Positions 1 through 64,000 of a DNA stretch of 64,000 nucleotides are shown here, piece by piece (position 1 is the first letter of the stretch; every line of letters begins with the position of its first letter). Under the pieces are notes generated by a model. That model ran no database searches, was not told the origin of the DNA, and saw only the letters and a list, made by a program, of their open reading frames with translations. Source of the DNA: Blattamonas nauphoetae (lineage: Eukaryota > Preaxostyla > Oxymonadida); NCBI GenBank assembly GCA_033064195.1, contig JARBJD010000276.1, forward strand, positions 35,589 to 99,588, in the 5' to 3' direction. The position numbers and the translations under genes were made by a program.

Positions 1-689
1 CCCAGAACTTCCTGCGAGTTGAACGAGCATCCAATAATCGAGATTGAATGCGATGCTCCACAATCTGGAAATTCTGAAGTTTCCACAAGACCACGCAATA
101 GGCCACTTTCACTCGAGATCGAGCATTGGTTCACCACAACTGACGATTCTGTTCCTGATTCCTCGAATGTCGATGGCGAAATCAGAATCGCACATGTCCA
201 CGAAGACAAGTCAATTCTGCTTTTAGATATCATCAGAATGCTGTCTGAAACAATTGCTAGTATTGTTGGACATGCTTCATTCTTCTGTTTTCCAGCTTCT
301 TCAAAATTGGCGATGAGCGAAAAGTGGAGTGATTTCAACGACATCGTTGAGTTGGTCAATGAGAATACATAATTCTCACCAGTGCGTATGCAGAACTTTG
401 CTTCATTTCTGTTGCTGTCGGACCCAGATTGCGGGATAATGTGGGCTTCCTGTGATGGACTTTTGTTCGACAGTTCTCCAGACAATTGAAGACATCTGTT
501 TGTGATTTCGATGTTGTTTCCAATGTATGTTCCTTCTGGAATTGATGTAAGTTGAAATTGATTCGATTTTGGAATGGTACAGTGTGATATGGTGTCCAGA
601 AGGGAATCCAAAATTGTTGGACCTGCTGTTCGAGAAGGACCGGCGAATATGGGTTGCAAGAGGCAGAGAAGGAGCGAGAGCGGGATCAT
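1..689 (-). CDS. Secreted/surface protein, N-terminal part (runs off window)
   Basis: An open reading frame starts at an ATG at 689 and reads leftward to the window edge with no stop, so only about 229 N-terminal residues are seen. It begins with a short hydrophobic signal peptide (MIPLSLLLCLLQPIFA) and continues as Ser/Thr/Asn-rich sequence with spaced cysteines and short alternating hydrophobic stretches. This resembles the ectodomain of the receptor gene starting at 973, from which it is transcribed divergently. By analogy it is a cell-surface protein of the same beta-helix-like family, possibly also with a membrane segment and kinase-like tail beyond the window. The function is unknown. 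The frame is clean, so the call that it is coding is fairly secure. Confidence 0.72.
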   Translation of the reverse strand, partial: MIPLSLLLCLLQPIFAGPSRTAGPTILDSLLDTISHCTIPKSNQFQLTSIPEGTYIGNNIEITNRCLQLSGELSNKSPSQEAHIIPQSGSDSNRNEAKFCIRTGENYVFSLTNSTMSLKSLHFSLIANFEEAGKQKNEACPTILAIVSDSILMISKSRIDLSSWTCAILISPSTFEESGTESSVVVNQCSISSESGLLRGLVETSEFPDCGASHSISIIGCSFNSQEVL

Positions 690-972
690 GATTTGCGGGA
701 GAGATAGATCGAGACTAGATTCTCGAGGGGAGAGAAAAATGGATGGAGATCGAACCCTTTCTTTGATGGATTCTGGATTTGACTGAAAGATGTTTATCAC
801 CTCCTCATCCCGTCCGAACGACCTCTTAATCTGTTTAAATCAATTAACTGTCGTTTCAGATGTATCTCGTCATCATTTTCAATCATCACCGATCAAACCC
901 TTTCTTCAGTCTTACTCGAAATCTGATCGTTCTCAATCTTATCCCGTCAAGTGCTTTAGATTTCAATCACTG
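690..972. promoter_or_regulatory. Head-to-head intergenic/promoter region
   Basis: About 280 bp separate the two divergent signal-peptide starts (689 on minus, 973 on plus). This is the only place where both promoters can lie. No TATA box or other core element could be assigned. An in-frame ATG at 790 would extend the right-hand protein by 61 residues, but those residues precede the signal peptide and look non-coding, so I treat this stretch as regulatory. Confidence 0.4.
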
Positions 973-3900
973 ATGATGATGCATATCTCTGTCATCGCAA
1001 TATTTCTCTCCATTTTGAAACCTCACATCTCTCCATTATCATCGACACATATGGTCAACTTGGACAACATCATCAAACAGTCATCCCGAAGTAAATCATC
1101 AGACTCTTCACAGCCCGTCTCACTCCCGGATGGTGTTGTGCATGCACATGATTTTCCGCTTATTTCCTCAAGCATCGTGGTGAACGGCGGACACCAAACA
1201 GTTCTCAAATATCTGGATGGCAACCGTGACAGAGAGAATCCGATCGCGAAAGAAGTCAACCATATTCCGTCAAATGGAATCAACAGCCTTTTCGATCTCC
1301 AGAATGCATCACTATCGCTTCAGCGTGTTGTTATGGACATGTCATCTGAGTCTGCCAATCAGGACGTTCGATGTGCTGTGCTTGCTTCTTCAACGATTTT
1401 CATCTCTTTTTGCGAGTTTTTCTGGACAGATCTGAAGTCACTGTTTGTTCTTCGATCAGGCTCGCCCTCCGAACAAGCCTCATCGTCAGTCACGTTGGCG
1501 TGGTGCTCGCTGAAGAATTCTGTGGGTCATCTGATGCCGATTGTGGAAGACATGCGGAAAGACATCACTGCAGGTGCTATCGATCTGAATATGGTTGGGA
1601 CGAGGATCGACAACATGAAAGTTGTTGGACCAGATGGCGTGGGCGTCTCGCAGACTAACCATCACAATGACCTCTCCTCTTTCGAGGGAATATCAACGAC
1701 AGTGTCCGAACTGCGAATTCTGAACGTATCATCTCTGCCAAAGGAAGTGAAGGAAGTGTCGTCGCTGTTTTCGCAGAGAATGGTTGGATGTGGGATTTGG
1801 GGAAGCAACAACCATCTTTCGGGAAGTGTACTGCGAGATGTGAATGGAGGAGGGTCATTTCTGTGCTCGAACAGCACGTTCGACTGGTGCCACACGACAT
1901 CCTCCGAACGACCTTCGATCGTCCGCAGCACTTCCCAGACCATCGACAACCACTCAACCATTCGTAAAATCTCCAACCAAGCCGAACCTGGTGACGATCC
2001 AAACGATCCATATACGGGGAAACTGTATGATGATTCCAGCCGGTTCATAACCAGGGATGTCCCCATCACATTCACCCGATGCCAGTTCACAAACATGAAA
2101 TACACAGCCACCTCAGTATCGGAGATATTGGCTGGTGGATCAGCCATCTTCCTCAATTATTCAACCAACCCCGCATCAATCATCTCGTGCAGCTTCTCAA
2201 AGTGTTCGGTCACAAGCACGTTCGCCGTGTATGGAGGATGCGTCTACATGTATTACATGCGCACATCGACCATCACCATCGACGCCTGCTCCTTCGACGA
2301 TTGGTATCCGACGAACGATGCCAACACCAAACAGTCTGGAGGCGGAATCGGCGCCCATTCAACCTCAGCTCCGCTTCAAATCACAAATACCAACTTCACG
2401 TTGAGTGGAGACACGACAAACAAAAACAATGGCGGCTTCTTTGCGTCTCTCTCAGGATTTACAACACAATCCTCCACTCTTGCGAACTGTCGTTTCATCG
2501 GTGAATCGAAGACAACAGGTCGTGTCATGCATCTCGATTCAACCTCGTCACAGTATCAACCATCTACGACCCTCACAGTGACCGATTCGCAGATTCTCAA
2601 CACCAATTCTCAGCTTGAAATCAACTCCATTACCTTCGAGTCGTCGTCAGGGTTCACACGAACTGAAATCACCAACACATCGATCCAGTATTCATCCAAA
2701 ACGAGTTCCACACGTCCCTTTCTCTTTGTCGACTGCAAACTCGATAACTCTTCAGTCAATTCAATGGGCCTCATGATGTTTCTCATCTCTGGGACCTCGT
2801 TTACTGGCAAGCCGATTGACACATCAAAGTCGTACATCCATCTCCAATCTTCAAGCCATGTTGTCATCCACAACTGTGACTTCACAGACTGTTCACCATC
2901 AGCTTCAAAATACCTTATTTACTCGTACATAGCTCGATCGCTGGTTTTGGACATTTGCTCCTTCACGCGGTGCACTGGAGGGTCTTCGATCGTCTACGTC
3001 GAAAAAGCATATGCCTTCTTATACTTCTGCATCTTCGCCGATGTGACTGACACGAATTCCAGTGTCATCACGTTATATGCAAACCACGCCAATTTCTTCG
3101 AATCATGCCGTTTTAATCTGGGGGAGACAAAGAATGTGGATGTCTACATTCCAACGATTCAATTCACATATCTGAACGACACTGCTGTGATCGGATGCAC
3201 ATCCAATCGACAGATGTACTTCGGCACTTATAGCGATAGAAAAGAATTGACTGCTGTCCAGATTGTCAATCCCAAGGCGGAAAAGAACGAGATGAGGGTG
3301 GGCACATGGCCAACAGAACCAGGAGACCCACAACCAATCCCACTTTTCTCATCGTTGTCAGAAGCTCTCAGTGCCCTTACAAATCCAACACTGGACAGCG
3401 TCATTACTGTCTCTACTGGGAATTTCACTGAGGCCACCCTTCTGTCGGTGTCGAAGATCATCGAAATTGTCGGTGCTGGATCGAAAATTGACGATCGCCA
3501 CTCAACGCAGTTGACAACCAATGGCTTCGTTTCGAAATTAAATGGCGAGCTCGCTCTCCGCTCACTCCGACTTGTTCCTTCATCAATATCGTCGGTCGTT
3601 GCTTCAACGGAAGATGATGGCAGTCTGTGTGTGTTGGATGTGATTGTGGAAGACGTCACTGACCACTCCGTCCACTTGTTTCGGTTTGCGACAGGATCAT
3701 CAGAAATCCGTCATTCCTCCTTCAAGACAATCAATTCAACAGAGTCACTCATCTTTGTGTCACAAACGGCCTCCCTCACCATCACAAACACTCTCTTTTT
3801 ATCAATCATGCGAACCAGACCAAACCCAACTCCATATGATACCACACAGTGTGCAAGCTGCATTGAGGGAAAGACGAGTGGAAGAGTGAAAGTGATTTAT

Positions 3901-6900
3901 TGTCGTTTTGGAGCGTGCACAACGAACGGGCGAGCAGGAGCGATCGATTTGGTGAAGAATGATGTTAACAGCGCTGTCGAGATGAGCTCTTGTTGGTTTG
4001 ATCAGAATTCAGCTGGAGAAGAGGTTCCTGACGATGAGAGAGGAGATGATGTCGTCCTGAAGTCGTTCGCTGAACCCAACACCCTTCTCGATTTCTCAGC
4101 CATCTACTCCTTCCCCTCCCCCTCCTCCTTTCTGATCGACTTGTCACACCCCATCGTCCCTCCTCCTGCCCTCCTTATCATGACCACAACTGGTGTTGAT
4201 GATCCACTAACCTGGAGCTACACATACGGTGAGATCACCAAGTCTCTCTTCGAGAAACACTCTCTCCAGTTCCTTCTTGAACATCGTTTCAGGAACAATA
4301 CCAAAACTGAACTGAAAACAGACTCTGGTTACAGCACGACAATGACACCATTCATCTTTCAAAATTCAACCGTCTTCGTGAATCTCAAAAACAACTCTGC
4401 ATCCATCATCACTGTGGATCAACAGGGCGAAGTCTTCATCACCCTCCAAACGGCGTCCTTATCGTTCGAACAGGTCCAATTTGTGTTTGGACAGCTGACA
4501 ACGTCAGCCTTCACTTGTGATAAAGATTCATCGATTGAACTCGTCAATACAGTCCTCAAGCTCACCACTCCAACACTCACCCATCCATACGTCGATTCTT
4601 TCGGTCCATCAGTCATTTTCAAGTCTCAAGGCTTCCTCCAAAACATCACATTGGACCGCACTCCCTTTGTTCGACTCAACCGTGCTGAAAAGGATGCTGA
4701 ATTCGTCTACCAAGGCGTCGCTCCTCTTCTTGCCAGTCCTCTGACTGCCCCATTCATCGTCTGTGAGGGAGCAAAGTACATTATGATGCAAACTCTGACA
4801 TTGAATTATTCATTCGTCAATTCGGCATCGTTTGTTTACGCCAAAGCATCATCTTTCAATTCATATGGGAATCACCTCATGCTTCTTAAGTCGACTGCAA
4901 AAGGCGCGTTTCTCCACATCGAAGATGGCACCGTCCATTTCCAGCAAGATAAATATAATTCAAGTTCAGACGAGCAAGGTGGGTTGTTGTATTGCCACAA
5001 TTCCACGATAACATCAAAATATCAAATATCCAGCTCGTGTTCAGCGAAACAAGGCGGAGTTTTTTTCTCACAGGAGTCCAGTGTGAACATGAATGGGGGA
5101 ACCTTCTCGAACTGCGAGGCTGACGAAGGTGGAATTGCATATCTTTTTTCGTCTTCTCTTCTCATTGAATCGACTACTCTCGTCTCCAATTCTGCCAAAA
5201 GGGGAGGTGTGTTCTTCATCGACTTCGGAAACGACTCCCCATCGTCAGTCATATCGAAGAACACAGTTTGTTACACAAACAACACTGCACATGATGAGGA
5301 TGAGAGTGGTGTGGATTCTGGGAAGGGAGGAGCGATCTTTGTGACAGGAACCACAACTTCAGTGAAGCCTCTCGCTCTGAGCGGTTCATATTTTGAGGGC
5401 AACACAGCTACTTTTGGGAATGACGTGTTTGTCGAGGAGGAAGTGCTGGGAGAAACAGGACCAGATCTTCTGTCGGAATGTGGTGGAGAATCCTACAGCA
5501 GATTCCCACATCTCGAAATCGAGAACCATGATGGAGATGACGAGCTCCTCGCAATCTCGGACTATCTTCCATTTCCAACTGTTCGCATTTCAAGCATTGG
5601 TTCGGATGCTCAAACGTGCAAATGGTCCAAAGTCGACTGCAAGACTCTCGTTTATGCTCTCCCCTTTCTTCAATCAGAATATTCCGATGGACGCCCGTTC
5701 CAACGAAAATGCGTTCAAGTTTACGATGCAATGACAACGGAACCAATCGAATTTCAGAGACACGATGTGCTCTATCTCAGTTCGTCTTCGGACAGCAATT
5801 ATGTTTTCAGTTTGCCTCTCTCTGCGGCTCACAATGACAAGGAGGCAGTCGTGTTCACGATCACTGGTGAATCGAGATTGACCGCTGTGAGGATCAGGTT
5901 TTTGTTGAAATCATTGCACCAAGTTGTGAAGGTGACATCCAAAGAAGGGCGACTTGCGATGCAACACTGCGTTGTCTTGAGCGAGAGCGGCACCACAACT
6001 TCGACATCTCCGATCTGGTGTGTGGGGAGCTCACTCGTCCTGAACACCGTCTCGTTCTCCCCAACTCTCACCACTTCCATCGCTACTCTCTCTGTCCCTC
6101 TCGTCCATTTTACGCCTACCCCTTCTGTTAAGGGGGAGTTGCGAAATGGAACGTGCGATATTACTGGTTGCACTCTCACCAATCTCACATTTTCGAAGAC
6201 AACGTTATTCGAGATCGAGACGAGTGGCCGCGTCAGTTTTGTTCTTCAGTCGATCACTCGAGTCACAACAGATTTGGAACAAGGAAAATACATTTCTCTG
6301 AAGGGACGATCATTCAAACAGCAGATTCAGCCTTCACTTTGGCATTCGAACCCGACAACATCAGATCTGCCCTTCTACGTTGGGGAAGATGTCTCAATGG
6401 ACCAAAAGGACAAATGGAGAAACAACTCACTTGTGTATTGGCTGATGTCTCCGAAGGAAGAGGTCAAAATTGGATCAGATGACAATGCTGTCGATCATCC
6501 GAATTGTGGATCATCCACTTTCCAATGCACCACTCTCGATTCTGCCTTCAAATCAGGTGGTCTCAACGACCTCTCCACGCTCACCCTTTCAACATCAACA
6601 TCTCTCTCAACGAAACTGTCGGTGACGTCGTTGTGGGTAATCAAGTCGTCATCATCGGCAACGAAGCAAGGAATCAAATTTGACCAGAATGGCTCGATCG
6701 AAGTTGCCAGTTCCGAGGCCAACTTATCGTTTGCGTCGATCATCTTCACTGTTGCCGAAACATGTCAGTCAGCCACTCTCTTTGTGGTTGAGGAAGGAGA
6801 ACTCTCTTTCTCGTCGTGTGTGATCGGATCAGAAGACAGTTCATCGCCTCATGTTCTCCCAGCATCAACAACGACTCTGATTGAAGTGAAGACAGCTGGA

Positions 6901-7665
6901 AATCTCATCCTCACCGACACACTGATCCAACACATCAAATTCTCGCACGCCACGCTCGGAACAGCCATTCGTCTTCATCTCGGCTCGACAACCTCCTCAA
7001 GTGGAACAAAACCCATCTCAAACATCTCATCGAACACAGTTGGAAGACATGCCCAAATTGTTGTCTCGACTAACCCGGACGAAAATTCACTTTCTGCCCT
7101 CTCGGAACTCCTCAAAACTTGGGGACCGACCCTGACAGACAGTCCCCGCTACTCCAAAGACGAGATAAACGAGTTCGCTACGATTGACGAGGATGGGAAT
7201 GTGAATGAGCTGATCTACAGTTGGTATTCGTATGATGGGACCACGATGTATCTTCATTCGGAAGGAGGAAGTCACGCGAAATGTGGTGTTTCTGCTCTTC
7301 CATGCTCCTCCCTCTCAGCTAGTCTAGAGAAGGTTGATAATGGAGAGACAATCATTCTCTGTAGTGCTCTGACTGAAACAGCAAACTTCGTTGCCACCAA
7401 AGATCTCTCAGTCAAATCATCCGACAACAAGAAACAAATCATTTCTGTGTCAAGTTCGACGACATTCACAACTCAGGATTCCAATCTCACTTTCGCAGAT
7501 CTTTCATTCGTTCCACTCCCTTCGACTTCATCCCAGAATGCGGAACCGTTGGAGAGAGCTGATTCTCTCTTCCTTGTGGAATCTGGTTTGATAGAACTCA
7601 CAGGTTGCTCACTCTCATCATTTGTCATCGACAATAAACCACTTCATCGATATGAACGACAATGA
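973..7665 (+). CDS. Giant surface receptor, ectodomain part
   Basis: This frame encodes about 2,230 residues. I chose one of three tandem ATGs at 973-981 because a typical signal peptide follows directly (MMMHISVIAIFLSIL). The rest is Ser/Thr-rich, with short hydrophobic beta-strand-like repeats and regularly placed Cys, Asn and Ser, as in right-handed beta-helix (pectin-lyase-like) surface proteins. A module with the pattern C-G-x(4-5)-C-x-[ST]-[LI] recurs near 6505, 7280 and, in the following frame, 7885. The frame ends at a stop at 7663-7665, but the same protein clearly continues in the next frame from about 7622, where the transmembrane and kinase-like parts lie. Expected role: membrane receptor or adhesin. 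Ligand and function are unknown. Confidence 0.7.
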   Translation: MMMHISVIAIFLSILKPHISPLSSTHMVNLDNIIKQSSRSKSSDSSQPVSLPDGVVHAHDFPLISSSIVVNGGHQTVLKYLDGNRDRENPIAKEVNHIPSNGINSLFDLQNASLSLQRVVMDMSSESANQDVRCAVLASSTIFISFCEFFWTDLKSLFVLRSGSPSEQASSSVTLAWCSLKNSVGHLMPIVEDMRKDITAGAIDLNMVGTRIDNMKVVGPDGVGVSQTNHHNDLSSFEGISTTVSELRILNVSSLPKEVKEVSSLFSQRMVGCGIWGSNNHLSGSVLRDVNGGGSFLCSNSTFDWCHTTSSERPSIVRSTSQTIDNHSTIRKISNQAEPGDDPNDPYTGKLYDDSSRFITRDVPITFTRCQFTNMKYTATSVSEILAGGSAIFLNYSTNPASIISCSFSKCSVTSTFAVYGGCVYMYYMRTSTITIDACSFDDWYPTNDANTKQSGGGIGAHSTSAPLQITNTNFTLSGDTTNKNNGGFFASLSGFTTQSSTLANCRFIGESKTTGRVMHLDSTSSQYQPSTTLTVTDSQILNTNSQLEINSITFESSSGFTRTEITNTSIQYSSKTSSTRPFLFVDCKLDNSSVNSMGLMMFLISGTSFTGKPIDTSKSYIHLQSSSHVVIHNCDFTDCSPSASKYLIYSYIARSLVLDICSFTRCTGGSSIVYVEKAYAFLYFCIFADVTDTNSSVITLYANHANFFESCRFNLGETKNVDVYIPTIQFTYLNDTAVIGCTSNRQMYFGTYSDRKELTAVQIVNPKAEKNEMRVGTWPTEPGDPQPIPLFSSLSEALSALTNPTLDSVITVSTGNFTEATLLSVSKIIEIVGAGSKIDDRHSTQLTTNGFVSKLNGELALRSLRLVPSSISSVVASTEDDGSLCVLDVIVEDVTDHSVHLFRFATGSSEIRHSSFKTINSTESLIFVSQTASLTITNTLFLSIMRTRPNPTPYDTTQCASCIEGKTSGRVKVIYCRFGACTTNGRAGAIDLVKNDVNSAVEMSSCWFDQNSAGEEVPDDERGDDVVLKSFAEPNTLLDFSAIYSFPSPSSFLIDLSHPIVPPPALLIMTTTGVDDPLTWSYTYGEITKSLFEKHSLQFLLEHRFRNNTKTELKTDSGYSTTMTPFIFQNSTVFVNLKNNSASIITVDQQGEVFITLQTASLSFEQVQFVFGQLTTSAFTCDKDSSIELVNTVLKLTTPTLTHPYVDSFGPSVIFKSQGFLQNITLDRTPFVRLNRAEKDAEFVYQGVAPLLASPLTAPFIVCEGAKYIMMQTLTLNYSFVNSASFVYAKASSFNSYGNHLMLLKSTAKGAFLHIEDGTVHFQQDKYNSSSDEQGGLLYCHNSTITSKYQISSSCSAKQGGVFFSQESSVNMNGGTFSNCEADEGGIAYLFSSSLLIESTTLVSNSAKRGGVFFIDFGNDSPSSVISKNTVCYTNNTAHDEDESGVDSGKGGAIFVTGTTTSVKPLALSGSYFEGNTATFGNDVFVEEEVLGETGPDLLSECGGESYSRFPHLEIENHDGDDELLAISDYLPFPTVRISSIGSDAQTCKWSKVDCKTLVYALPFLQSEYSDGRPFQRKCVQVYDAMTTEPIEFQRHDVLYLSSSSDSNYVFSLPLSAAHNDKEAVVFTITGESRLTAVRIRFLLKSLHQVVKVTSKEGRLAMQHCVVLSESGTTTSTSPIWCVGSSLVLNTVSFSPTLTTSIATLSVPLVHFTPTPSVKGELRNGTCDITGCTLTNLTFSKTTLFEIETSGRVSFVLQSITRVTTDLEQGKYISLKGRSFKQQIQPSLWHSNPTTSDLPFYVGEDVSMDQKDKWRNNSLVYWLMSPKEEVKIGSDDNAVDHPNCGSSTFQCTTLDSAFKSGGLNDLSTLTLSTSTSLSTKLSVTSLWVIKSSSSATKQGIKFDQNGSIEVASSEANLSFASIIFTVAETCQSATLFVVEEGELSFSSCVIGSEDSSSPHVLPASTTTLIEVKTAGNLILTDTLIQHIKFSHATLGTAIRLHLGSTTSSSGTKPISNISSNTVGRHAQIVVSTNPDENSLSALSELLKTWGPTLTDSPRYSKDEINEFATIDEDGNVNELIYSWYSYDGTTMYLHSEGGSHAKCGVSALPCSSLSASLEKVDNGETIILCSALTETANFVATKDLSVKSSDNKKQIISVSSSTTFTTQDSNLTFADLSFVPLPSTSSQNAEPLERADSLFLVESGLIELTGCSLSSFVIDNKPLHRYERQ
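7600..7665 (+). other. Apparent +1 frameshift between receptor halves
   Basis: The ectodomain frame and the membrane/kinase frame overlap here, and the protein character is continuous across the switch. No GT...AG segment of 30-46 nt with a pyrimidine-rich end, like the introns elsewhere in the window, fits. The simplest explanations are a one-base assembly error or a real indel in a decaying gene. A programmed frameshift is possible but has no visible signal. Confidence 0.5.
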
Positions 7666-10372
7666 AGATGACGAGTCGTGTTTTGTCTCCGTCGTTGGAC
7701 CCAAACTGGCAGATTGCATTTCTGAAGGCGATGATCGATTCGTTGGGTCGTACACAGAAACAACGCCACTGAACCATCTTTGGAGTTTTGACACATTCCA
7801 CGAACTCCCAGCCTCGCTCTTGTTCTACCTGCTTCCATCTGAAGGCCCAGTTGGAGTGTCCTCCTCTGGCATCGACATGGCGAAGTGTGGATCGAACAGC
7901 ATCTGGTGCCCAACCATCTCCCAATCTATTAGTCGCCTCACCGCTCAGAAGACGAACAAGATTGTTGTGATGGACGAGATTGATCTATCAGCGAGTATTT
8001 CGCTACCAAATGGCGTGATCTTCTCAGGGAACAATCCCAACACGCTCTGCACATGTCAAGTCGGTGAATCAGGATCATTCGAAACAACTGGTGACAAAAT
8101 TGTGTCGATAACCACTCTCGACTTCTCGCTTCCTCTCTCTCAGTCTGCTGACGCTGTGATTGTTCATTCATCCGACAAGCTGACACTCTCACACCTTCGC
8201 ATCTCATCCCAAGGGAAGTCGTCAGCACTTTTCATCCGAATGACGGCAGGAACAACAGAAATGAACGATATCATGGTTCACTCGGAAATGGCACAGAACT
8301 CGATCTTATTCTCGCTTCTGGGAGGATCGGTGAAAGTGACAACTCTCACAATCGAAACAGCAGTGGCACAAAACGGAAGTGTTGTGAAGATGGAAGGAGG
8401 CAGTCTGAGTCTGACAGGAATGACACTCACATCAACAAAACAAATCGAAGGACAGTTGCTCTCCCTCGCCAACTCATCTTTCTCACTCTCCAACGTCAAA
8501 ATCGCGAAACAGAACTTCAACTCTCCTCTCTTCACATTTTCTGAATTCGGAGAGAGCACGATCAACAACATGACTTTTTCAGGATGCTCTGGTTCAACAC
8601 TCATCACAGCCAAAGATGGAGAAGAGCTCACCATCCGAGACTGCATCTTCACATCCCTCTCTCCATCACCAGCATCCGACCAAGGTGAGATGTCTGATTT
8701 GTGTGGATGGGAGACAAGCCTGATTGAGATCGAAGCCACAACAATCTCTCTCTTACACACCGATCTGACACACATCCCGCTGGGAGCACTCTCTGTCTCT
8801 GACAGCGTTCTTTCCTTGACAGCCTGTGTCTTCAGTGGGAATTCTCCTTCAAGCGAGGAATGGTCTTCTCGTCGCCGAAACATCAAGTGCACTAATGGAA
8901 CCATGTCGATCACTGGGATCGGGGCAGGCGATGGAGTATCACCACCCCATCTTTGGATCTGGACAGACGAATGCCCAGTCACGAGAGATGATGTCGCTCA
9001 ACACGCCCCACTCTTCGTTCCGACTCTGGACGCGAACGAATCAACCAGCGTTTTGGACAAGAAACTGAAGGAGTATTCCGTGAAGGTGATTGGGACGTCG
9101 ATGGTTCCATGCGGGCTCAAGTTGGAAGTGTTTGAACACAATCTATCCAAATCGAACGAAGGACAACCGCTCAGTTTCGACATCTCGTCTCTCAATCCAA
9201 CCAAATGGACGGAAACAGAACTGTCATTCGTCCTCCCACAATCCTCTCTGAGTGCCATGGACAAGAAATCTGAACTTCGCTGCCGACTCTTGTATGCTGA
9301 TGACCAGACCACAGATTCTTTCTCGTTGACTGGAAAGGGCAATGGAAAACTGTCACAAGCTGGAGTGATTACCTCAATCGTCGTTCCCATTGTCGCTGTC
9401 ATCATCGCCGCTCTATTCCTCATCATCATCCTGATTGTTCTCTGCCGTCGCAGAAAAACGAAGAAAGAAGCAGCACAAGCCAGCCACGAACTGGACATGG
9501 CAGACGAGGCCGACGTTGAAATGAAAAATGAGCTGGTTGAACCAGATGATACCGTCAAACCACTTTTCGGTGCCTCCAAAGATCGCTCACAGCAGAGCTC
9601 GCTTCTCATGGTGAGCGACGACAACGGACACGACATGACAGGCCAGAAGATCGATGCAACAGGCTTCGTTCCCGTTCAGTATGTCTCCGCGATCGGATGC
9701 AATGGCGAGAATGGTGAAATCTCGGTAGATTCACGAAACACGTTGTATCATCGTCTCCACGTCGAGAAGAAGAAGGATCTGTCGAAGAGGACGATTGCCT
9801 TGCAGATTGTGAAGGGACTGGAGCGAATGGCAAAGGAGCGACCATCCAGCGAGATCTTCTCAAAGCTGTCTCCACACTGGATCATCATGGACTTCACTGA
9901 CAATGTCTTCCTCCGAGTCGAGAGCCAACTGCAACAACAATCGCAAGGAGGTCAGATAAAAGGGAGCGAGTCTCGAAACAATGAAGATCGTCGATGGAAT
10001 GCTCCAGAACAGGAGACGAAGGAGGGCGAGAACGACACAGCGAAGGAGGAAGGAGGATACGATGAAATGAAAGCGTCGGTTTTTCGGCTCGGCCTCGTCT
10101 TGTGGGAAATCGAGACTGAACAGGTGCCCTTCGCGGAGCAGGACACTGTGAATGCGTCTCGGCAGATCAAGGCAGGCGTAACACCTCTGATCCACAACTG
10201 GGAAGACGAATCGATGGCGACTCTTGTTCGTGAATGTCTCTCCATATCACCTGACGAACGACCCACGTTGGCAGATGTGAAATCACGACTGAGAGTTCTG
10301 AGCTCCCAACCACAGATTCCTATTCAGCCAGTTCCGAACGAGCCTGTTGTCGTTTCTGGAGTTACTGCCTGA
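7622..10372 (+). CDS. Receptor C-terminal half with TM and kinase-like domain
   Basis: This part continues the receptor. It carries further beta-helix-like ectodomain (about residues 1-560), one strong transmembrane helix near 9370-9440 (IVVPIVAVIIAALFLIII) followed by basic stop-transfer residues (CRRRKTKK), then an acidic linker and a protein-kinase-like domain at about 9660-10290. Late kinase motifs are recognisable: W-N-A-P-E (subdomain VIII), S-V-F-R-L-G-L-V-L-W-E (IX) and S-P-D-E-R-P-T (XI). The ATP-loop glycines, the VAIK lysine, the HRD catalytic loop and the DFG motif cannot be found, so the domain is probably a pseudokinase that signals through binding. The first ATG in this frame is internal; the true N-terminus lies at 973. 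It ends convergently with the gene at 11215. Confidence 0.72.
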   Translation: MSSTINHFIDMNDNEDDESCFVSVVGPKLADCISEGDDRFVGSYTETTPLNHLWSFDTFHELPASLLFYLLPSEGPVGVSSSGIDMAKCGSNSIWCPTISQSISRLTAQKTNKIVVMDEIDLSASISLPNGVIFSGNNPNTLCTCQVGESGSFETTGDKIVSITTLDFSLPLSQSADAVIVHSSDKLTLSHLRISSQGKSSALFIRMTAGTTEMNDIMVHSEMAQNSILFSLLGGSVKVTTLTIETAVAQNGSVVKMEGGSLSLTGMTLTSTKQIEGQLLSLANSSFSLSNVKIAKQNFNSPLFTFSEFGESTINNMTFSGCSGSTLITAKDGEELTIRDCIFTSLSPSPASDQGEMSDLCGWETSLIEIEATTISLLHTDLTHIPLGALSVSDSVLSLTACVFSGNSPSSEEWSSRRRNIKCTNGTMSITGIGAGDGVSPPHLWIWTDECPVTRDDVAQHAPLFVPTLDANESTSVLDKKLKEYSVKVIGTSMVPCGLKLEVFEHNLSKSNEGQPLSFDISSLNPTKWTETELSFVLPQSSLSAMDKKSELRCRLLYADDQTTDSFSLTGKGNGKLSQAGVITSIVVPIVAVIIAALFLIIILIVLCRRRKTKKEAAQASHELDMADEADVEMKNELVEPDDTVKPLFGASKDRSQQSSLLMVSDDNGHDMTGQKIDATGFVPVQYVSAIGCNGENGEISVDSRNTLYHRLHVEKKKDLSKRTIALQIVKGLERMAKERPSSEIFSKLSPHWIIMDFTDNVFLRVESQLQQQSQGGQIKGSESRNNEDRRWNAPEQETKEGENDTAKEEGGYDEMKASVFRLGLVLWEIETEQVPFAEQDTVNASRQIKAGVTPLIHNWEDESMATLVRECLSISPDERPTLADVKSRLRVLSSQPQIPIQPVPNEPVVVSGVTA

Positions 10373-11214
10373 TCTTCGCCACTCCAACGGAAAAACCACC
10401 AGCCACTTCGAACACCACCCATCTCATCATCTCTTCGTTCTCATGTCACTGTTGCCGAAATGGATTCTTTTCACGTCACGATCAAATCCCTCCTGCTCTC
10501 AACCCACCTCACACGAATCAGCTCAAGCCCACGCAACCGCACGAGACTTGAGATTCACGTCACTCCATCTCACCCTGCCATTCATCCCACCCACCAACAC
10601 AATCACTCATCGTCGACCAGCGCTCCACCAAGCTGGACTTGTGACGTCGATCGATCACCCTCACTTCACAATGAGAACATCACTTGGACTGCTGTGGTCG
10701 TCTTCATTGCTTTCACGCATCGCACACATCCTTCTTCGTGATTCTGAGTGGAATCATCCGTCGACGAGATGATTTCATAGCCCCCGCTCTTGAACTGTTC
10801 AGTGTCTCTTGATTCACAATTGTTCTTCCTTTATCTCACGTCACTTCTGTCATTCATTGCCGACCGATTCGACTCAACTGTGTCTCATTTCACTCCCCTC
10901 CGTCGCCTTCCTTCCCTTTGCTGTTCTTTTGCCCGATCTTGTTTACCCATTTTCTGGTTTTCTTCTGTTTGATTGTGTTTTCACTTCCCTGTCACTCAGA
11001 CATCATTCGTTCGATTCCTCTGGGTTTGAGCAGAATGATTCAAACACGACAATTCTTATTTTTTCATGACTGTTTTCCCAATGAAATGCGAACGACTCTG
11101 TCGGAATGAGAGTGGGATGACTCTTAAATCGAAGCGTGTTTTGATTATTTTCATCATTTCTCGTCATCGACTTCGAGAGGTGACACCCGAACGACAGAGC
11201 GTGCTGAACAGTTC
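10373..11214. other. Convergent intergenic region
   Basis: About 840 bp lie between the 3' end of the receptor gene (plus) and the 3' end of the minus-strand family gene. Pyrimidine-rich stretches are common on the plus strand. No convincing coding exon, RNA gene or repeat was seen. It should hold both 3' UTRs and polyadenylation sites, but no motif could be assigned. Confidence 0.5.
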
Positions 11215-14200
11215 TTACTGATAGAGGCATTCAGACAACGAGCGTCTCGGATGAGCATTCAGACCTCGAAAGAAGTCGAACACTCTCATTCTCCGTTTCT
11301 GATCGGCTCGTCGGATTGTCGCCAGAAGAATCCCAATCACAGCAATCCCTTTCTCGTAGTCATCCAAGAACGACGAATTCCACACAGCGAACACGATATG
11401 ATCCAATAGATTTTGTTTCACCAAATCTATCCGAACAGCATCAGACGAGACAGTGACAAGTCGATGAAAGAACTCGAAGGCAGCAGAAACGACTGCGGGA
11501 AAGGGAGATCTGAAAAGATGAAGACAGTGATGAGAACACAAACAGGAAATTCTCCGCGAGAAACTTGACGAAAGACGGAGTGATTGCGAAATAATGGAAA
11601 TCTGAGAAGAATGAAAAAAGTGAAGTCAGACCGTCAGAAGTCAATGATTGAACAGTGAGAGATAGAACGTGGATTCCATCGTGATACGTCATTGATGGCG
11701 ACAATACGGAATTGATGATAGCCCAGTTGGATACGGTGCGGTTTGCAGTGACGAGAGAGGGAATGCCAGAGTATGCGGAGAGAGTTTGGAGGACGCCTCG
11801 CTGAGCACCAGCCAGAGAGGGAAGATGGGAGAGGAGTGGAGAGTCGAAGTGAGAAGGAATGCTCAGCCAGTGAAGAGACACAACAATCTCTCCAGCTTTG
11901 CTCAACCAGTCCTGCGCGTCTTGTCCCGGATCCAGATCGAAGGGAGTGAGCATCGTGAACACTTTGGCGAGAGATGAACATGCACCGAAGTGAGCAGTGA
12001 ATGCACCAAAGTGACTGAAGACGAAGAGAATGAGCCCCCGAATTTGGAAAGATGCTCTAATGTGTTGTGGAGAGGAGAGGAGAGTGTCGAGAAGGCGAGG
12101 AGGAGGATAGAAATTGAAGAGGAGGACAAGGTCTGAGTGGGTGGTGTCCTGCTCTGATAGATCGACGTAGAGCATTTCAAGGAGATGGTGAAGGGCCGGC
12201 TGATCCAAATTGAGTGAGGGACATCGAAGAAGGAGGGAGTGCAGTCCAACATAAGGAGTGAAGAGGATCTTTCTCGGAGTGCAGTCGGACACATCAGGCC
12301 ATACTCTGAAAAATGTGTTGGGATCATTGCGATGAAATCTTTCAAATATGAGATCCATCGGGAAGAATGTGTGTTGGTGTTTGGGATTGATGGAGGTGTG
12401 GCTAAGAAAGTATATTTCATTCACCTCATGTAACGATGTGTGTGGACTTGAGTCCAGATAGTTGATGATGAATTCAGTCAGTGCAGAAGGGAAATCACAG
12501 CCACAAAAGACAGACAAGAGCGAGCCGAGTTTGGTTGAGAGTGGACTCAGAAAGTGTCTGGATCGGATTTGGTCCGAAGATGGACTCGGATCGCTCGAAA
12601 GACGCGACATCATCTGATGCCTCTTCTCAAACGAAAGAAGGAAGTCCAACCTCCATCGAACGGACATCGAAACCACATTCCTCATGAAGATACTTTCGAT
12701 CAAGTCACAAGTGTAATCGAAGAGTTTAGGATCACTCAGATCAGCAGCCAGCAACCCGTCGAAATCGAAGTCTGATTCATCCATCTTCTGTCCATGTCCA
12801 CTTTCGGTAATGATGCACCATCTCACCCACAATTCCAGGAGAGTCAACTGCTCAAAAACTGTTCCATCGCGGAATGCCTTACGAAGACTGTTAAATCGGA
12901 CTTCGCGAGGATCATCGTCAGTTTGAATGAAGGGACCAGTTTCGAAGAAGAGACTAAAACATCGGGCCTGAACGGCAAGATTGGATGAGTGGAGACCAGA
13001 GATGAGGAAATTCCGAAAAGTGGCGACATCAACAATACATTCTGTGGATTTTGTCTGATGGACAATTGCATGACACCGACGGAGCGATGCCACAATCTTC
13101 ACGTCGTCTGACTGGTCGAAAAGCGAGATGTCGAACTTCTCGTTTTCATCGACGGAGTGAGGAGTTGGTTGATGATGGGCGTCCATAGCTGATTCCGATA
13201 AGATCGATGGACGGACGTCCCACGGGAAGGAAGTGGGATGTGGTCGTGTGAGGTGAAGATGGATCGCAGAGAGGATCTGTCGGGAATGGTGAGCGATGGA
13301 GTCTGAATGGAAGGACAACTGGTCGGATGCGATGAGTTGAGAATCGGAAGACGATTGATCAGATGGGAGTGATGTTTGCGTGGAGATGGCAGTTGACAAT
13401 TGTGAAGGGCCCACGTCCATCAAATTCCACGTCACATCAATCTCGCTTGGGAGGCGAGTGATGGATATGTTCATCTCATTCGACGAGGAGTCTGATTCAC
13501 TGCTCTCTTCGATTTGAGATGGGTTAGCGATGAGTTGATGTTTCGTTTGGAGTGAGAGGAGTGTGGCTCGAAGACAGCGAGATTGGAGGAAGGAAAGATC
13601 AGACTGAAGAGAAAGATGAACAGAAATGAAGACACACCCCAATCGTTGCATCTTTCTCGATTGACTCCATCATCGTCATCCATTCCAACCAGTCATAATA
13701 GGCATTGGAAACGATCTCCAGTGAGTGTGTCTCTTTGACCTTCTTCACAGCCTTCAGAAGCTCTTCCGAAGATTCAACATTCTTACCGCGCAGAAATGAG
13801 TGGGATGGAAGAATGAAAGAACTGCGTTTGTCGGGATGATGAATAAAACGAATGAATATTTTGGTGATGTTGTGGAGGAGAAATATATCGGAAAATTCAT
13901 TGTCATTCTCGCGGAAGTCACGACAATATGCTGCAAAATATTGTGAGTGATCAGTTGGAGACGAGGTTGGGAGAATGATATCTCCAGAAGCAACGAAATG
14001 GTCGACAAGGGCAATCATGATGCGAGAGAAGACAATCTTTTCACGTTTTGGATGAAGAGGGATGATCAATTGACTCAGTTGTTCAAGTGTGCGATGAGAA
14101 TGCACAAAGAACCAGCAGAGAGTGGAGATGTCGGAAGAGAGAGAACCAGAAATCGAGGGTTGGGATGGCGACGAGGGAAAAGCTGATCAGACGATGAAAG

Positions 14201-14540
14201 GAGAAAAAGAGAAGACCGATCACGATTGTGGAGGATGAGTCAATTCGGATGTTCTCGAATGTCAGAGGCGGGGCAGAGGGGTGTTCATTTCGGAACAGTT
14301 CCGCTCCAATCACCGCTTCAACAAACCATTCCATCAATCTCTGAAGGAAGTGAGCAAAGTAGGAGAACAACACACTGTCCAAGGAAGAGACTTATCACCA
14401 CTTTCAAACCACTGGAGATGTGATTCGAGAGATTGTGTCCGAATCTTCTGAGAAAGTGCTTTATCAGTCATGTGTCTCTCGCTGCACTTTGTGGATGTAG
14501 AATCAATGAATGTAGGGGAAAGAGAAGGCTGTTCACTCAT
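11215..14540 (-). CDS. Multi-exon family protein, copy 1 (intact, 1,052 aa)
   Basis: Not recognised. Spliced from six exons: 14540-14376, 14340-14217, 14182-13638, 13603-11632, 11601-11544, 11509-11215. The introns are 35, 34, 34, 30 and 34 nt, with GT donors and TTCAG, ATCAG or CTCAG acceptors. Joined length is 3,159 nt, an exact multiple of three with no internal stop. The protein is rich in Phe, Leu and Ser, probably mostly helical, with a Ser/Thr-rich low-complexity section just after the third intron and a conserved C-terminal block (DYEKGIAVIGILL). No signal peptide is evident. Four related copies follow in the same orientation up to 38 kb, so this is a tandem multigene family. A helical-repeat scaffold is possible, but that is a guess. 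The start is the first ATG of exon 1. Confidence 0.8.
11602..11631 (-). other. 30-nt intron (multiple of three) in copy 1
   Basis: It reads GTCTGAC...TTCTCAG on the minus strand. Because it is 30 nt and has no stop, the copy 1 frame stays open whether or not it is spliced. The homologous segments in copies 2, 4 and 5 are 31 nt and must be removed to keep frame, which shows that this is a real intron rather than coding sequence. It separates the long exon 4 from the 58-nt exon 5. Confidence 0.75.
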
Positions 14541-15000
14541 TCACAACAAGAGATGTGGTTAGTCTGAAAAATTTGACTCTAAAATAATACCCAGAAAACT
14601 GGATGGAAATAGGAGAAAATAAAGGAGCAAGAGATATAGAGAATGATCAGTGAAGATTGAGAAATGAATATAAAACAAATATACTCCTGAGAAGCCCTTT
14701 AGAAGCAAACTCACGAAATGATCCAATTGGGAAGATTGGGGACGCTGGAGAGAGATGAACCGATTCTGCGAGCACATACACGGCAACTGTGATGAAAATG
14801 CAGGCAGAGAAGAGTTAGTTTGAAATTGAGGGATGGTTGTCACAAAGTGTGGCTTGATCTCCTCTTTTCACGAAGGAAAGTTGTTGATTTGTCCACATAC
14901 GACTCGCTCACCTCAAATGTCGAACAAGATCCTTATAACGAGACAATAGTGAAGAAGATCATTTTGAAGGAGTGCGGAAGAGTGGCAAAGTGAACGAGTT
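14541..15000. other. 5' flank of copy 1
   Basis: Non-coding stretch upstream of the copy 1 start, with A/T-rich and purine-rich segments. It contains a G-T-C-A-C-A-A-A-G-T-G-T-G-G-C-T-T-G block near 14840 that recurs upstream of copy 2 near 20365, so it may belong to the duplicated promoter/5' region. Nothing else was recognised. Confidence 0.45.
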
Positions 15001-15058
15001 GATGTGGAGGGCAAGGGTGGACTTTCTGGGCCAAAAAACTCTAAGTAGTGGCAAAAAA

Positions 15059-15137
15059 GTTGTGCTCGGCGGGAGTCGAACCCCGAGCACAACAGTCGAC
15101 AGAGGGGTTGGCTACCGCTTGGCCAAACGCGCCGCAC
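15059..15137 (-). tRNA. tRNA-like sequence (probably not functional)
   Basis: Read on the minus strand it has a good A-box (TGGCCAAGCGG), a perfect B-box (GGTTCGACTCC), 5' GTGC pairing with 3' GCAC, and a run of six T immediately downstream (15053-15058), as at a Pol III terminator. A regular cloverleaf cannot be completed: the anticodon stem and outer T-stem do not pair. I therefore treat it as a tRNA-derived sequence carried by the surrounding transposon rather than a working tRNA. No anticodon is assigned. Confidence 0.45.
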
Positions 15138-15460
15138 GTTCACTTCCAAAAAATTGGTGTCTTGAAGGGAGAACTGCAGTAGATTGTCACTTCACGATAC
15201 ATCATGATCAATCGCTATGTTTTGAAAAATTGAAAGAAAATACGAGACATAAAGTTGAAATGAATCAAGAAAGCGTAAAGATGAAGTGATATAGTTCGCC
15301 GATCGACCTCATCAAACACGATCGAATGATCGTGACATTCTCTGAGACGATCTCGACAGTATTCTCAACATTTTGAAAATAAAACGTGTTCACATCCATA
15401 TTCGACAATTTATTACGAGAGAATAGCCTCGATGAACTACAATGTCACAACACACCTCTA

Positions 15461-16307
15461 GTCACCTGAAAACCCGGTAGTAAATAACAAATCGGTAGTT
15501 TTTTTTCGGGTCCCAAAAGTGTAGAGTAACACTGGATTTCTGATTTTTTCGACAATTTTTCAATCTAAATGACATTTTTATGAATAAATGAAGTGTCCTA
15601 GGTGGTTCAGAACAAATAGTTTTGATTACCCAGCATGATTTTCTCATGGACTTGAAAAGTTGATCTCGTTGTATCTTCATAACCAGACATAATTTTGACC
15701 TGAAATTTTCGCGAAAGTGACTGTTTTGAGAAAAATAAACTTTTGATACTTCAACTTTTTTTTTTCGCTGACACAATTTTCCTACTTTTTCATCATTTTT
15801 CACAGAATTCTGCAAGAGTCTTCGGACTTGTCAGTCACCATTCACCTTGTATGCAAAATTGATCAGTTTGATTCGATTGTGACAGTGTTGACGTCATTTT
15901 GATGAATTTTGAAAACGGGACTCCCATCTGATTCACGGTGAGAAGACAATTTCAGACCATCCGTTTACAGCGACTTTCACAATCTCTCGAGGTGGAAAAA
16001 TTATTAAAAAAGTTGAAATATCATAAGTTTATTTTTCTCAAAACATTCACTTTCGCGAAAATTTCAGGTCAAAATTATGTCTGGTTATGAAGATACAACG
16101 AAATCAACTTTTCAAGTCCATGAGAAAATCATGCTGGGTAATCAAAACTATTTGTTCTGAACCACCTAGGACACTTCATTTATTCATAAAAATGTCATTT
16201 AGATTGAAAAATTGTCGAAAAAATCAGAAATCCAGTGTTACTCTACACTTTTGGGACCCGAAAAAAAACTACCGATTTGTTATTTACTACCGGGTTTTCA
16301 GGTGACT
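15461..16307. mobile_element. TA-flanked inverted-repeat MITE, 847 bp
   Basis: Two near-identical inverted arms of about 300 bp (15461-15765 and 16003-16307) begin GTCACCTGAAAACCCGG and are flanked by TA on both sides. This is the TSD of Tc1/mariner-type elements. The loop of about 240 bp has no coding capacity. The arms contain an accidental open frame on each strand that merely mirrors the repeat. It is nested inside the 15010-16343 element, so it inserted later. Confidence 0.75.
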
Positions 16308-16352
16308 ATCGATCACCTTTGGCCCAGAAAGTCCACTCGTGCCGATGTGGAG

Positions 16353-16728
16353 AATCTCTTCAGTGAATCATCAAACTGAACACACTTAACCTGCCCGAAG
16401 CACTGTAAAAGCTTCAACAGAATCCAATTTTCCTTTTTGAGAGAAGAACGTCCATGAACTGAGAGAGAATTGGAGAAAGAAGAGAATTTAGAAGACGCTG
16501 ATTCTTCGGACGGACATCATGTGCAGCCAAATCTGATGTTGGATTTCAGCTGTTGGTTCGGAATGGCCTCGCAATGATGCTGATAACTCATCCACTCTGA
16601 GTGCTGATTGTAAGAGATGGTTGGTTCGCCGAATTAAAGTGGAGAAGGGGGAAGTGATCAGAGACATTCACAGGGTGTTCAGTCTAGAGAGCTGGGACGG
16701 GATGTTTCGCTTGGACGAGTACGCCATA
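16353..16728. other. Gap between transposon and copy 2
   Basis: About 375 bp between the right TSD of the preceding element and the stop codon of family copy 2. It is expected to hold the copy 2 3' UTR. No gene, repeat or RNA was seen. Confidence 0.4.
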
Positions 16729-19700
16729 CTATGAGCTTCTCGGACGGGCATTCAGACCTCGAAAGAAGTCGAATTTTCGCATTCTCCATTTCTGCTCAAC
16801 TCGTCGGATTGTTGCCAGAAGAATCCCAATCACAGCAATCCCTTTCTCGTAGTCATCCAAGAACGACGAATTCGACACAGCGAACACGACATGATCCAAC
16901 AGACCTTGCTTCACCAACTCGATCCGAACTGCATCAGACGAGACACTGATTAATCGATGGATGAACTCTAATGCAACAGATACGTGTGCCGGAAGACGAG
17001 ATCTGAAGAGATGAAGAAAGAGGAGAGAACACAAACAGGACGAGACGAGTGATAAAGATCATGAGAAAGAGAGCGTTTGATGGAGAACAGAAATCTGAGA
17101 AATAGAGCGTTTGATGGAGAACAGAAATCTGAGAAAGAATTACAAAAGTGGAGTCAGACCAAAATAAGTCTCACGACGAACACATTGAGACAGAATGTGA
17201 ACCCTCTCGTTGGTGGTTCCTGCATTCGACATCATGATTCGGATGCGATTCCAGTCGGATTCGGGTGTGTTCGGAGTGATGAGAGAGGGGATGCCAGAGA
17301 GAGAGGAGAGAGTTTGGAGGACGCCGCGCTGAGCACCAGCCAGAGAAGGAAGATGGCAGAGGAGTGGCGAGTCGAAGTGAGAAGGAATGTTGAGCCAGTG
17401 AAGAGACACAACAGTCTCTCCGACAACACTCAATCTGTTGAGCTCGACTTGGTCTGGATTCGAATCGAAGGGAATCAGCATCTTGAACACTTTGGCGAGA
17501 GACGAACAATCACCGAAGGGAGCGGTGTAAACACCAAAATCACAGAATGTGGCAAGAATGAGCATCTCGATTGGGTATGATGATCCGATGAGGCGTAAAG
17601 GGGAGAGAAAAGCGTCGAAAAGGCGAGGAGGAGGGAAATAGCAGAAGATTCTGCGAATGTCTACTTGTGTGGTGTCCTGAGCTGAGTGATCGACGATGAG
17701 CGTGAGAAGGAGTCGGGCAAGTGCTGGCTGATCGGGATTGAGTTTGGGACATCGAAGGAGGAGGGAGTGTAGTCCAACATAAGGAGTGAAGAGGAACTTT
17801 CACGGAGTGCAGTCAGATACATCAGCCCATATTTCGAAGAACGTGTCTGGATCATTGCGAAAATATCTCTCGAACATCAGATCCATCGGGAAGAAGGAGT
17901 GTCGATGTTTGGGATTGATGGAGGTGTGGTTGAGAAAGTAGGCTGGATTCACTTGAGGCGACATCATGTGTGGAATTTGGTCCAAAACAGTTGTGATGAG
18001 CTCAGTCAGTGCAGAAGGGAAATCACAACCACGAAAGACAGACAAGAACGAACCGAGAGTGATTGCGAATGGACTCATAAAGTTGCTGGGTCGTTCCTGT
18101 TTCGAAGATGGACTCTGATCGCTGGAGAGACGCAACATCATCTGATGCCTCTTCTCAAACGAATGAAGGAAGTACAATTTCCATCGAAAGGACATCGAAA
18201 CCGTTTTGATGATGACGATTCTTTCGACGAAGCAACATGCCTCGTCGAAGAGGAGTGTGATGCCAAGATCAGCAGCCAGAAACCCGTCGAAATCGAAGTC
18301 TGACTCAACCATCATCCGTCCATGTCCCCCCATTGCTGTGAACTGGAACCATCGCATCCACAAATGCAGCAAGGCTATTTTCTCGCAGATTGTTCCATCG
18401 CGGAATGCCTTGTGGAGATTCTGAAATTTGGTGTTGAAGGGATCGTCAGCTATGTGAAGCAACTCTGCTGATCTGAAGAAGAGTCTCTGACATTCCATCT
18501 GGATGGCGAAATTTGACGAGTGGAGACCAGAGACGAGGGAGGTTCGGAAAGTGTCGATGTCAACCATGCATTCTGTGGAGTTCGTCGCTTCGAGAACAGC
18601 GTGACACCGACGGAGCGATGCCACGACCTTCACGTCGTCTGACTGGTCGAACAGCGAGATGTCGAACTTCTCATTTTGATCGACGAATTGAGGAGGTGGT
18701 TGGAAAGTCGCGTCCACTACCGAATCCGAAACGTTTAACGGACGGTTGTTCCATGGGAAGGAAGTGTGAGGAGGTCGTGATAGGTGAAGATGAATCATAG
18801 AGAGAATTTGCTGAGAGTGATGTCTGGCGAATTCTGTGGTGAATATCAAGTGCTCAGAAGCGAGGGCTTGCGGTTCAGAAGACGACTGATCAGATGGGAG
18901 TGATGTTTGCGTGGAGATGGCAGTTGACAATTGTGAAGGGCCGACATCCATCAGATTCCACGTCACGTCAATCTCGCTTGGGACATGAGTGATGGATGTG
19001 TTCATCTCATTCGACGATGAGTCTGATTCACGGTTCTTTTCGGTTGGAGGTTGATTGGCTCGGATTTGATGCTTCGATTGGAGGGAGAGGAGTGTGGTTC
19101 GAAGACAGCGAGATTGGAGGAAGGAAAGATCAGTCTGAAGGGAAGAATGAACAGAAATGAAGACACACCCCAAGTGTTGCATCATCCTCGATTGTCACCA
19201 TCATCTTCTCCCATTCTGCCCAATCATAAAACACCTTCCGAATTGCCTCCAACGAGTGTGCTTCTTTGACCTTCTTCACAGCATCCAGAAGCTGTTCAGA
19301 AGATTCAACATTCTTACCGCGCAGAAATGAGTGTTCTGGCAGAAGAAAACAGTTGCGATTGTTGGTAAGTTGAATAAAACGAGTGAACGATGTGACGAGA
19401 TTGTGGAGTAGAAATGGAGAGGAAGATGGACCGACATTCGCGTCAAGAGCACGATAAGAGTCTGCAAAATATTGTGAGTGATCTTTTGGGGACGAGTTTG
19501 GGAGAATGAGATCTCCAGAAGCAACAAAATGTTCGACGAGACAAACCATGAAGCGAGAGAAGACAATATTGTCATGTTTCGGATGAAGAGGGATGATCAA
19601 TCGGTTGTTGCTTTCGAGTGTTCGATGGATGTGAAGAAAGAACGAGCAGAGTGTGGAGATGTCGGAAGAGAGAGAACCAGAAATCGATGGTTCGTCTGGC

Positions 19701-20071
19701 GACGAGGGAAAAGCTGATCAGACGATGAAAGGAGAAAAAGAGAAGACCGATCACGATTGTGGAGGATGAGTCAATTCGGATGTTCTCGAATGTCAGAGGC
19801 GGGGCAGAGGGGTGTTCATTTCGGAACAGTTCCGCTCCAATCACCGCTTCAACAAACCATTCCATCAATCTCTGCAGGAAGTTGGAAAACGAGGAACAAA
19901 ACACACTGTCCATGAAAGAGACTCATCACCGCTTTCAAACTGGTGGATGTGTGATGAGAGAGATTGTGTGCGAATCTCCTCAAATAGTGCATTGGTCGCC
20001 ACATCACTGTTGCCACATTCTGTGGAGATAGAATTAATGGATGGTATGGAAAGAAAAGTTCGTTGACTCAT
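16729..20071 (-). pseudogene. Multi-exon family, copy 2 (single in-frame TGA)
   Basis: Same gene structure as copy 1: exons 20071-19907, 19871-19748, 19713-19169, 19134-17160, 17094-17037 and 17002-16729; introns of 35, 34, 34, 65 and 34 nt. With these junctions the total is 3,141 nt, a multiple of three. The only defect seen is a TGA at 17802-17800 within exon 4, where copy 1 has AGA (Arg). The fourth intron has two candidate acceptors because its 3' end lies in a 34-bp tandem duplication; only the distal one keeps frame. It is either a very young pseudogene or a gene with a sequencing error at the TGA. Function is unknown, as for copy 1. Confidence 0.75.
17071..17138. repeat. 34-bp tandem duplication over a 3' splice site
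   Basis: A unit beginning GAGCGTTTGATGGAGAACAG is present twice, starting at 17071 and 17105 (period 34). On the minus strand each unit carries the T-T-T-C-T-C-A-G acceptor of the fourth intron followed by the start of exon 5. Use of the proximal acceptor gives a 31-nt intron but shifts the frame; use of the distal one gives 65 nt and restores it. Confidence 0.8.
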
Positions 20072-20485
20072 TCAGACGACAATACAGGAACTGCTTTTGA
20101 ATATCGATGAACTCAATGGCTAGAAAATGTGAGAGAAGAAAGAGATCAGAAAAAGGGAAAATATGTAGAAACGGATGAATCAAAAGCGAAAAATGAACAT
20201 CAAACGATGGAACTCTTGTTTCGTCTGACTGAACGACGATTCACAAAAAGAGTCAATTTGGGAGATTTCTGGCGTCAGAGTGAAATGAAACGATTGTGTG
20301 AGTACAAACATGGTAACAGTAATGAAAACCCAGACTGAGAAGAGATGGTTTGAGATTAGTGTGGAATTGTCGCAAAGTGTGGCTTGATCTCACAACTATT
20401 CTTTGATCCGCTGTTTTTCAGTCTCTCCACGAGTCGATCGCATCAAAAATGGGACCAATGTTGACAGGATGATATTACTGGGAAG
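20072..20485. other. 5' flank of copy 2
   Basis: Non-coding sequence between the copy 2 start and the left TSD of the Merlin element. It shares the AAAGTGTGGCTTGATCTC block (near 20370) with the copy 1 upstream region, so it is probably the duplicated promoter region. No other feature was identified. Confidence 0.4.
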
Positions 20486-20973
20486 AAGTTTTTGGCATGG
20501 GTTCGGAACGTATGCCCAAGTTCGATACGTATGTCTTTTGGATTTTCCGCGCGACCTATCAGAGTCCAAAATGAGCAAACATCTCCAAACAGTGCACAGG
20601 GGAAATATCCCTTCTAGGACATCAACTCATAGATACTCGATTTGAATTCAGGAAACCAATGGAGAAACCAGATCCTTCCACCTTGGTCAACTTTTTGGAG
20701 ATATGATTCGATTTAGATAGCCAGCGTCAAGGAATCACATCGTATTAACGGTTGAACTGAGACTGACGGTTCGATTTGATGATGTCATCGGGCCGAGAAG
20801 AGAAAACGTGTCAGATCGTGAATGGATGAAGAAGTGCATTAAATTCGTCATTTTTGATCCTATTCTTAAATCTAATCATTTTATGAAGGAAAAGGTGATA
20901 ATGAAGGGGATGCAATATGTTAAACAGAGATACTCCTTCATATGAGAGATATTCGACATAATTTATTCTGACC

Positions 20974-22851
20974 ATGGACGTGATATCCTCACTCGCTAAA
21001 TCTCTTCTTGAGACAGTGTATGCACTTCATTATACTCATTTGAATCATATTCTTGACTTTAGAAAAACAATATTGACAACACAACAAGATCGAAGCGACA
21101 CAAACGAGAAGATTGATCGCGCTCAAGCGGAGTCATCTGCTGACGAAGATGATAAATCCAATCAAAATCTGGAGACCGAACCCGTCCCAGAGTGTCTCGA
21201 AGACACACCTCAACGAGCATTTACGTTTGCCCAAGAATGTGGGCTCCTCCCACGCTCCACGACTTGCCCTGAATGCGGGAAAATACTCAGCAAGACGAAG
21301 AAAAACAGACCAAATTCCGAATCAAGAGTCTTTTCATGCGCAAATGGCCATCCTAAAGTTCGAGTCTCCGTAAGTGATCAAACCATACTTCAGAAATCAA
21401 AACTCCCACTCCGAACAATATTGAAAATATTCCGATCATTCTGGAAGAACGATTCGATTTCTGCCATGCAAGCCGATTGTGGAATAGCAAAAGAAGCAGC
21501 TACAAAGTGGAGAAGAATCTGCCGTCATGTGTGTTGTGTTGCCCTTCAGAAGAGAGAAACAAAGATCGGAGGACCTGGAAAGACAGTCGAAGTTGATGAA
21601 GCCCACATGATTCGATCGAAAGGAAGGCGTGGGAAGGGAAGAACAGGATACTGGATGGTGGGAGGATGCGAAGTTGGAAATCCATCAGCCTATTTTGTGG
21701 AGATGGTGGCTGCAAGAGATCGAGCGACACTTGAAGAAGTTTGCAATAGAAGAATCAAGAAAGGAACCGAAATCGTGACTGATATGTGGAAAGGATATGG
21801 ATTTGCAGACACGAAAAAGAAAAAGCACAAGACAGTCAATCATTCTCGGAATGAATGGGTTGGACCGGATGGAGCGACCACAAACCACATCGAAGCAAGG
21901 TGGAAGCATGTCAGAGCTTCACTCCCAAAGAATGGTGTCCCAAGGTGGTTCCATGAAGGATACATCCAAGCGGAACAACTGCGAAAGATGCCTTGGACAT
22001 TTCAGGATTTTCTCCGAGAATGTGGATCCGTGACAAAAGATCAACTTGATCTCATGATGTCTTTCGAGGACGCTGAGAAACAGGCCACAATCAAACTGCT
22101 CTCTGTGGACAATGATCGCAGAAAGAAGAATGCTGAACTGATCCAGAAATCAGACAAGGTAATCAGAAGCCATCACAACAGAAAACTCAAAGTGATCCAG
22201 AAGCAGCAATCTCTGGCTTCAATCCAACTGGACATCGTGAATGCTAAGCTGGCAAAGAAGGCAACACCAAAAGTCGTTCACGAGGTTCAACCACAACTCG
22301 ATGAAGAATGGGGTCCAGATTCACCTCGCTTTCGTCCACCCATCCAAAAGACAAAACGGACCCATTCCACCAATCGTGATCCAGATTTCTACTATCCATC
22401 CATCTCAAAGAAGGAGAGACGCAAGACTGGATTGGTGCAGTCACTTCTTCAACAACTTCAAAAGAAATGGCCCCAGTTCAAGGTTGAAAATGTGGTTGGC
22501 GATGGGAATTGTGGATTCTATGCAGTTCAAAAATCCCTGACGCCAGAAGAACTGGAGGCTCATCCGGACTTGCGGGGAGAACTTGCCGAGTGGGAAAGAA
22601 CCAACCCTCACTTCTTCGAGGAATTTGGTGACAATTTCGAAGAGGGTTCCTATCAGGCTCATCTGGATGTGATTGGAATTGATGGAAGATGGATCAGTGA
22701 ACTGGACTTGGCAGGACTTTCTCACGTCCTATTACGACCAATCCAGTGCCACTATCTGACTAGTCAAAGTCAGACTTATGGTCCGGATCATCCAGGAGCC
22801 ACAATCCACGTTGGCTACATCAACAACAACCACTTTGTGGCGATGCTGTAA
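20974..22851 (+). CDS. Merlin-type DDE transposase fused to OTU cysteine protease
   Basis: An intronless 625-aa protein. Residues about 98-126 form a zinc ribbon (C98-x2-C101 ... C122-x3-H126), followed by a helix-turn-helix-like segment (about 140-180). An ISXO2/IS1595-type DDE core follows with D208 (EVDEAHM), D270 (TDMWKGYG) and E307 (NHIEARWKH). After a basic coiled-coil-like linker (about 365-440), residues about 490-625 form an OTU fold with D510-G-N-C513 and the C-terminal H620 in NNNHFVAM, the catalytic signature of OTU deubiquitinases. The transposase would cut and paste the element. The OTU part might remove ubiquitin from the transposase or host factors; that role is inference. The frame is uninterrupted and there is no sign of a frameshift joining two genes. 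Confidence 0.88.
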   Translation: MDVISSLAKSLLETVYALHYTHLNHILDFRKTILTTQQDRSDTNEKIDRAQAESSADEDDKSNQNLETEPVPECLEDTPQRAFTFAQECGLLPRSTTCPECGKILSKTKKNRPNSESRVFSCANGHPKVRVSVSDQTILQKSKLPLRTILKIFRSFWKNDSISAMQADCGIAKEAATKWRRICRHVCCVALQKRETKIGGPGKTVEVDEAHMIRSKGRRGKGRTGYWMVGGCEVGNPSAYFVEMVAARDRATLEEVCNRRIKKGTEIVTDMWKGYGFADTKKKKHKTVNHSRNEWVGPDGATTNHIEARWKHVRASLPKNGVPRWFHEGYIQAEQLRKMPWTFQDFLRECGSVTKDQLDLMMSFEDAEKQATIKLLSVDNDRRKKNAELIQKSDKVIRSHHNRKLKVIQKQQSLASIQLDIVNAKLAKKATPKVVHEVQPQLDEEWGPDSPRFRPPIQKTKRTHSTNRDPDFYYPSISKKERRKTGLVQSLLQQLQKKWPQFKVENVVGDGNCGFYAVQKSLTPEELEAHPDLRGELAEWERTNPHFFEEFGDNFEEGSYQAHLDVIGIDGRWISELDLAGLSHVLLRPIQCHYLTSQSQTYGPDHPGATIHVGYINNNHFVAML

Positions 22852-22969
22852 AAACCATTCACCTTCACTCCACATTCATTCGCTTCTCTCTCTCTTTTTG
22901 GAAAAGTGTGGGTTCAATTCACGGGTTCAATCTGAAATAAAGTGGATACAGTCTGAATAGTTCAAAGTC

Positions 22970-23177
22970 GAACATAAATAATTCAAAGTCGAAGACAATA
23001 ATTCAAAGTCGAAGAAAATAATTCAAAGTCGAAGAAAATAATTCAAAGTCGAAATGAAATAATTCAAAGTCGAAGTAAATAATTCAAAGTCGAAGTGAAA
23101 TAATTCAAAGTCGAAGTGAAATAATTCAAAGTCGAAGTGAAATAATTCAAAGTCGAAGTGAAATAATTCAAAGTCGA
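22970..23177. repeat. Tandem array, left foldback arm
   Basis: About eleven head-to-tail copies of a 20-21 bp unit of the form AATAATTCAAAGTCGAAGTG, with small variation in the last bases. It is the mirror image of the array at 23684-24030. Short repeats without spacers and in opposite orientations rule out a CRISPR array. Confidence 0.9.
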
Positions 23178-23683
23178 AAAACAATTATTTGCCGTTAGCC
23201 TTCGAAAGCAGCACACAATTTCCTCTATTTCTCCTGTGACCTTTTCGTACCCATGTGCTTTATCGGGTGAATACGTTTTTCAGGATTTAAAACAATGCAT
23301 TCATGCTTTCTGAAGTGATTTTGAGCTTTTTAGATGAAAACAGTAACTTCATTGGTCTGAGAAAAAACAGCCTGTGACACGCAAAAGAGAGTAGGATTGA
23401 ACTAACGTTTGAGAGGCGTGAAGGAGTCATCGGTGTGACTAAATATGGAAACTCTGGGCCGAGTTCAACTTGTGCAGGATCTGATTTGTTAGTTTTTCTG
23501 GGCTTAGACGAAGAATTGCTGGGAAATGAGCTCTAAAAAGTGAACTATGGCCGAGAAAGTGTTGAATACTGTCGGATGATACTTAACTAGCCACCATTCT
23601 GATCATTGATTCTGTGTTTGTGATCATGAAAGAGTGGTGTGTGAGGTTCACTAAAACAAATTGGTCCAAAAATTTGGTCCTTC

Positions 23684-24030
23684 GACTTTGAATTATTTCA
23701 CTTCGACTTTGAATTATTTCACTTCGACTTTGAATTATTTTCTTCGACTTTGAATTATTTCACTTCGACTTTGAATTATTTAATTCGACTTTGAATTATT
23801 TCATTTCGACTTTGAATTATTTGCTTCGACTTTGAATTATTTTCTTCGACTTTGAATTATTTAATTCGACTTTGAATTATTTCACTTCGACTTTGAATTA
23901 TTTTCTTCGACTTTGAATTATTTCACTTCGACTTTGAATTATTTACTTCGACTTTGAATTATTTCATTTCGACTTTGAATTATTTTCTTCGACTTTGAAT
24001 TATTTTCTTCGACTTTGAATTATTTATGTT
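23684..24030. repeat. Tandem array, right foldback arm
   Basis: About eighteen copies of the inverted unit TTCGACTTTGAATTATTTCA, longer than the left arm, so the two arms have expanded or contracted independently. The two arms could fold back into a very long imperfect hairpin. Confidence 0.9.
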
Positions 24031-24223
24031 CGACTTTGAACTATTCAGACTGTAAATGCGATCGTTCACTATTCCCAGCTCAAAGAAGTGCTTTTCCAAC
24101 AGTCCACAACCAGTGACATACATTCCGAACTTTTTCCATACATACCGAACTTGGGCATACATTCCGAACCTGAGACATACATACCGAACTTGGGCATACA
24201 TACCGAACCCATGCCAAGTTTTT

Positions 24224-25198
24224 TTGAAGGAGTGTGGAAGAGAGAACAAGTGAGAGAGACAATTTAAGCGAGTTGAAGTGTTGAATCCCTTCAATAAACA
24301 ATCAAAGTGCGCACATGCAACCTGCTCCGACATTGCTAGTTGCCCGATTCTCTCCACGTCTCGCTTTCCAGCTTCAATTCATTCTCTCGGAGCAGAATAT
24401 TTTTGTGTTTCTGTTGACCCTGTTTAAAGCTCTGCCGCTTCGTTCAACTTCCCACCATTTCCACGAAAGAATCAGTCTGATCATCTATAATCTCCATCCA
24501 TCTTCGGAAATTGCCCTTCCGAAGAATCTACGATGGAATGGGATTGAGTCGTTCTGATCCAGTCCCATCGTTGCATCTGACTGGTTCGTCGAGTGGAATC
24601 CGCAGGGTTCTGAGTGGTCTGACCATTTTAGGCAAAGCTGAGTACAATTGTCCTCACCCGACCACTTTGGGGGTGAGGACAATTTGCCTAATCAGCCACT
24701 TCGAATCGACTCTTCTGGTGATGTCCCCTTCTCGTTCTTTTCACATATTTCGGAAATAATTCAATTATTATTCATTATTTTTCACTTTCACACTTCAAAA
24801 TGTCTCGATTTAGTGTCACAAACTATTTTTGACCTGCAGATTAAACTCTGAAAGGGTCAGATCAATCTCCGAAATTTACAATCTCATTTCTTTGGACTTG
24901 TTTCTGTGAAATGGATTTCATGTGACGATTTTTTCGATCTTTTCAGGTGAATAGAGGTAATTCAGATTACGATGGTGATGGAGACAACCAAAACAGAACT
25001 TGTCCACTTTTTTTCACTCTATGGACAATTAATTCTCATTTCAAGAATTTATGGATAATATGATAGTTATATGAAGAAGTATTGTGAAATGAAAGGAAAT
25101 TATAAAGCAGGAATTTGGTGAGGTCAAAAAAGCGTGGGATCAGTGGGATCAAATCAGAACCCTGGGAATCCGATTGATTTGGCTGAACAGCGACGACG
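24224..25198. other. Intergenic region with a small hairpin
   Basis: No gene was recognised in the ~970 bp between the Merlin element and the stop of family copy 3. At 24630-24689 there is a hairpin: ATTGTCCTCACCC (24647-24659) pairs perfectly with GGGTGAGGACAAT (24671-24683), with an extra outer pairing of AGGCAAA with TTTGCCT. The remainder is A/T-rich. Confidence 0.5.
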
Positions 25199-26869
25199 TC
25201 AGAAGAAGGAGGAGAAGTCGAATTGACGGGTCTGCGTGCTCTGCTCCACTCGTCGTATTGTCCTGAGCAGAGTCCCAATCAGAGCCACTCCGTTTTCGAA
25301 GTCCTCCAAAAACGATGACGAAGACACCGACACAACCACAACATCCAACACTCCACGCCGCACCAACTCCATCCGAACAGCATCCGAACTCACTCGCACA
25401 AACCGAGTCATCAACTCCAATTCAACTGACACGAGCGATGGCGATGGCTCTCTGAGAAAGAGTGAGAGAGAGAATAACACACAAGAGCAACTTTGACCAG
25501 ACTTGAAGTCGATCTGAGTGACTGAATATCCACTTCGCAAACCCTGTGAAATGATAAACAATACTACAAGGACACACCGGGACTGGCAACATCTTTCACT
25601 CTTTTCGATTCATGCAAGATGAGAGCTCCGACGAAATCTTGTTGAAACAGGTTCGAATCTGATACCATGAAGTCACTGGCTGTGAGGGAGATTCCGTTGA
25701 TGGACGATCTGATTGAGAGCAGAGGAGTATCGAACGAGGTCGGAATGCTCGGCCAGTGCAAGTCCAGCACAATCTGAAGTACATCGAGGTTGTCTTCATC
25801 AAGTGGTGCGCTGTGGTGTCTGATTGTCGAGAACTCCCTGAAGATCATCGCGAAACTCTTGCACTCTCCAAACGGGGCACAGGACGGGAGAACAAGTCTG
25901 AGAAATGTTCGCAAAAACGGAAACAATTCTCCATCCGAATGGACGTTGCAGATTGGCAGAGCAAAGAATTGGACAGCGAGTGGAGGAGGAGAATGTAAAA
26001 AGAGCATGCGAATGCCGACAGCATCATGAACGATGGTGGACATAAACATGCCAAGAACGACCCCCGTGAAATCATAGAGACGAACTTCTTTGTGAAGAGG
26101 AAGGATGCCTCGGAAGAAAAGTGAATGGAGGCCAAACAAATGGAATAACAAGAAGCCTGGCGATTGAATCGGAGGAGAGAAATGACCAAAGTCGAAGAAG
26201 GAGTGTGGTGATGAACGTACGACTCGCTCGCACAGCAGCTCCATCAAGAAGCCTTGCTGTCTGCGGGGATGGTAGTTGAACGAGGTGTGGTTGAAGAGGA
26301 AGGAAGGATGGAATCCGACGAAGGCAGAATTTAATCTGATGAAAGATGAAGGCACTCCAAATGACGTTTCATCGCAGATTGACTGGATGATTGGGTCGGG
26401 AAGGGTCTTTCCGAAGAAGAACGACATGATCAGAGAGTACTCGAAAAGTGATTGGTGATAGGCCAGATCCTTCCGTTGCGTCAGTTCAGTGATAATCTCG
26501 ACAATTCTGGTGAGAGCGTGTTGGTGAGTGTCAAATTCAACAAAAATGGATTCTGTGAGTTTTGGGGAGATCTTTCGGAGACGGTGGAAGTTGACGATGA
26601 GGAACTGAACACTCATCTGAAGGAGCTTGAAGATCATGTTTTTGTGATGGATCAATCCATCCCAATCAAAGTTGCGGAGAGAATTGTCGATGGTTTCGGG
26701 AGTGTCGGACATGTGCCGCTGTAAAAAGCAGGACACAAACATGAGGACGAATTGAGATGGGATCGACCCTTCACGGAAAGCGTGTCGGAGAGAGAACATC
26801 AGTTTCCGATGAATCTCTCCAAACTCGAGATCGTTAATGAGGTGGGTGAGAAGCGAGAAGACAGCATTT

Positions 26870-27728
26870 GGGTGATTCTAAATGAAATGTTACTTTACAC
26901 TATGGTGCGTTACAAAAAATTAAAAATTGCACAATTTGCATTCATCTGCTTTCAGGACTGAAAAGTGCTAAATTTTGTAGATTTTGCTTTGATCGCGTTC
27001 GATTGAGCTCTTATAGGATCTGGACATTTTATCACTTTTTTTTCTTCACAACGTTTCAGAAATCAAAGAGGTGGTGGTAAACGACATAAAAAAACGGATT
27101 TGTGAGAGAAATGCGAATTGAAAACATATATCATCCAAAAAACCGTGAAAAGCTTATTTTGGATATCTCACTTCAAACATAAAAGATCTCTATGAAATTT
27201 CTGGTGTGTGTCAGAATGGCGTGTTTGTGACGTGGAAATGAAGGAACGACACTTTTAATGGTTTGCTACAGAGGAGGGAGGCAGATCAGAAAACGCAAGT
27301 TCACTGTGAGAAGAGAAGAACGAGACTACCAGATCTGAATGATACAGCTGAAGGAAAAGAGATGAAAAAACTCGAAATCACAATAAAACATAGAGATGTC
27401 AAGTGTCATTGATAGATCTGAGTTGAAATAAAACGGACTTGGAAAGCGAAGATGAGAATATATACACTGTTCAAACGATGGAGGTCAGCTTCAAATGATG
27501 TGTTAGAACGAGGTACTTGCACAATTTTGGGGGAACGTGTTAGTTTGAGCGAAGAAGGATCGCTGAAAGAAGAAATCAGACGGAAAAGATTGGATGAAGA
27601 GTCAGAAAAATGGAAAACACCTTAATCATGTCGAATGAAGGAGAATATGAGCGCTCTGAAAATTGTATTGAGTTTCTGCTCATATGACAGAAGAAAATAC
27701 GCGGGTAACAATTCATTTAGAATCACCC
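26870..27728. mobile_element. Short TIR element in exon 4 of copy 3, 859 bp
   Basis: The ends are inverted repeats of 24 bp with one mismatch, GGGTGATTCTAAATGAA then T-G-T-T-A-C. They are flanked by ATTT on both sides (26866-26869 and 27729-27732), a probable 4-bp TSD. Joining the flanks gives continuous family protein sequence. There is no coding capacity inside. The superfamily is uncertain because few have 4-bp duplications with these ends. Confidence 0.7.
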
Positions 27729-28682
27729 ATTTTGGAGAGAAATGTTCTGACTCTCCAGAAGCCCAGTCAACCCTTCCACGAACTGTTCCAGGTTGGGGAT
27801 ACATTGTTTGGGATGGATCATTTCGCAAAGGCGATGACATCTGAGAATTGAGCGAATGAGGGTTGTTTCGTCTTCTTCGTCGAAGATGTGTGGAGAGAAG
27901 GTCTCGTTCAGATCGATTGGTTCATGTGCGATCGGCGAGAAATCAGGTTCCTCACGAAGAAGGAATGGTGGGGGAGGGTCCTGGACCGAAGGTTGTGAAC
28001 GAGGAGCAGTGATGAGTGAGTGGAGGACAGTCAGGGTTTGGAGTGTCTCTTGTTTCGAATGAAGTGAAGAAAAAGGAGAATTGGAGGAAGGGTGGGTGGA
28101 GAGGGACACATCCGATCGTTCCGATTGATCATCCAGCTCTGACAGGTTTGTGGTTGGATCAGAGAGAAGTGCAGTGTTGAGCGAGAAGGACGATTGGATG
28201 GCGAGTGACGGTTCAGTTGTGCTCCAATCAAGAGATGGTTCGGAAGACGAGATAATGGTGGGAGTTGGTGAGAGCTGGTTTGAAGGAAGAGAAAGTTGAG
28301 CGATGTTCTGGAACTTCGATTGGAGACGAAGGAGAGCTGGCTTGAAGCATGGCATTCGGAGGAATGAGAAGTCGCTCTGAAGAAATGAAGGAGAACAAAA
28401 CACAAACGAACACTTCTGACTTTTCAAAACACTTCCTCATCATCTCCAACCACTCCTCAAAACCAGAAAGTGCTTCCACGTTATGCCGATGTGAGGAACT
28501 GTTCAGAATTGAATTCGCCGTCCTCCACAGCTCGTCTGAAGGTGATTGATCGGGCAAGGCGAAAATATGAAGAGGGTTCACAACTGACACGAAACGCGAG
28601 TTGGCTACATGGTGTGCAATGTACGGGATGATGACTGAAGGATGCAACCAGTGCGGTTGATAATCATCATCATCCATCTGAT

Positions 28683-28990
28683 GAAATACTTTACTGAGGT
28701 TACATGGCTCAGGGAATTTGGAACTTTGTTTGAAACTTGTTGATACTCTGTTTATTCTTAAATTGATTGATCTGCTCTTTCCACCATCACATCCTGTTAC
28801 GAGACCGAGTCACGTCATCCACAAACTACAGTTCAATATCGTTGTCAGCACGCTCTGCAAAATTCCATCTCATTGAAACGACCATTTCCGTCGGGTTGAC
28901 AGTCGAACGCAGATTCAAACGCGAGATCAACATCTGATGACCAGTCCTCCTCACGGACGATTCTCAACATCTCGACGACTATTATGGTCT
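28683..28990. other. Rearranged insert in copy 3 exon 3
   Basis: On the plus strand, 28693-28735 reads GAGGTTAC...GGAATTTGGAACTTTG, a diverged copy in opposite orientation of the copy 3 coding strand at 29097-29050. The ~310-bp block lies where exon 3 should be continuous, so it is an inverted duplication or a small complex insertion. No TSD was found. Confidence 0.45.
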
Positions 28991-29690
28991 AGTGGTGACA
29001 TGACACGAATCGAAGCTGGAAGAAAGGTTCGCAATTTTTCTTGTCATCTTGCAGGAAAGTTCCAAATTCCATGAATTGTGTAACCTCAGTACAAAAGACG
29101 GATCTGACCGAATCGAGAGTGACGTTGGGGCGAAGGACGAGATCACCAGTCTCGACGAAGTGAGAAATGGTTGATGTGATCATATTGGCAACAATTGATT
29201 GAATTGGTGGAGGAAAATTGAGACATTCACAATCCCAAAGAGTGTCAAGTTCTTCGAGGATTAGATCACAAACAGTGTTGAGGTCGCCAGAGAACGAGGG
29301 AGGGAAGGATGGAGACGAGACAGAATTAGGAGCTTCTGAGAAACGGAAAGTGACAAAATGAAAGACAAAAGGAACATACTCAGTCGAATGGTTTCTGTTT
29401 CATCAATCAAAACATCATTCGTTGTTAAAGAGGATCTCCAATCATTCCTTTTCCATCGAGCATCCAGTCCAATCACAGTCTCCACAAACCATTCCATGAC
29501 AGTCTTGGAAAATAAGAAAAGAGGTTTAAAAAATGCGGAAAGAGCATACGGTCCATTCGATGATCCGTTTCTCCTCAATAACGTCGTAGATGAAACAGTC
29601 ATGGACAAAAGTGGTCGGCAGGAAAAATGACAAACTCTGGTCTGACGATTTGGGAAAGGAGTTCGATGCTGAAACTACACATGTGTGGAG

Positions 29691-31026
29691 GTGACATGAC
29701 ATCAATACGCATCGAGGTTAGTAGGCTGGTCTACAGTTAGTGGGTGAGAAATACGAACCATTCCACTGTAGACGTTTTTTTACGAATGTTTGCATTTTCT
29801 TGCGGAGGAGGCTGAGGATCTCGCTAATTTCGGTATCAATGATCTCATCTCATCACCACCTCTCACTGTGTGAAAAATGGTCGATTGTGGTTGAGCACAT
29901 ATTTTTGTCACTTTTTTTCAGACTCTTCATTCTTCCGTATCTCCATCATGAAACAACTGCTCGCTCTGATTTTCTCGCCACAATGGTCTTTTTTGATGTT
30001 GAAGTGTCTGACAATATAAAAACCAAATTTCACCGCTCAGTGTTTCTGGACCGGAAAACCGAGAACTTTTGTCCATGACTGAAAGTTGTGAACTCTTTCA
30101 GTTCTCCAGGCGACGATGTATGGAAAAGTATATCAGTAACATTGGGAGAAATGTGAGTCAGATTCCCTGAGAGAGTCGAGGGCAGACTGGTTGATGAGAA
30201 AGGCTGACACATTCGTTTGATGGTTGAATTGGAAAAACTGGTGAAAAGAGCAAAAATTGAGATCAGTGACGTAATATAGGGAACAATTTTCTTCAAAGAA
30301 GGTTTTGTGACTCGATAATGAGCTTCAACTGAGTGTATACCGATAGGAGACGACGGTCAATTGACAATTCAGCCAATTATGTTTCGATCCGAGAAATGTC
30401 TCATGATTGTGACTTAACCAGCTCAGAAATCACGTACACTCTTGAAAGAACAAAGGAAAACGCTTTCATGCTAATATAACACGATTGTAATGAATGATTT
30501 CTGCAGAATTCTGTGTTTCGAGAGAATCGTTGGTGTCTATTGGAGGGATTGGTGGATCATCAAATCATTTGAATTTTCCCTCAGCAACAATCAAGCTAGC
30601 AAGTTTGATGTGTTTGGAGAGGTAATGGATAAGATTATACAGAAATGAACGAAAAAAGAGGAATCAAACTTGAACAATGCTGGAAATGCATCGCACTCGG
30701 TCGACGGAGGCGAACTTGAAGTCAGAATAATGTTTGGACAGTCTTGAAAAGTCGAAGACAAAGAATGTTGTGAAGAAATGCAGGATGTTTCAACTCCGAG
30801 AGTGGGTTATGAGGCCTCTGTCTCGAATGGAATGTCAAGCGAGTCTCGTGATTGCACAGAGTCTGTCTCTAAGAGTGAGTGAAAAGTGTGGCTTTTGCCA
30901 CGAAGATCGTGTCAGGTCCTCTTCCATTCTCGTCTTTTTGAGATGACAATGGGAGCGCTCATTCGAAGAGTGATTTGGGACTTCCTGTTGGCTGGCTTCC
31001 ACGTGACGTTGCGTTCTTCTGGACCG
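29691..31026. other. Gene-poor spacer between family copies
   Basis: About 1.3 kb without a convincing gene. Short open frames here have no typical codon character. Near 30873 there is a GAGTGAGTG...GTCAGG block resembling 32957-33000, which suggests duplicated flanking DNA of the family. The last ~50 bp before 31027 may be 3' UTR of copy 4. No transposon ends were identified. Confidence 0.4.
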
Positions 31027-32940
31027 TCAGTCAGACGACGAGCGTCTCGGAGGGGCATTCAGACAGCGATAGAAATCGAACACTCTCATTTTCTGTTTCT
31101 GATCGGAACGTCGGATTGTCGCCAAAAGAATCCCAATCACAGCAATCCCTTTCTCGTAGTCATCCAAGAACGATGAATTCCACACAGCGAACACTATACG
31201 ATCCAACAAACCTTCCTTCACCAACTCGATCCGATCAGCATCAGACGAGACACTGACGAATCGATGGAAGAACTCGAAGGCAGCAGAAATGAGTGCAGGA
31301 ATGGGAGATCTGAAAAGATGAAGAAAGAGGAGAGAGACGACAAACAGGAGACTCTCAATGAGAAACTTGATGAAAAACGGAGTGATTGTGACAGGATTAA
31401 GGAAATCTGAGAAAGGATGACAAAAGGAAGGCCAGACCATCTGAATCGATGGATCGTACACCCAAAGACAGAAGATGGATTTTTACGATGTGAGGAATGT
31501 CCTCAGACATCATCGTTCTGATGCGATTCCAGTCGGATTCAGGTGTGTTCGGAGTGACGAGAGAGGGGATGCCAAAGTCAAAGGAGAGAGTTTGGAGGAC
31601 GCCTCGCTGAGCACCAGCCAGAGAATGAAGATGGCAGAGGAGTGGAGAGTCGAAGTGAGAAGGAATGTTGAGCCAGTGGAGAGAGACAACTCTATCACCA
31701 GCTCTTCTCAACACGTCCAGCTCGTACTGTTCTGGATTCGAATCGAACGGAGCCAGCATCTTGAACACCTGTGCGAGAGACGAGCAGGCACCGAAGGGAG
31801 CTGAGAATGCACAATAGTTGCAGAAGATAGCAAAAAAACGGATCCAGCTTTTCAGTGGTACTCTGACGAGGTGTGAAGAGGACAACAGAGTGTCGAGAAG
31901 GAGTGGAGAAGGAAAGAATCCAAAGAGGAAGTTCATTTCCGTTGGAATGGTGTCCTGATCTGAAACACTGATAAAGAGCATGCTCATGAGATTGGTAAGT
32001 GCTAGAATTTCTAAATTGAGTCGGGGATATCGAAGAAGGAGGGAGTGCAGTCCAACATAAGGAGTGAAGATGAACTTGTCAGGAGTGTAGTAAGACATAT
32101 CAAACCATACTCTGAAAAATGTGTTGGGATCCGATCGGAGATACCGTTCGAACATCAGATCCATCGGGAAGAAGGAGTGTCTGTGTTTGGTTGCGATGGA
32201 TGGGTGGTTGAGAAAGTATATTTCATTCACCTCATGTAACGATGTGTGTGGACTTGAGTCCAGATGGTTGATGATGGCTTCTGTGAGTGGAGGAGGGAAT
32301 TCGCAGCCACGAATGACAGACAAGAACGAACCGAGAGTGATTGCGAGTGGAATCAGAAAGTTTCTGTATCGTTTTTGGTTTGAAGGTGAACTCGGATCGG
32401 TGGAGAGACGCAACATCATCTGATGCCTCTTCTCAAACGAAAGAAGGAAGTCCAACCTCCATTGAAAGGGCATTGAGACCGCGTTGCTTATGAAGAATCG
32501 CCTGACGAAATTACACGCGTTGTCGAAGATGTCTGTGATATTCAGATCAGTCGCCAGAAACCCGTCGAAATCAAAGTCTGACTTATCCATCATCTGTCCA
32601 TGCACCCCCTCCGATCGGATGTCCAGCCACCGCACCCACAAATGGAGGAGTGTCATCTTCTCACAGAATGTTCCATCTGAGAATGTTGTACGGAAACTGT
32701 CATATTGGCTGTCTCGAGGATCATCAATTGTCGCAAGGATGTCTCCGATGTCGATGAAGAGATTGTGATATTCGAGCTGGATGGCGAGATTGGACGATCG
32801 GAGACCAGAGACGAGGAATGACCGGAAAGTGTGGAATTCAACAATGCATTCTGTGGATTGTGTCGCTTCGAGAACAGCATGACTCCGACGAAGTGATGTC
32901 ACAATCTTCTGGTGGTCAACCTCATCGAAAAGCGAGATGT
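31027..32940 (-). pseudogene. Multi-exon family, copy 4 (5'-truncated)
   Basis: Retains the 3' two thirds of the family gene: most of exon 4 (32940-31438), exon 5 (31406-31346, 61 nt) and exon 6 (31309-31027). The intron of 31 nt uses donor GTCTGG and the other of 36 nt uses donor GTTTGT. All retained exons are open and in frame. Homology to copy 1 stops abruptly at about 32940, where a repeated GAGT tract and a fragment of the copy-3 type begin, so exons 1-3 are missing. It is probably a non-functional remnant, though a truncated product from an internal Met cannot be excluded. Confidence 0.65.
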
Positions 32941-32989
32941 AAGATGCTGTGGTGAGTGAGTGAGTGAGAAGTGTGACCTCTGTCTCAAA

Positions 32990-33310
32990 TGTCGTGTCAG
33001 AGAACCATCACCATCCGTTCCTGAAGATCCATGTTCAGACTCTCCAGAAGTTCAGTCAACCCTTTCACCAACTGTTCCAAGTTGGTGATGCACTGTTTGG
33101 GAGGGATCATTTCGCAAAGGCGATGACATCTGAGAATCTGGTGAGCGAGGGGAGTTTCGTCTGACATCAAAGAGAGAAGTTTCGGGGAGAAGGACAGTCG
33201 CCTGACTCGATGAAGTGAGAAATGTTTGATGGGATCATTTCGACAACGATGGATTGAATTGATGGAGGAACCTCGAGGCATTCATAGTTGGATAGAGCGT
33301 CAAGTGTGAC
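32990..33310 (-). pseudogene. Fragment of copy-3-type family gene
   Basis: The minus strand contains two pieces matching copy 3: residues like E-C-L-x-x-P-P-x-I-Q-S-I-V (about 33290-33200), fused by an internal deletion to I-L-R-C-H-R-L-C-E-M (about 33140-33000). It is a small chimaeric remnant lying just upstream of truncated copy 4. Confidence 0.55.
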
Positions 33311-35118
33311 GAGGACGACTGACATCGATGTTATGTTTGGCTCGTCTCGACATGTCAGTCTGACGAGGATCGTCTCTGATGGGCTTTCAGACCTCTAAAG
33401 AAGTCGAACTCTCTCATTCTTCGTTTCTGCTCAACTCGTCGGATTGCCACCAGAAGAATCCCAATCACAGCAATCCCTTTCTCGTAGTCATCCAAGAACG
33501 ACGAACGAGACACAGCGAACACTATACGATCCAACAGACCTTGCTTCACCAACTCGATCCGAACAGCATCAGACGAGACACTGACGAATCGATGGAAGAA
33601 CTCGAAGGCAGCAGACACCACCGCAGGAGTGGGAAATCTGAAAAGATGAAGAAAGATGAAAGAACACAAACAGGAGACTCACAGCGGAAGAGTTATAGAC
33701 TTTGGGCACAAATCCGGGAGAATGAAAAGCTGAGAACGAATGAAAACAGGAAGGCCAGACCATCTGGATCCAGGTAATGCACAGTGAGAGCCAGAAGATG
33801 GATTTCATTGCTGTGAGGATGGTTCCCAGACAGCATTCTTCTGAGGTTGTTTGTATTAAGTTCAGCTGGAATATTTGTAACGAGAGAGGGGATGCCAGAG
33901 TCAAAGGAGAGAGTTTGGAGGACGCTGCGCTGAGCACCAGCCAGAGAAGGAAGATGGGAGATGAGTGGAGAGTCGAAGTGAGCAGGAATGTTGAGCCAGT
34001 GAAGAGACACAACCATTTCTCCAGCTTCTCTGAAACTGTTGAGTTCGTCTTGTCTCCAATTCGAATCGAACGGAGCCAGCAACTTGAACACCTGTGCGAG
34101 AGATGAACAGGCACCGAAGGGAGCAGTGAATGCACCAATGCTGTTGAAGACGATGAGAAAGAGGATTCGCATGTGGGCTTGTGTTCCGAAGAGCAGTGGA
34201 TGAGAGAGAAGAGTGTCGAGAAGGCGAGGAGGAGGAAAGTAATTGAAGAGGTGGACAAGGTCTGTGTGTGTGGTGTCCTGACTAAAGATATCGTCAGTGA
34301 GCATGTTCATGAGATGGAGAAGTGTCTGTTGTTCGAGATGGAGTGTGGGAGATCGATGAAGAATGGAGTGCAATCCAACACATGGAGTGGAGAGGAACGT
34401 TCTCGGAGTGCAGATAGACACATCAGGCCACTCTCTGAAAAAGTCGTCTGCGTCATCGCGGAGGACCCTCTCGAACATCAGATCCATCGGGAAGAAGGAG
34501 TGTCGGTGTTTGGGATTGATGGAGGTGTGGTTGAGAAAGTAAGCTGAATTCACCCGCTTCACGAACTTGTGTGGACTTGAGTCCAAATCAGTTATGATGG
34601 CTTCTGTCAGTGCAGAAGGGAAATCACAGCCACGAAAGACAGACAAGAACGAGCCGAGTTTGGTTGCGAGTGGACTCAGAAAGTTGCTGGATCGTTTTTG
34701 GTCCGAAGATTGACTCGGATCGCTCGAAAGACGCGACATCATCTGATGCCTCTTCTCAAACGAAAGAAGGAAATCCAGTTTCCATTGAAATGGCATCGAA
34801 ACCGCGTTGCTGAGGAAGACTCTTTCGACGAAATCACATGATTGGTCGAAGAAGGCTGTGTCACTCAGATCAGTCGCCAGAAACCCGTCGAAATCGAAGT
34901 CTGACTCAACCATCATCTGTCCATGCACACCCTCGGATCGGATGAACCATCCCACCCACAATTGGAGGAGAACCATCTTCTCAAAGGATGTACCATCGTG
35001 GAATGCCGTTCGGAGACTCTGAAATTTGCTGTCGCGAGGATCATCAGCTATGTGAAGCAAGACTCCGATTTCGATGAAGAGTGTGCAACATTCGATCTGG
35101 ATGGCGAGATTGGACGAT

Positions 35119-37092
35119 TGGCATGTTAATTGGATTGGACGTTGCCAATGTTGGACTGGACAATCGACCTCTATTGGACATTCATTTTTAGACTTGCTTC
35201 TCTCATCCTCAATTCACTCATTCAATCATTTTCACAAAGAAATGACAATAATCACTTAAGAAATAGCGAAATGGAGATAATTTGATCATATTTAGCCAAG
35301 TGTGAATCTCGACTTGATCCACCCACCATTGGACGTCATTGGACGTGACTGGACATTTCGCTGAAATTTTTTTTCTGAAGTCTACACAATTAGTGCATCC
35401 CGTTTATTGAGGTTTTGACGAGTCGGCAAAATTGGACAGTCCAATGGACTGTCCAGTCCTGGACTGTCCAATCGACACCTATTAAGGGATTGAGTTACAT
35501 CCTCATCTCAATTACGGTTTGATGTTCACATGTCTCTCTCACTTTTTTTGAATACTAGGCGACTTCGTCTCGGTTTTGAAATACCGTGGGGTCATAAATC
35601 GCGACGCAAAGTCAACAGATCTAGAATTCATTCATTCTTCCCCAGACACAACATCTCTCACCCCACGATTGATATCACCATCGAATCTCTATGCTTGAAC
35701 TCAAATGTGTGAATTTCTCATTCTAAATTCTTCTTTTATTCCTTTCTGTTCCAGCCTTCGTTTCGCATCCTTTCCTCAAAGTTCTGCCTCGATGATACGT
35801 GACTTTTCACTGGTGAGATCAACTTACTTGAGTTTCTTCAATTTATGATGTGGAATCCGATATTCTCTGTATTCAGGTCGCTTCTGCGGCTATGTCAATC
35901 GTTGGGATGATCTGTGTGATCATTTATATCTTCCCTGTTGTCTTAATCAATGTTTGTTTGCTTCTTCTGCTCATTCTTTCAATTCTTCTCTTCTCATAGC
36001 AACTGAGATTCATTGCATGATGACTCCCTCACAATGTGGGGGAATGAGTTCTTTTCATTGGAATATGAATCTCTACTGCTCGTATGCACAGATTCATCCT
36101 CTACAGTATGTTCTCTTTCATGTTTTTCCTCATCTTCCAGATATATTTGTCCAAACGCATTGGTGAGCGCTGACCTGCTCGATCACCATTGATTGTGTTC
36201 TGGACACGCCTCTGCTCCTGTTTGGAATCATCCGCATATTTCCAAAGAATTGCAGTCAAATGCAAGAATTTGTATTCTGGATACCTTGACGGATATTCAC
36301 AGCAATTGTGATGATTCTTGGTATCATGTTTAGGTCCACTCTCAACCACACCCAAGCCCTCATCTCCACAAGTATCAACGCTGTGTGTGCTCGAACCAAT
36401 TCATCAGAGAAGTACCGCGTAACTGTCTTGGCGGAATCAAAAAGGCTGTCTGTGACTCATCGAACTATTTCTCCAAGGAGTTGGGTTACTGCGGCACAAC
36501 TCTTCTAACTTCGGGAAACTCAGTGTCGATGATGATTCTCTTCACCTCTGTGGTTGATGGTCGGGTCAGTATGTCTTTTTGAACGAGATTGTTGTTGACA
36601 CCTCCGGATGTCCACATTTCTCTTGTTTGTCATTCCGCATGCCTCATTCATTTTCTTCTCTCTCATTCCAGTTCTTTCCCCGTGTTGGTTATCTGCATCA
36701 CTCCTCATTGCACATGTTACGATTGTGGCTGCCCAGCACGTCGTTCACAACAAAGATAAGAATGAATAAACTGCAGCGGCGTTTTTATATTCATGGGAGG
36801 AAAGGAACATATCGGCCCAACTAACAAGATATCAGCAAGAATACGAGATCTCACATCAACAGTACAGATCCTCGCAAAGTTGTAAACTGAAATATCTTTT
36901 TCTTTCAATTGGTTTTATTTGGGGTGCATTTCATGTACACAACGACAAATCGTTCATTTAACAATCCCTGCGGAGAAAATATGTTCGGAGCCAAATAACC
37001 AATATCATGGGTCAGATCTCTCATCGCCCAAATAGGAGACTGGACATTGGACTGGACAATCCCACCTCGACTGGACACAGCTTAACAGGCCA
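35119..37092. mobile_element. Insertion with 10-b​p TSD carrying exon-like segments
   Basis: A 1,974-bp insertion in exon 4 of family copy 5, flanked by the 10-bp repeat ATTGGACGAT (35109-35118 and 37093-37102). Undisrupted copy 4 has this sequence only once, so it is a true TSD. The ends share only a short inverted repeat, TGGCNTGTTAA. Subterminal zones at both ends are full of ATTGGAC and GGACTGGACAATC motifs. A 10-bp duplication suggests a Mutator-like element. No transposase was seen. The interior (35750-36600, plus strand) holds GT...AG segments between hydrophobic coding-like pieces, so it may carry captured host exons. Confidence 0.7.
35750..36600 (+). pseudogene. Captured exon-like segments, membrane protein
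   Basis: Pieces such as SMIRDFSL then VASAAMSIVGMICVIIYIF are separated by segments with canonical GTGAG/GTTTG donors and T/C-rich acceptors (for example 35953-36000 and 36109-36142). The hydrophobic piece resembles a transmembrane helix next to a conserved Arg-Asp-Phe, as in ABC-transporter membrane domains, but the match is weak. Downstream a Cys-containing piece (36380-36570) is not recognised. There is no complete gene. It is best explained as host sequence carried by the surrounding element. Confidence 0.3.
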
Positions 37093-38261
37093 ATTGGACG
37101 ATCGGAGACCAGAGATGAGGAATTTCCGAAAAGTGTCGAGATCAACAATGCATTTTGTCGATTGTGTCGCTTGGAGGACAGTCAAACACCGACGAAGTGA
37201 TGTCACCACTTTCATATCGTCGGCCTCGTCGAACAGCGAGATGTCGAACTTCTCGTTTGGATTGACGAATTGAGGAGACGGTTGAAGATGAGCGTTCACC
37301 ACCGATTCCGACATAATTGACGGAAAGATGTCCCACGGGAATGAAGTGGGAGATGGTCGTGTGAGGAGAAGATGAATCACGGAGAGGATTTGGTGAGAAT
37401 GATGTCTGGCGTTTTCTGTCGTGAACACAAAGTGCCCCGAAGCGAGAAGTTGAGATTCGGAAGACGATTGATTCGATGGGAGTGAGGTTTGGGTGGAGAT
37501 GGCAGTTGACAATTGTGAAGGGCCCACGTCCATCAAATTCCACGTCACATCAATCACACTTGGTACACGAGTGATGGACGTGACTATCTCATTCGACGAG
37601 GACTTGGTTTCATTGCTCTCTTCGATGTGAGGTGGGTTGGCTCGGAGTTGATGCTTCGATTGGAGTGAGAGGAGTGTGGCTCGAAGACAGCGAGATTGGA
37701 GGAAGGAACGATCAGTCTGAAGGGAAGAATGAACAGAAATGAAGACACACCCCAAGTGTTGCATCTTTTTCGATTGTCTCCATCATCGTAAACCATTCTA
37801 ACCAGTCACGATTACTATTTATGACTGTCTCCAGCGAGTGTGTTTCTTTTAACTTCCTCACAGCATCCAGAAGCTCGTTCGAGAATTCAACATCATCTCT
37901 GCGCAGAAATGAGTGGTCAGCGTGAATGAAATAGCTACGATTGTTGGGATGAAGAACAAAACGCGTGAACGAAGTGGCGAGATTGTGGAGGAGATAAGGA
38001 TAGGAAGATACATCGTCAGTTTTGTCCAGATCACGATAAAATTCTGCAAAATATTGGGAGTGATCAGTTGGAGATGAATTTGGGAGAATGAGATCACCAG
38101 AAGCCACAAAATGTTCGATAAGGGCAACCATGAAGCGAGAGTAGACAACATCTCTCTTTTCAGGATCAAGTGGGGTAATCAATCGGTTCTGGCGAATGAG
38201 TGATCGATGGATGTGAAGAAAGAACTTGCAGAGTGTGGAGATGTCGGAAGAGAGAGAACGG

Positions 38262-38352
38262 GTAAGTATAGAGACAGATCTGTTTTTGTATACACACAGA
38301 TCTAAATTTGGTATAGGCACAGATCTGATGGATACACACAGATCTGTCTTTA
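38262..38352. repeat. ACAGATCT repeat replacing 5' end of copy 5
   Basis: Four to five spaced copies of CACAGATCT occur in 90 bp, with inverted ends AGACAGATCTGT near 38271 and ACAGATCTGTCT near 38340. It abuts exactly the point where copy 5 homology ends, so it marks the rearrangement or a small inserted element. Read through, it provides an accidental ATG at 38359 in frame with exon 3. Confidence 0.5.
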
Positions 38353-38488
38353 TGCTCATAATTTTGGACTATATCGCACATTTTTTCTCTGATTTATCTT
38401 CGAAACAAATTGTATGTCCCTCTACCCCCTTTAAAACCACAACTCTCGAAAAAGTTGGACCAGAGGAACTGATCAGGCCAGAATAAGT

Positions 38489-39776
38489 TCAAAAAGCATC
38501 ACTGGTGTGACAGAGTGAGATGAGGGATGAGAGCGATCGGATATGAGGGAGGAGTGATGTCGTGGCTTTGTTGATGACGCAGTGTTGTGCAGGAAAGTGG
38601 CAGAGGGAAAGGTTCCGGGAAAAAGTGAAATGAAGAGGAGAACGGGATACTGGTGCGGGAGTCGGGTCGTATCGCATCCAGAAGAGCATCATTCAGGTAC
38701 GGTGGAACAGGAGGTGCTATTGGTGGTGAAACAGCGAGGAGCACAGGATCCTCATTTCTGACGTGTTGTGGCGACCAAGGAGAGATCTGAAAAGGCACTG
38801 TCTGTGCGGGGAAGGTAAGACATCACAGTAGGAGCGCGAGATGGAGTGGTGGCGAATGTGGGGATAGGAGAAGGGGCGACAGGGGTTGAGAGTGGAGAAA
38901 GAGGGAGTTGCGGTGGTGTCTGAGGGTTTGGAGGGTGTTGGGTGGGGCTGGATGTGTTTTGGCGAGATGTGAGTGCTCTGTGGATGGTCGGAGCAGGCGA
39001 TGGTTCTTCAGAATGTTCACCTTCAATGTCGTCTTCTGCAAGGATTTCAGTTTGTTCTTCTTCCTTGTCCTCTTCATTATCCATCTCAAAGAACGGTGAC
39101 AGTTCGCTTGTTGATGAATTAGTGTTTTGGGAGTGGGATGAAAGTTGGCTGTCGAGATCATGTGGGTGAGAACTCAGATCGTCTCTGTCGCTTGACATAT
39201 TCCCTCCATCTTCCAACATCGAAAGGACGAAGTCATCATCACGTCCGATGAACGCCCGCGATTGCGTCGGATGTCTTTTTTGTTCTTCCCAATTTCTCTC
39301 TTTGTTGAGATGGGAAGACGACGCGCTTCAACTTTACTTCCCTTTTTGGCCGATCCAAAGCGCCAAGTGAGAGTGTGGGTCTTGATTCTTTCTGCCAAAC
39401 TGGAAAGTACCGATTAATCTTTCGTGAAATTTGGTGAGATCGGATTTTGGGGTTTTGAGTCAGGCACATATCCAATAACAGAGGGGAGTGGACGCTCTCG
39501 CATAATTTTCAGGCCTCGTCCCACTTCCTTGTTGGCATGACGGAGGGCATCACGGTAGGGACAACCGAATGGTGTCCAGTGAAGCAGCCTCCAAACTGTC
39601 ATGGTGTAATATGCTGAAGATGGAGAAAGAGATGAAAGAATGATTGTGAAAGGTGAGACAGACTCTACGGGAACGTTCGTTTCACGAATAGGATTCAATT
39701 GTTCGGAAATCAGTTCAACCCTTCGAACGGCAGGTAAAACGAACTGTGCCAACATTCTATTGTGCCATTCGATCAT
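38489..39776 (-). pseudogene. Acidic/proline-rich protein gene, frame-broken
   Basis: Three coding-like blocks on the minus strand. 39776-39414 is a 120-aa N-terminal block starting MIEWHNRMLAQF. About 39370-39250 is a basic block (DRPKREVKLKRV). 39219-38752 is an acidic Ser/Asp/Glu-rich then Pro/Thr-rich low-complexity block, continuing in another frame as Pro-rich sequence to 38499. The blocks are in different frames and no short GT...AG intron with a good acceptor joins them cleanly. It is therefore either a decayed gene or one whose exon structure I could not solve. The product is not recognised; the composition suggests a largely disordered protein. Confidence 0.35.
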
Positions 39777-40590
39777 CCATTGATCATTTCATATTCTACA
39801 GAAAAAAAAAGAGAGAATATAATTGCTAGAACAAACAGAAATACTTGTTCCCTTTCGACGACGGATCGAAGACATGGAGGATCAATTGTTTCTGCATAGA
39901 ATCCGGCCTTGACCAGGGCTGTTCGGAGACTATTCAAATTCTATATCCAGTCAAGTCACTTAAGTTTATCTGTCTGGGGAGAGAGAGCTGCTATTAAATC
40001 AATCCCATCAATTCCAGGTCGAAGGCAGATTGAGGATGAGTTTGATGAGACATGTGAGTTGGCAGTTTGGATTCGAATGGTTGTATTAATCGTTATTTTT
40101 TTAGGAATTGTCGAATGGATTTCGCACTGGAGTCGATCTCACCCATGAAAGAAGGTGGTTCTCAATCCGAATGGAAATCCGAAGAATATGCATCTCCAAA
40201 CGGTTCAGCGAACCGGTACAAGGGTTTTCAGATCTACCCTCCCTTTTTCAATGCAAGCTGCCGCTGATGCTTCATCTCCTCAGTTTCTGGGGGTGGAGAG
40301 GGAAATGTTGGAGGATGAACTTGGAAAAATGATTAGATGGGTCCCAGAACATAGTGGATTGGAATCATTTGATCAGGTGATGGAAAGTATGGTACTGATT
40401 GAGCGATGAAGAATGATGGTTGATCAAGCATGACCCAGTCCTTTAAAAGCCATCTGATCGATCAAGTTAGTAGGCTGGACGTGTGCGAAGAATAAAAAAG
40501 CAAACTATCTCTGCTTTTCCAGGTTTGTTCTTTTTTTCTCCAAGATGATTCCCAGATCACGAAGATGACAGCATGGAGGGAAAAGGAGAA
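39777..40590. other. Poorly resolved region with short coding-like pieces
   Basis: A short open stretch on the plus strand at about 40155-40409 has a soluble, charged character (for example EMLEDELGKMIRWVPEHSG). On the minus strand a piece at about 39925-39840 also reads as protein. Neither could be linked to a full gene. No transposon ends, RNA genes or regular repeats were recognised. Confidence 0.25.
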
Positions 40591-41120
40591 GTTCCTGGAA
40601 TATTATACGTGAAGACGCAATACTCTGATGTCCAGGAGAAAATGACTTCGAAGTCTCGCGTGTTCATTGTTGATCTGCTCTGTCTGTTCCTGATTGTCGA
40701 GTTCTTGGAGTTTTTCTGAGAAATGTTTCACATCATCGAAAGGTGTGATGTCTTCTGTTGATTCAGTTTGTATCTCTTGGCCAGTTGACCTTCCTTCTCT
40801 TGTTGTTCGAGCTTTTGGTTTATCTCTTCTGTTCTATTCTAGAACGCTTCCGCGGTGCTGCTTCAGCTTTCCATTGTCTTTCTTTTTCCACCTTTTCAGC
40901 AGCTTCCGCTTCTTTCATCCTTTTCTCCATTTCTGGCCAGTTTAGCTGGATCGCATCAATTCTTCCTGGAATTGTCTTTCCTTTTCCTCTTCAATCCACC
41001 TTCGCCCCTCTGCTTGGTCCTTTTTTCACTTTCTCCAGCCTCTCTCTCCATTCCTCTCCTGATTTTTCGTCTAATCGCTTCGTCTCTGTTCCTGATGCCT
41101 TGTCGAGCGGATGGCGATAA
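40590..41120 (-). pseudogene. Coiled-coil protein fragment, several frameshifts
   Basis: The minus strand encodes Glu/Lys/Gln-rich coiled-coil-like segments in three alternating frames: RWIEEEKERQFQEELM near 41020-40960, EKRMKEAEAAEKVEKERQW near 40930-40860 and EKLQELDNQEQTEQINNE near 40720-40660. The segments follow in order, as expected for one protein broken by small indels. No family can be named. It is probably a decayed gene, or less likely an assembly with indels. Confidence 0.4.
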
Positions 41121-41137
41121 TTGACGATAAAATGCAT

Positions 41138-42461
41138 TCAGCGAGTTGTTATTGTGTTTTCTTCGTCCTGATCATCTATGTCACGAGTGTACATGTCTTT
41201 CGAGACGATACTTCGAGACAGAGAAAACCGAAAGAGAGACGTGAATGTGGAAGAGGGAAAGAAAGCCAAATGTTTGAAGAATGGATAGAGGGAGAGAAAT
41301 GAGGAAAGATGGAAAGATTGAACAGCACACATAACCACTGACGGTGTGGATTTAACATCGATTGTTTTGAAGAGATCGTAATTATTGTGACAGTCGCAAG
41401 TGTAAATGAGAATTGGATGTGCTGTATTTGAATGAAAAATTTCGACGGTGGGATCACCACGCGTTTTGAAGGGACGGCAGGTCTCTGAAAAAGGGTGAAC
41501 TGATGGAAGGATGTTCCGCAGACCTCCTTGCGCTTCACCATCGATCTCCACATAACGAAGATGTTTCGAATCAATCATTGACTCAGCTAGTTGGAGGTTG
41601 ATTGGAGTTAAGTTCCGACGATGCCCACACCACGGAGCAAAACTAGGATGTCGATAATGATGAATAGGTGAGAAGGGATCCTAAAAAAGATCGAGAATAT
41701 GATAATCACGGAATGAGAGTAGTCGTTCATACAATTTGATAACCCCGTAGTCGTCTGAATCACTAGTAATGAGGTCAATAGTTGACCTCGTCAGAGAAGT
41801 CGCATTGTTTGATAAATCAGGTATTGTTTCCATTGTGATCGGTTCGTATTAGTGGGTCTCCATTGTTTCCAGTCCTTCATCGTTTGTTCTGTGAATCCAT
41901 TGAGGCCTGGGAGATCACGGCATCAGTTGAACCTTTTGGTCTTTCCGGTATAATAAACTTCAATCGTTGGGACTCCTTGAACTTTTGATGATTTGCAGGC
42001 ATCTTCATGAGTAAGATTGATGTAAAAATTTAAAAAATAGTCAAACTGTTGTCCATTGAACAATCGACTTCTCCAAAATGAAGATTGGTAACATTTGCAG
42101 ACATTTAACCTATTTGACATGAATGGGAGCAATATACTGGAGAGATGTTATGGAAAAGATTGTAAACCTCGCAGTGAGTACAGCCAGGATTGAAACTGGG
42201 ATCGAACGGTTGTTGTGATTGTTCCCGGGCAGAAATCAAAAGTTATTCAATTGGACATGGTATTCTAGTGATTTGTTGGAGTGATATTGATGTTTCAAAG
42301 TTGACTTGAGTCAGACTTCTTGAACGGGACAGAATAGCACGAAGGGAAGAATGGCGGGTCACCCAAAACTGTGTCACGCCCAGGTGTTCGGAGATATGGT
42401 CGGAGACGTGGTGGAGGAGATGGACAATTGGGGTCCATTTTTCGAGACTCGACTCCTCCAT
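41138..42461 (-). CDS. PDI-like protein with two thioredoxin-like domains
   Basis: Reading leftwards: a start at 42461; a thioredoxin-like active site G-C-T-H-C near 42170; a V-D-C and G-V-P-T-I (cis-Pro loop) pair near 42080-41960 typical of a PDI 'a' domain; then a second domain with F-A-P-W-C-G-H-R near 41640-41620 and G-D-P-T-V near 41460. This order matches protein disulfide isomerases of the secretory pathway, which form and shuffle disulfides. The second active site has Arg instead of the second Cys, so it could not perform normal thiol exchange. Several short introns must be assumed, and I could not fix all junctions. A pseudogene is possible. Confidence 0.5.
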
Positions 42462-42585
42462 TTTTTTCGTTCAATCAATCTATTTCACTCTATCTAAGAC
42501 TTTTTTTGGGGGAAAAAGTCTGAAAATGCGTATCCACCAGACATCCTAGATCGAACCCACAATCCAACTCAAAAATCACACAATC

Positions 42586-42780
42586 ATGAAAGACACTCTC
42601 TTTTTCTTTTTCATCCTCTTATCCATGACTGTTCCTGTGTGTTGTTCTCATCAGTTGATTCCTTTCACAGATTATCACCTCAATCCGCTGTCAATCAGGA
42701 CACTCTCCCTCAATCGTCCAGAACCCGACAATATCGTCCATTTTGGCTCACGGAATGAACTGAAAGAATTGAGACAATGA
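42586..42780 (+). CDS. Small ORF with signal peptide
   Basis: A 64-aa frame begins with a clear signal-peptide-like segment (MKDTLFFFFILLSMTVPVC) and ends at a TGA. It lies divergently about 120 bp upstream of the PDI-like gene start. It could be the first exon of a longer secreted protein or a chance frame; no downstream exon was recognised. Function unknown. Confidence 0.35.
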   Translation: MKDTLFFFFILLSMTVPVCCSHQLIPFTDYHLNPLSIRTLSLNRPEPDNIVHFGSRNELKELRQ

Positions 42781-43150
42781 ACTTTCACTCATATAAGAGC
42801 GAACACATTTGAATGTCGAGGTATGCCCGACCTGTGAATCGTCTTCTGATCATTTCGTTTATTCAATGACCGAGTCATATATTGGCTCCCAATATCTTCA
42901 AAATTTCATATTTTCCTTCTTCGTCATTGTTTCTATTCTCTTAATTGACTTCCATTCATCATTAAGGTCATAATCACCCTTCCACGTCAAAAATCATCGT
43001 TCATTTTCTCAACTGAACACTCCAAGCAGATCTCACTGATCATCTGTAGTCGCGCAAGCTCCTTCACTCCAATATCCGTGATTGTACTCCTATTGTGCCA
43101 GTAACATCTTACCAGTGTGACTCGATCTTTCGTCACCCTCCCTTTGCTTT
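42781..43150. other. Region without recognised gene
   Basis: About 370 bp, A/T-rich. The N-lobe of the kinase-like gene that follows would be expected here, but no N-lobe motif (glycine loop, VAIK lysine) could be read in any frame. Either it is lost or it is too decayed to see. Confidence 0.35.
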
Positions 43151-45740
43151 TATCAGAGTAACTTTATCATTGGCCGAGGTTCTCATGATCTGAACAGGAT
43201 TAATCTTATTGATTTCGGTCTTGCGAAAAGAACACACACAGGAAACGGCGAAGAATACCCCAAACGCAGTCATGTCGGTTTCAGAGGAACAGTAAGAAAT
43301 GCCTCGCTCCGAGCGCATCACTTTAAGGATCTCGTTCGAGTTGACGATCTTTGATCGGTGTTGAATTGCTTATATGAGTTCTTAATTGGTAAGCTTCCAT
43401 GAAACGATCTGAAGTCACGCCATACAACAGGAAACCCACCCATCGACTTCTTCGCTTGGGAACGAGATGCTCAGAAGGAAAAGGAGCAGAATCAGGAACA
43501 AACAAACAATCTGACAAAAAAACAACGAGATGAACAACGCACTCGAAGTAAACAGAACAAAGAACAACAGGAAATCAAGTCTGCGAAAAAACCGTCCGAC
43601 GAGCACAAAACATCGCGTTCTTCACGATTCACGCAACCGGAAATCAAACCATTTGACAAAGAGCGACATGAAAAGAAGAAAGCTCAGTAGAATCAGCAAG
43701 TACCACCGCAGACCGTCGAAACAGTATCACCCGTCCAATCTCACGTTCCCCCTTCAGTTCGCATCCACAAACATTCCCATTCCTCGCCCTTGCAGTTCAG
43801 AATGGATTATCCGACACAAACAGCCCCTCAACAAATTCCTTCCCAGCTCCACAACAATTGCTCACCTCTTCTGTTCAACATGTCGAAAGGAAGCCCCACA
43901 GAGCAGCTGTCTCCCCTTCTCCAACACAACTTCACCGCAAACTCCGGCACACCCACCCCAACCCCCACCTTCTCCCCACTCGCCACAAACCCCTTCATGA
44001 ACCTCGTCCACTCCACACGCACCAACACCCACCACCCAGACACCGACAAATATCTTTCTTTGAACAATCTCAACGAGACGACCGAATCTCTCTCGCAGTG
44101 ATCAACTTTTACGTCGTTCTCGTTGGTTTCAGGCAATCCATCCACACCACAACCGACACTCGCTCTCTTTCCCACAAATTGTTCGATCACAACACTGACC
44201 ATGAGCAGAGCAGATTCGGAAATCACGCTTTCGTCTTTCTTAACCGACACTGGGAGTCTGCATTCGATGGGTTTGATCGCGCAGACGGAGGGGATCATGG
44301 AAGGAGGGCAGAAGCTCTCCCCACGCAACGAGTCGCACAACACGCTGAGCAGAAGCACAACACACGTGGAGAGGAAAGAGAAAGGATTTGAATCAACAAA
44401 CAGACTCCACTCGAAACACACAATGGACAGCAACACACTCCAAACACCGGAGCCTCTCTCACCGCCTCCCCCCTCCGCAAACAAGCGCATCGAAGCCTCG
44501 TCCAACCTCGCGCACGCCTCGTTCACCTCCCAACAGCTCACCGCCAGCCAAGAAACCGGAGAGAAGATCCACAACGGTTCGTCTGGCGACATTTCTCGAC
44601 ATTCTCAGCCACACCAGCAAACTCCACGACAGACTCGCCACTCCACGGAAGCGACCATCAACGGAATACGTCAAACGAGCCGACGTCGTTCCGCACCCGT
44701 CGCGGATCGGTTCGGCCTTTATGCAGCCAACTTACTCACAGCGCGCACTCTTCCTTCTCAACCCGAACAGACAGCTCGAGCAGTCAGAGTCCCTTCCGAA
44801 CGTCCCGCGCACGTCGTCTGAGGATTCTGGCCTCTTCTCTTCGGACGATGGCATGGATGGACTGTTCAAAAGTCGTTCGGCTCCTCATTTCTCGTGTCAG
44901 CACACCAACGTCAGTTTTGATTCGATCCTGCATTTCTTTTCATCTCATCGCTGTGTCTACCACAAATCAAAGCTGCACTCACTCCTCCACACTTTTCCCC
45001 ACCACACCTCCAAAACCCATCACGGCTCCTCCGACGAGCTGTGGACGCCCGAAGTGCCCGAGAAGACCCAGCCGCCAGTCTCGCCCATCGGCTCCACGTC
45101 GAGCACACCTCCCACCGACCACAGCGCGCACGTAGGCCGGATGCGAGCGATGTAGTCGGAGCCTGTTCTGTAGGTGTTGGAGGGGGGCGGACTGGACGTC
45201 ACGAAAAAGATGTTCTGTCCGTCGGCGAGGAACGTGCCGACGTATTCGATGAAGAAAGCAAAGACATCCCAGACCATCGAGGACATCCCGCCCATCCCTC
45301 AGCATGAATCACAGTACATCCAGCTGGACAACACACACTCCAAACGAGAGCGAGGCGCCCCACAACAGCCTCCACTCGACCAACCCCAGCTCGACGCAAT
45401 CAGACTCTCTGCCAACCCCAACCGGCAGTCCTTCCCGCAGATGGGACGCAGCCAGATGTCGTCAAGCCACGGACACAGCCACCACAGCCAACAACAGACC
45501 GACCTTCAAGGCCTCCTCCTTCACAGAGCGGGCAGTACGGAATGGTTGAAGGTGTCTCGCCTCATTCGGGGATGATGCCTGGGAAGTCTCTCCTCCAACA
45601 GCAGTCCCTGGCCAGAGGATCGGCAAATGCACCAAACATGATTCCTCGTCCACAGAAGCAGCAGAGCTCGACAGATCAGAAGAAAAAAAGACAGAAGACG
45701 GGATCCGATGTGGGGTCTCTCCTTCGGTAGTTCATCATCA
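43150..45740 (+). pseudogene. Casein kinase 1/tau-tubulin-kinase-like pseudogene
   Basis: After an acceptor-like T-T-T-A-T-C-A-G (to 43155), the frame reads S-N-F-I-I-G-R-G then I-N-L-I-D-F-G-L-A-K-R (DFG at 43211-43219) and G-F-R-G-T-V-R-N-A-S, the CK1-family activation segment. The next conserved D-D-L-W-S and L-P-W positions carry TGA instead of Trp (43352-43354 and 43400-43402), and the HRD region upstream is unreadable. Downstream, 43440-44101 and 44125-45560 read as a long Ser/Thr/Gln/Pro-rich tail with a probable 35-nt intron near 44098-44132. Such disordered tails are common in CK1/TTBK relatives. The missing N-lobe and the stops make this a probable pseudogene. Confidence 0.5.
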
Positions 45741-47330
45741 ATTCCCTCGCCCCGTACTGTGGAAATGCGATGCTCTGCCTAGACAAATCACACAAGCTGC
45801 AAGTATTTCCGTATCCTTCCATCTTCACCATCACCAAGTTCTGCGACGGATTGGTCGTCATCTTCGACAGCATCCATCTAATATTGTTGTGCGAGGGACA
45901 TAAGAAGCGCAAGAGTCTGAAACGTGCGAAGCAGCAACAGAGATCGATGCGGGTGTGCTCGAGACGAACACGCACAGAGGATTGAAGGAACTGATTGCAG
46001 TGCGAAAGAACTGAAAGATGGCGCAAGTCGTGATCCGCATAATGGAGCTGCTGCAGCTGATTGCGAACACTTCAGACGCAGCTGGAGAAGCAAACACGCC
46101 GCTCTGAAGATGTGTGCCAGCTCCGTGCGAGTGTGTGCCTGTTGATGCAGAGTGTGTGGGCCAGCTTGGATAAGAACGTGCTGAACAAGTGACGCGTTCT
46201 GGGCGGGTCGATCAAGACACTTCGGATGCTAGTTGAGCTTGTGAGGGATTCAGAGAGGATCCTTCTCGTTCCGAACAACACGCCAGACGAAGAATCAGAC
46301 GTCGCTCATGCTGACTGATATACACTACCGAACTGTCATTGCCCGCCCCACATTCGGCTCCCCTCTTTCTTCGTCATGTCGTTTCTACTCTGCATCTCGA
46401 CACGCCTTAGGATGCCGTCAAGTGTCCATGTTGATTGCTGATTCATTAATATGGATGTTATTCAGCTGAAACATGAGTCAGCAAAGACGGGTATACTCCT
46501 CTTCAACTGACAGCCAGATCAGGACACTCAAAAGGAGGTCGGACAGCATCCTCTCACTGCACGTGTCGGTTTGAGAGCTGTCCGAGAGAGGTGGCTGCAG
46601 GGATAGTGTAGCTATGTCGGAGAGAGGCTCTGAAGGAAATGACTGTCAAACAAGCATCTTTGACAACACATTTCAGACACTTCGTCGCAAATTCGTGTGA
46701 ACTGCACTATGGTATTACTCAATCACTGTATCCTTCATTGAGCGAGCTCGGATGCGTGAAACTACAATCTGAAGACTCTCACCTTCTCAGGAAACACTGG
46801 TGGTGACTAATGAAGCTCTCACGCGGGCCAAGCTCATCACAGGTTGTAAAGACGATACGAGGGACAACGGGAGATTTAGTTGCGGCTACAGACGTTCTGC
46901 CTACGTCCCTCTGGAATATGGCATCCCCAAATGTCTGACAGTTCAATGTCAGCTTTATGTTGATGAGACAAAGACAGACACAGCTGGATGCGGATCGAGG
47001 TCCACGCCATGACGATCGGTGTGAAAAGCAAAGAACTAGAGGGGCGACATCTCTGGATTCACTGTGATAGTCGTTTATCTCCCATCCTCAATGACCATTA
47101 CAGGCGCAGACACAGCCACGATCCCTCGAATTGACTTCAAGTTTCAGTTGCCTGGACAGTGTAGTTTTTCATTTTACTCACTTCTAATAACCACATTTCA
47201 CTTTTGCCTGTCACCAGTTCCCTCTTCGTTGACACAAAACACGTTTGTGGATCATTTGTCAACAAAATGAGTGATCAACCCATATCAAAACAAGTTGACA
47301 TCCAGCGACCAGAACCAATGAAAAACTAAA
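45741..47330 (+). pseudogene. Unresolved coding-like fragments
   Basis: Short protein-like pieces occur on the plus strand, for example VVIRIMELLQLIANTSDAAG near 46030-46090, a 71-aa piece at 46800-47012 and an apparent last exon ending K-Q-V-D-I-Q-R-P-E-P near 47320 after a T/C-rich acceptor at about 47219. A Cys-containing minus-strand piece overlaps 45700-45880. They cannot be assembled into one gene and no family was recognised. I regard the region as decayed host genes. Confidence 0.25.
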
Positions 47331-48122
47331 CTTTTCCCCCAAGTTCATGCTTGATGAATGTGGGACAATCAGGAATCTGTCAAAAAAAGGAGGAGTCGAG
47401 TCTCGAAAAAAAACACCCAATTGTATTGATCCGATGTGTAATGTGCGAGAGAGAGCATACTTCCACGGTAGAGGGTTGTTTCATCATAATGGGAAGAACA
47501 GTTTGAATCCAAATGAATCAACTTGACGACATTGATTCTGATGACGATACGTCTCTCTTTATTCCACCAGAAGATGCCGAATTCGAAACCAGAGAAGAGG
47601 CCATAGAAGATTCAAAAAAACATGCCTTAGCCAATGGGTACGTTCTAACCATCGCAGGAGGTGCAGCCAAATAAAAAGCAGTTCTAAAATGCAAGCACTG
47701 TCCTTGCTATTATCCGAGAAGCACAGATACAATCCAGAAAAGAAAACGGATAACTTTGAAGGGAAGCTGTCCCTTTGGAGTGTACATTAGGAAAGTCGGA
47801 GAGGGAAAATGGAGAAGAACCTGGAACGAGAAGGAGCATGACCATCGGAAGCCCGAATTTATGGGTATATACCACGAGGCACGAACTGTTACAAATGAGG
47901 AAAAAGAAACAATCATCACACAGCTTGCCAGTGGAACACGTCTCAGAACCATCGTTCAGTCTGTCAATTCTACTCGCGAGACGGGACTTACAAGCCGCGA
48001 TCTGACAAATCTTCGCCGTTGCGAGCAAAAGAAAACAATGAATGGAAAGACACCAATGGAGACTTTACAGTCTGTTCTGCAAGAGGAGAAATGGCTGTCA
48101 GAAATGAAGGCAGATACAGGTA

Positions 48123-48958
48123 GACTAGTTCTGAATTGTATTTTAATTTTTCAGAAATGTATTTTAATATTTCAGAAATGAACATAATTGTTCAGAAATG
48201 TATTTTAATTGTTCAGAAATGAACATGATAGTTCACAAATGAACAGAGATTTTTCAGAAATGAACAGCGATTATTCTGAAATGAACAGTGATTATTCAGA
48301 ATTGAACGGCCTCTCTCTGTGTTCAGATTTGTGATTCATTCTCGACTTTCAACTCAACATGAGAATATCGAGGCGATCTCATCGTCGTCATCGGTGATGA
48401 TCATTGGTTTTCGAAGTGGAATTATCGTGCACTATCCTGGACAATGTCCTTCAGTGTTGGAGTTCAATTTTTTGTGCTCTTTTCATAAGAAATGATGAAA
48501 ACCACGAGTAAGACAGAGTAGATGTTGGTTGATTTTTGTCATGGTGGAATTCTTTTTGCAAAAACCAGATTTTAGCTCCTCGTCTGTCAAAATACCTGTG
48601 AACTGAACCCGATTAAAGAAAACTTTGGAACTATGGCCCGGGAGAGTAAGTAGGTCTCTTCTGAGATGAGAACAACCATATATCTTATATAATTCAAAAT
48701 CTCTCAGTGCGATTACCTGACGATATATGACAGTGGTCATTTAAATGGAGTTCCATCCGTTCTTTCAACCTCTTGTAAAACGTGTCGTCGAAAAAATATG
48801 CATGTAAAAGGACTGTTCATTTACGAACAATCACTGTTCATTTCAGAAAAATCTCTATTCATATATGAATAATTCCTGTTCATTTTTGAATAATTAAAAT
48901 ACATTTCTGAACAATTATGTTCATTTCTGAATAATTAAAATACAATTCAGAACTAGTC
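48123..48958. mobile_element. TA-flanked MITE inside the MULE ORF, 836 bp
   Basis: Inverted ends GACTAGTTCTGAATTGTATT are flanked by TA (48121-48122 and 48959-48960). Each arm contains several spaced repeats of TTCAGAAATGAACA. The interior shows no coding potential. Removing the element plus one TA rejoins the MULE frame exactly, giving A-D-T-G-S-C-T-D-G across the junction, so the boundaries are secure. Probably mobilised by a Tc1/mariner transposase. Confidence 0.85.
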
Positions 48959-49753
48959 TAGCTGTACTGATGGACATCTTCGTTCGCTATTCTTTGCTGA
49001 TCCACAATCTGTTGAGCTCTTTCGAACCTTTCCAACTGTTCTGTATATGGATTCGACATACAAAACCAATCGATACGGGATGCCGCTTCTTCACTTCGCT
49101 GCAAGAACAGCTTGTGGGGATGTTTTCTCAGTCGCCTTCTGCCTGATGAGAGGTGAATCAGAAGAAGACATATCCGAAGCCCTGATCTGGTTCCGTGACT
49201 CAATTTCGTTCGCAAACGTCTCTGTGATTATTTCAGACCGCTCTCTGGCCCAATTAAATGCCCTGGAAAGTATAGTTCCTTACGTTCCAACAATTCTATG
49301 TCGATTTCATATTCTGACGGCCGTTAAAGCCCATTTTCTACCTCTTCTGACAAACGAAAAAACGAAAATGCCGGAAAGCAGACAACTCGAACGTTTTATG
49401 GCAGACTTGAACATGTTGATCAACCTCCAATCTAAATCTGGCTTCATCATAAAATTGGAAGAAATGAAAAAACAGTACAAAACTCCTACTGGATTCGAGT
49501 ACCTGTCACGTACATGGTACCATATGCTGAGAAATTTTGTTCCTACTCGATCGACCAGTTTTCTCATTATGGGGAAACAACAACTTCTCCTCTTGAAGGA
49601 CTTCATCGTGTCCTAATAGTAGCGTCAATAAAGCACGAAAATCAATAATTCACGATCTTCAAGGTGGACAATATTACCTAGGCATGGGCAGTGGTCGGTC
49701 TGAAAGCATCGAGTCCAGTCCCTAAAAATAAAACAGTCGGCGACTTTTTTGAA

Positions 49754-49826
49754 GTGCCCTTTAGTCGAGTGGTAGCACGGAAGCTTTTTGCTCCCCGGAC
49801 CCAGGATCGAATCCTGCCTGGGACAC
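49754..49826 (+). tRNA. tRNA-like sequence (73 nt, probably not functional)
   Basis: It is 73 nt long with acceptor GTGCCCT pairing GGGACAC (one mismatch, one wobble), an A-box-like TAGTCGAGTGG, and a B-box GGATCGAATCC. A candidate anticodon loop is CTTTTTG on a stem with one mismatch. The T arm is out of register by about two bases and the D stem is weak, so a working tRNA is doubtful. It lies 75 bp inside the left end of the 49679 element. Confidence 0.4.
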
Positions 49827-50169
49827 TTTATTGTTCACTTTTTCTCATTTTTGATTCACAACATCTCTATAATTAGTTCATCTCATATTTCTCGAAATTA
49901 AAGTGGAATTGTTTGTGGATCAAGAGTCCCTGAGTCGGTCTGTCCTTCCCCAACATCGGACAAAAAATCGGCCTGTCCGACCGACACCGACTCTCCCTCT
50001 TTGTTTTGACAACATTACTACGACTCCAGATGAAGAGAAAATGGTATTCTATTTCTTCTCAAGACATCCCAATCACTTTCTCTCGTGATCTCGCTCAAGA
50101 TAGTCTGTCGTCCCACTACCGAATCGGATCATGACACCATTTTGGATATAATCTCAAAGAATCCGATCC

Positions 50170-51500
50170 TTCTCATCTTGAAGGAAAATGAAGGTGTCGA
50201 AACGAGCCGACACGATCGTATTCGAAGACGAGCGACAAATTGTTAAATTGACGAAGAGGAGGAATGAAAACAATTATCCGGCCGATATTTGCTGAAAACC
50301 CTGATTTCTCCTTTCCAATGGGTACTTTGATAGCAGCAGGCTGGGTACGCAAGCATTGCATATGTGGGCACAAATCCCGGACCAAAGACACAGATCGAAC
50401 AGTGTGACATTTCACCTCGCTTTAATCCATGTATTGCACTGTTTTTCGTCTATTCTGGACAGATTTGTGGAGAGAGCAGCTGTAAAGTGTCATACACGTT
50501 CATCCGAGAACCTGGCCAAGAACTCAAGCCGGATGAACACAAATTGACATACCAGGAGGCTTCAAACTACATTAATCAGTATCTATATCCATTTCATCTT
50601 CATTCTCCTTCATTTTCCTCTTGATATTGCTCATTAGATCGTTCACACAAACAGTCCATCCTCGACCTGCTATAAATCGACATCCTCAGTTGCAAGGCTG
50701 TATCATAATGTGGACTATGTTTTTGCCCTAATTTTCTGCTCACAACCAATCTGGGTCACTGGCGAACTCGAACCACAAGCCATTCCTCTCATCTGTCCTC
50801 AATTTTGCTTCAGATTCCTCGGTCATGATTCGATTGGACTTTAAGAACAACATAATAGTGGATTTGTTCTGATCGGTTTTCAGTCATTCTTTCAAACAAG
50901 CTTCACAACGTGTCAAAAGGAACAGCTCATTGACAACAATCTGAACTGGCTGACACACACGTGAAAGATTGGAGAAACAGATTGAACTTCCATTCATTGA
51001 AGATGCATGATAGGGTGGAGGAAACAAGTGGCAGCAGAACAGTTCTCCAGCCTCCAATGAAGATGTTTTCCCTGAAACTCTGAAATGTCTCCAATATCGA
51101 ATTGGTCTCCAACAAACAGAACAACACTGTGCTATTAACAACATATTTGGATACTTCGCCTGTTTACTCAACATTGACGAAGTTAGATGGACACTTCACA
51201 ACCAATCGCTCATTACCAACTGTAATTGAACGACAATACCAGGGATAGACTACAACCGATCAGGCAGAAGAAATCATTTCCAAGGACCTCCAAAAAGCCC
51301 GTCAGAAGGAAGCTCAGAAGAAGTCGAAGGGAGACGAATAAGTCAAACATGATCTGACGGTTCATGATTGGATCGCACTGAACACAACACACAGTGTAAT
51401 CCCTTTTCAAATTGAAGTTGTCACAAAACACCTCAACTCCGGAAATTCACATGCTGAGCTGACAGAGATGAAAGAAAATACAACGACGCCATTCCTCGAA
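50170..51500 (+). pseudogene. Coding-like pieces inside the Pack element
   Basis: Plus-strand pieces with protein character, such as SGQICGESSCKVSYTFIREP near 50450-50520 and an acidic/basic helical piece near 51260-51340 (ISKDLQKARQKEAQKK). The latter could belong to the middle of an alanyl-tRNA synthetase, whose editing domain follows, but this is uncertain. Stops and frame changes are frequent. They are best regarded as captured and decayed exons. Confidence 0.3.
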
Positions 51501-51587
51501 GGACTGCACTAATACACTGTCAAACGCAAGAACATTACTCAAACAATTGATCTGACCTCTTCACAACACATTGAATAACATCCTGAA

Positions 51588-52180
51588 GTGGAAGTTGACA
51601 TGCGCTTGAATGCACTTGAATTCGAGGCAAACGTTCAGATTGTGCTGAAAACACCCGGAAAAAACAATGTCCACGATCTTGTTGTGCTCACCCAGACCGT
51701 CTTCTACCAAACATCAGGTGGCCAAGACCACAACAACGGAAAGCTCACCCTATTCTTCCCGAAGCCTGAAAGAAGTCGATCCGAAGGCTCGTTCGCTGAA
51801 ATCCTCGCCGATCGCACCGCAGCTGTGTTTGATGTGGTCGACCTTGGGAAGGCTGGACATTGTGTCACACACCAGATCGTCCCTGCCCTAACCGAGCAAC
51901 ACGTCCACAATTCAGAGTTCTCGCGTTTGGACAGATCGACAAAGAACGACGCTACCAGCTTGCCTGCCATCACACTGCCACCCATCTCATCCACTGCGCT
52001 GCCCACACAGTGCATCAACAGCACATATGGCAGACCTCAGCCAAAACGACAGTCGTGCAGGCCCATCTGGATATCACCCACTTCGCTGCTCTGAAAGATG
52101 AGGAAATGGAACTGATCGAAGACTACACCAACAAGCTGGCGACAGAGGAGCTGGTGCTGTGTGCGTTCAGCAACATGTGA
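51588..52180 (+). pseudogene. Alanyl-tRNA synthetase editing-domain fragment
   Basis: The first frame gives V-L-T-Q-T-V-F-Y-Q-T-S-G-G-Q and H-N-N-G-K-L, the signature strand of the AlaRS/ThrRS editing domain. After one frameshift near 51920 the next frame gives R-R-Y-Q-L-A-C-H-H-T-A-T-H-L, the zinc-binding H-x3-H motif, and D-I-T-H-F-A-A-L. In a complete enzyme this domain hydrolyses mischarged Ser/Gly-tRNA(Ala). Here neither the catalytic N-terminal domain nor a start is present and the frame is broken, so it is a non-functional fragment carried by the surrounding element. Confidence 0.7.
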
Positions 52181-52744
52181 CATGGGCAGCTGACGGAGTC
52201 CGAAGCGTTGGCACAACGCTTCTTCCACTGCTTCAAACGGCTCGATACGCAAACACCGACATAACAGACTGCACTCATCCACCTCACAATCTCTCAAAAC
52301 GACGTAGGCTGTTGTTTCTTTTTGATTCACTGTCCAGCACCTTTTCTCTGTTTTCATGGACAAACTCAACTATTTGCCGTTGATTTTTCTTCCCACACAC
52401 AAGCACATATTCACTGTTCTTTAATCTAGTTTTACAAATCAATCTCAAGGAATCAGAGACACAAATTGTGAGAAATGGGTACGATCGTCAGGAAAAGCAG
52501 TCGGTCGGTCGACGAGCAGTCGGACCGACCGCTGCCCATGCCTAATATTACCGTCCGTGCGATGATTTTCCTGAAGTGGTATAGCTATTTGACACTTTTC
52601 GACTCAAGAGAGGGGTTCAAAAAGTATGGGATCTCTTTTTTTGTCAACAAGTTGAAACTCGATTTAAGCTCACCTGAAGAGGAGAAAGTCACTTCAGAAC
52701 ACATTCCCACATGAATAACCCTCTCAAATCGAAAATCGACAATC

Positions 52745-54560
52745 ATACGAAGAATGGGTCAATCTTGATCAAAACAATCATCATTTCGTAGATCAAATGA
52801 TCATACCTGCTATTGAAGTGGAGAGTGCTTTATCTCTCATACAGATATAGTCATTATTCTTCCTATTTCCGCCAATCAGACACTTCTATCACATGGAGCT
52901 TCCATCTCACTTCACAACTCAAATTTTGACGCATCTACCATTCCAACTGTCTTATCTCCTGTTCTCCACTCGAATCTTTTCAGACAGAAGTGATCCAAAA
53001 TTTCATGTCACTATTTTCTGCCCATCTGGTTTCTTCTCCGCCATCCTGCAAGTCCGGCCGCACAATTAATTGGACCATCTATACTCGATCTTATTCCACA
53101 AATCCACTTTATTTCCAAGAACTTGATGATCAATTCGTCCATTTTTCCTCGCACTGCAGAAATACCGGCATTGTCACGCAATCACAATCAATCACTGTGA
53201 CTTGTTAATCGGGTTCTCTGATCTGCGCGGAGCTCACAAAGGAGAGTTTTCGAAAAGTAGTCATTCCAACCGGTCATTACGCAATCATCTCATCAGAAGC
53301 AGAACAATGTCGTCTCGTCAAAGATCTGAAGGTCGATCTTCACGGAATGACCATAAATGTGAAATTCACGACGTTCACGCGATCAGTGAGGACAATCACC
53401 ATGGAACTCACCTCTTTGCCCACCGCTCTGTAGAACCTTAGTGCGATGACAGCCGACAGGATGACAATCTCATCGCGAACTGCGAAGCGGTCTCCACATG
53501 CTCAACCCCTCCACATGCTCATAATCAATCCAAAATCAAACTAAATTCTTTCTCAGATGTCTGCAGCATCGCCCAAACAACTGTGGATGTTCAGGGCAGC
53601 TAAGCATCGATTGCAGTGGAAATGGGGTGTGTGTGTGAACGAATCGGATCTTTCCTTGTCAACCAGGATGTCCTAATCGTCCCTTCGACTTTCACAAACG
53701 CACAAACCACATCGTCGATTCGACAGGATCGTTCACTTCAGTCGACGTTTTCACCCTCGATTGCTCCACCTTGTTCTCCACAACGCCTCTCGTCATCAAC
53801 TTAATGGCCGATACATCGTCTCTCGACTTCACCGTTCGAGGGTGATCGGCACCCATCTCTCCGAAGGGATCCTCGCTCATCTACTGTGAGTTACCCTTGC
53901 TCCGGACCCTTCACGTGTCGAGTGTGGGAGCGCCACGGTTCGGATCATCTCGCTTGGTCCCGAATGCGGATGGCTGTGCGGAGTGTGTTGTTGAATCATG
54001 CGATCGAACCGTTGACCATGACGACACACTCACTCTGACCTCGGCAGCCCTGTCGCCGTTTCTGTCTGTCTGTCGCTCCTGTTAGACGAAAGGGGCTGAG
54101 ATCTCTCCTGTCGGAGGGTCTGCAACCACTTTCAGGTCGCCCCGGACGCGGCTGACCTCATACTGCACATACACAAGTTTCAGTTGAATTCCCGTTCTAT
54201 ACACCGTCTGCGCTGCTTCTTCTTGTCTTCGACGCGCCACTGCGCATCGCGAGCCTCCTTCAGAACGAGAGGGCTCAATCTGCCACCAAGAGCCCATTGT
54301 CTCGCCAACCATCATCTTCGTCGACAACGAAAGGCACAGGCCACAAGAAGGAATCCCACGAAAGCGAAGGATAAAGATGAACTGGAGGATCCCAACACCA
54401 AGGGTCACCGCATGCCTTGATCGTGAAGCTTGATCACGAACTGTATCGAAAGTCGAAATCGCCGTCTGAAGCTCATCATCGAGAACACACCTTCGCCAAA
54501 GAGGGTTCAGATGGAAGCAACGACGCGGCAGTCATCGTCCGAACAGATTTCGATAGACTG
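52745..54560. other. Region of unresolved coding-like fragments
   Basis: Plus-strand pieces around 53270-53440, 53620-53880 and 53900-54085 have Ser/Thr/Val-rich, strand-like character reminiscent of the surface proteins at the left of the window, but stops interrupt every frame. A 108-codon open frame on minus at 54408-54082 may be a shadow. No transposon ends, tRNA or regular repeats were seen. Confidence 0.25.
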
Positions 54561-54609
54561 AAAGTGTGACATCAACCATAACAATCACAGACATCACCAA
54601 CGTTATTCA

Positions 54610-55170
54610 CACCGGACGAACCTCAGATCCAACACGAAGGAACAGTGGCGTCAAAACAACTACCTGCCAAGATATCAACCAACGAAGAGCGAAACTGGAT
54701 CATCGACACCCTTCTTCGTCGCGTTTCCCATCCTACCCAACAACGACAAGATCAGACATGGCAGACTCGTCAAACCCGCTGATCGGCGACACGACAATCA
54801 AGCCGATGGAGACAGTGTTGTTCGAGATCTGCCCGGAACATCAGAAAGTGAGGCTTCTGACGCCTCTGATGTCGTGTGCGGTGTTTCTGGCGTCGGATGC
54901 GTTTGGGAACTGCGTTGTGCAGCGAATGTTTGATAGCCTCCTCTCCTTCACTCACACCAGGATCATTCATGCCTCTATTCAACCCGCCGAGCCACGCGTG
55001 GAACATACAGATGCTGATGGAGAAGAACTCGCGCTAGTACTTGCTCGGAATGATGAACAAGCCGCAGCTGGCGGGACTGATCTCAGACAGATTTGCGAAC
55101 TATGTGTTCAAGCGAATGATTGAACGAGTGGAAGGGAATGTGTTTGAGTTTGTGCTGGGAGGTAGTTGAA
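54610..55170 (+). pseudogene. Pumilio-repeat-like (PUF) fragment
   Basis: One frame reads D-A-F-G-N-C-V-V-Q-R-M-F-D near 54895-54935, and after a frame change another reads I-S-D-R-F-A-N-Y-V-F-K-R-M-I-E near 55080-55125. Both match the core of PUF RNA-binding repeats (F-G-N-Y-V-[VI]-Q). A TAG and the frame change lie between them. PUF proteins bind 3' UTRs and regulate translation. This piece keeps at most two repeats and is probably a pseudogene or captured fragment. Confidence 0.5.
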
Positions 55171-56130
55171 GTCGATGCTGCATGGACGACATGTGAAGAC
55201 GACGACTGAGAAGGTGCACCAAGAGAAGACAGGGCGAGAGAGGAAGGAGGCAGAGCAGGAGGAGCGTCTCTTCTGTCACTCCCTTCAGAATCAGCACGCA
55301 TTCGCCGTTCTCGCCGAAGACACGGCTGGGACGAGTGGAAACCCGGAATGGAGATGACATAGAACGACGCGGGCACATCAAAAGAGACAAAAGTATCGGT
55401 CCTGCCCAAAATTCACTCATCGCAAGCTCCAATGCAACCACCGTCACATCGCGAAGTGCCCTCTCCGTGCATCCCCAACCATGTCGCGACATTTCGATCA
55501 AAACACGAGTGCAGTTGTCTGCGCTGGTCGGTGTTGTGCGAGAGAGACAGAACGGGACAGGACACCCGTCGGCAGACACACAGAACGAGAACATCGTGTA
55601 GCTGATCATTCCAATCAGCTGGCAGCTCACATCAGTCAATCTTGTGTCTCAACTGCACGACTATGTCTTCTCTGGCGAAGATCTGGACAAGACGAGGAGT
55701 ATGTACCTGATCGACACATCTCACTTCTCTACTTCCTGATCTTCTATTCCAACACGACGATCGAGAAGGGAGCGAGTAGTCAAGATGCAGCTAGTTGTGG
55801 ACGCTTCTTCACTACTCGCTCGCTTTCGTCCTCGCTATCATCTCGGATCACGCTCCGTTTGTTGTCTCTTGATTTGTCTTTCTGATTTGTTCTGATTACT
55901 TTCTTCACCTTGATTGCATTCATTTCGTTGTTCGTATCTTCTCTCGTTTCGTTCAGGGTGAAGACATCATCATCTCCAAATCACACAGACCAATCGCACA
56001 ATGCACTCTCCCACCTCTGCTCTTCATATGTCACATCACAAACAATCATCCCATCTCTTCTTTTACTCGCACTGTTCTGTCCCACCTCGCTTCCCGTTCC
56101 CATCCAACGGCACCTTCTCAACCTCCCCTC
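55171..56130. other. Unresolved region downstream of PUF fragment
   Basis: Some plus-strand sequence has protein character, such as LVSQLHDYVFSGEDLDKTRS near 55640-55700, but no gene could be assembled. Long open frames on both strands here are G/C-rich shadows. No repeats or RNA genes were recognised. Confidence 0.25.
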
Positions 56131-56139
56131 CAACTTCGA

Positions 56140-57325
56140 TCACATCCCAAAGCAGACCTCCGATTTCTTCACCATCTGAACCGACTGTATGCGCTCCTCT
56201 CGTCCTCTCATCACGTCCAACGCGACCAAGCTCTTGTCGCAGCTACAGAAGATCAAGAAGGATTGCTTGGATTAGGCGTTCTCGTCAATGATCTCGACCT
56301 CGAAGGTGTTCATTATTGTTCTGTCATTTTCTTGTTTGTATGCAGAACTGAGGGATCTTACGCTGGCCGAGGCTTTCCGCCCAACACTCACAACCACCAT
56401 CGCCAATCAAATCAGAGATTCGCCGCAGATCTGGTACGGCTTCCGAGCAGGACTCAACGAGAAGTCCATCCACAGTCTGTCCACCACTCTCTCATCAACT
56501 ACATTCATCTCTTTCTCTTGCACGCTTATCTTGTCATCTTAGTCTTCACTATCTCTTTATCTTCCGTCCATTTCTCTCCTCCAGTCTGCAAATACAGTCA
56601 ATCCGACCATGTTAAATGCCGTCTGATTGTTGACGAGAAGACACTCGACTGTCTCGTCATCGAAGCCAAAGAATCAGGACACCTCGCCGAGCTGATAGGA
56701 TAAGGTCTGCCTTCTTCTCTTCTCATTTGTGTCCTAGACTCGTGTTCGGAATCGCTGTTCCATCTCAACAAGGTGGCACAGTGGAAGAGGAAGAATATCG
56801 GAGAGGACGACACACAGACGAAGGCGGCGAGGAAGAGGAAAGAGGCGAGGTTGTTGTATGTGAATGCGGATCTGATGGAACAAGTGGCGAACGGACATAT
56901 CTCGAAGTCAATCATCATGAGCGACGAGAGCAACAGTTTGTTCATTTCCTTCCTTTCTTCTCCTCTCTCTCCCATCCTTTCTCTTCATCCCCTCCCCTTT
57001 CTATCATTTTCCTCCCCTCTCTTCCTTTTCAGCTGTTTAGGACGACGCCGTGCAACGTCAGATCTTCCTCGATCTGAATGCCGCTGTGTCCAACGCTGGC
57101 CAGCACACAAAGATCTTCCGAACGTGCTACTCCTTCGACCAGAACAGACACTCCGCTATGGCTGACCGGAAGGACACCACAGACGACCCACAAGTGAAGG
57201 GGAGAGAGGAGTTAGATGTGGTACAATTCTTGTCTGAGCGAGTGAAGGAGGCAAAGAAGAAAATGAAGCGCGCAACCTTGGGCGGGAAGAAGCCAATCCC
57301 TCCCACCGACACCAGAAGGACATGA
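56140..57325 (+). CDS. Putative multi-exon gene, product unknown
   Basis: Coding-like segments near 56160-56262, 56344-56500, 56590-56700, 56770-56936 and 57040-57325 are separated by stretches that could be short introns, for example GTGTTCATT...TATGCAG (about 56304-56343) and a T/C-rich stretch at 56940-57034. Pieces include LTLAEAFRPTLTTTIANQIR, RLIVDEKTLDCLVIEAKESG and DVVQFLSERVKEAKKKMKRA; the last is basic and helical. I do not recognise a family. Not all junctions preserve frame, so exon boundaries are tentative and a decayed gene is possible. Confidence 0.3.
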
Positions 57326-57811
57326 TTCAATTGGACAAAATAGAGAAGAAAGAAGACTAGGCAGCCAAGAAGACACTGTAAAACGAAGAGAGAAGACGGA
57401 AGAGCGAAAAAGGAATGAGAAGGATGAGAGCTCAATGTTAGCTGAATCAAACACGGGAGAGGTGAATGACGATCAATCCCATTTCATCGCTTGTTCGATC
57501 CATTCTCTAAACATCTCAAATTTTCTTTCAATTCCTGTTTTATGTTATTATTATCAAAAACAACTCATAGAATTTATAATTAAAGGAGAAATGGACATAA
57601 TTCGTTCTGATCAGCCCTTTGTACATAAAAAGGCACCTTCTCCTCAGATCTTTGACCTCTATATCTCGAAACAGCCCAGCCCTGTCCTTAGAATGTCCTC
57701 ACCTGTCATTTCCTCAAAGATCGTGAATTATTGACATGGCGTGCTTTATTGACACTACTATTAGCAAAATTCACTTCATTATTGTCATCATTATCTCATT
57801 TGTACAACGAA
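57326..57811. other. A/T-rich spacer before transposase gene
   Basis: About 490 bp with no recognised gene. It must contain the promoter of the transposase gene at 57812 and perhaps the left end of that transposon, but no inverted repeat matching the right flank (63480-64000) was found. Confidence 0.4.
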
Positions 57812-58553
57812 ATGAGGAATAATGATGACAAGGTTAGGTTGATGCAGTGTGTTTCTCAGGTGTGTAATCTCCACGAAACACAAACCTTTGGCTTCCGTGT
57901 CGAAGAGGGAGGCTTCTATTACGCACACTCCCGCTTCGACACTATCAATGGAAAACCCAGAGCTCCAACCCGCAAAAGACCAGCCTCGAAACAGGTTTGA
58001 TTTTCGTTTTCTTTTCCATAATCACCAACAGAAAATTAACATAGAGGAAGATGAAGTCCTGATGAAAGCCATCATGGACAATACATCTCCCAGCTGCGAA
58101 TCCCAATCAAAACGCATTAAAAAGCATAAGAAAACCAGTATAGTCTCTTCATTCTCATTATTTCAATCTCTCTCAAATAGAACCATCAGTTCTCGAGTCA
58201 CTCGACGAAGACGACGTTAATTTCCTCAATACTCCACGAGTGCCTCGTCCTTCATCGTCAACACAACAAATCCCTCCTCCATCACAAAATCAAGCCCGAA
58301 CCTCACACAATGTCGAACCAAGGCTCCTCCTAACCACAAAAAAGGACCTTCATAAAAAACTCATCGAAACCAGAAAAACAACAATGTCCTATTCTTCATT
58401 TTGCAACAAAACAAAAACATTTCTACAAAAACCCAAAAAAAGAACAGACCTTTGCTCAATTTGTGAGCGAGGGAAATACCTACAAAAAAAACAAGAAACA
58501 TTAAAAGCCATTGGCAAAAAACTCACACAAAAAGAAGAAAATGAACTAAAAAC

Positions 58554-59107
58554 GGGTGTCTCAATTTTCAGGGGAAAAACTCGAGCTCAGGGGAAAAACT
58601 CGAGCTCAGGGGAAAAACTCGATCACAGGGGAAGATCTCAATCACAGGGGAGAATCTCAATCACAGGGGAAAATCTCAATCACAGGGGAAAATCTCGGGC
58701 CACAGGGGAAGAATCTCAAGGACAAGGGGATTGAAGGTGGATCAAATTTTGAACATGTGTGGATTAGGGAGTTAGAACGCGGGACTTTCAACCCTCGGTC
58801 CCGGGATCGAGGTTGGTCATCGGCACTTTTTCTCGTTTTTGAAACATTTTTGTCAACGATCACAGATTCTCTCTCTTTTCAATCCGATTTTTTGTTTAAA
58901 CTTTTCAGAAAGGCTCTGCGATGAACAGAATGGTGCTGATGAGCGGGCAATCACGATCCTGCTTTTTTTCTCAAATTCAGACATTATTCTCCAAAATAAC
59001 TTACCATACAACATAATAATGACATGTTTGATGCTTCTTCTTCATCTTTTCTCATTGTCCATTCACCCATTCTCAAAACTTTCGCATTCGTTTTCCCACT
59101 CTCGATC
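58554..59107. repeat. Left terminal inverted repeat
   Basis: The outer part (about 58570-58728) is an array of eight to nine 19-20 bp units of the form AGGGGAAAATCTCAATCAC. A tRNA-like block (58757-58826) and a unique stretch follow. Identity with the right repeat ends at C-C-C-A-C-T-C-T-C-G-A-T-C (59107). Confidence 0.9.
58757..58826 (+). tRNA. tRNA-Glu-like sequence in left TIR (degenerate)
   Basis: It resembles tRNA-Glu: GTTAGAACGCGGGACTTTCA around an anticodon loop CTTTCAA (anticodon TTC), followed by a T-arm-like CCCGGGATCGAGG and a run of five T (58827-58831). 5' GTG pairs with 3' CAC. The anticodon stem and T stem are incomplete and the B-box is degenerate, so it is probably a tRNA-derived pseudogene. 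An exact inverted copy lies at 62065-61996. Confidence 0.4.
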
Positions 59108-59149
59108 AATCATCTTTCAGATCATCGCACATGGAAGAGACATTGTCGA

Positions 59150-60240
59150 CTCAATCTACTTCTCCAGCTCCTCACGTGCCTTCTTCGCCTGCTCCACTGA
59201 CACAGCCACTTCCGACTGGCCTGTTGCGACACTGCTCTGTGCATCTCCTTCTTCCATCGCTTTCAGATTCCTCTTTGTCTTTTCATGTATTGATGTGAAT
59301 GTTGAGTGTTTGGTCGGGAAGAGTGACCAATGCGATCAGAGACGAATCGTGATCTTCTTCGCTTGTCGGATCACTCCCCAAAGCTCGTCCAGCTCTTTCC
59401 GCTTCTCCTTGTTCCCCACACACCCTCCCACACATCACTCATAGTCTCCGAGCAGACTGTAGCTGTATTGATCCAGCTCGTCTCTGTTATCCTCGTTGTG
59501 TGTGGCCTGCACATCGCTTCGGATCATCAGTAACTCCTCATTACCCCAGCGCTGATGGAGCGAGGGAGTTGGTTGAGATGGGGCGGGAGGGAGACAAGTA
59601 CGAGCTGTATTGGACGAGGTAGGATGTGGAGGGGGTAAGGTGGAGAAGGGCCGTGTGGAGGGGAGAGAGGAATGATGGAGGACGGGCGGCGACACAGACG
59701 GTAGTGGAGTGGGATGTGAGATGGGTGTTCGTCCGAAGTTGGGGGTTGTGCCTCTTTCGCTCTTTTCTCCTGTTCGTTTGTCTCCTCTGCCACTTTGTTC
59801 AATTCTTGCTCCTTCCTCTCCTCTCTCAGCCGCTCCTCCTCTTCCTTCGCCTCTGTCTCCTTCCGCCTCTCTTCTTCTTCCTCGTCCACATCTGGCAGCC
59901 CGCCCATCCCAATCCAGTCCATCATTCCGGCACACGACCTCTCCATCAGCTCGTTCTCTGCTCCGATCTCTTCCAGCATGTTCGTCTTGTGAAGCATGAA
60001 CACTTCGTTGACATCGACTTCGGCAACAATGCTAGCCAAGTCGGTGAGAGGCGAAGAGTTGAGCAGGACAGCCGAGATGCAAGTTTGCGAGATGAACTGT
60101 GGCTTTGATGATGTGGATGGCGTCTGTTGGAGGCTGAGGACTGATTGGACGTTCGATGTGGAAGACGAATGAGGAGGAGAATAAAGTGTCTGTGTTCGTG
60201 CTTCCACCAAAATCTGGACTGTATCCTCTCTTTTCCGCTC
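59150..60240 (-). pseudogene. Captured acidic coiled-coil protein fragment
   Basis: The minus-strand frame from about 60210 reads N-E-V-F-M-L-H-K-T-N-M-L-E-E-I-G, G-L-P-D-V-D-E-E-E-E-E-R-R-K and a long Glu/Lys-rich coiled coil. Further pieces near 59540-59450 (ELDQYSYSLLGDYE) and 59410-59340 (KEKRKELDELWGVIRQAKK) follow in other frames. There is no start with context and no continuous frame. The product is not recognised. It lies wholly inside the 58554 element. Confidence 0.4.
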
Positions 60241-60569
60241 CTCTTCACTTCATCTGAGCATCTCTCCCACTCTCTCCTGTATATCAATCCGAATCGTTCC
60301 CATCCGCTGGTTCGAGAATGGATTCGCGTTGAGTGAAAATTGGCGAAAGAGAGTCTTTGTGTCGCCCTGCTCTTCCACCATAATCTCAAACACACACGCC
60401 ATCCCTTCCTCGTCCTCCCAACTGCAGAACGCAACATGATCGTTGTCCCACGGTTCGTGCACAGAAGAGCACACTGGAATCATCCAATCACTGTGCATAC
60501 GCTCCCCTCCCTCCCCTTGCCCTCCTCCCCCAACATCCCTCCCGCTTGTCCGTCCTTCTTCTTCCATGT

Positions 60570-60960
60570 CTTCACACTGTGCAAACCGGCCAGCGCCTTT
60601 TTCATCAGAAGCGTATTCCTTATGTCCTCCTCTTTCATCCTCTTCTCGGATGCCACCATCACGTCCCGCACAAACACATACCACGATGTATACGCAACCA
60701 GGTCGCTTGTCGGCTCGTCCAGCAGAAGCAGACCGGGGCTGTTGGCCAATGCTCGTGCGATGGTGCTGAGAGGAGTGAAGAGAAGGGGAAGAGGTGAATG
60801 AAAAGGAAAAGAAACCGGAAGGTGTGAAAGAGAGAGAGGGTGGGAAAGTCAAACAGTGTATATACACTCGCTGCTGCTCGCCGCAGGACAGCATCAACGG
60901 GTAGTGCGTCAGTCGGCAGCTCCACATTCTCCAGTGCTGTCATCGATCTCAGAGTGTTGA
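60570..60960 (-). pseudogene. Captured ABC transporter ATPase fragment
   Basis: The minus strand reads T-A-L-E-N-V-E-L-P near 60945, then in a second frame L-M-L-S-C-G-E-Q-Q-R-V (ABC signature) near 60890-60860. After a T/C-rich intron-like stretch ending T-C-T-C-A-G near 60767 comes A-R-A-L-A-N-S-P-G-L-L-L-L-D-E-P-T-S-D-L (Walker B and D-loop). The order fits the nucleotide-binding domain of a LolD/MacB-like ABC transporter. The Walker A region is absent and a deletion separates the first two pieces, so it cannot be functional. Confidence 0.65.
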
Positions 60961-61714
60961 AGGTTTGGACTGGTGTTGATATTCCTTCTGCAGCTCGCCC
61001 TCCTCACCGCATTCACTCCACAGTCGCTCCCTCTCTCAAATCACCACCTTCTGCTGGAATTTCCTCCTCAACCTTTGTGGTTGCCTTTTCCGGGAGCAAC
61101 TCAGAGAATTTTGGCGGTGGTCTTTCAGATTCTTTCACAGAAGGTGTGAATTAAAGCATTGAACATCACTCTGAGGAGATCTGCGACGACTGGCCGGTTC
61201 TTGATCTGGCAGACATTAGCAACGAGAAGCATACAATTCACTTTTCAGGATTGTTGTCGAAGGTTGGTACTGGCTTTTTCAGTGTTCATTTCACATGTTA
61301 TTAAAGTCGGATTGTGTCTGTGACGTAGCTGCATTCGACATGCAAATCAGCTTCAAATAATGAAGTATAAACTGTCAAACATACATGATGATGGGTAGGT
61401 CAGCATTTCAAAATGAACTTCTCCAATCTTGAAGAGATCTCTGCATGCAACCGATCAGCCTGAAAGCGTCAATGCATTCGTCCTGCTCTGGCACGACACA
61501 CATAAAGCAAAAGAAGATTAGATGATGAAGGGTGGAAGTGGATCAAATACTTGAGATTTGGACGGAAGAGAACAACAGGGTATGGACATGAAAAAAGAGT
61601 TCATACAGGACGAGAACCACCCAACAGATATATACATTTCGGCGAAAAGAGATCGGGATGTGTGTGATCGAGAAAATGAGAGAGATGAGAAAGTTCTTTC
61701 GTTGGTTCACAACA
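60961..61714. other. Interior of the 58554 element, little recognised
   Basis: A short acidic piece on the minus strand (E-E-E-I-P-A-E-G-G-D near 61060) may belong to the captured protein-coding sequence. The rest, to the right TIR, shows no gene, repeat or RNA. Confidence 0.35.
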
Positions 61715-62268
61715 GATCGAGAGTGGGAAAACGAATGCGAAAGTTTTGAGAATGGGTGAATGGACAATGAGAAAAGATGAAGAAGAAGCATCAAACATGT
61801 CATTATTATGTTGTATGGTAAGTTATTTTGGAGAATAATGTCTGAATTTGAGAAAAAAAGCAGGATCGTGATTGCCCGCTCATCAGCACCATTCTGTTCA
61901 TCGCAGAGCCTTTCTGAAAAGTTTAAACAAAAAATCGGATTGAAAAGAGAGAGAATCTGTGATCGTTGACAAAAATGTTTCAAAAACGAGAAAAAGTGCC
62001 GATGACCAACCTCGATCCCGGGACCGAGGGTTGAAAGTCCCGCGTTCTAACTCCCTAATCCACACATGTTCAAAATTTGATCCACCTTCAATCCCCTTGT
62101 CCTTGAGATTCTTCCCCTGTGGCCCGAGATTTTCCCCTGTGATTGAGATTTTCCCCTGTGATTGAGATTCTCCCCTGTGATTGAGATCTTCCCCTGTGAT
62201 CGAGTTTTTCCCCTGAGCTCGAGTTTTTCCCCTGAGCTCGAGTTTTTCCCCTGAAAATTGAGGTACCC
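61715..62268. repeat. Right terminal inverted repeat
   Basis: Reverse complement of 58554-59107 at the same length with no indels. The only differences noticed are at two positions in the outermost nine bases. High identity of the two arms points to recent insertion or ongoing gene conversion. Confidence 0.9.
61996..62065 (-). tRNA. tRNA-Glu-like sequence in right TIR (inverted copy)
   Basis: Mirror copy of 58757-58826 in the right terminal repeat, again followed on the minus strand by five T (61991-61995). The same reservations apply. Confidence 0.4.
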
Positions 62269-63546
62269 ACTAAAAACAATAGAAAATCACAAAAAAATAG
62301 CAGAAAAACAAAGAAATTATTACAATTACTGCACTTCACACATCGACGATAACTCTTTAGTTATCGTGATGGATTTTAAAGAAAATTGGCGTTTGCCTCT
62401 TGCAAACGACCAAATCGGACACGATTTTTATTCTCAGACACAAGTTTCTCATTTATGTATCACTTGTTTCACCTCACAGAATTCTGTTATCACCAAATCA
62501 TTTCACAACTTTATTTCCCCTGTTCTTTCACACGACCACCGTTTTGTTCAGGAATGTATCTCTGATTTATTGGCTCTTGATTCATATAGTTCCAAAACTC
62601 ATATCACAGTTTTTTCTGATACTGGTCCTCATTTTAGGAACCAGTATGTTCTTGGTTACTTCCTTTCTTCTGAAAACCCCCTGTTTTTAGGGAAGAAAGT
62701 TTCTTATTGTTTCTTTGCGGAGCAGCATGGGAAAAACTGCTGCGACTCCGAATTCGGAGTACTCTCAAATTTTGTTTCCAATCACCTCACTGAACCAATC
62801 CGCTCCTCGGATGACCTTATTGCTTTTTTCACTTCGCATCTCACTCAATTGAACGGGAATGAACAGAATACTGTTCATTCCTTCCACAGGTGTGTCACTT
62901 TTTTGATAGTTCACTTTTCTTTCAACTTTAGTCATACTGTCTTCCCAGACAGTCACTCTTTTTTTAGGGTCATCATCACCGGTCTCAAAGAATACCTTGG
63001 TTTTCTAAGTGTAGATTCGTCCTTGACCGGAGCCCCAGTTTGTGTAGACCCTTCTTCCTTTTCTTTTCTCTTACGTTATCATGAGAAGAGGGGAGTGGAC
63101 AAGAGGGAGAGGAAGGTGAATGAGAAGGAGGAAGTGGAGAGGCGGGATGAGAAGGAGGTGAGTTCGGGTCTTCAGTCTATTACTTCTTTTCGTTATACTT
63201 TTCTCACAACTTCAGTTTCATCTTCTCCTACTTCTGATATTATTGATACTTCTCCTATTTCTCATATTATTGATTCTTTCCCAAATTCTTCTTCTCTTCA
63301 TTCTTCTCCCAATTCTCCACATATTCCTTCTTTCTCGAATTCTTCTTTTCATCATTGCTCTCCTCATTCAACTGTTAATCATTGTTCTCCTAATTCTCCT
63401 ATTCTTCTTTCTCCTCCAAGCTCTCCAATACTTTTTCATTCTGATTCATTTTTCACCTCACCCTTTGATAACTATTAAAATCAATACCACCTCGCTCATT
63501 CCATACCTGGCTTATCCTGCCAGGCCTTTTGGCCGAACAGGGCTAG

Positions 63547-63582
63547 CCTAGTACCATCAATGGCCCTGTGTCCGGTACTAGG
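63547..63582. other. Perfect 9-bp stem hairpin after transposase stop
   Basis: CCTAGTACC (63547-63555) pairs with GGTACTAGG (63574-63582) around an 18-nt loop. Just upstream are smaller palindromes (CTGGCTTATCCTGCCAG and GGCCTTTTGGCC, 63508-63533). The block lies 70-100 bp beyond the transposase stop and may be part of its 3' UTR or of the transposon end. Confidence 0.5.
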
Positions 63583-63599
63583 TTCACAGCAGGACTTGG

Positions 63600-64000
63600 A
63601 ATGAGTGAGGACAACACTGAAACACTTATTTTTCATTATTGATTTCTATTTTAGACAATTCCTGTTTATTTTTCACATTTCTTCTCTTTCATCAACAATC
63701 ATTCTCTTTCTTGTCTTCTCATCTTGCAGGTTGTCAGTCTTTCACTCAATTTCTCCACGAGACTTTGGATCATAGCATCAAGTACACTTCAGAAGTGGAA
63801 GGAAAAACGATATGTCCCAATCCTTCTTAGTGACTTCCTAATCTTCCAGGTCTCGACAGCGATAGAGTACATTCCTCCTAGCACCAACTCAACACTTAGC
63901 TCCCTCCTCCACTCACCAATCTAGCACTCATCTCCACTCTCCCACCTACTCAGCAAACCCCCATCTCCACCCCACCCCTCAGCATCACCACCAAACCTCC
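63600..64000 (+). other. Exon-like segment at window end
   Basis: After a T/C-rich stretch ending C-T-T-G-C-A-G at about 63729, two overlapping frames read as protein (for example CQSFTQFLHETLDHSIKYTS). The donor G-T-G-A-G-G near 63606 would make an intron of about 120 nt, longer than those elsewhere. It may be a downstream exon of another gene cut by the window edge. No family was recognised. Confidence 0.25.

Follow-up and report, generated by a model that had tools for sequence, protein, structure and literature searches.

Why would the transposase of a DNA transposon end in a domain that resembles a deubiquitinase? The question is raised by one open reading frame in the window, the 64,000-nucleotide stretch of Blattamonas nauphoetae DNA analysed here, which a sequence-only reading had described as a Merlin/IS1595 transposase fused to an OTU-like protease. 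The element that carries this frame belongs to the cut-and-paste Merlin (IS1595-type) transposons, its transposase being joined via a linker to a C-terminal OTU-type tail; we are highly confident of this identity, a Merlin transposon whose OTU-superfamily tail has been retained by selection.

The frame (20974..22851, + strand) is open for all 625 codons, as the sequence-only reading had it, but the product is likely to be about 610 aa long. The nearest database protein, NCBI P0002 ('putative transposase [Blattamonas nauphoetae]', 610 aa, 98% identity), lacks 15 residues matching the stretch GTATGC...TTTAG, so that an in-frame, stop-free intron of 45 nt is likely at 21018..21062 (+). The other three proteins matched by the window frame likewise come from B. 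nauphoetae, and three protein searches returned only proteins of this species (4, 6 and 2 matches). A zinc ribbon is plausible by eye at residues 98-126 (CxxC...CxxxH; 21265..21351, +), although Pfam zinc-ribbon models score there only below their cut-offs. An HMM search, suggested in the earlier reading as a check, came out divided: DDE_Tnp_IS1595 is found above its cut-off at residues 205-316 (21586..21921, +; E=1.3e-11), with D208, D270 and E307 conserved and at the positions claimed, whereas Pfam OTU (PF02338) matches residues 509-600 of the window protein at E=2.1e-4 and 22.2 bits, just short of the cut-off of 23.3. We place the C-terminal OTU domain at residues about 501-625 (22474..22848, +) from the Pfam match, an OTU-tail profile and homologous tails elsewhere in the genome.

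The ends of the element, its target duplication and a nested insertion were absent from the earlier description. The complete Merlin-family element, delimited by terminal inverted repeats (TIRs), target duplication and reading frame, spans 20494..24215 (+) and measures 3722 bp, including a nested insertion of 1104 bp. Its left TIR (20494..20536, +), which begins 5' with GGCATGGGTTCGG, pairs with the right TIR identified by repeat comparison (24173..24215, - strand); the two ends are 91% complementary across 45 bp, counted from 20492, and additional subterminal repeat units lie at 24117-24209. The 8-bp target duplication AAGTTTTT is present as exact, unstranded copies at 20486..20493 and 24216..24223. 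Between the transposase stop codon and the right TIR sits the nested insertion (22949..24052, unstranded), recognised from sequence and repeats as a non-autonomous element with inverted tandem-repeat ends CAGTCTGAATAG... and a TA duplication. Its inverted arms are built of AATTCAAAGTCGAA-type tandem repeats, and it is probably a non-autonomous Tc1/mariner-type element, a label that we presume from the TA-duplication rule. The transposase-OTU frame is the sole long frame of the Merlin element. An IS1595 DDE domain, TIRs starting with GG and 8-bp duplications, the published marks of Merlin elements in the available text of PMC8101967, are all present here, and 8 bp lies within the 8-9 bp by which we judge a Merlin target duplication.

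Does the fusion belong to the transposon, or is it an accident of one locus? The whole window protein has 80 matches in the genome, and PF12762 has at least 94. Ends were searched for at 20 Merlin loci, namely the window and 19 further stretches with Merlin transposase matches. A matched GGCATG/CATGCC TIR pair was found at nine of them, with GGCATG at both ends in every case, and at eight of these nine the element is flanked by an exact target duplication of 8 bp, whose sequence differs between loci. The ninth (L027, a broken copy of subfamily D) has no 8-bp duplication, 7 of the 8 bases being different, and the remaining 11 loci yielded no usable TIR pair.

Among the frames read, four Merlin subfamilies end in an OTU-like domain: A (the window, L009, L010 and others), B (L012, L014), C (L018, L019, L020) and D (L013, with L015 and L027 as broken copies; 98% DNA identity). 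Across seven aligned proteins, identity to the window protein is 31-38% in subfamilies B, C and D, yet D270, E307, N512, C513 and H620 are invariant in all seven, and D208 is kept in all six that reach that position. The DGNC motif is present in six of the seven and replaced by PNDC in subfamily D. Pfam OTU scores above its cut-off in five of the six other Merlin-OTU copies tested (L009, L012, L014, L018, L020) and in the fragment L040, which reaches the curated cut-off; it finds nothing in the sixth, L013 of subfamily D, and L016, a non-Merlin protein discussed below, likewise stays below the cut-off.

With A-, C- and D-type OTU queries, and with two pieces of one gene counted separately, we find at least 31 OTU places in the genome. 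At 20 or more of them the OTU lies within 2.5 kb downstream of a same-strand Merlin DDE match: C197, C170, C179, C48, C148, C547, C579, C77; C437, C279; C57 (two), C358 (two), C46, C35, C501; C59, C423 and C268. Several of the 20 are broken, and three (C77, the second on C358 and the second on C57) rest on weak OTU matches of 30-36% identity. The other 11 of the 31 are P-loop-like proteins and fragments with no Merlin DDE neighbour. OTU-less Merlins also exist among the frames read (L024-L026 and L028, about 350-420 aa), and a tree of the zinc-ribbon/DDE part separates six OTU-bearing from three OTU-less Merlins at 100/100. This transposase tree fits a single origin of the Merlin-OTU fusion, though its rows are few and its branches long.

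Some copies moved recently. The elements of L009 (C170) and L010 (C179) are both 2772 bp long and show no differences, yet they have unrelated flanks and different target duplications, which rules out assembly duplication as the source of their identity. An OTU-bearing copy with an open fused frame has thus moved recently. The sequence-only reading would have given way had the fusion been an isolated artefact; four diverged subfamilies of the same genome and these identical copies rule that out. Because diverged copies and recently moved ones share the fusion, it is a property of the lineage, and the tail belongs to the transposon.

The tail is also maintained. Whole-gene dN/dS between the window and L009 is 0.21. 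For the OTU only, it is 0.22 in subfamily A, 0.41 in B and 0.68 in C, and pooled over the three it is 0.476 (bootstrap 95% 0.28-0.84; at or above 1 in 3 of 1000 replicates), so that the pooled OTU is under purifying selection. Taken alone, the subfamily C OTU gives 0.68 in one estimate and 0.64 in another, the latter with bootstrap bounds of 0.30-1.63, which include neutrality, and subfamily B narrowly includes it with an upper bound of 1.015. Pairs that involve L016 or L017 give 0.585 for window-L016 (upper bound 1.02), 0.511 for window-L017 (0.93) and 0.553 for L017-L016 (1.06). Divergence between the window and L009 is uneven along the gene: dS is 0.07 in the OTU-coding end against about 0.6 in the rest, and identity is 99-100% over 350 nt spanning the gene end and a little past it (window 22594-22943). 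So much less divergence here than in the remainder of the gene makes it probable that this end was swapped or converted between subfamily A copies.

Is the tail an OTU? An absent OTU fold was the other outcome on which the sequence-only reading had staked its proposal, and the profiles point the other way: one built from eight OTU tails finds OTUD5 (7.1e-9), OTUD3 (8.5e-7) and further OTU structures. A profile of three A-type tails, one of them from L016, also places OTUD5 first, but weakly (E=0.042), and hhalign aligns window-type with B/C-type OTU tails at a probability of 96 (E 2.6e-9). Structure prediction, likewise proposed earlier, adds less. AlphaFold models built on alignments of only 6 and 4 sequences reach a mean pLDDT of 39.8 for the full-length protein and 42.7 for the OTU (pTM 0.37). 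With this low-confidence OTU model Foldseek returns 469 matches at E<=10, the best at E 0.033 and none at or below 0.001. The best 50 of the 469 are all deubiquitinases, which we take to be OTU-type as far as we recognise them, and they lend weak support to the modelled OTU fold.

The earlier reading had called the OTU signature complete. D510-G-N-C513 and H620 do stand at the positions claimed, and the codons of the predicted nucleophile C513 (22510..22512, +) and of H620 (22831..22833, +) encode residues invariant in all seven aligned proteins, but the window protein has V622 where most OTUs have N or D. The third residue of the triad, two after the catalytic histidine, is N or D in most OTUs, while some use an acid elsewhere or none. 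OTUD5 has N there in the profile alignment, whereas all eight aligned OTUs, including that of the P-loop-like L016, have Val. Because both models are poor, no alternative catalytic acid can be placed. We nonetheless consider it reasonably probable that the predicted OTU is catalytically active.

OTU tails are not confined to Merlin. PF02338 has 38 matches in the B. nauphoetae genome, 14 of which share a similar profile coverage (2 or 3 to 119 or 128); among these 14, frames were read in three (C701, C220, C349), and C90 was compared as DNA. One of the proteins so found, L042 (967 aa), has hAT features and an OTU at its C-terminus; its core matches Dimer_Tnp_hAT below the cut-off (E=0.006), and its whole sequence matches Hermes at E=0.0079 in two weak collinear stretches. 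The hAT-like proteins ending in OTU are L042/L048 (C701), L049 (C90), L041 (C220), L045 (C349), in which the OTU histidine is lost, and L036 (C52). The copies on C701 and C90 are 99.5% identical over 3961 bp, and a search for their element ends found none. Our literature search found no description of a hAT transposase with an OTU domain, and these proteins are potentially a second unreported transposase-OTU fusion.

An OTU also terminates large frames of about 1370-1750 aa (L016, L029, L031, L035, L037, L038 and the shorter L039). L016 and L029, both read whole, are 38% identical, and their OTU types differ, as if swapped; L031, L035, L037 and L038 were read in their C-terminal part only and are taken as relatives from their OTUs. 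We call these proteins P-loop-like because a weak nSTAND3 match, below its cut-off (E=0.0028), lies in the frame beside L016. They presumably resemble Crinkler/RHS proteins, and 'CRN' in their row names is to be read as a label only. The short frames L032, L033, L034, L043 and L044 form a further OTU group with a DGNCFFRSVSVSLT-like motif. Since OTU tails are found here on non-transposase proteins too, the domain is not tied to transposition.

How did Merlin come by its tail? Among the rows compared, the closest relative of the window OTU outside Merlin is that of L016, at 47% identity, and the OTU tree groups the two at 99/96. The hAT-like OTUs form a group of their own (85/84). The OTU of subfamily D, on a long branch, joins the hAT-like and short-frame OTUs (86/89), apart from the other Merlin OTUs. 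The Merlin rows need three changes on this tree, and the starred branches force at least two. For clades picked after inspection of the tree, in which long branches are present, the AU test rules against a clade restricted to the Merlin A+B+C OTUs (p 0.0096) and likewise against one restricted to the P-loop-like group (p 0.0099). It does not reject A+B+C plus the L016 OTU (p 0.225) nor, narrowly, this last set with D added (p 0.071). A single undisturbed inheritance of the OTU within Merlin alone is ruled out by the rejection of the exclusive A+B+C clade and by the placement of the D OTU elsewhere. Because the window OTU is nearest that of L016 and the exclusive clade is rejected, the OTU seems to have moved between families. 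The simplest story on these trees would be that Merlin captured the OTU once and that an A-type tail passed once from Merlin to the L016 gene; transfer in the reverse direction, or several captures, are possible. We put forward only tentatively the broader reading that an OTU-like C-terminal module is shared by three or more kinds of selfish or conflict-type proteins, two or more of which have exchanged it. One viral-contig scan and one prokaryote-genome scan confirmed no relatives.

The tail probably helps the transposon to evade or rework host ubiquitin control. The best overall explanation, to which we give an even chance, is that the transposase brings a deubiquitinase-like OTU to the transposon ends. 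Carried there and into the transposase's own complex, the predicted OTU could remove ubiquitin from the transposase itself or, alternatively, deubiquitinate proteins at the excision and insertion site such as histones and repair factors, and the removal of ubiquitin would result in a longer-lived transpososome or in tolerant repair. Self-protection or local deubiquitination of the transpososome may be the reason for which the tail is retained, a proposal that we rate just short of evenly balanced. Between the two we slightly prefer self-protection, which the earlier reading had also proposed as a possible shield of the transposase against ubiquitin-dependent turnover: an OTU working in cis would require no targeting, and this makes the role the simplest one. 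That an OTU also ends hAT-like transposases in the same genome and Ginger1 transposases in animals suggests a recurrent benefit. Ranked next after self-protection, though doubtful, is an action on components of chromatin or of DNA repair, such as ubiquitinated H2A/H2B or damage signals, rather than on the transposase, which would open targets or steer repair. An effect on repair factors suits a cut-and-paste enzyme that leaves broken ends, and the discoverers of Ginger1 proposed it for both OTU and Ulp1 domains, as the available text of PMC2836005 has it; the sequence, however, singles out no substrate for such a role.

An OTU that counters, in trans, a host defence based on ubiquitin or ubiquitin-like marks on transposon proteins or chromatin would also suit the tails of hAT-like transposases and large P-loop-like proteins, the module then being shared among selfish or conflict genes. 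The kinship of the window OTU with a P-loop-like one and the rejected A+B+C clade speak for this reading as well, but we consider it unlikely: the P-loop class hangs on the one below-cut-off match beside L016, the hAT-like OTUs stand apart so that the tree gives no exchange with them, and we know of no such host defence in oxymonads. A catalytically dead OTU, kept as a structural or ubiquitin-binding tail, is similarly improbable. A dead enzyme would be favoured by V622 where the acid usually stands and by the divergent PNDC motif of subfamily D, yet cysteine and histidine are retained in all seven aligned proteins, and the OTU enzymes A20 and TYMV PRO make no use of the position two after the histidine. 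We give almost no credence to a neutral passenger or a gene-prediction artefact in which the frame reads through into an unrelated gene; the window copy alone falls just below the Pfam OTU cut-off, but the frame sits within the TIRs, and the four subfamilies, the recent identical copies and the pooled dN/dS below 1 all stand against it.

How new is the arrangement that our preferred reading, a transposase delivering its own OTU, sets out to explain? No Merlin-OTU fusion was described in the literature found, as the earlier note had claimed (most subscription journals lay outside the search), but OTU tails on DDE transposases as such are known from Ginger1. According to the available text of PMC2836005, Ginger1 families in Hydra, Aplysia and Acyrthosiphon bear an OTU, while other Ginger1 families carry Ulp1; like the window element, the former combine a DDE transposase and a C-terminal OTU in one protein. 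Ginger1 combines a DDE core of Gypsy-integrase type with CCGG/CCGT target duplications, whereas the window element has an IS1595/Merlin core and varying 8-bp duplications, and these unrelated duplications together with the IS1595-type core rule out the window element as a Ginger1. A DDE transposase with a C-terminal OTU is thus already known, and it is for the Merlin version that we found no description.

Other known systems share parts of the design. Mutator-like elements with ULP1, cited in the available part of PMC2836005, also place a protease for a ubiquitin-like modifier on a DNA transposon, but with another transposase superfamily and another peptidase family. Helentrons and Helitrons carry an OTU cysteine protease on a mobile element, though they are rolling-circle elements in which, in the passages of PMC4067079 at hand, the OTU is an additional ORF. 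The hAT-like L042, L048 and L049 resemble the window protein as transposase-like proteins ending in an OTU and differ in their hAT-like core and distant OTU. The Merlin survey PMC8101967 covers Monocercomonoides families and, in its available text, gives the superfamily the same DDE_Tnp_IS1595 domain, 8-bp duplications and GG-starting TIRs, with internal tandem repeats in some elements; it reports one Symbiodinium family with a ZZ zinc finger at the C-terminus, as well as a WD40 chimera, and mentions no peptidase tail in that available text. The words 'OTU' and 'protease' are absent from its main text. The main text of the B. nauphoetae genome paper (PMC10703272), as available, has no words beginning with 'transpos'.

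A deubiquitinase-like tail is hereby seen on another DDE superfamily, unrelated to the first, where diverged subfamilies have kept it and copies have moved recently. The older suggestion that ubiquitin pathways regulate transposition becomes directly testable with a compact transposase-OTU protein, whose predicted nucleophile is open to mutation and assay in yeast or human cells. If the tail was exchanged with another gene family, as is likely, it would be a case of a ubiquitin-directed module that moves inside a single genome; and if three kinds of protein do share the module, ubiquitin-dependent restraint of mobile elements would be strong enough to select anti-ubiquitin tails repeatedly.

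Some Merlin copies have conspicuous neighbours. The subfamily D copy L013 (C59, 1-9001) lies among frames that by eye resemble Maverick/Polinton genes (B-family polymerase, integrase), as does the OTU-less copy L025 (C482; B-family polymerase), suggesting that both are nested inside Maverick/Polinton-like surroundings. Beside the Merlin element of L009, a frame at 6429-7346 resembles by eye a pogo/Tc1-type DDE transposase.
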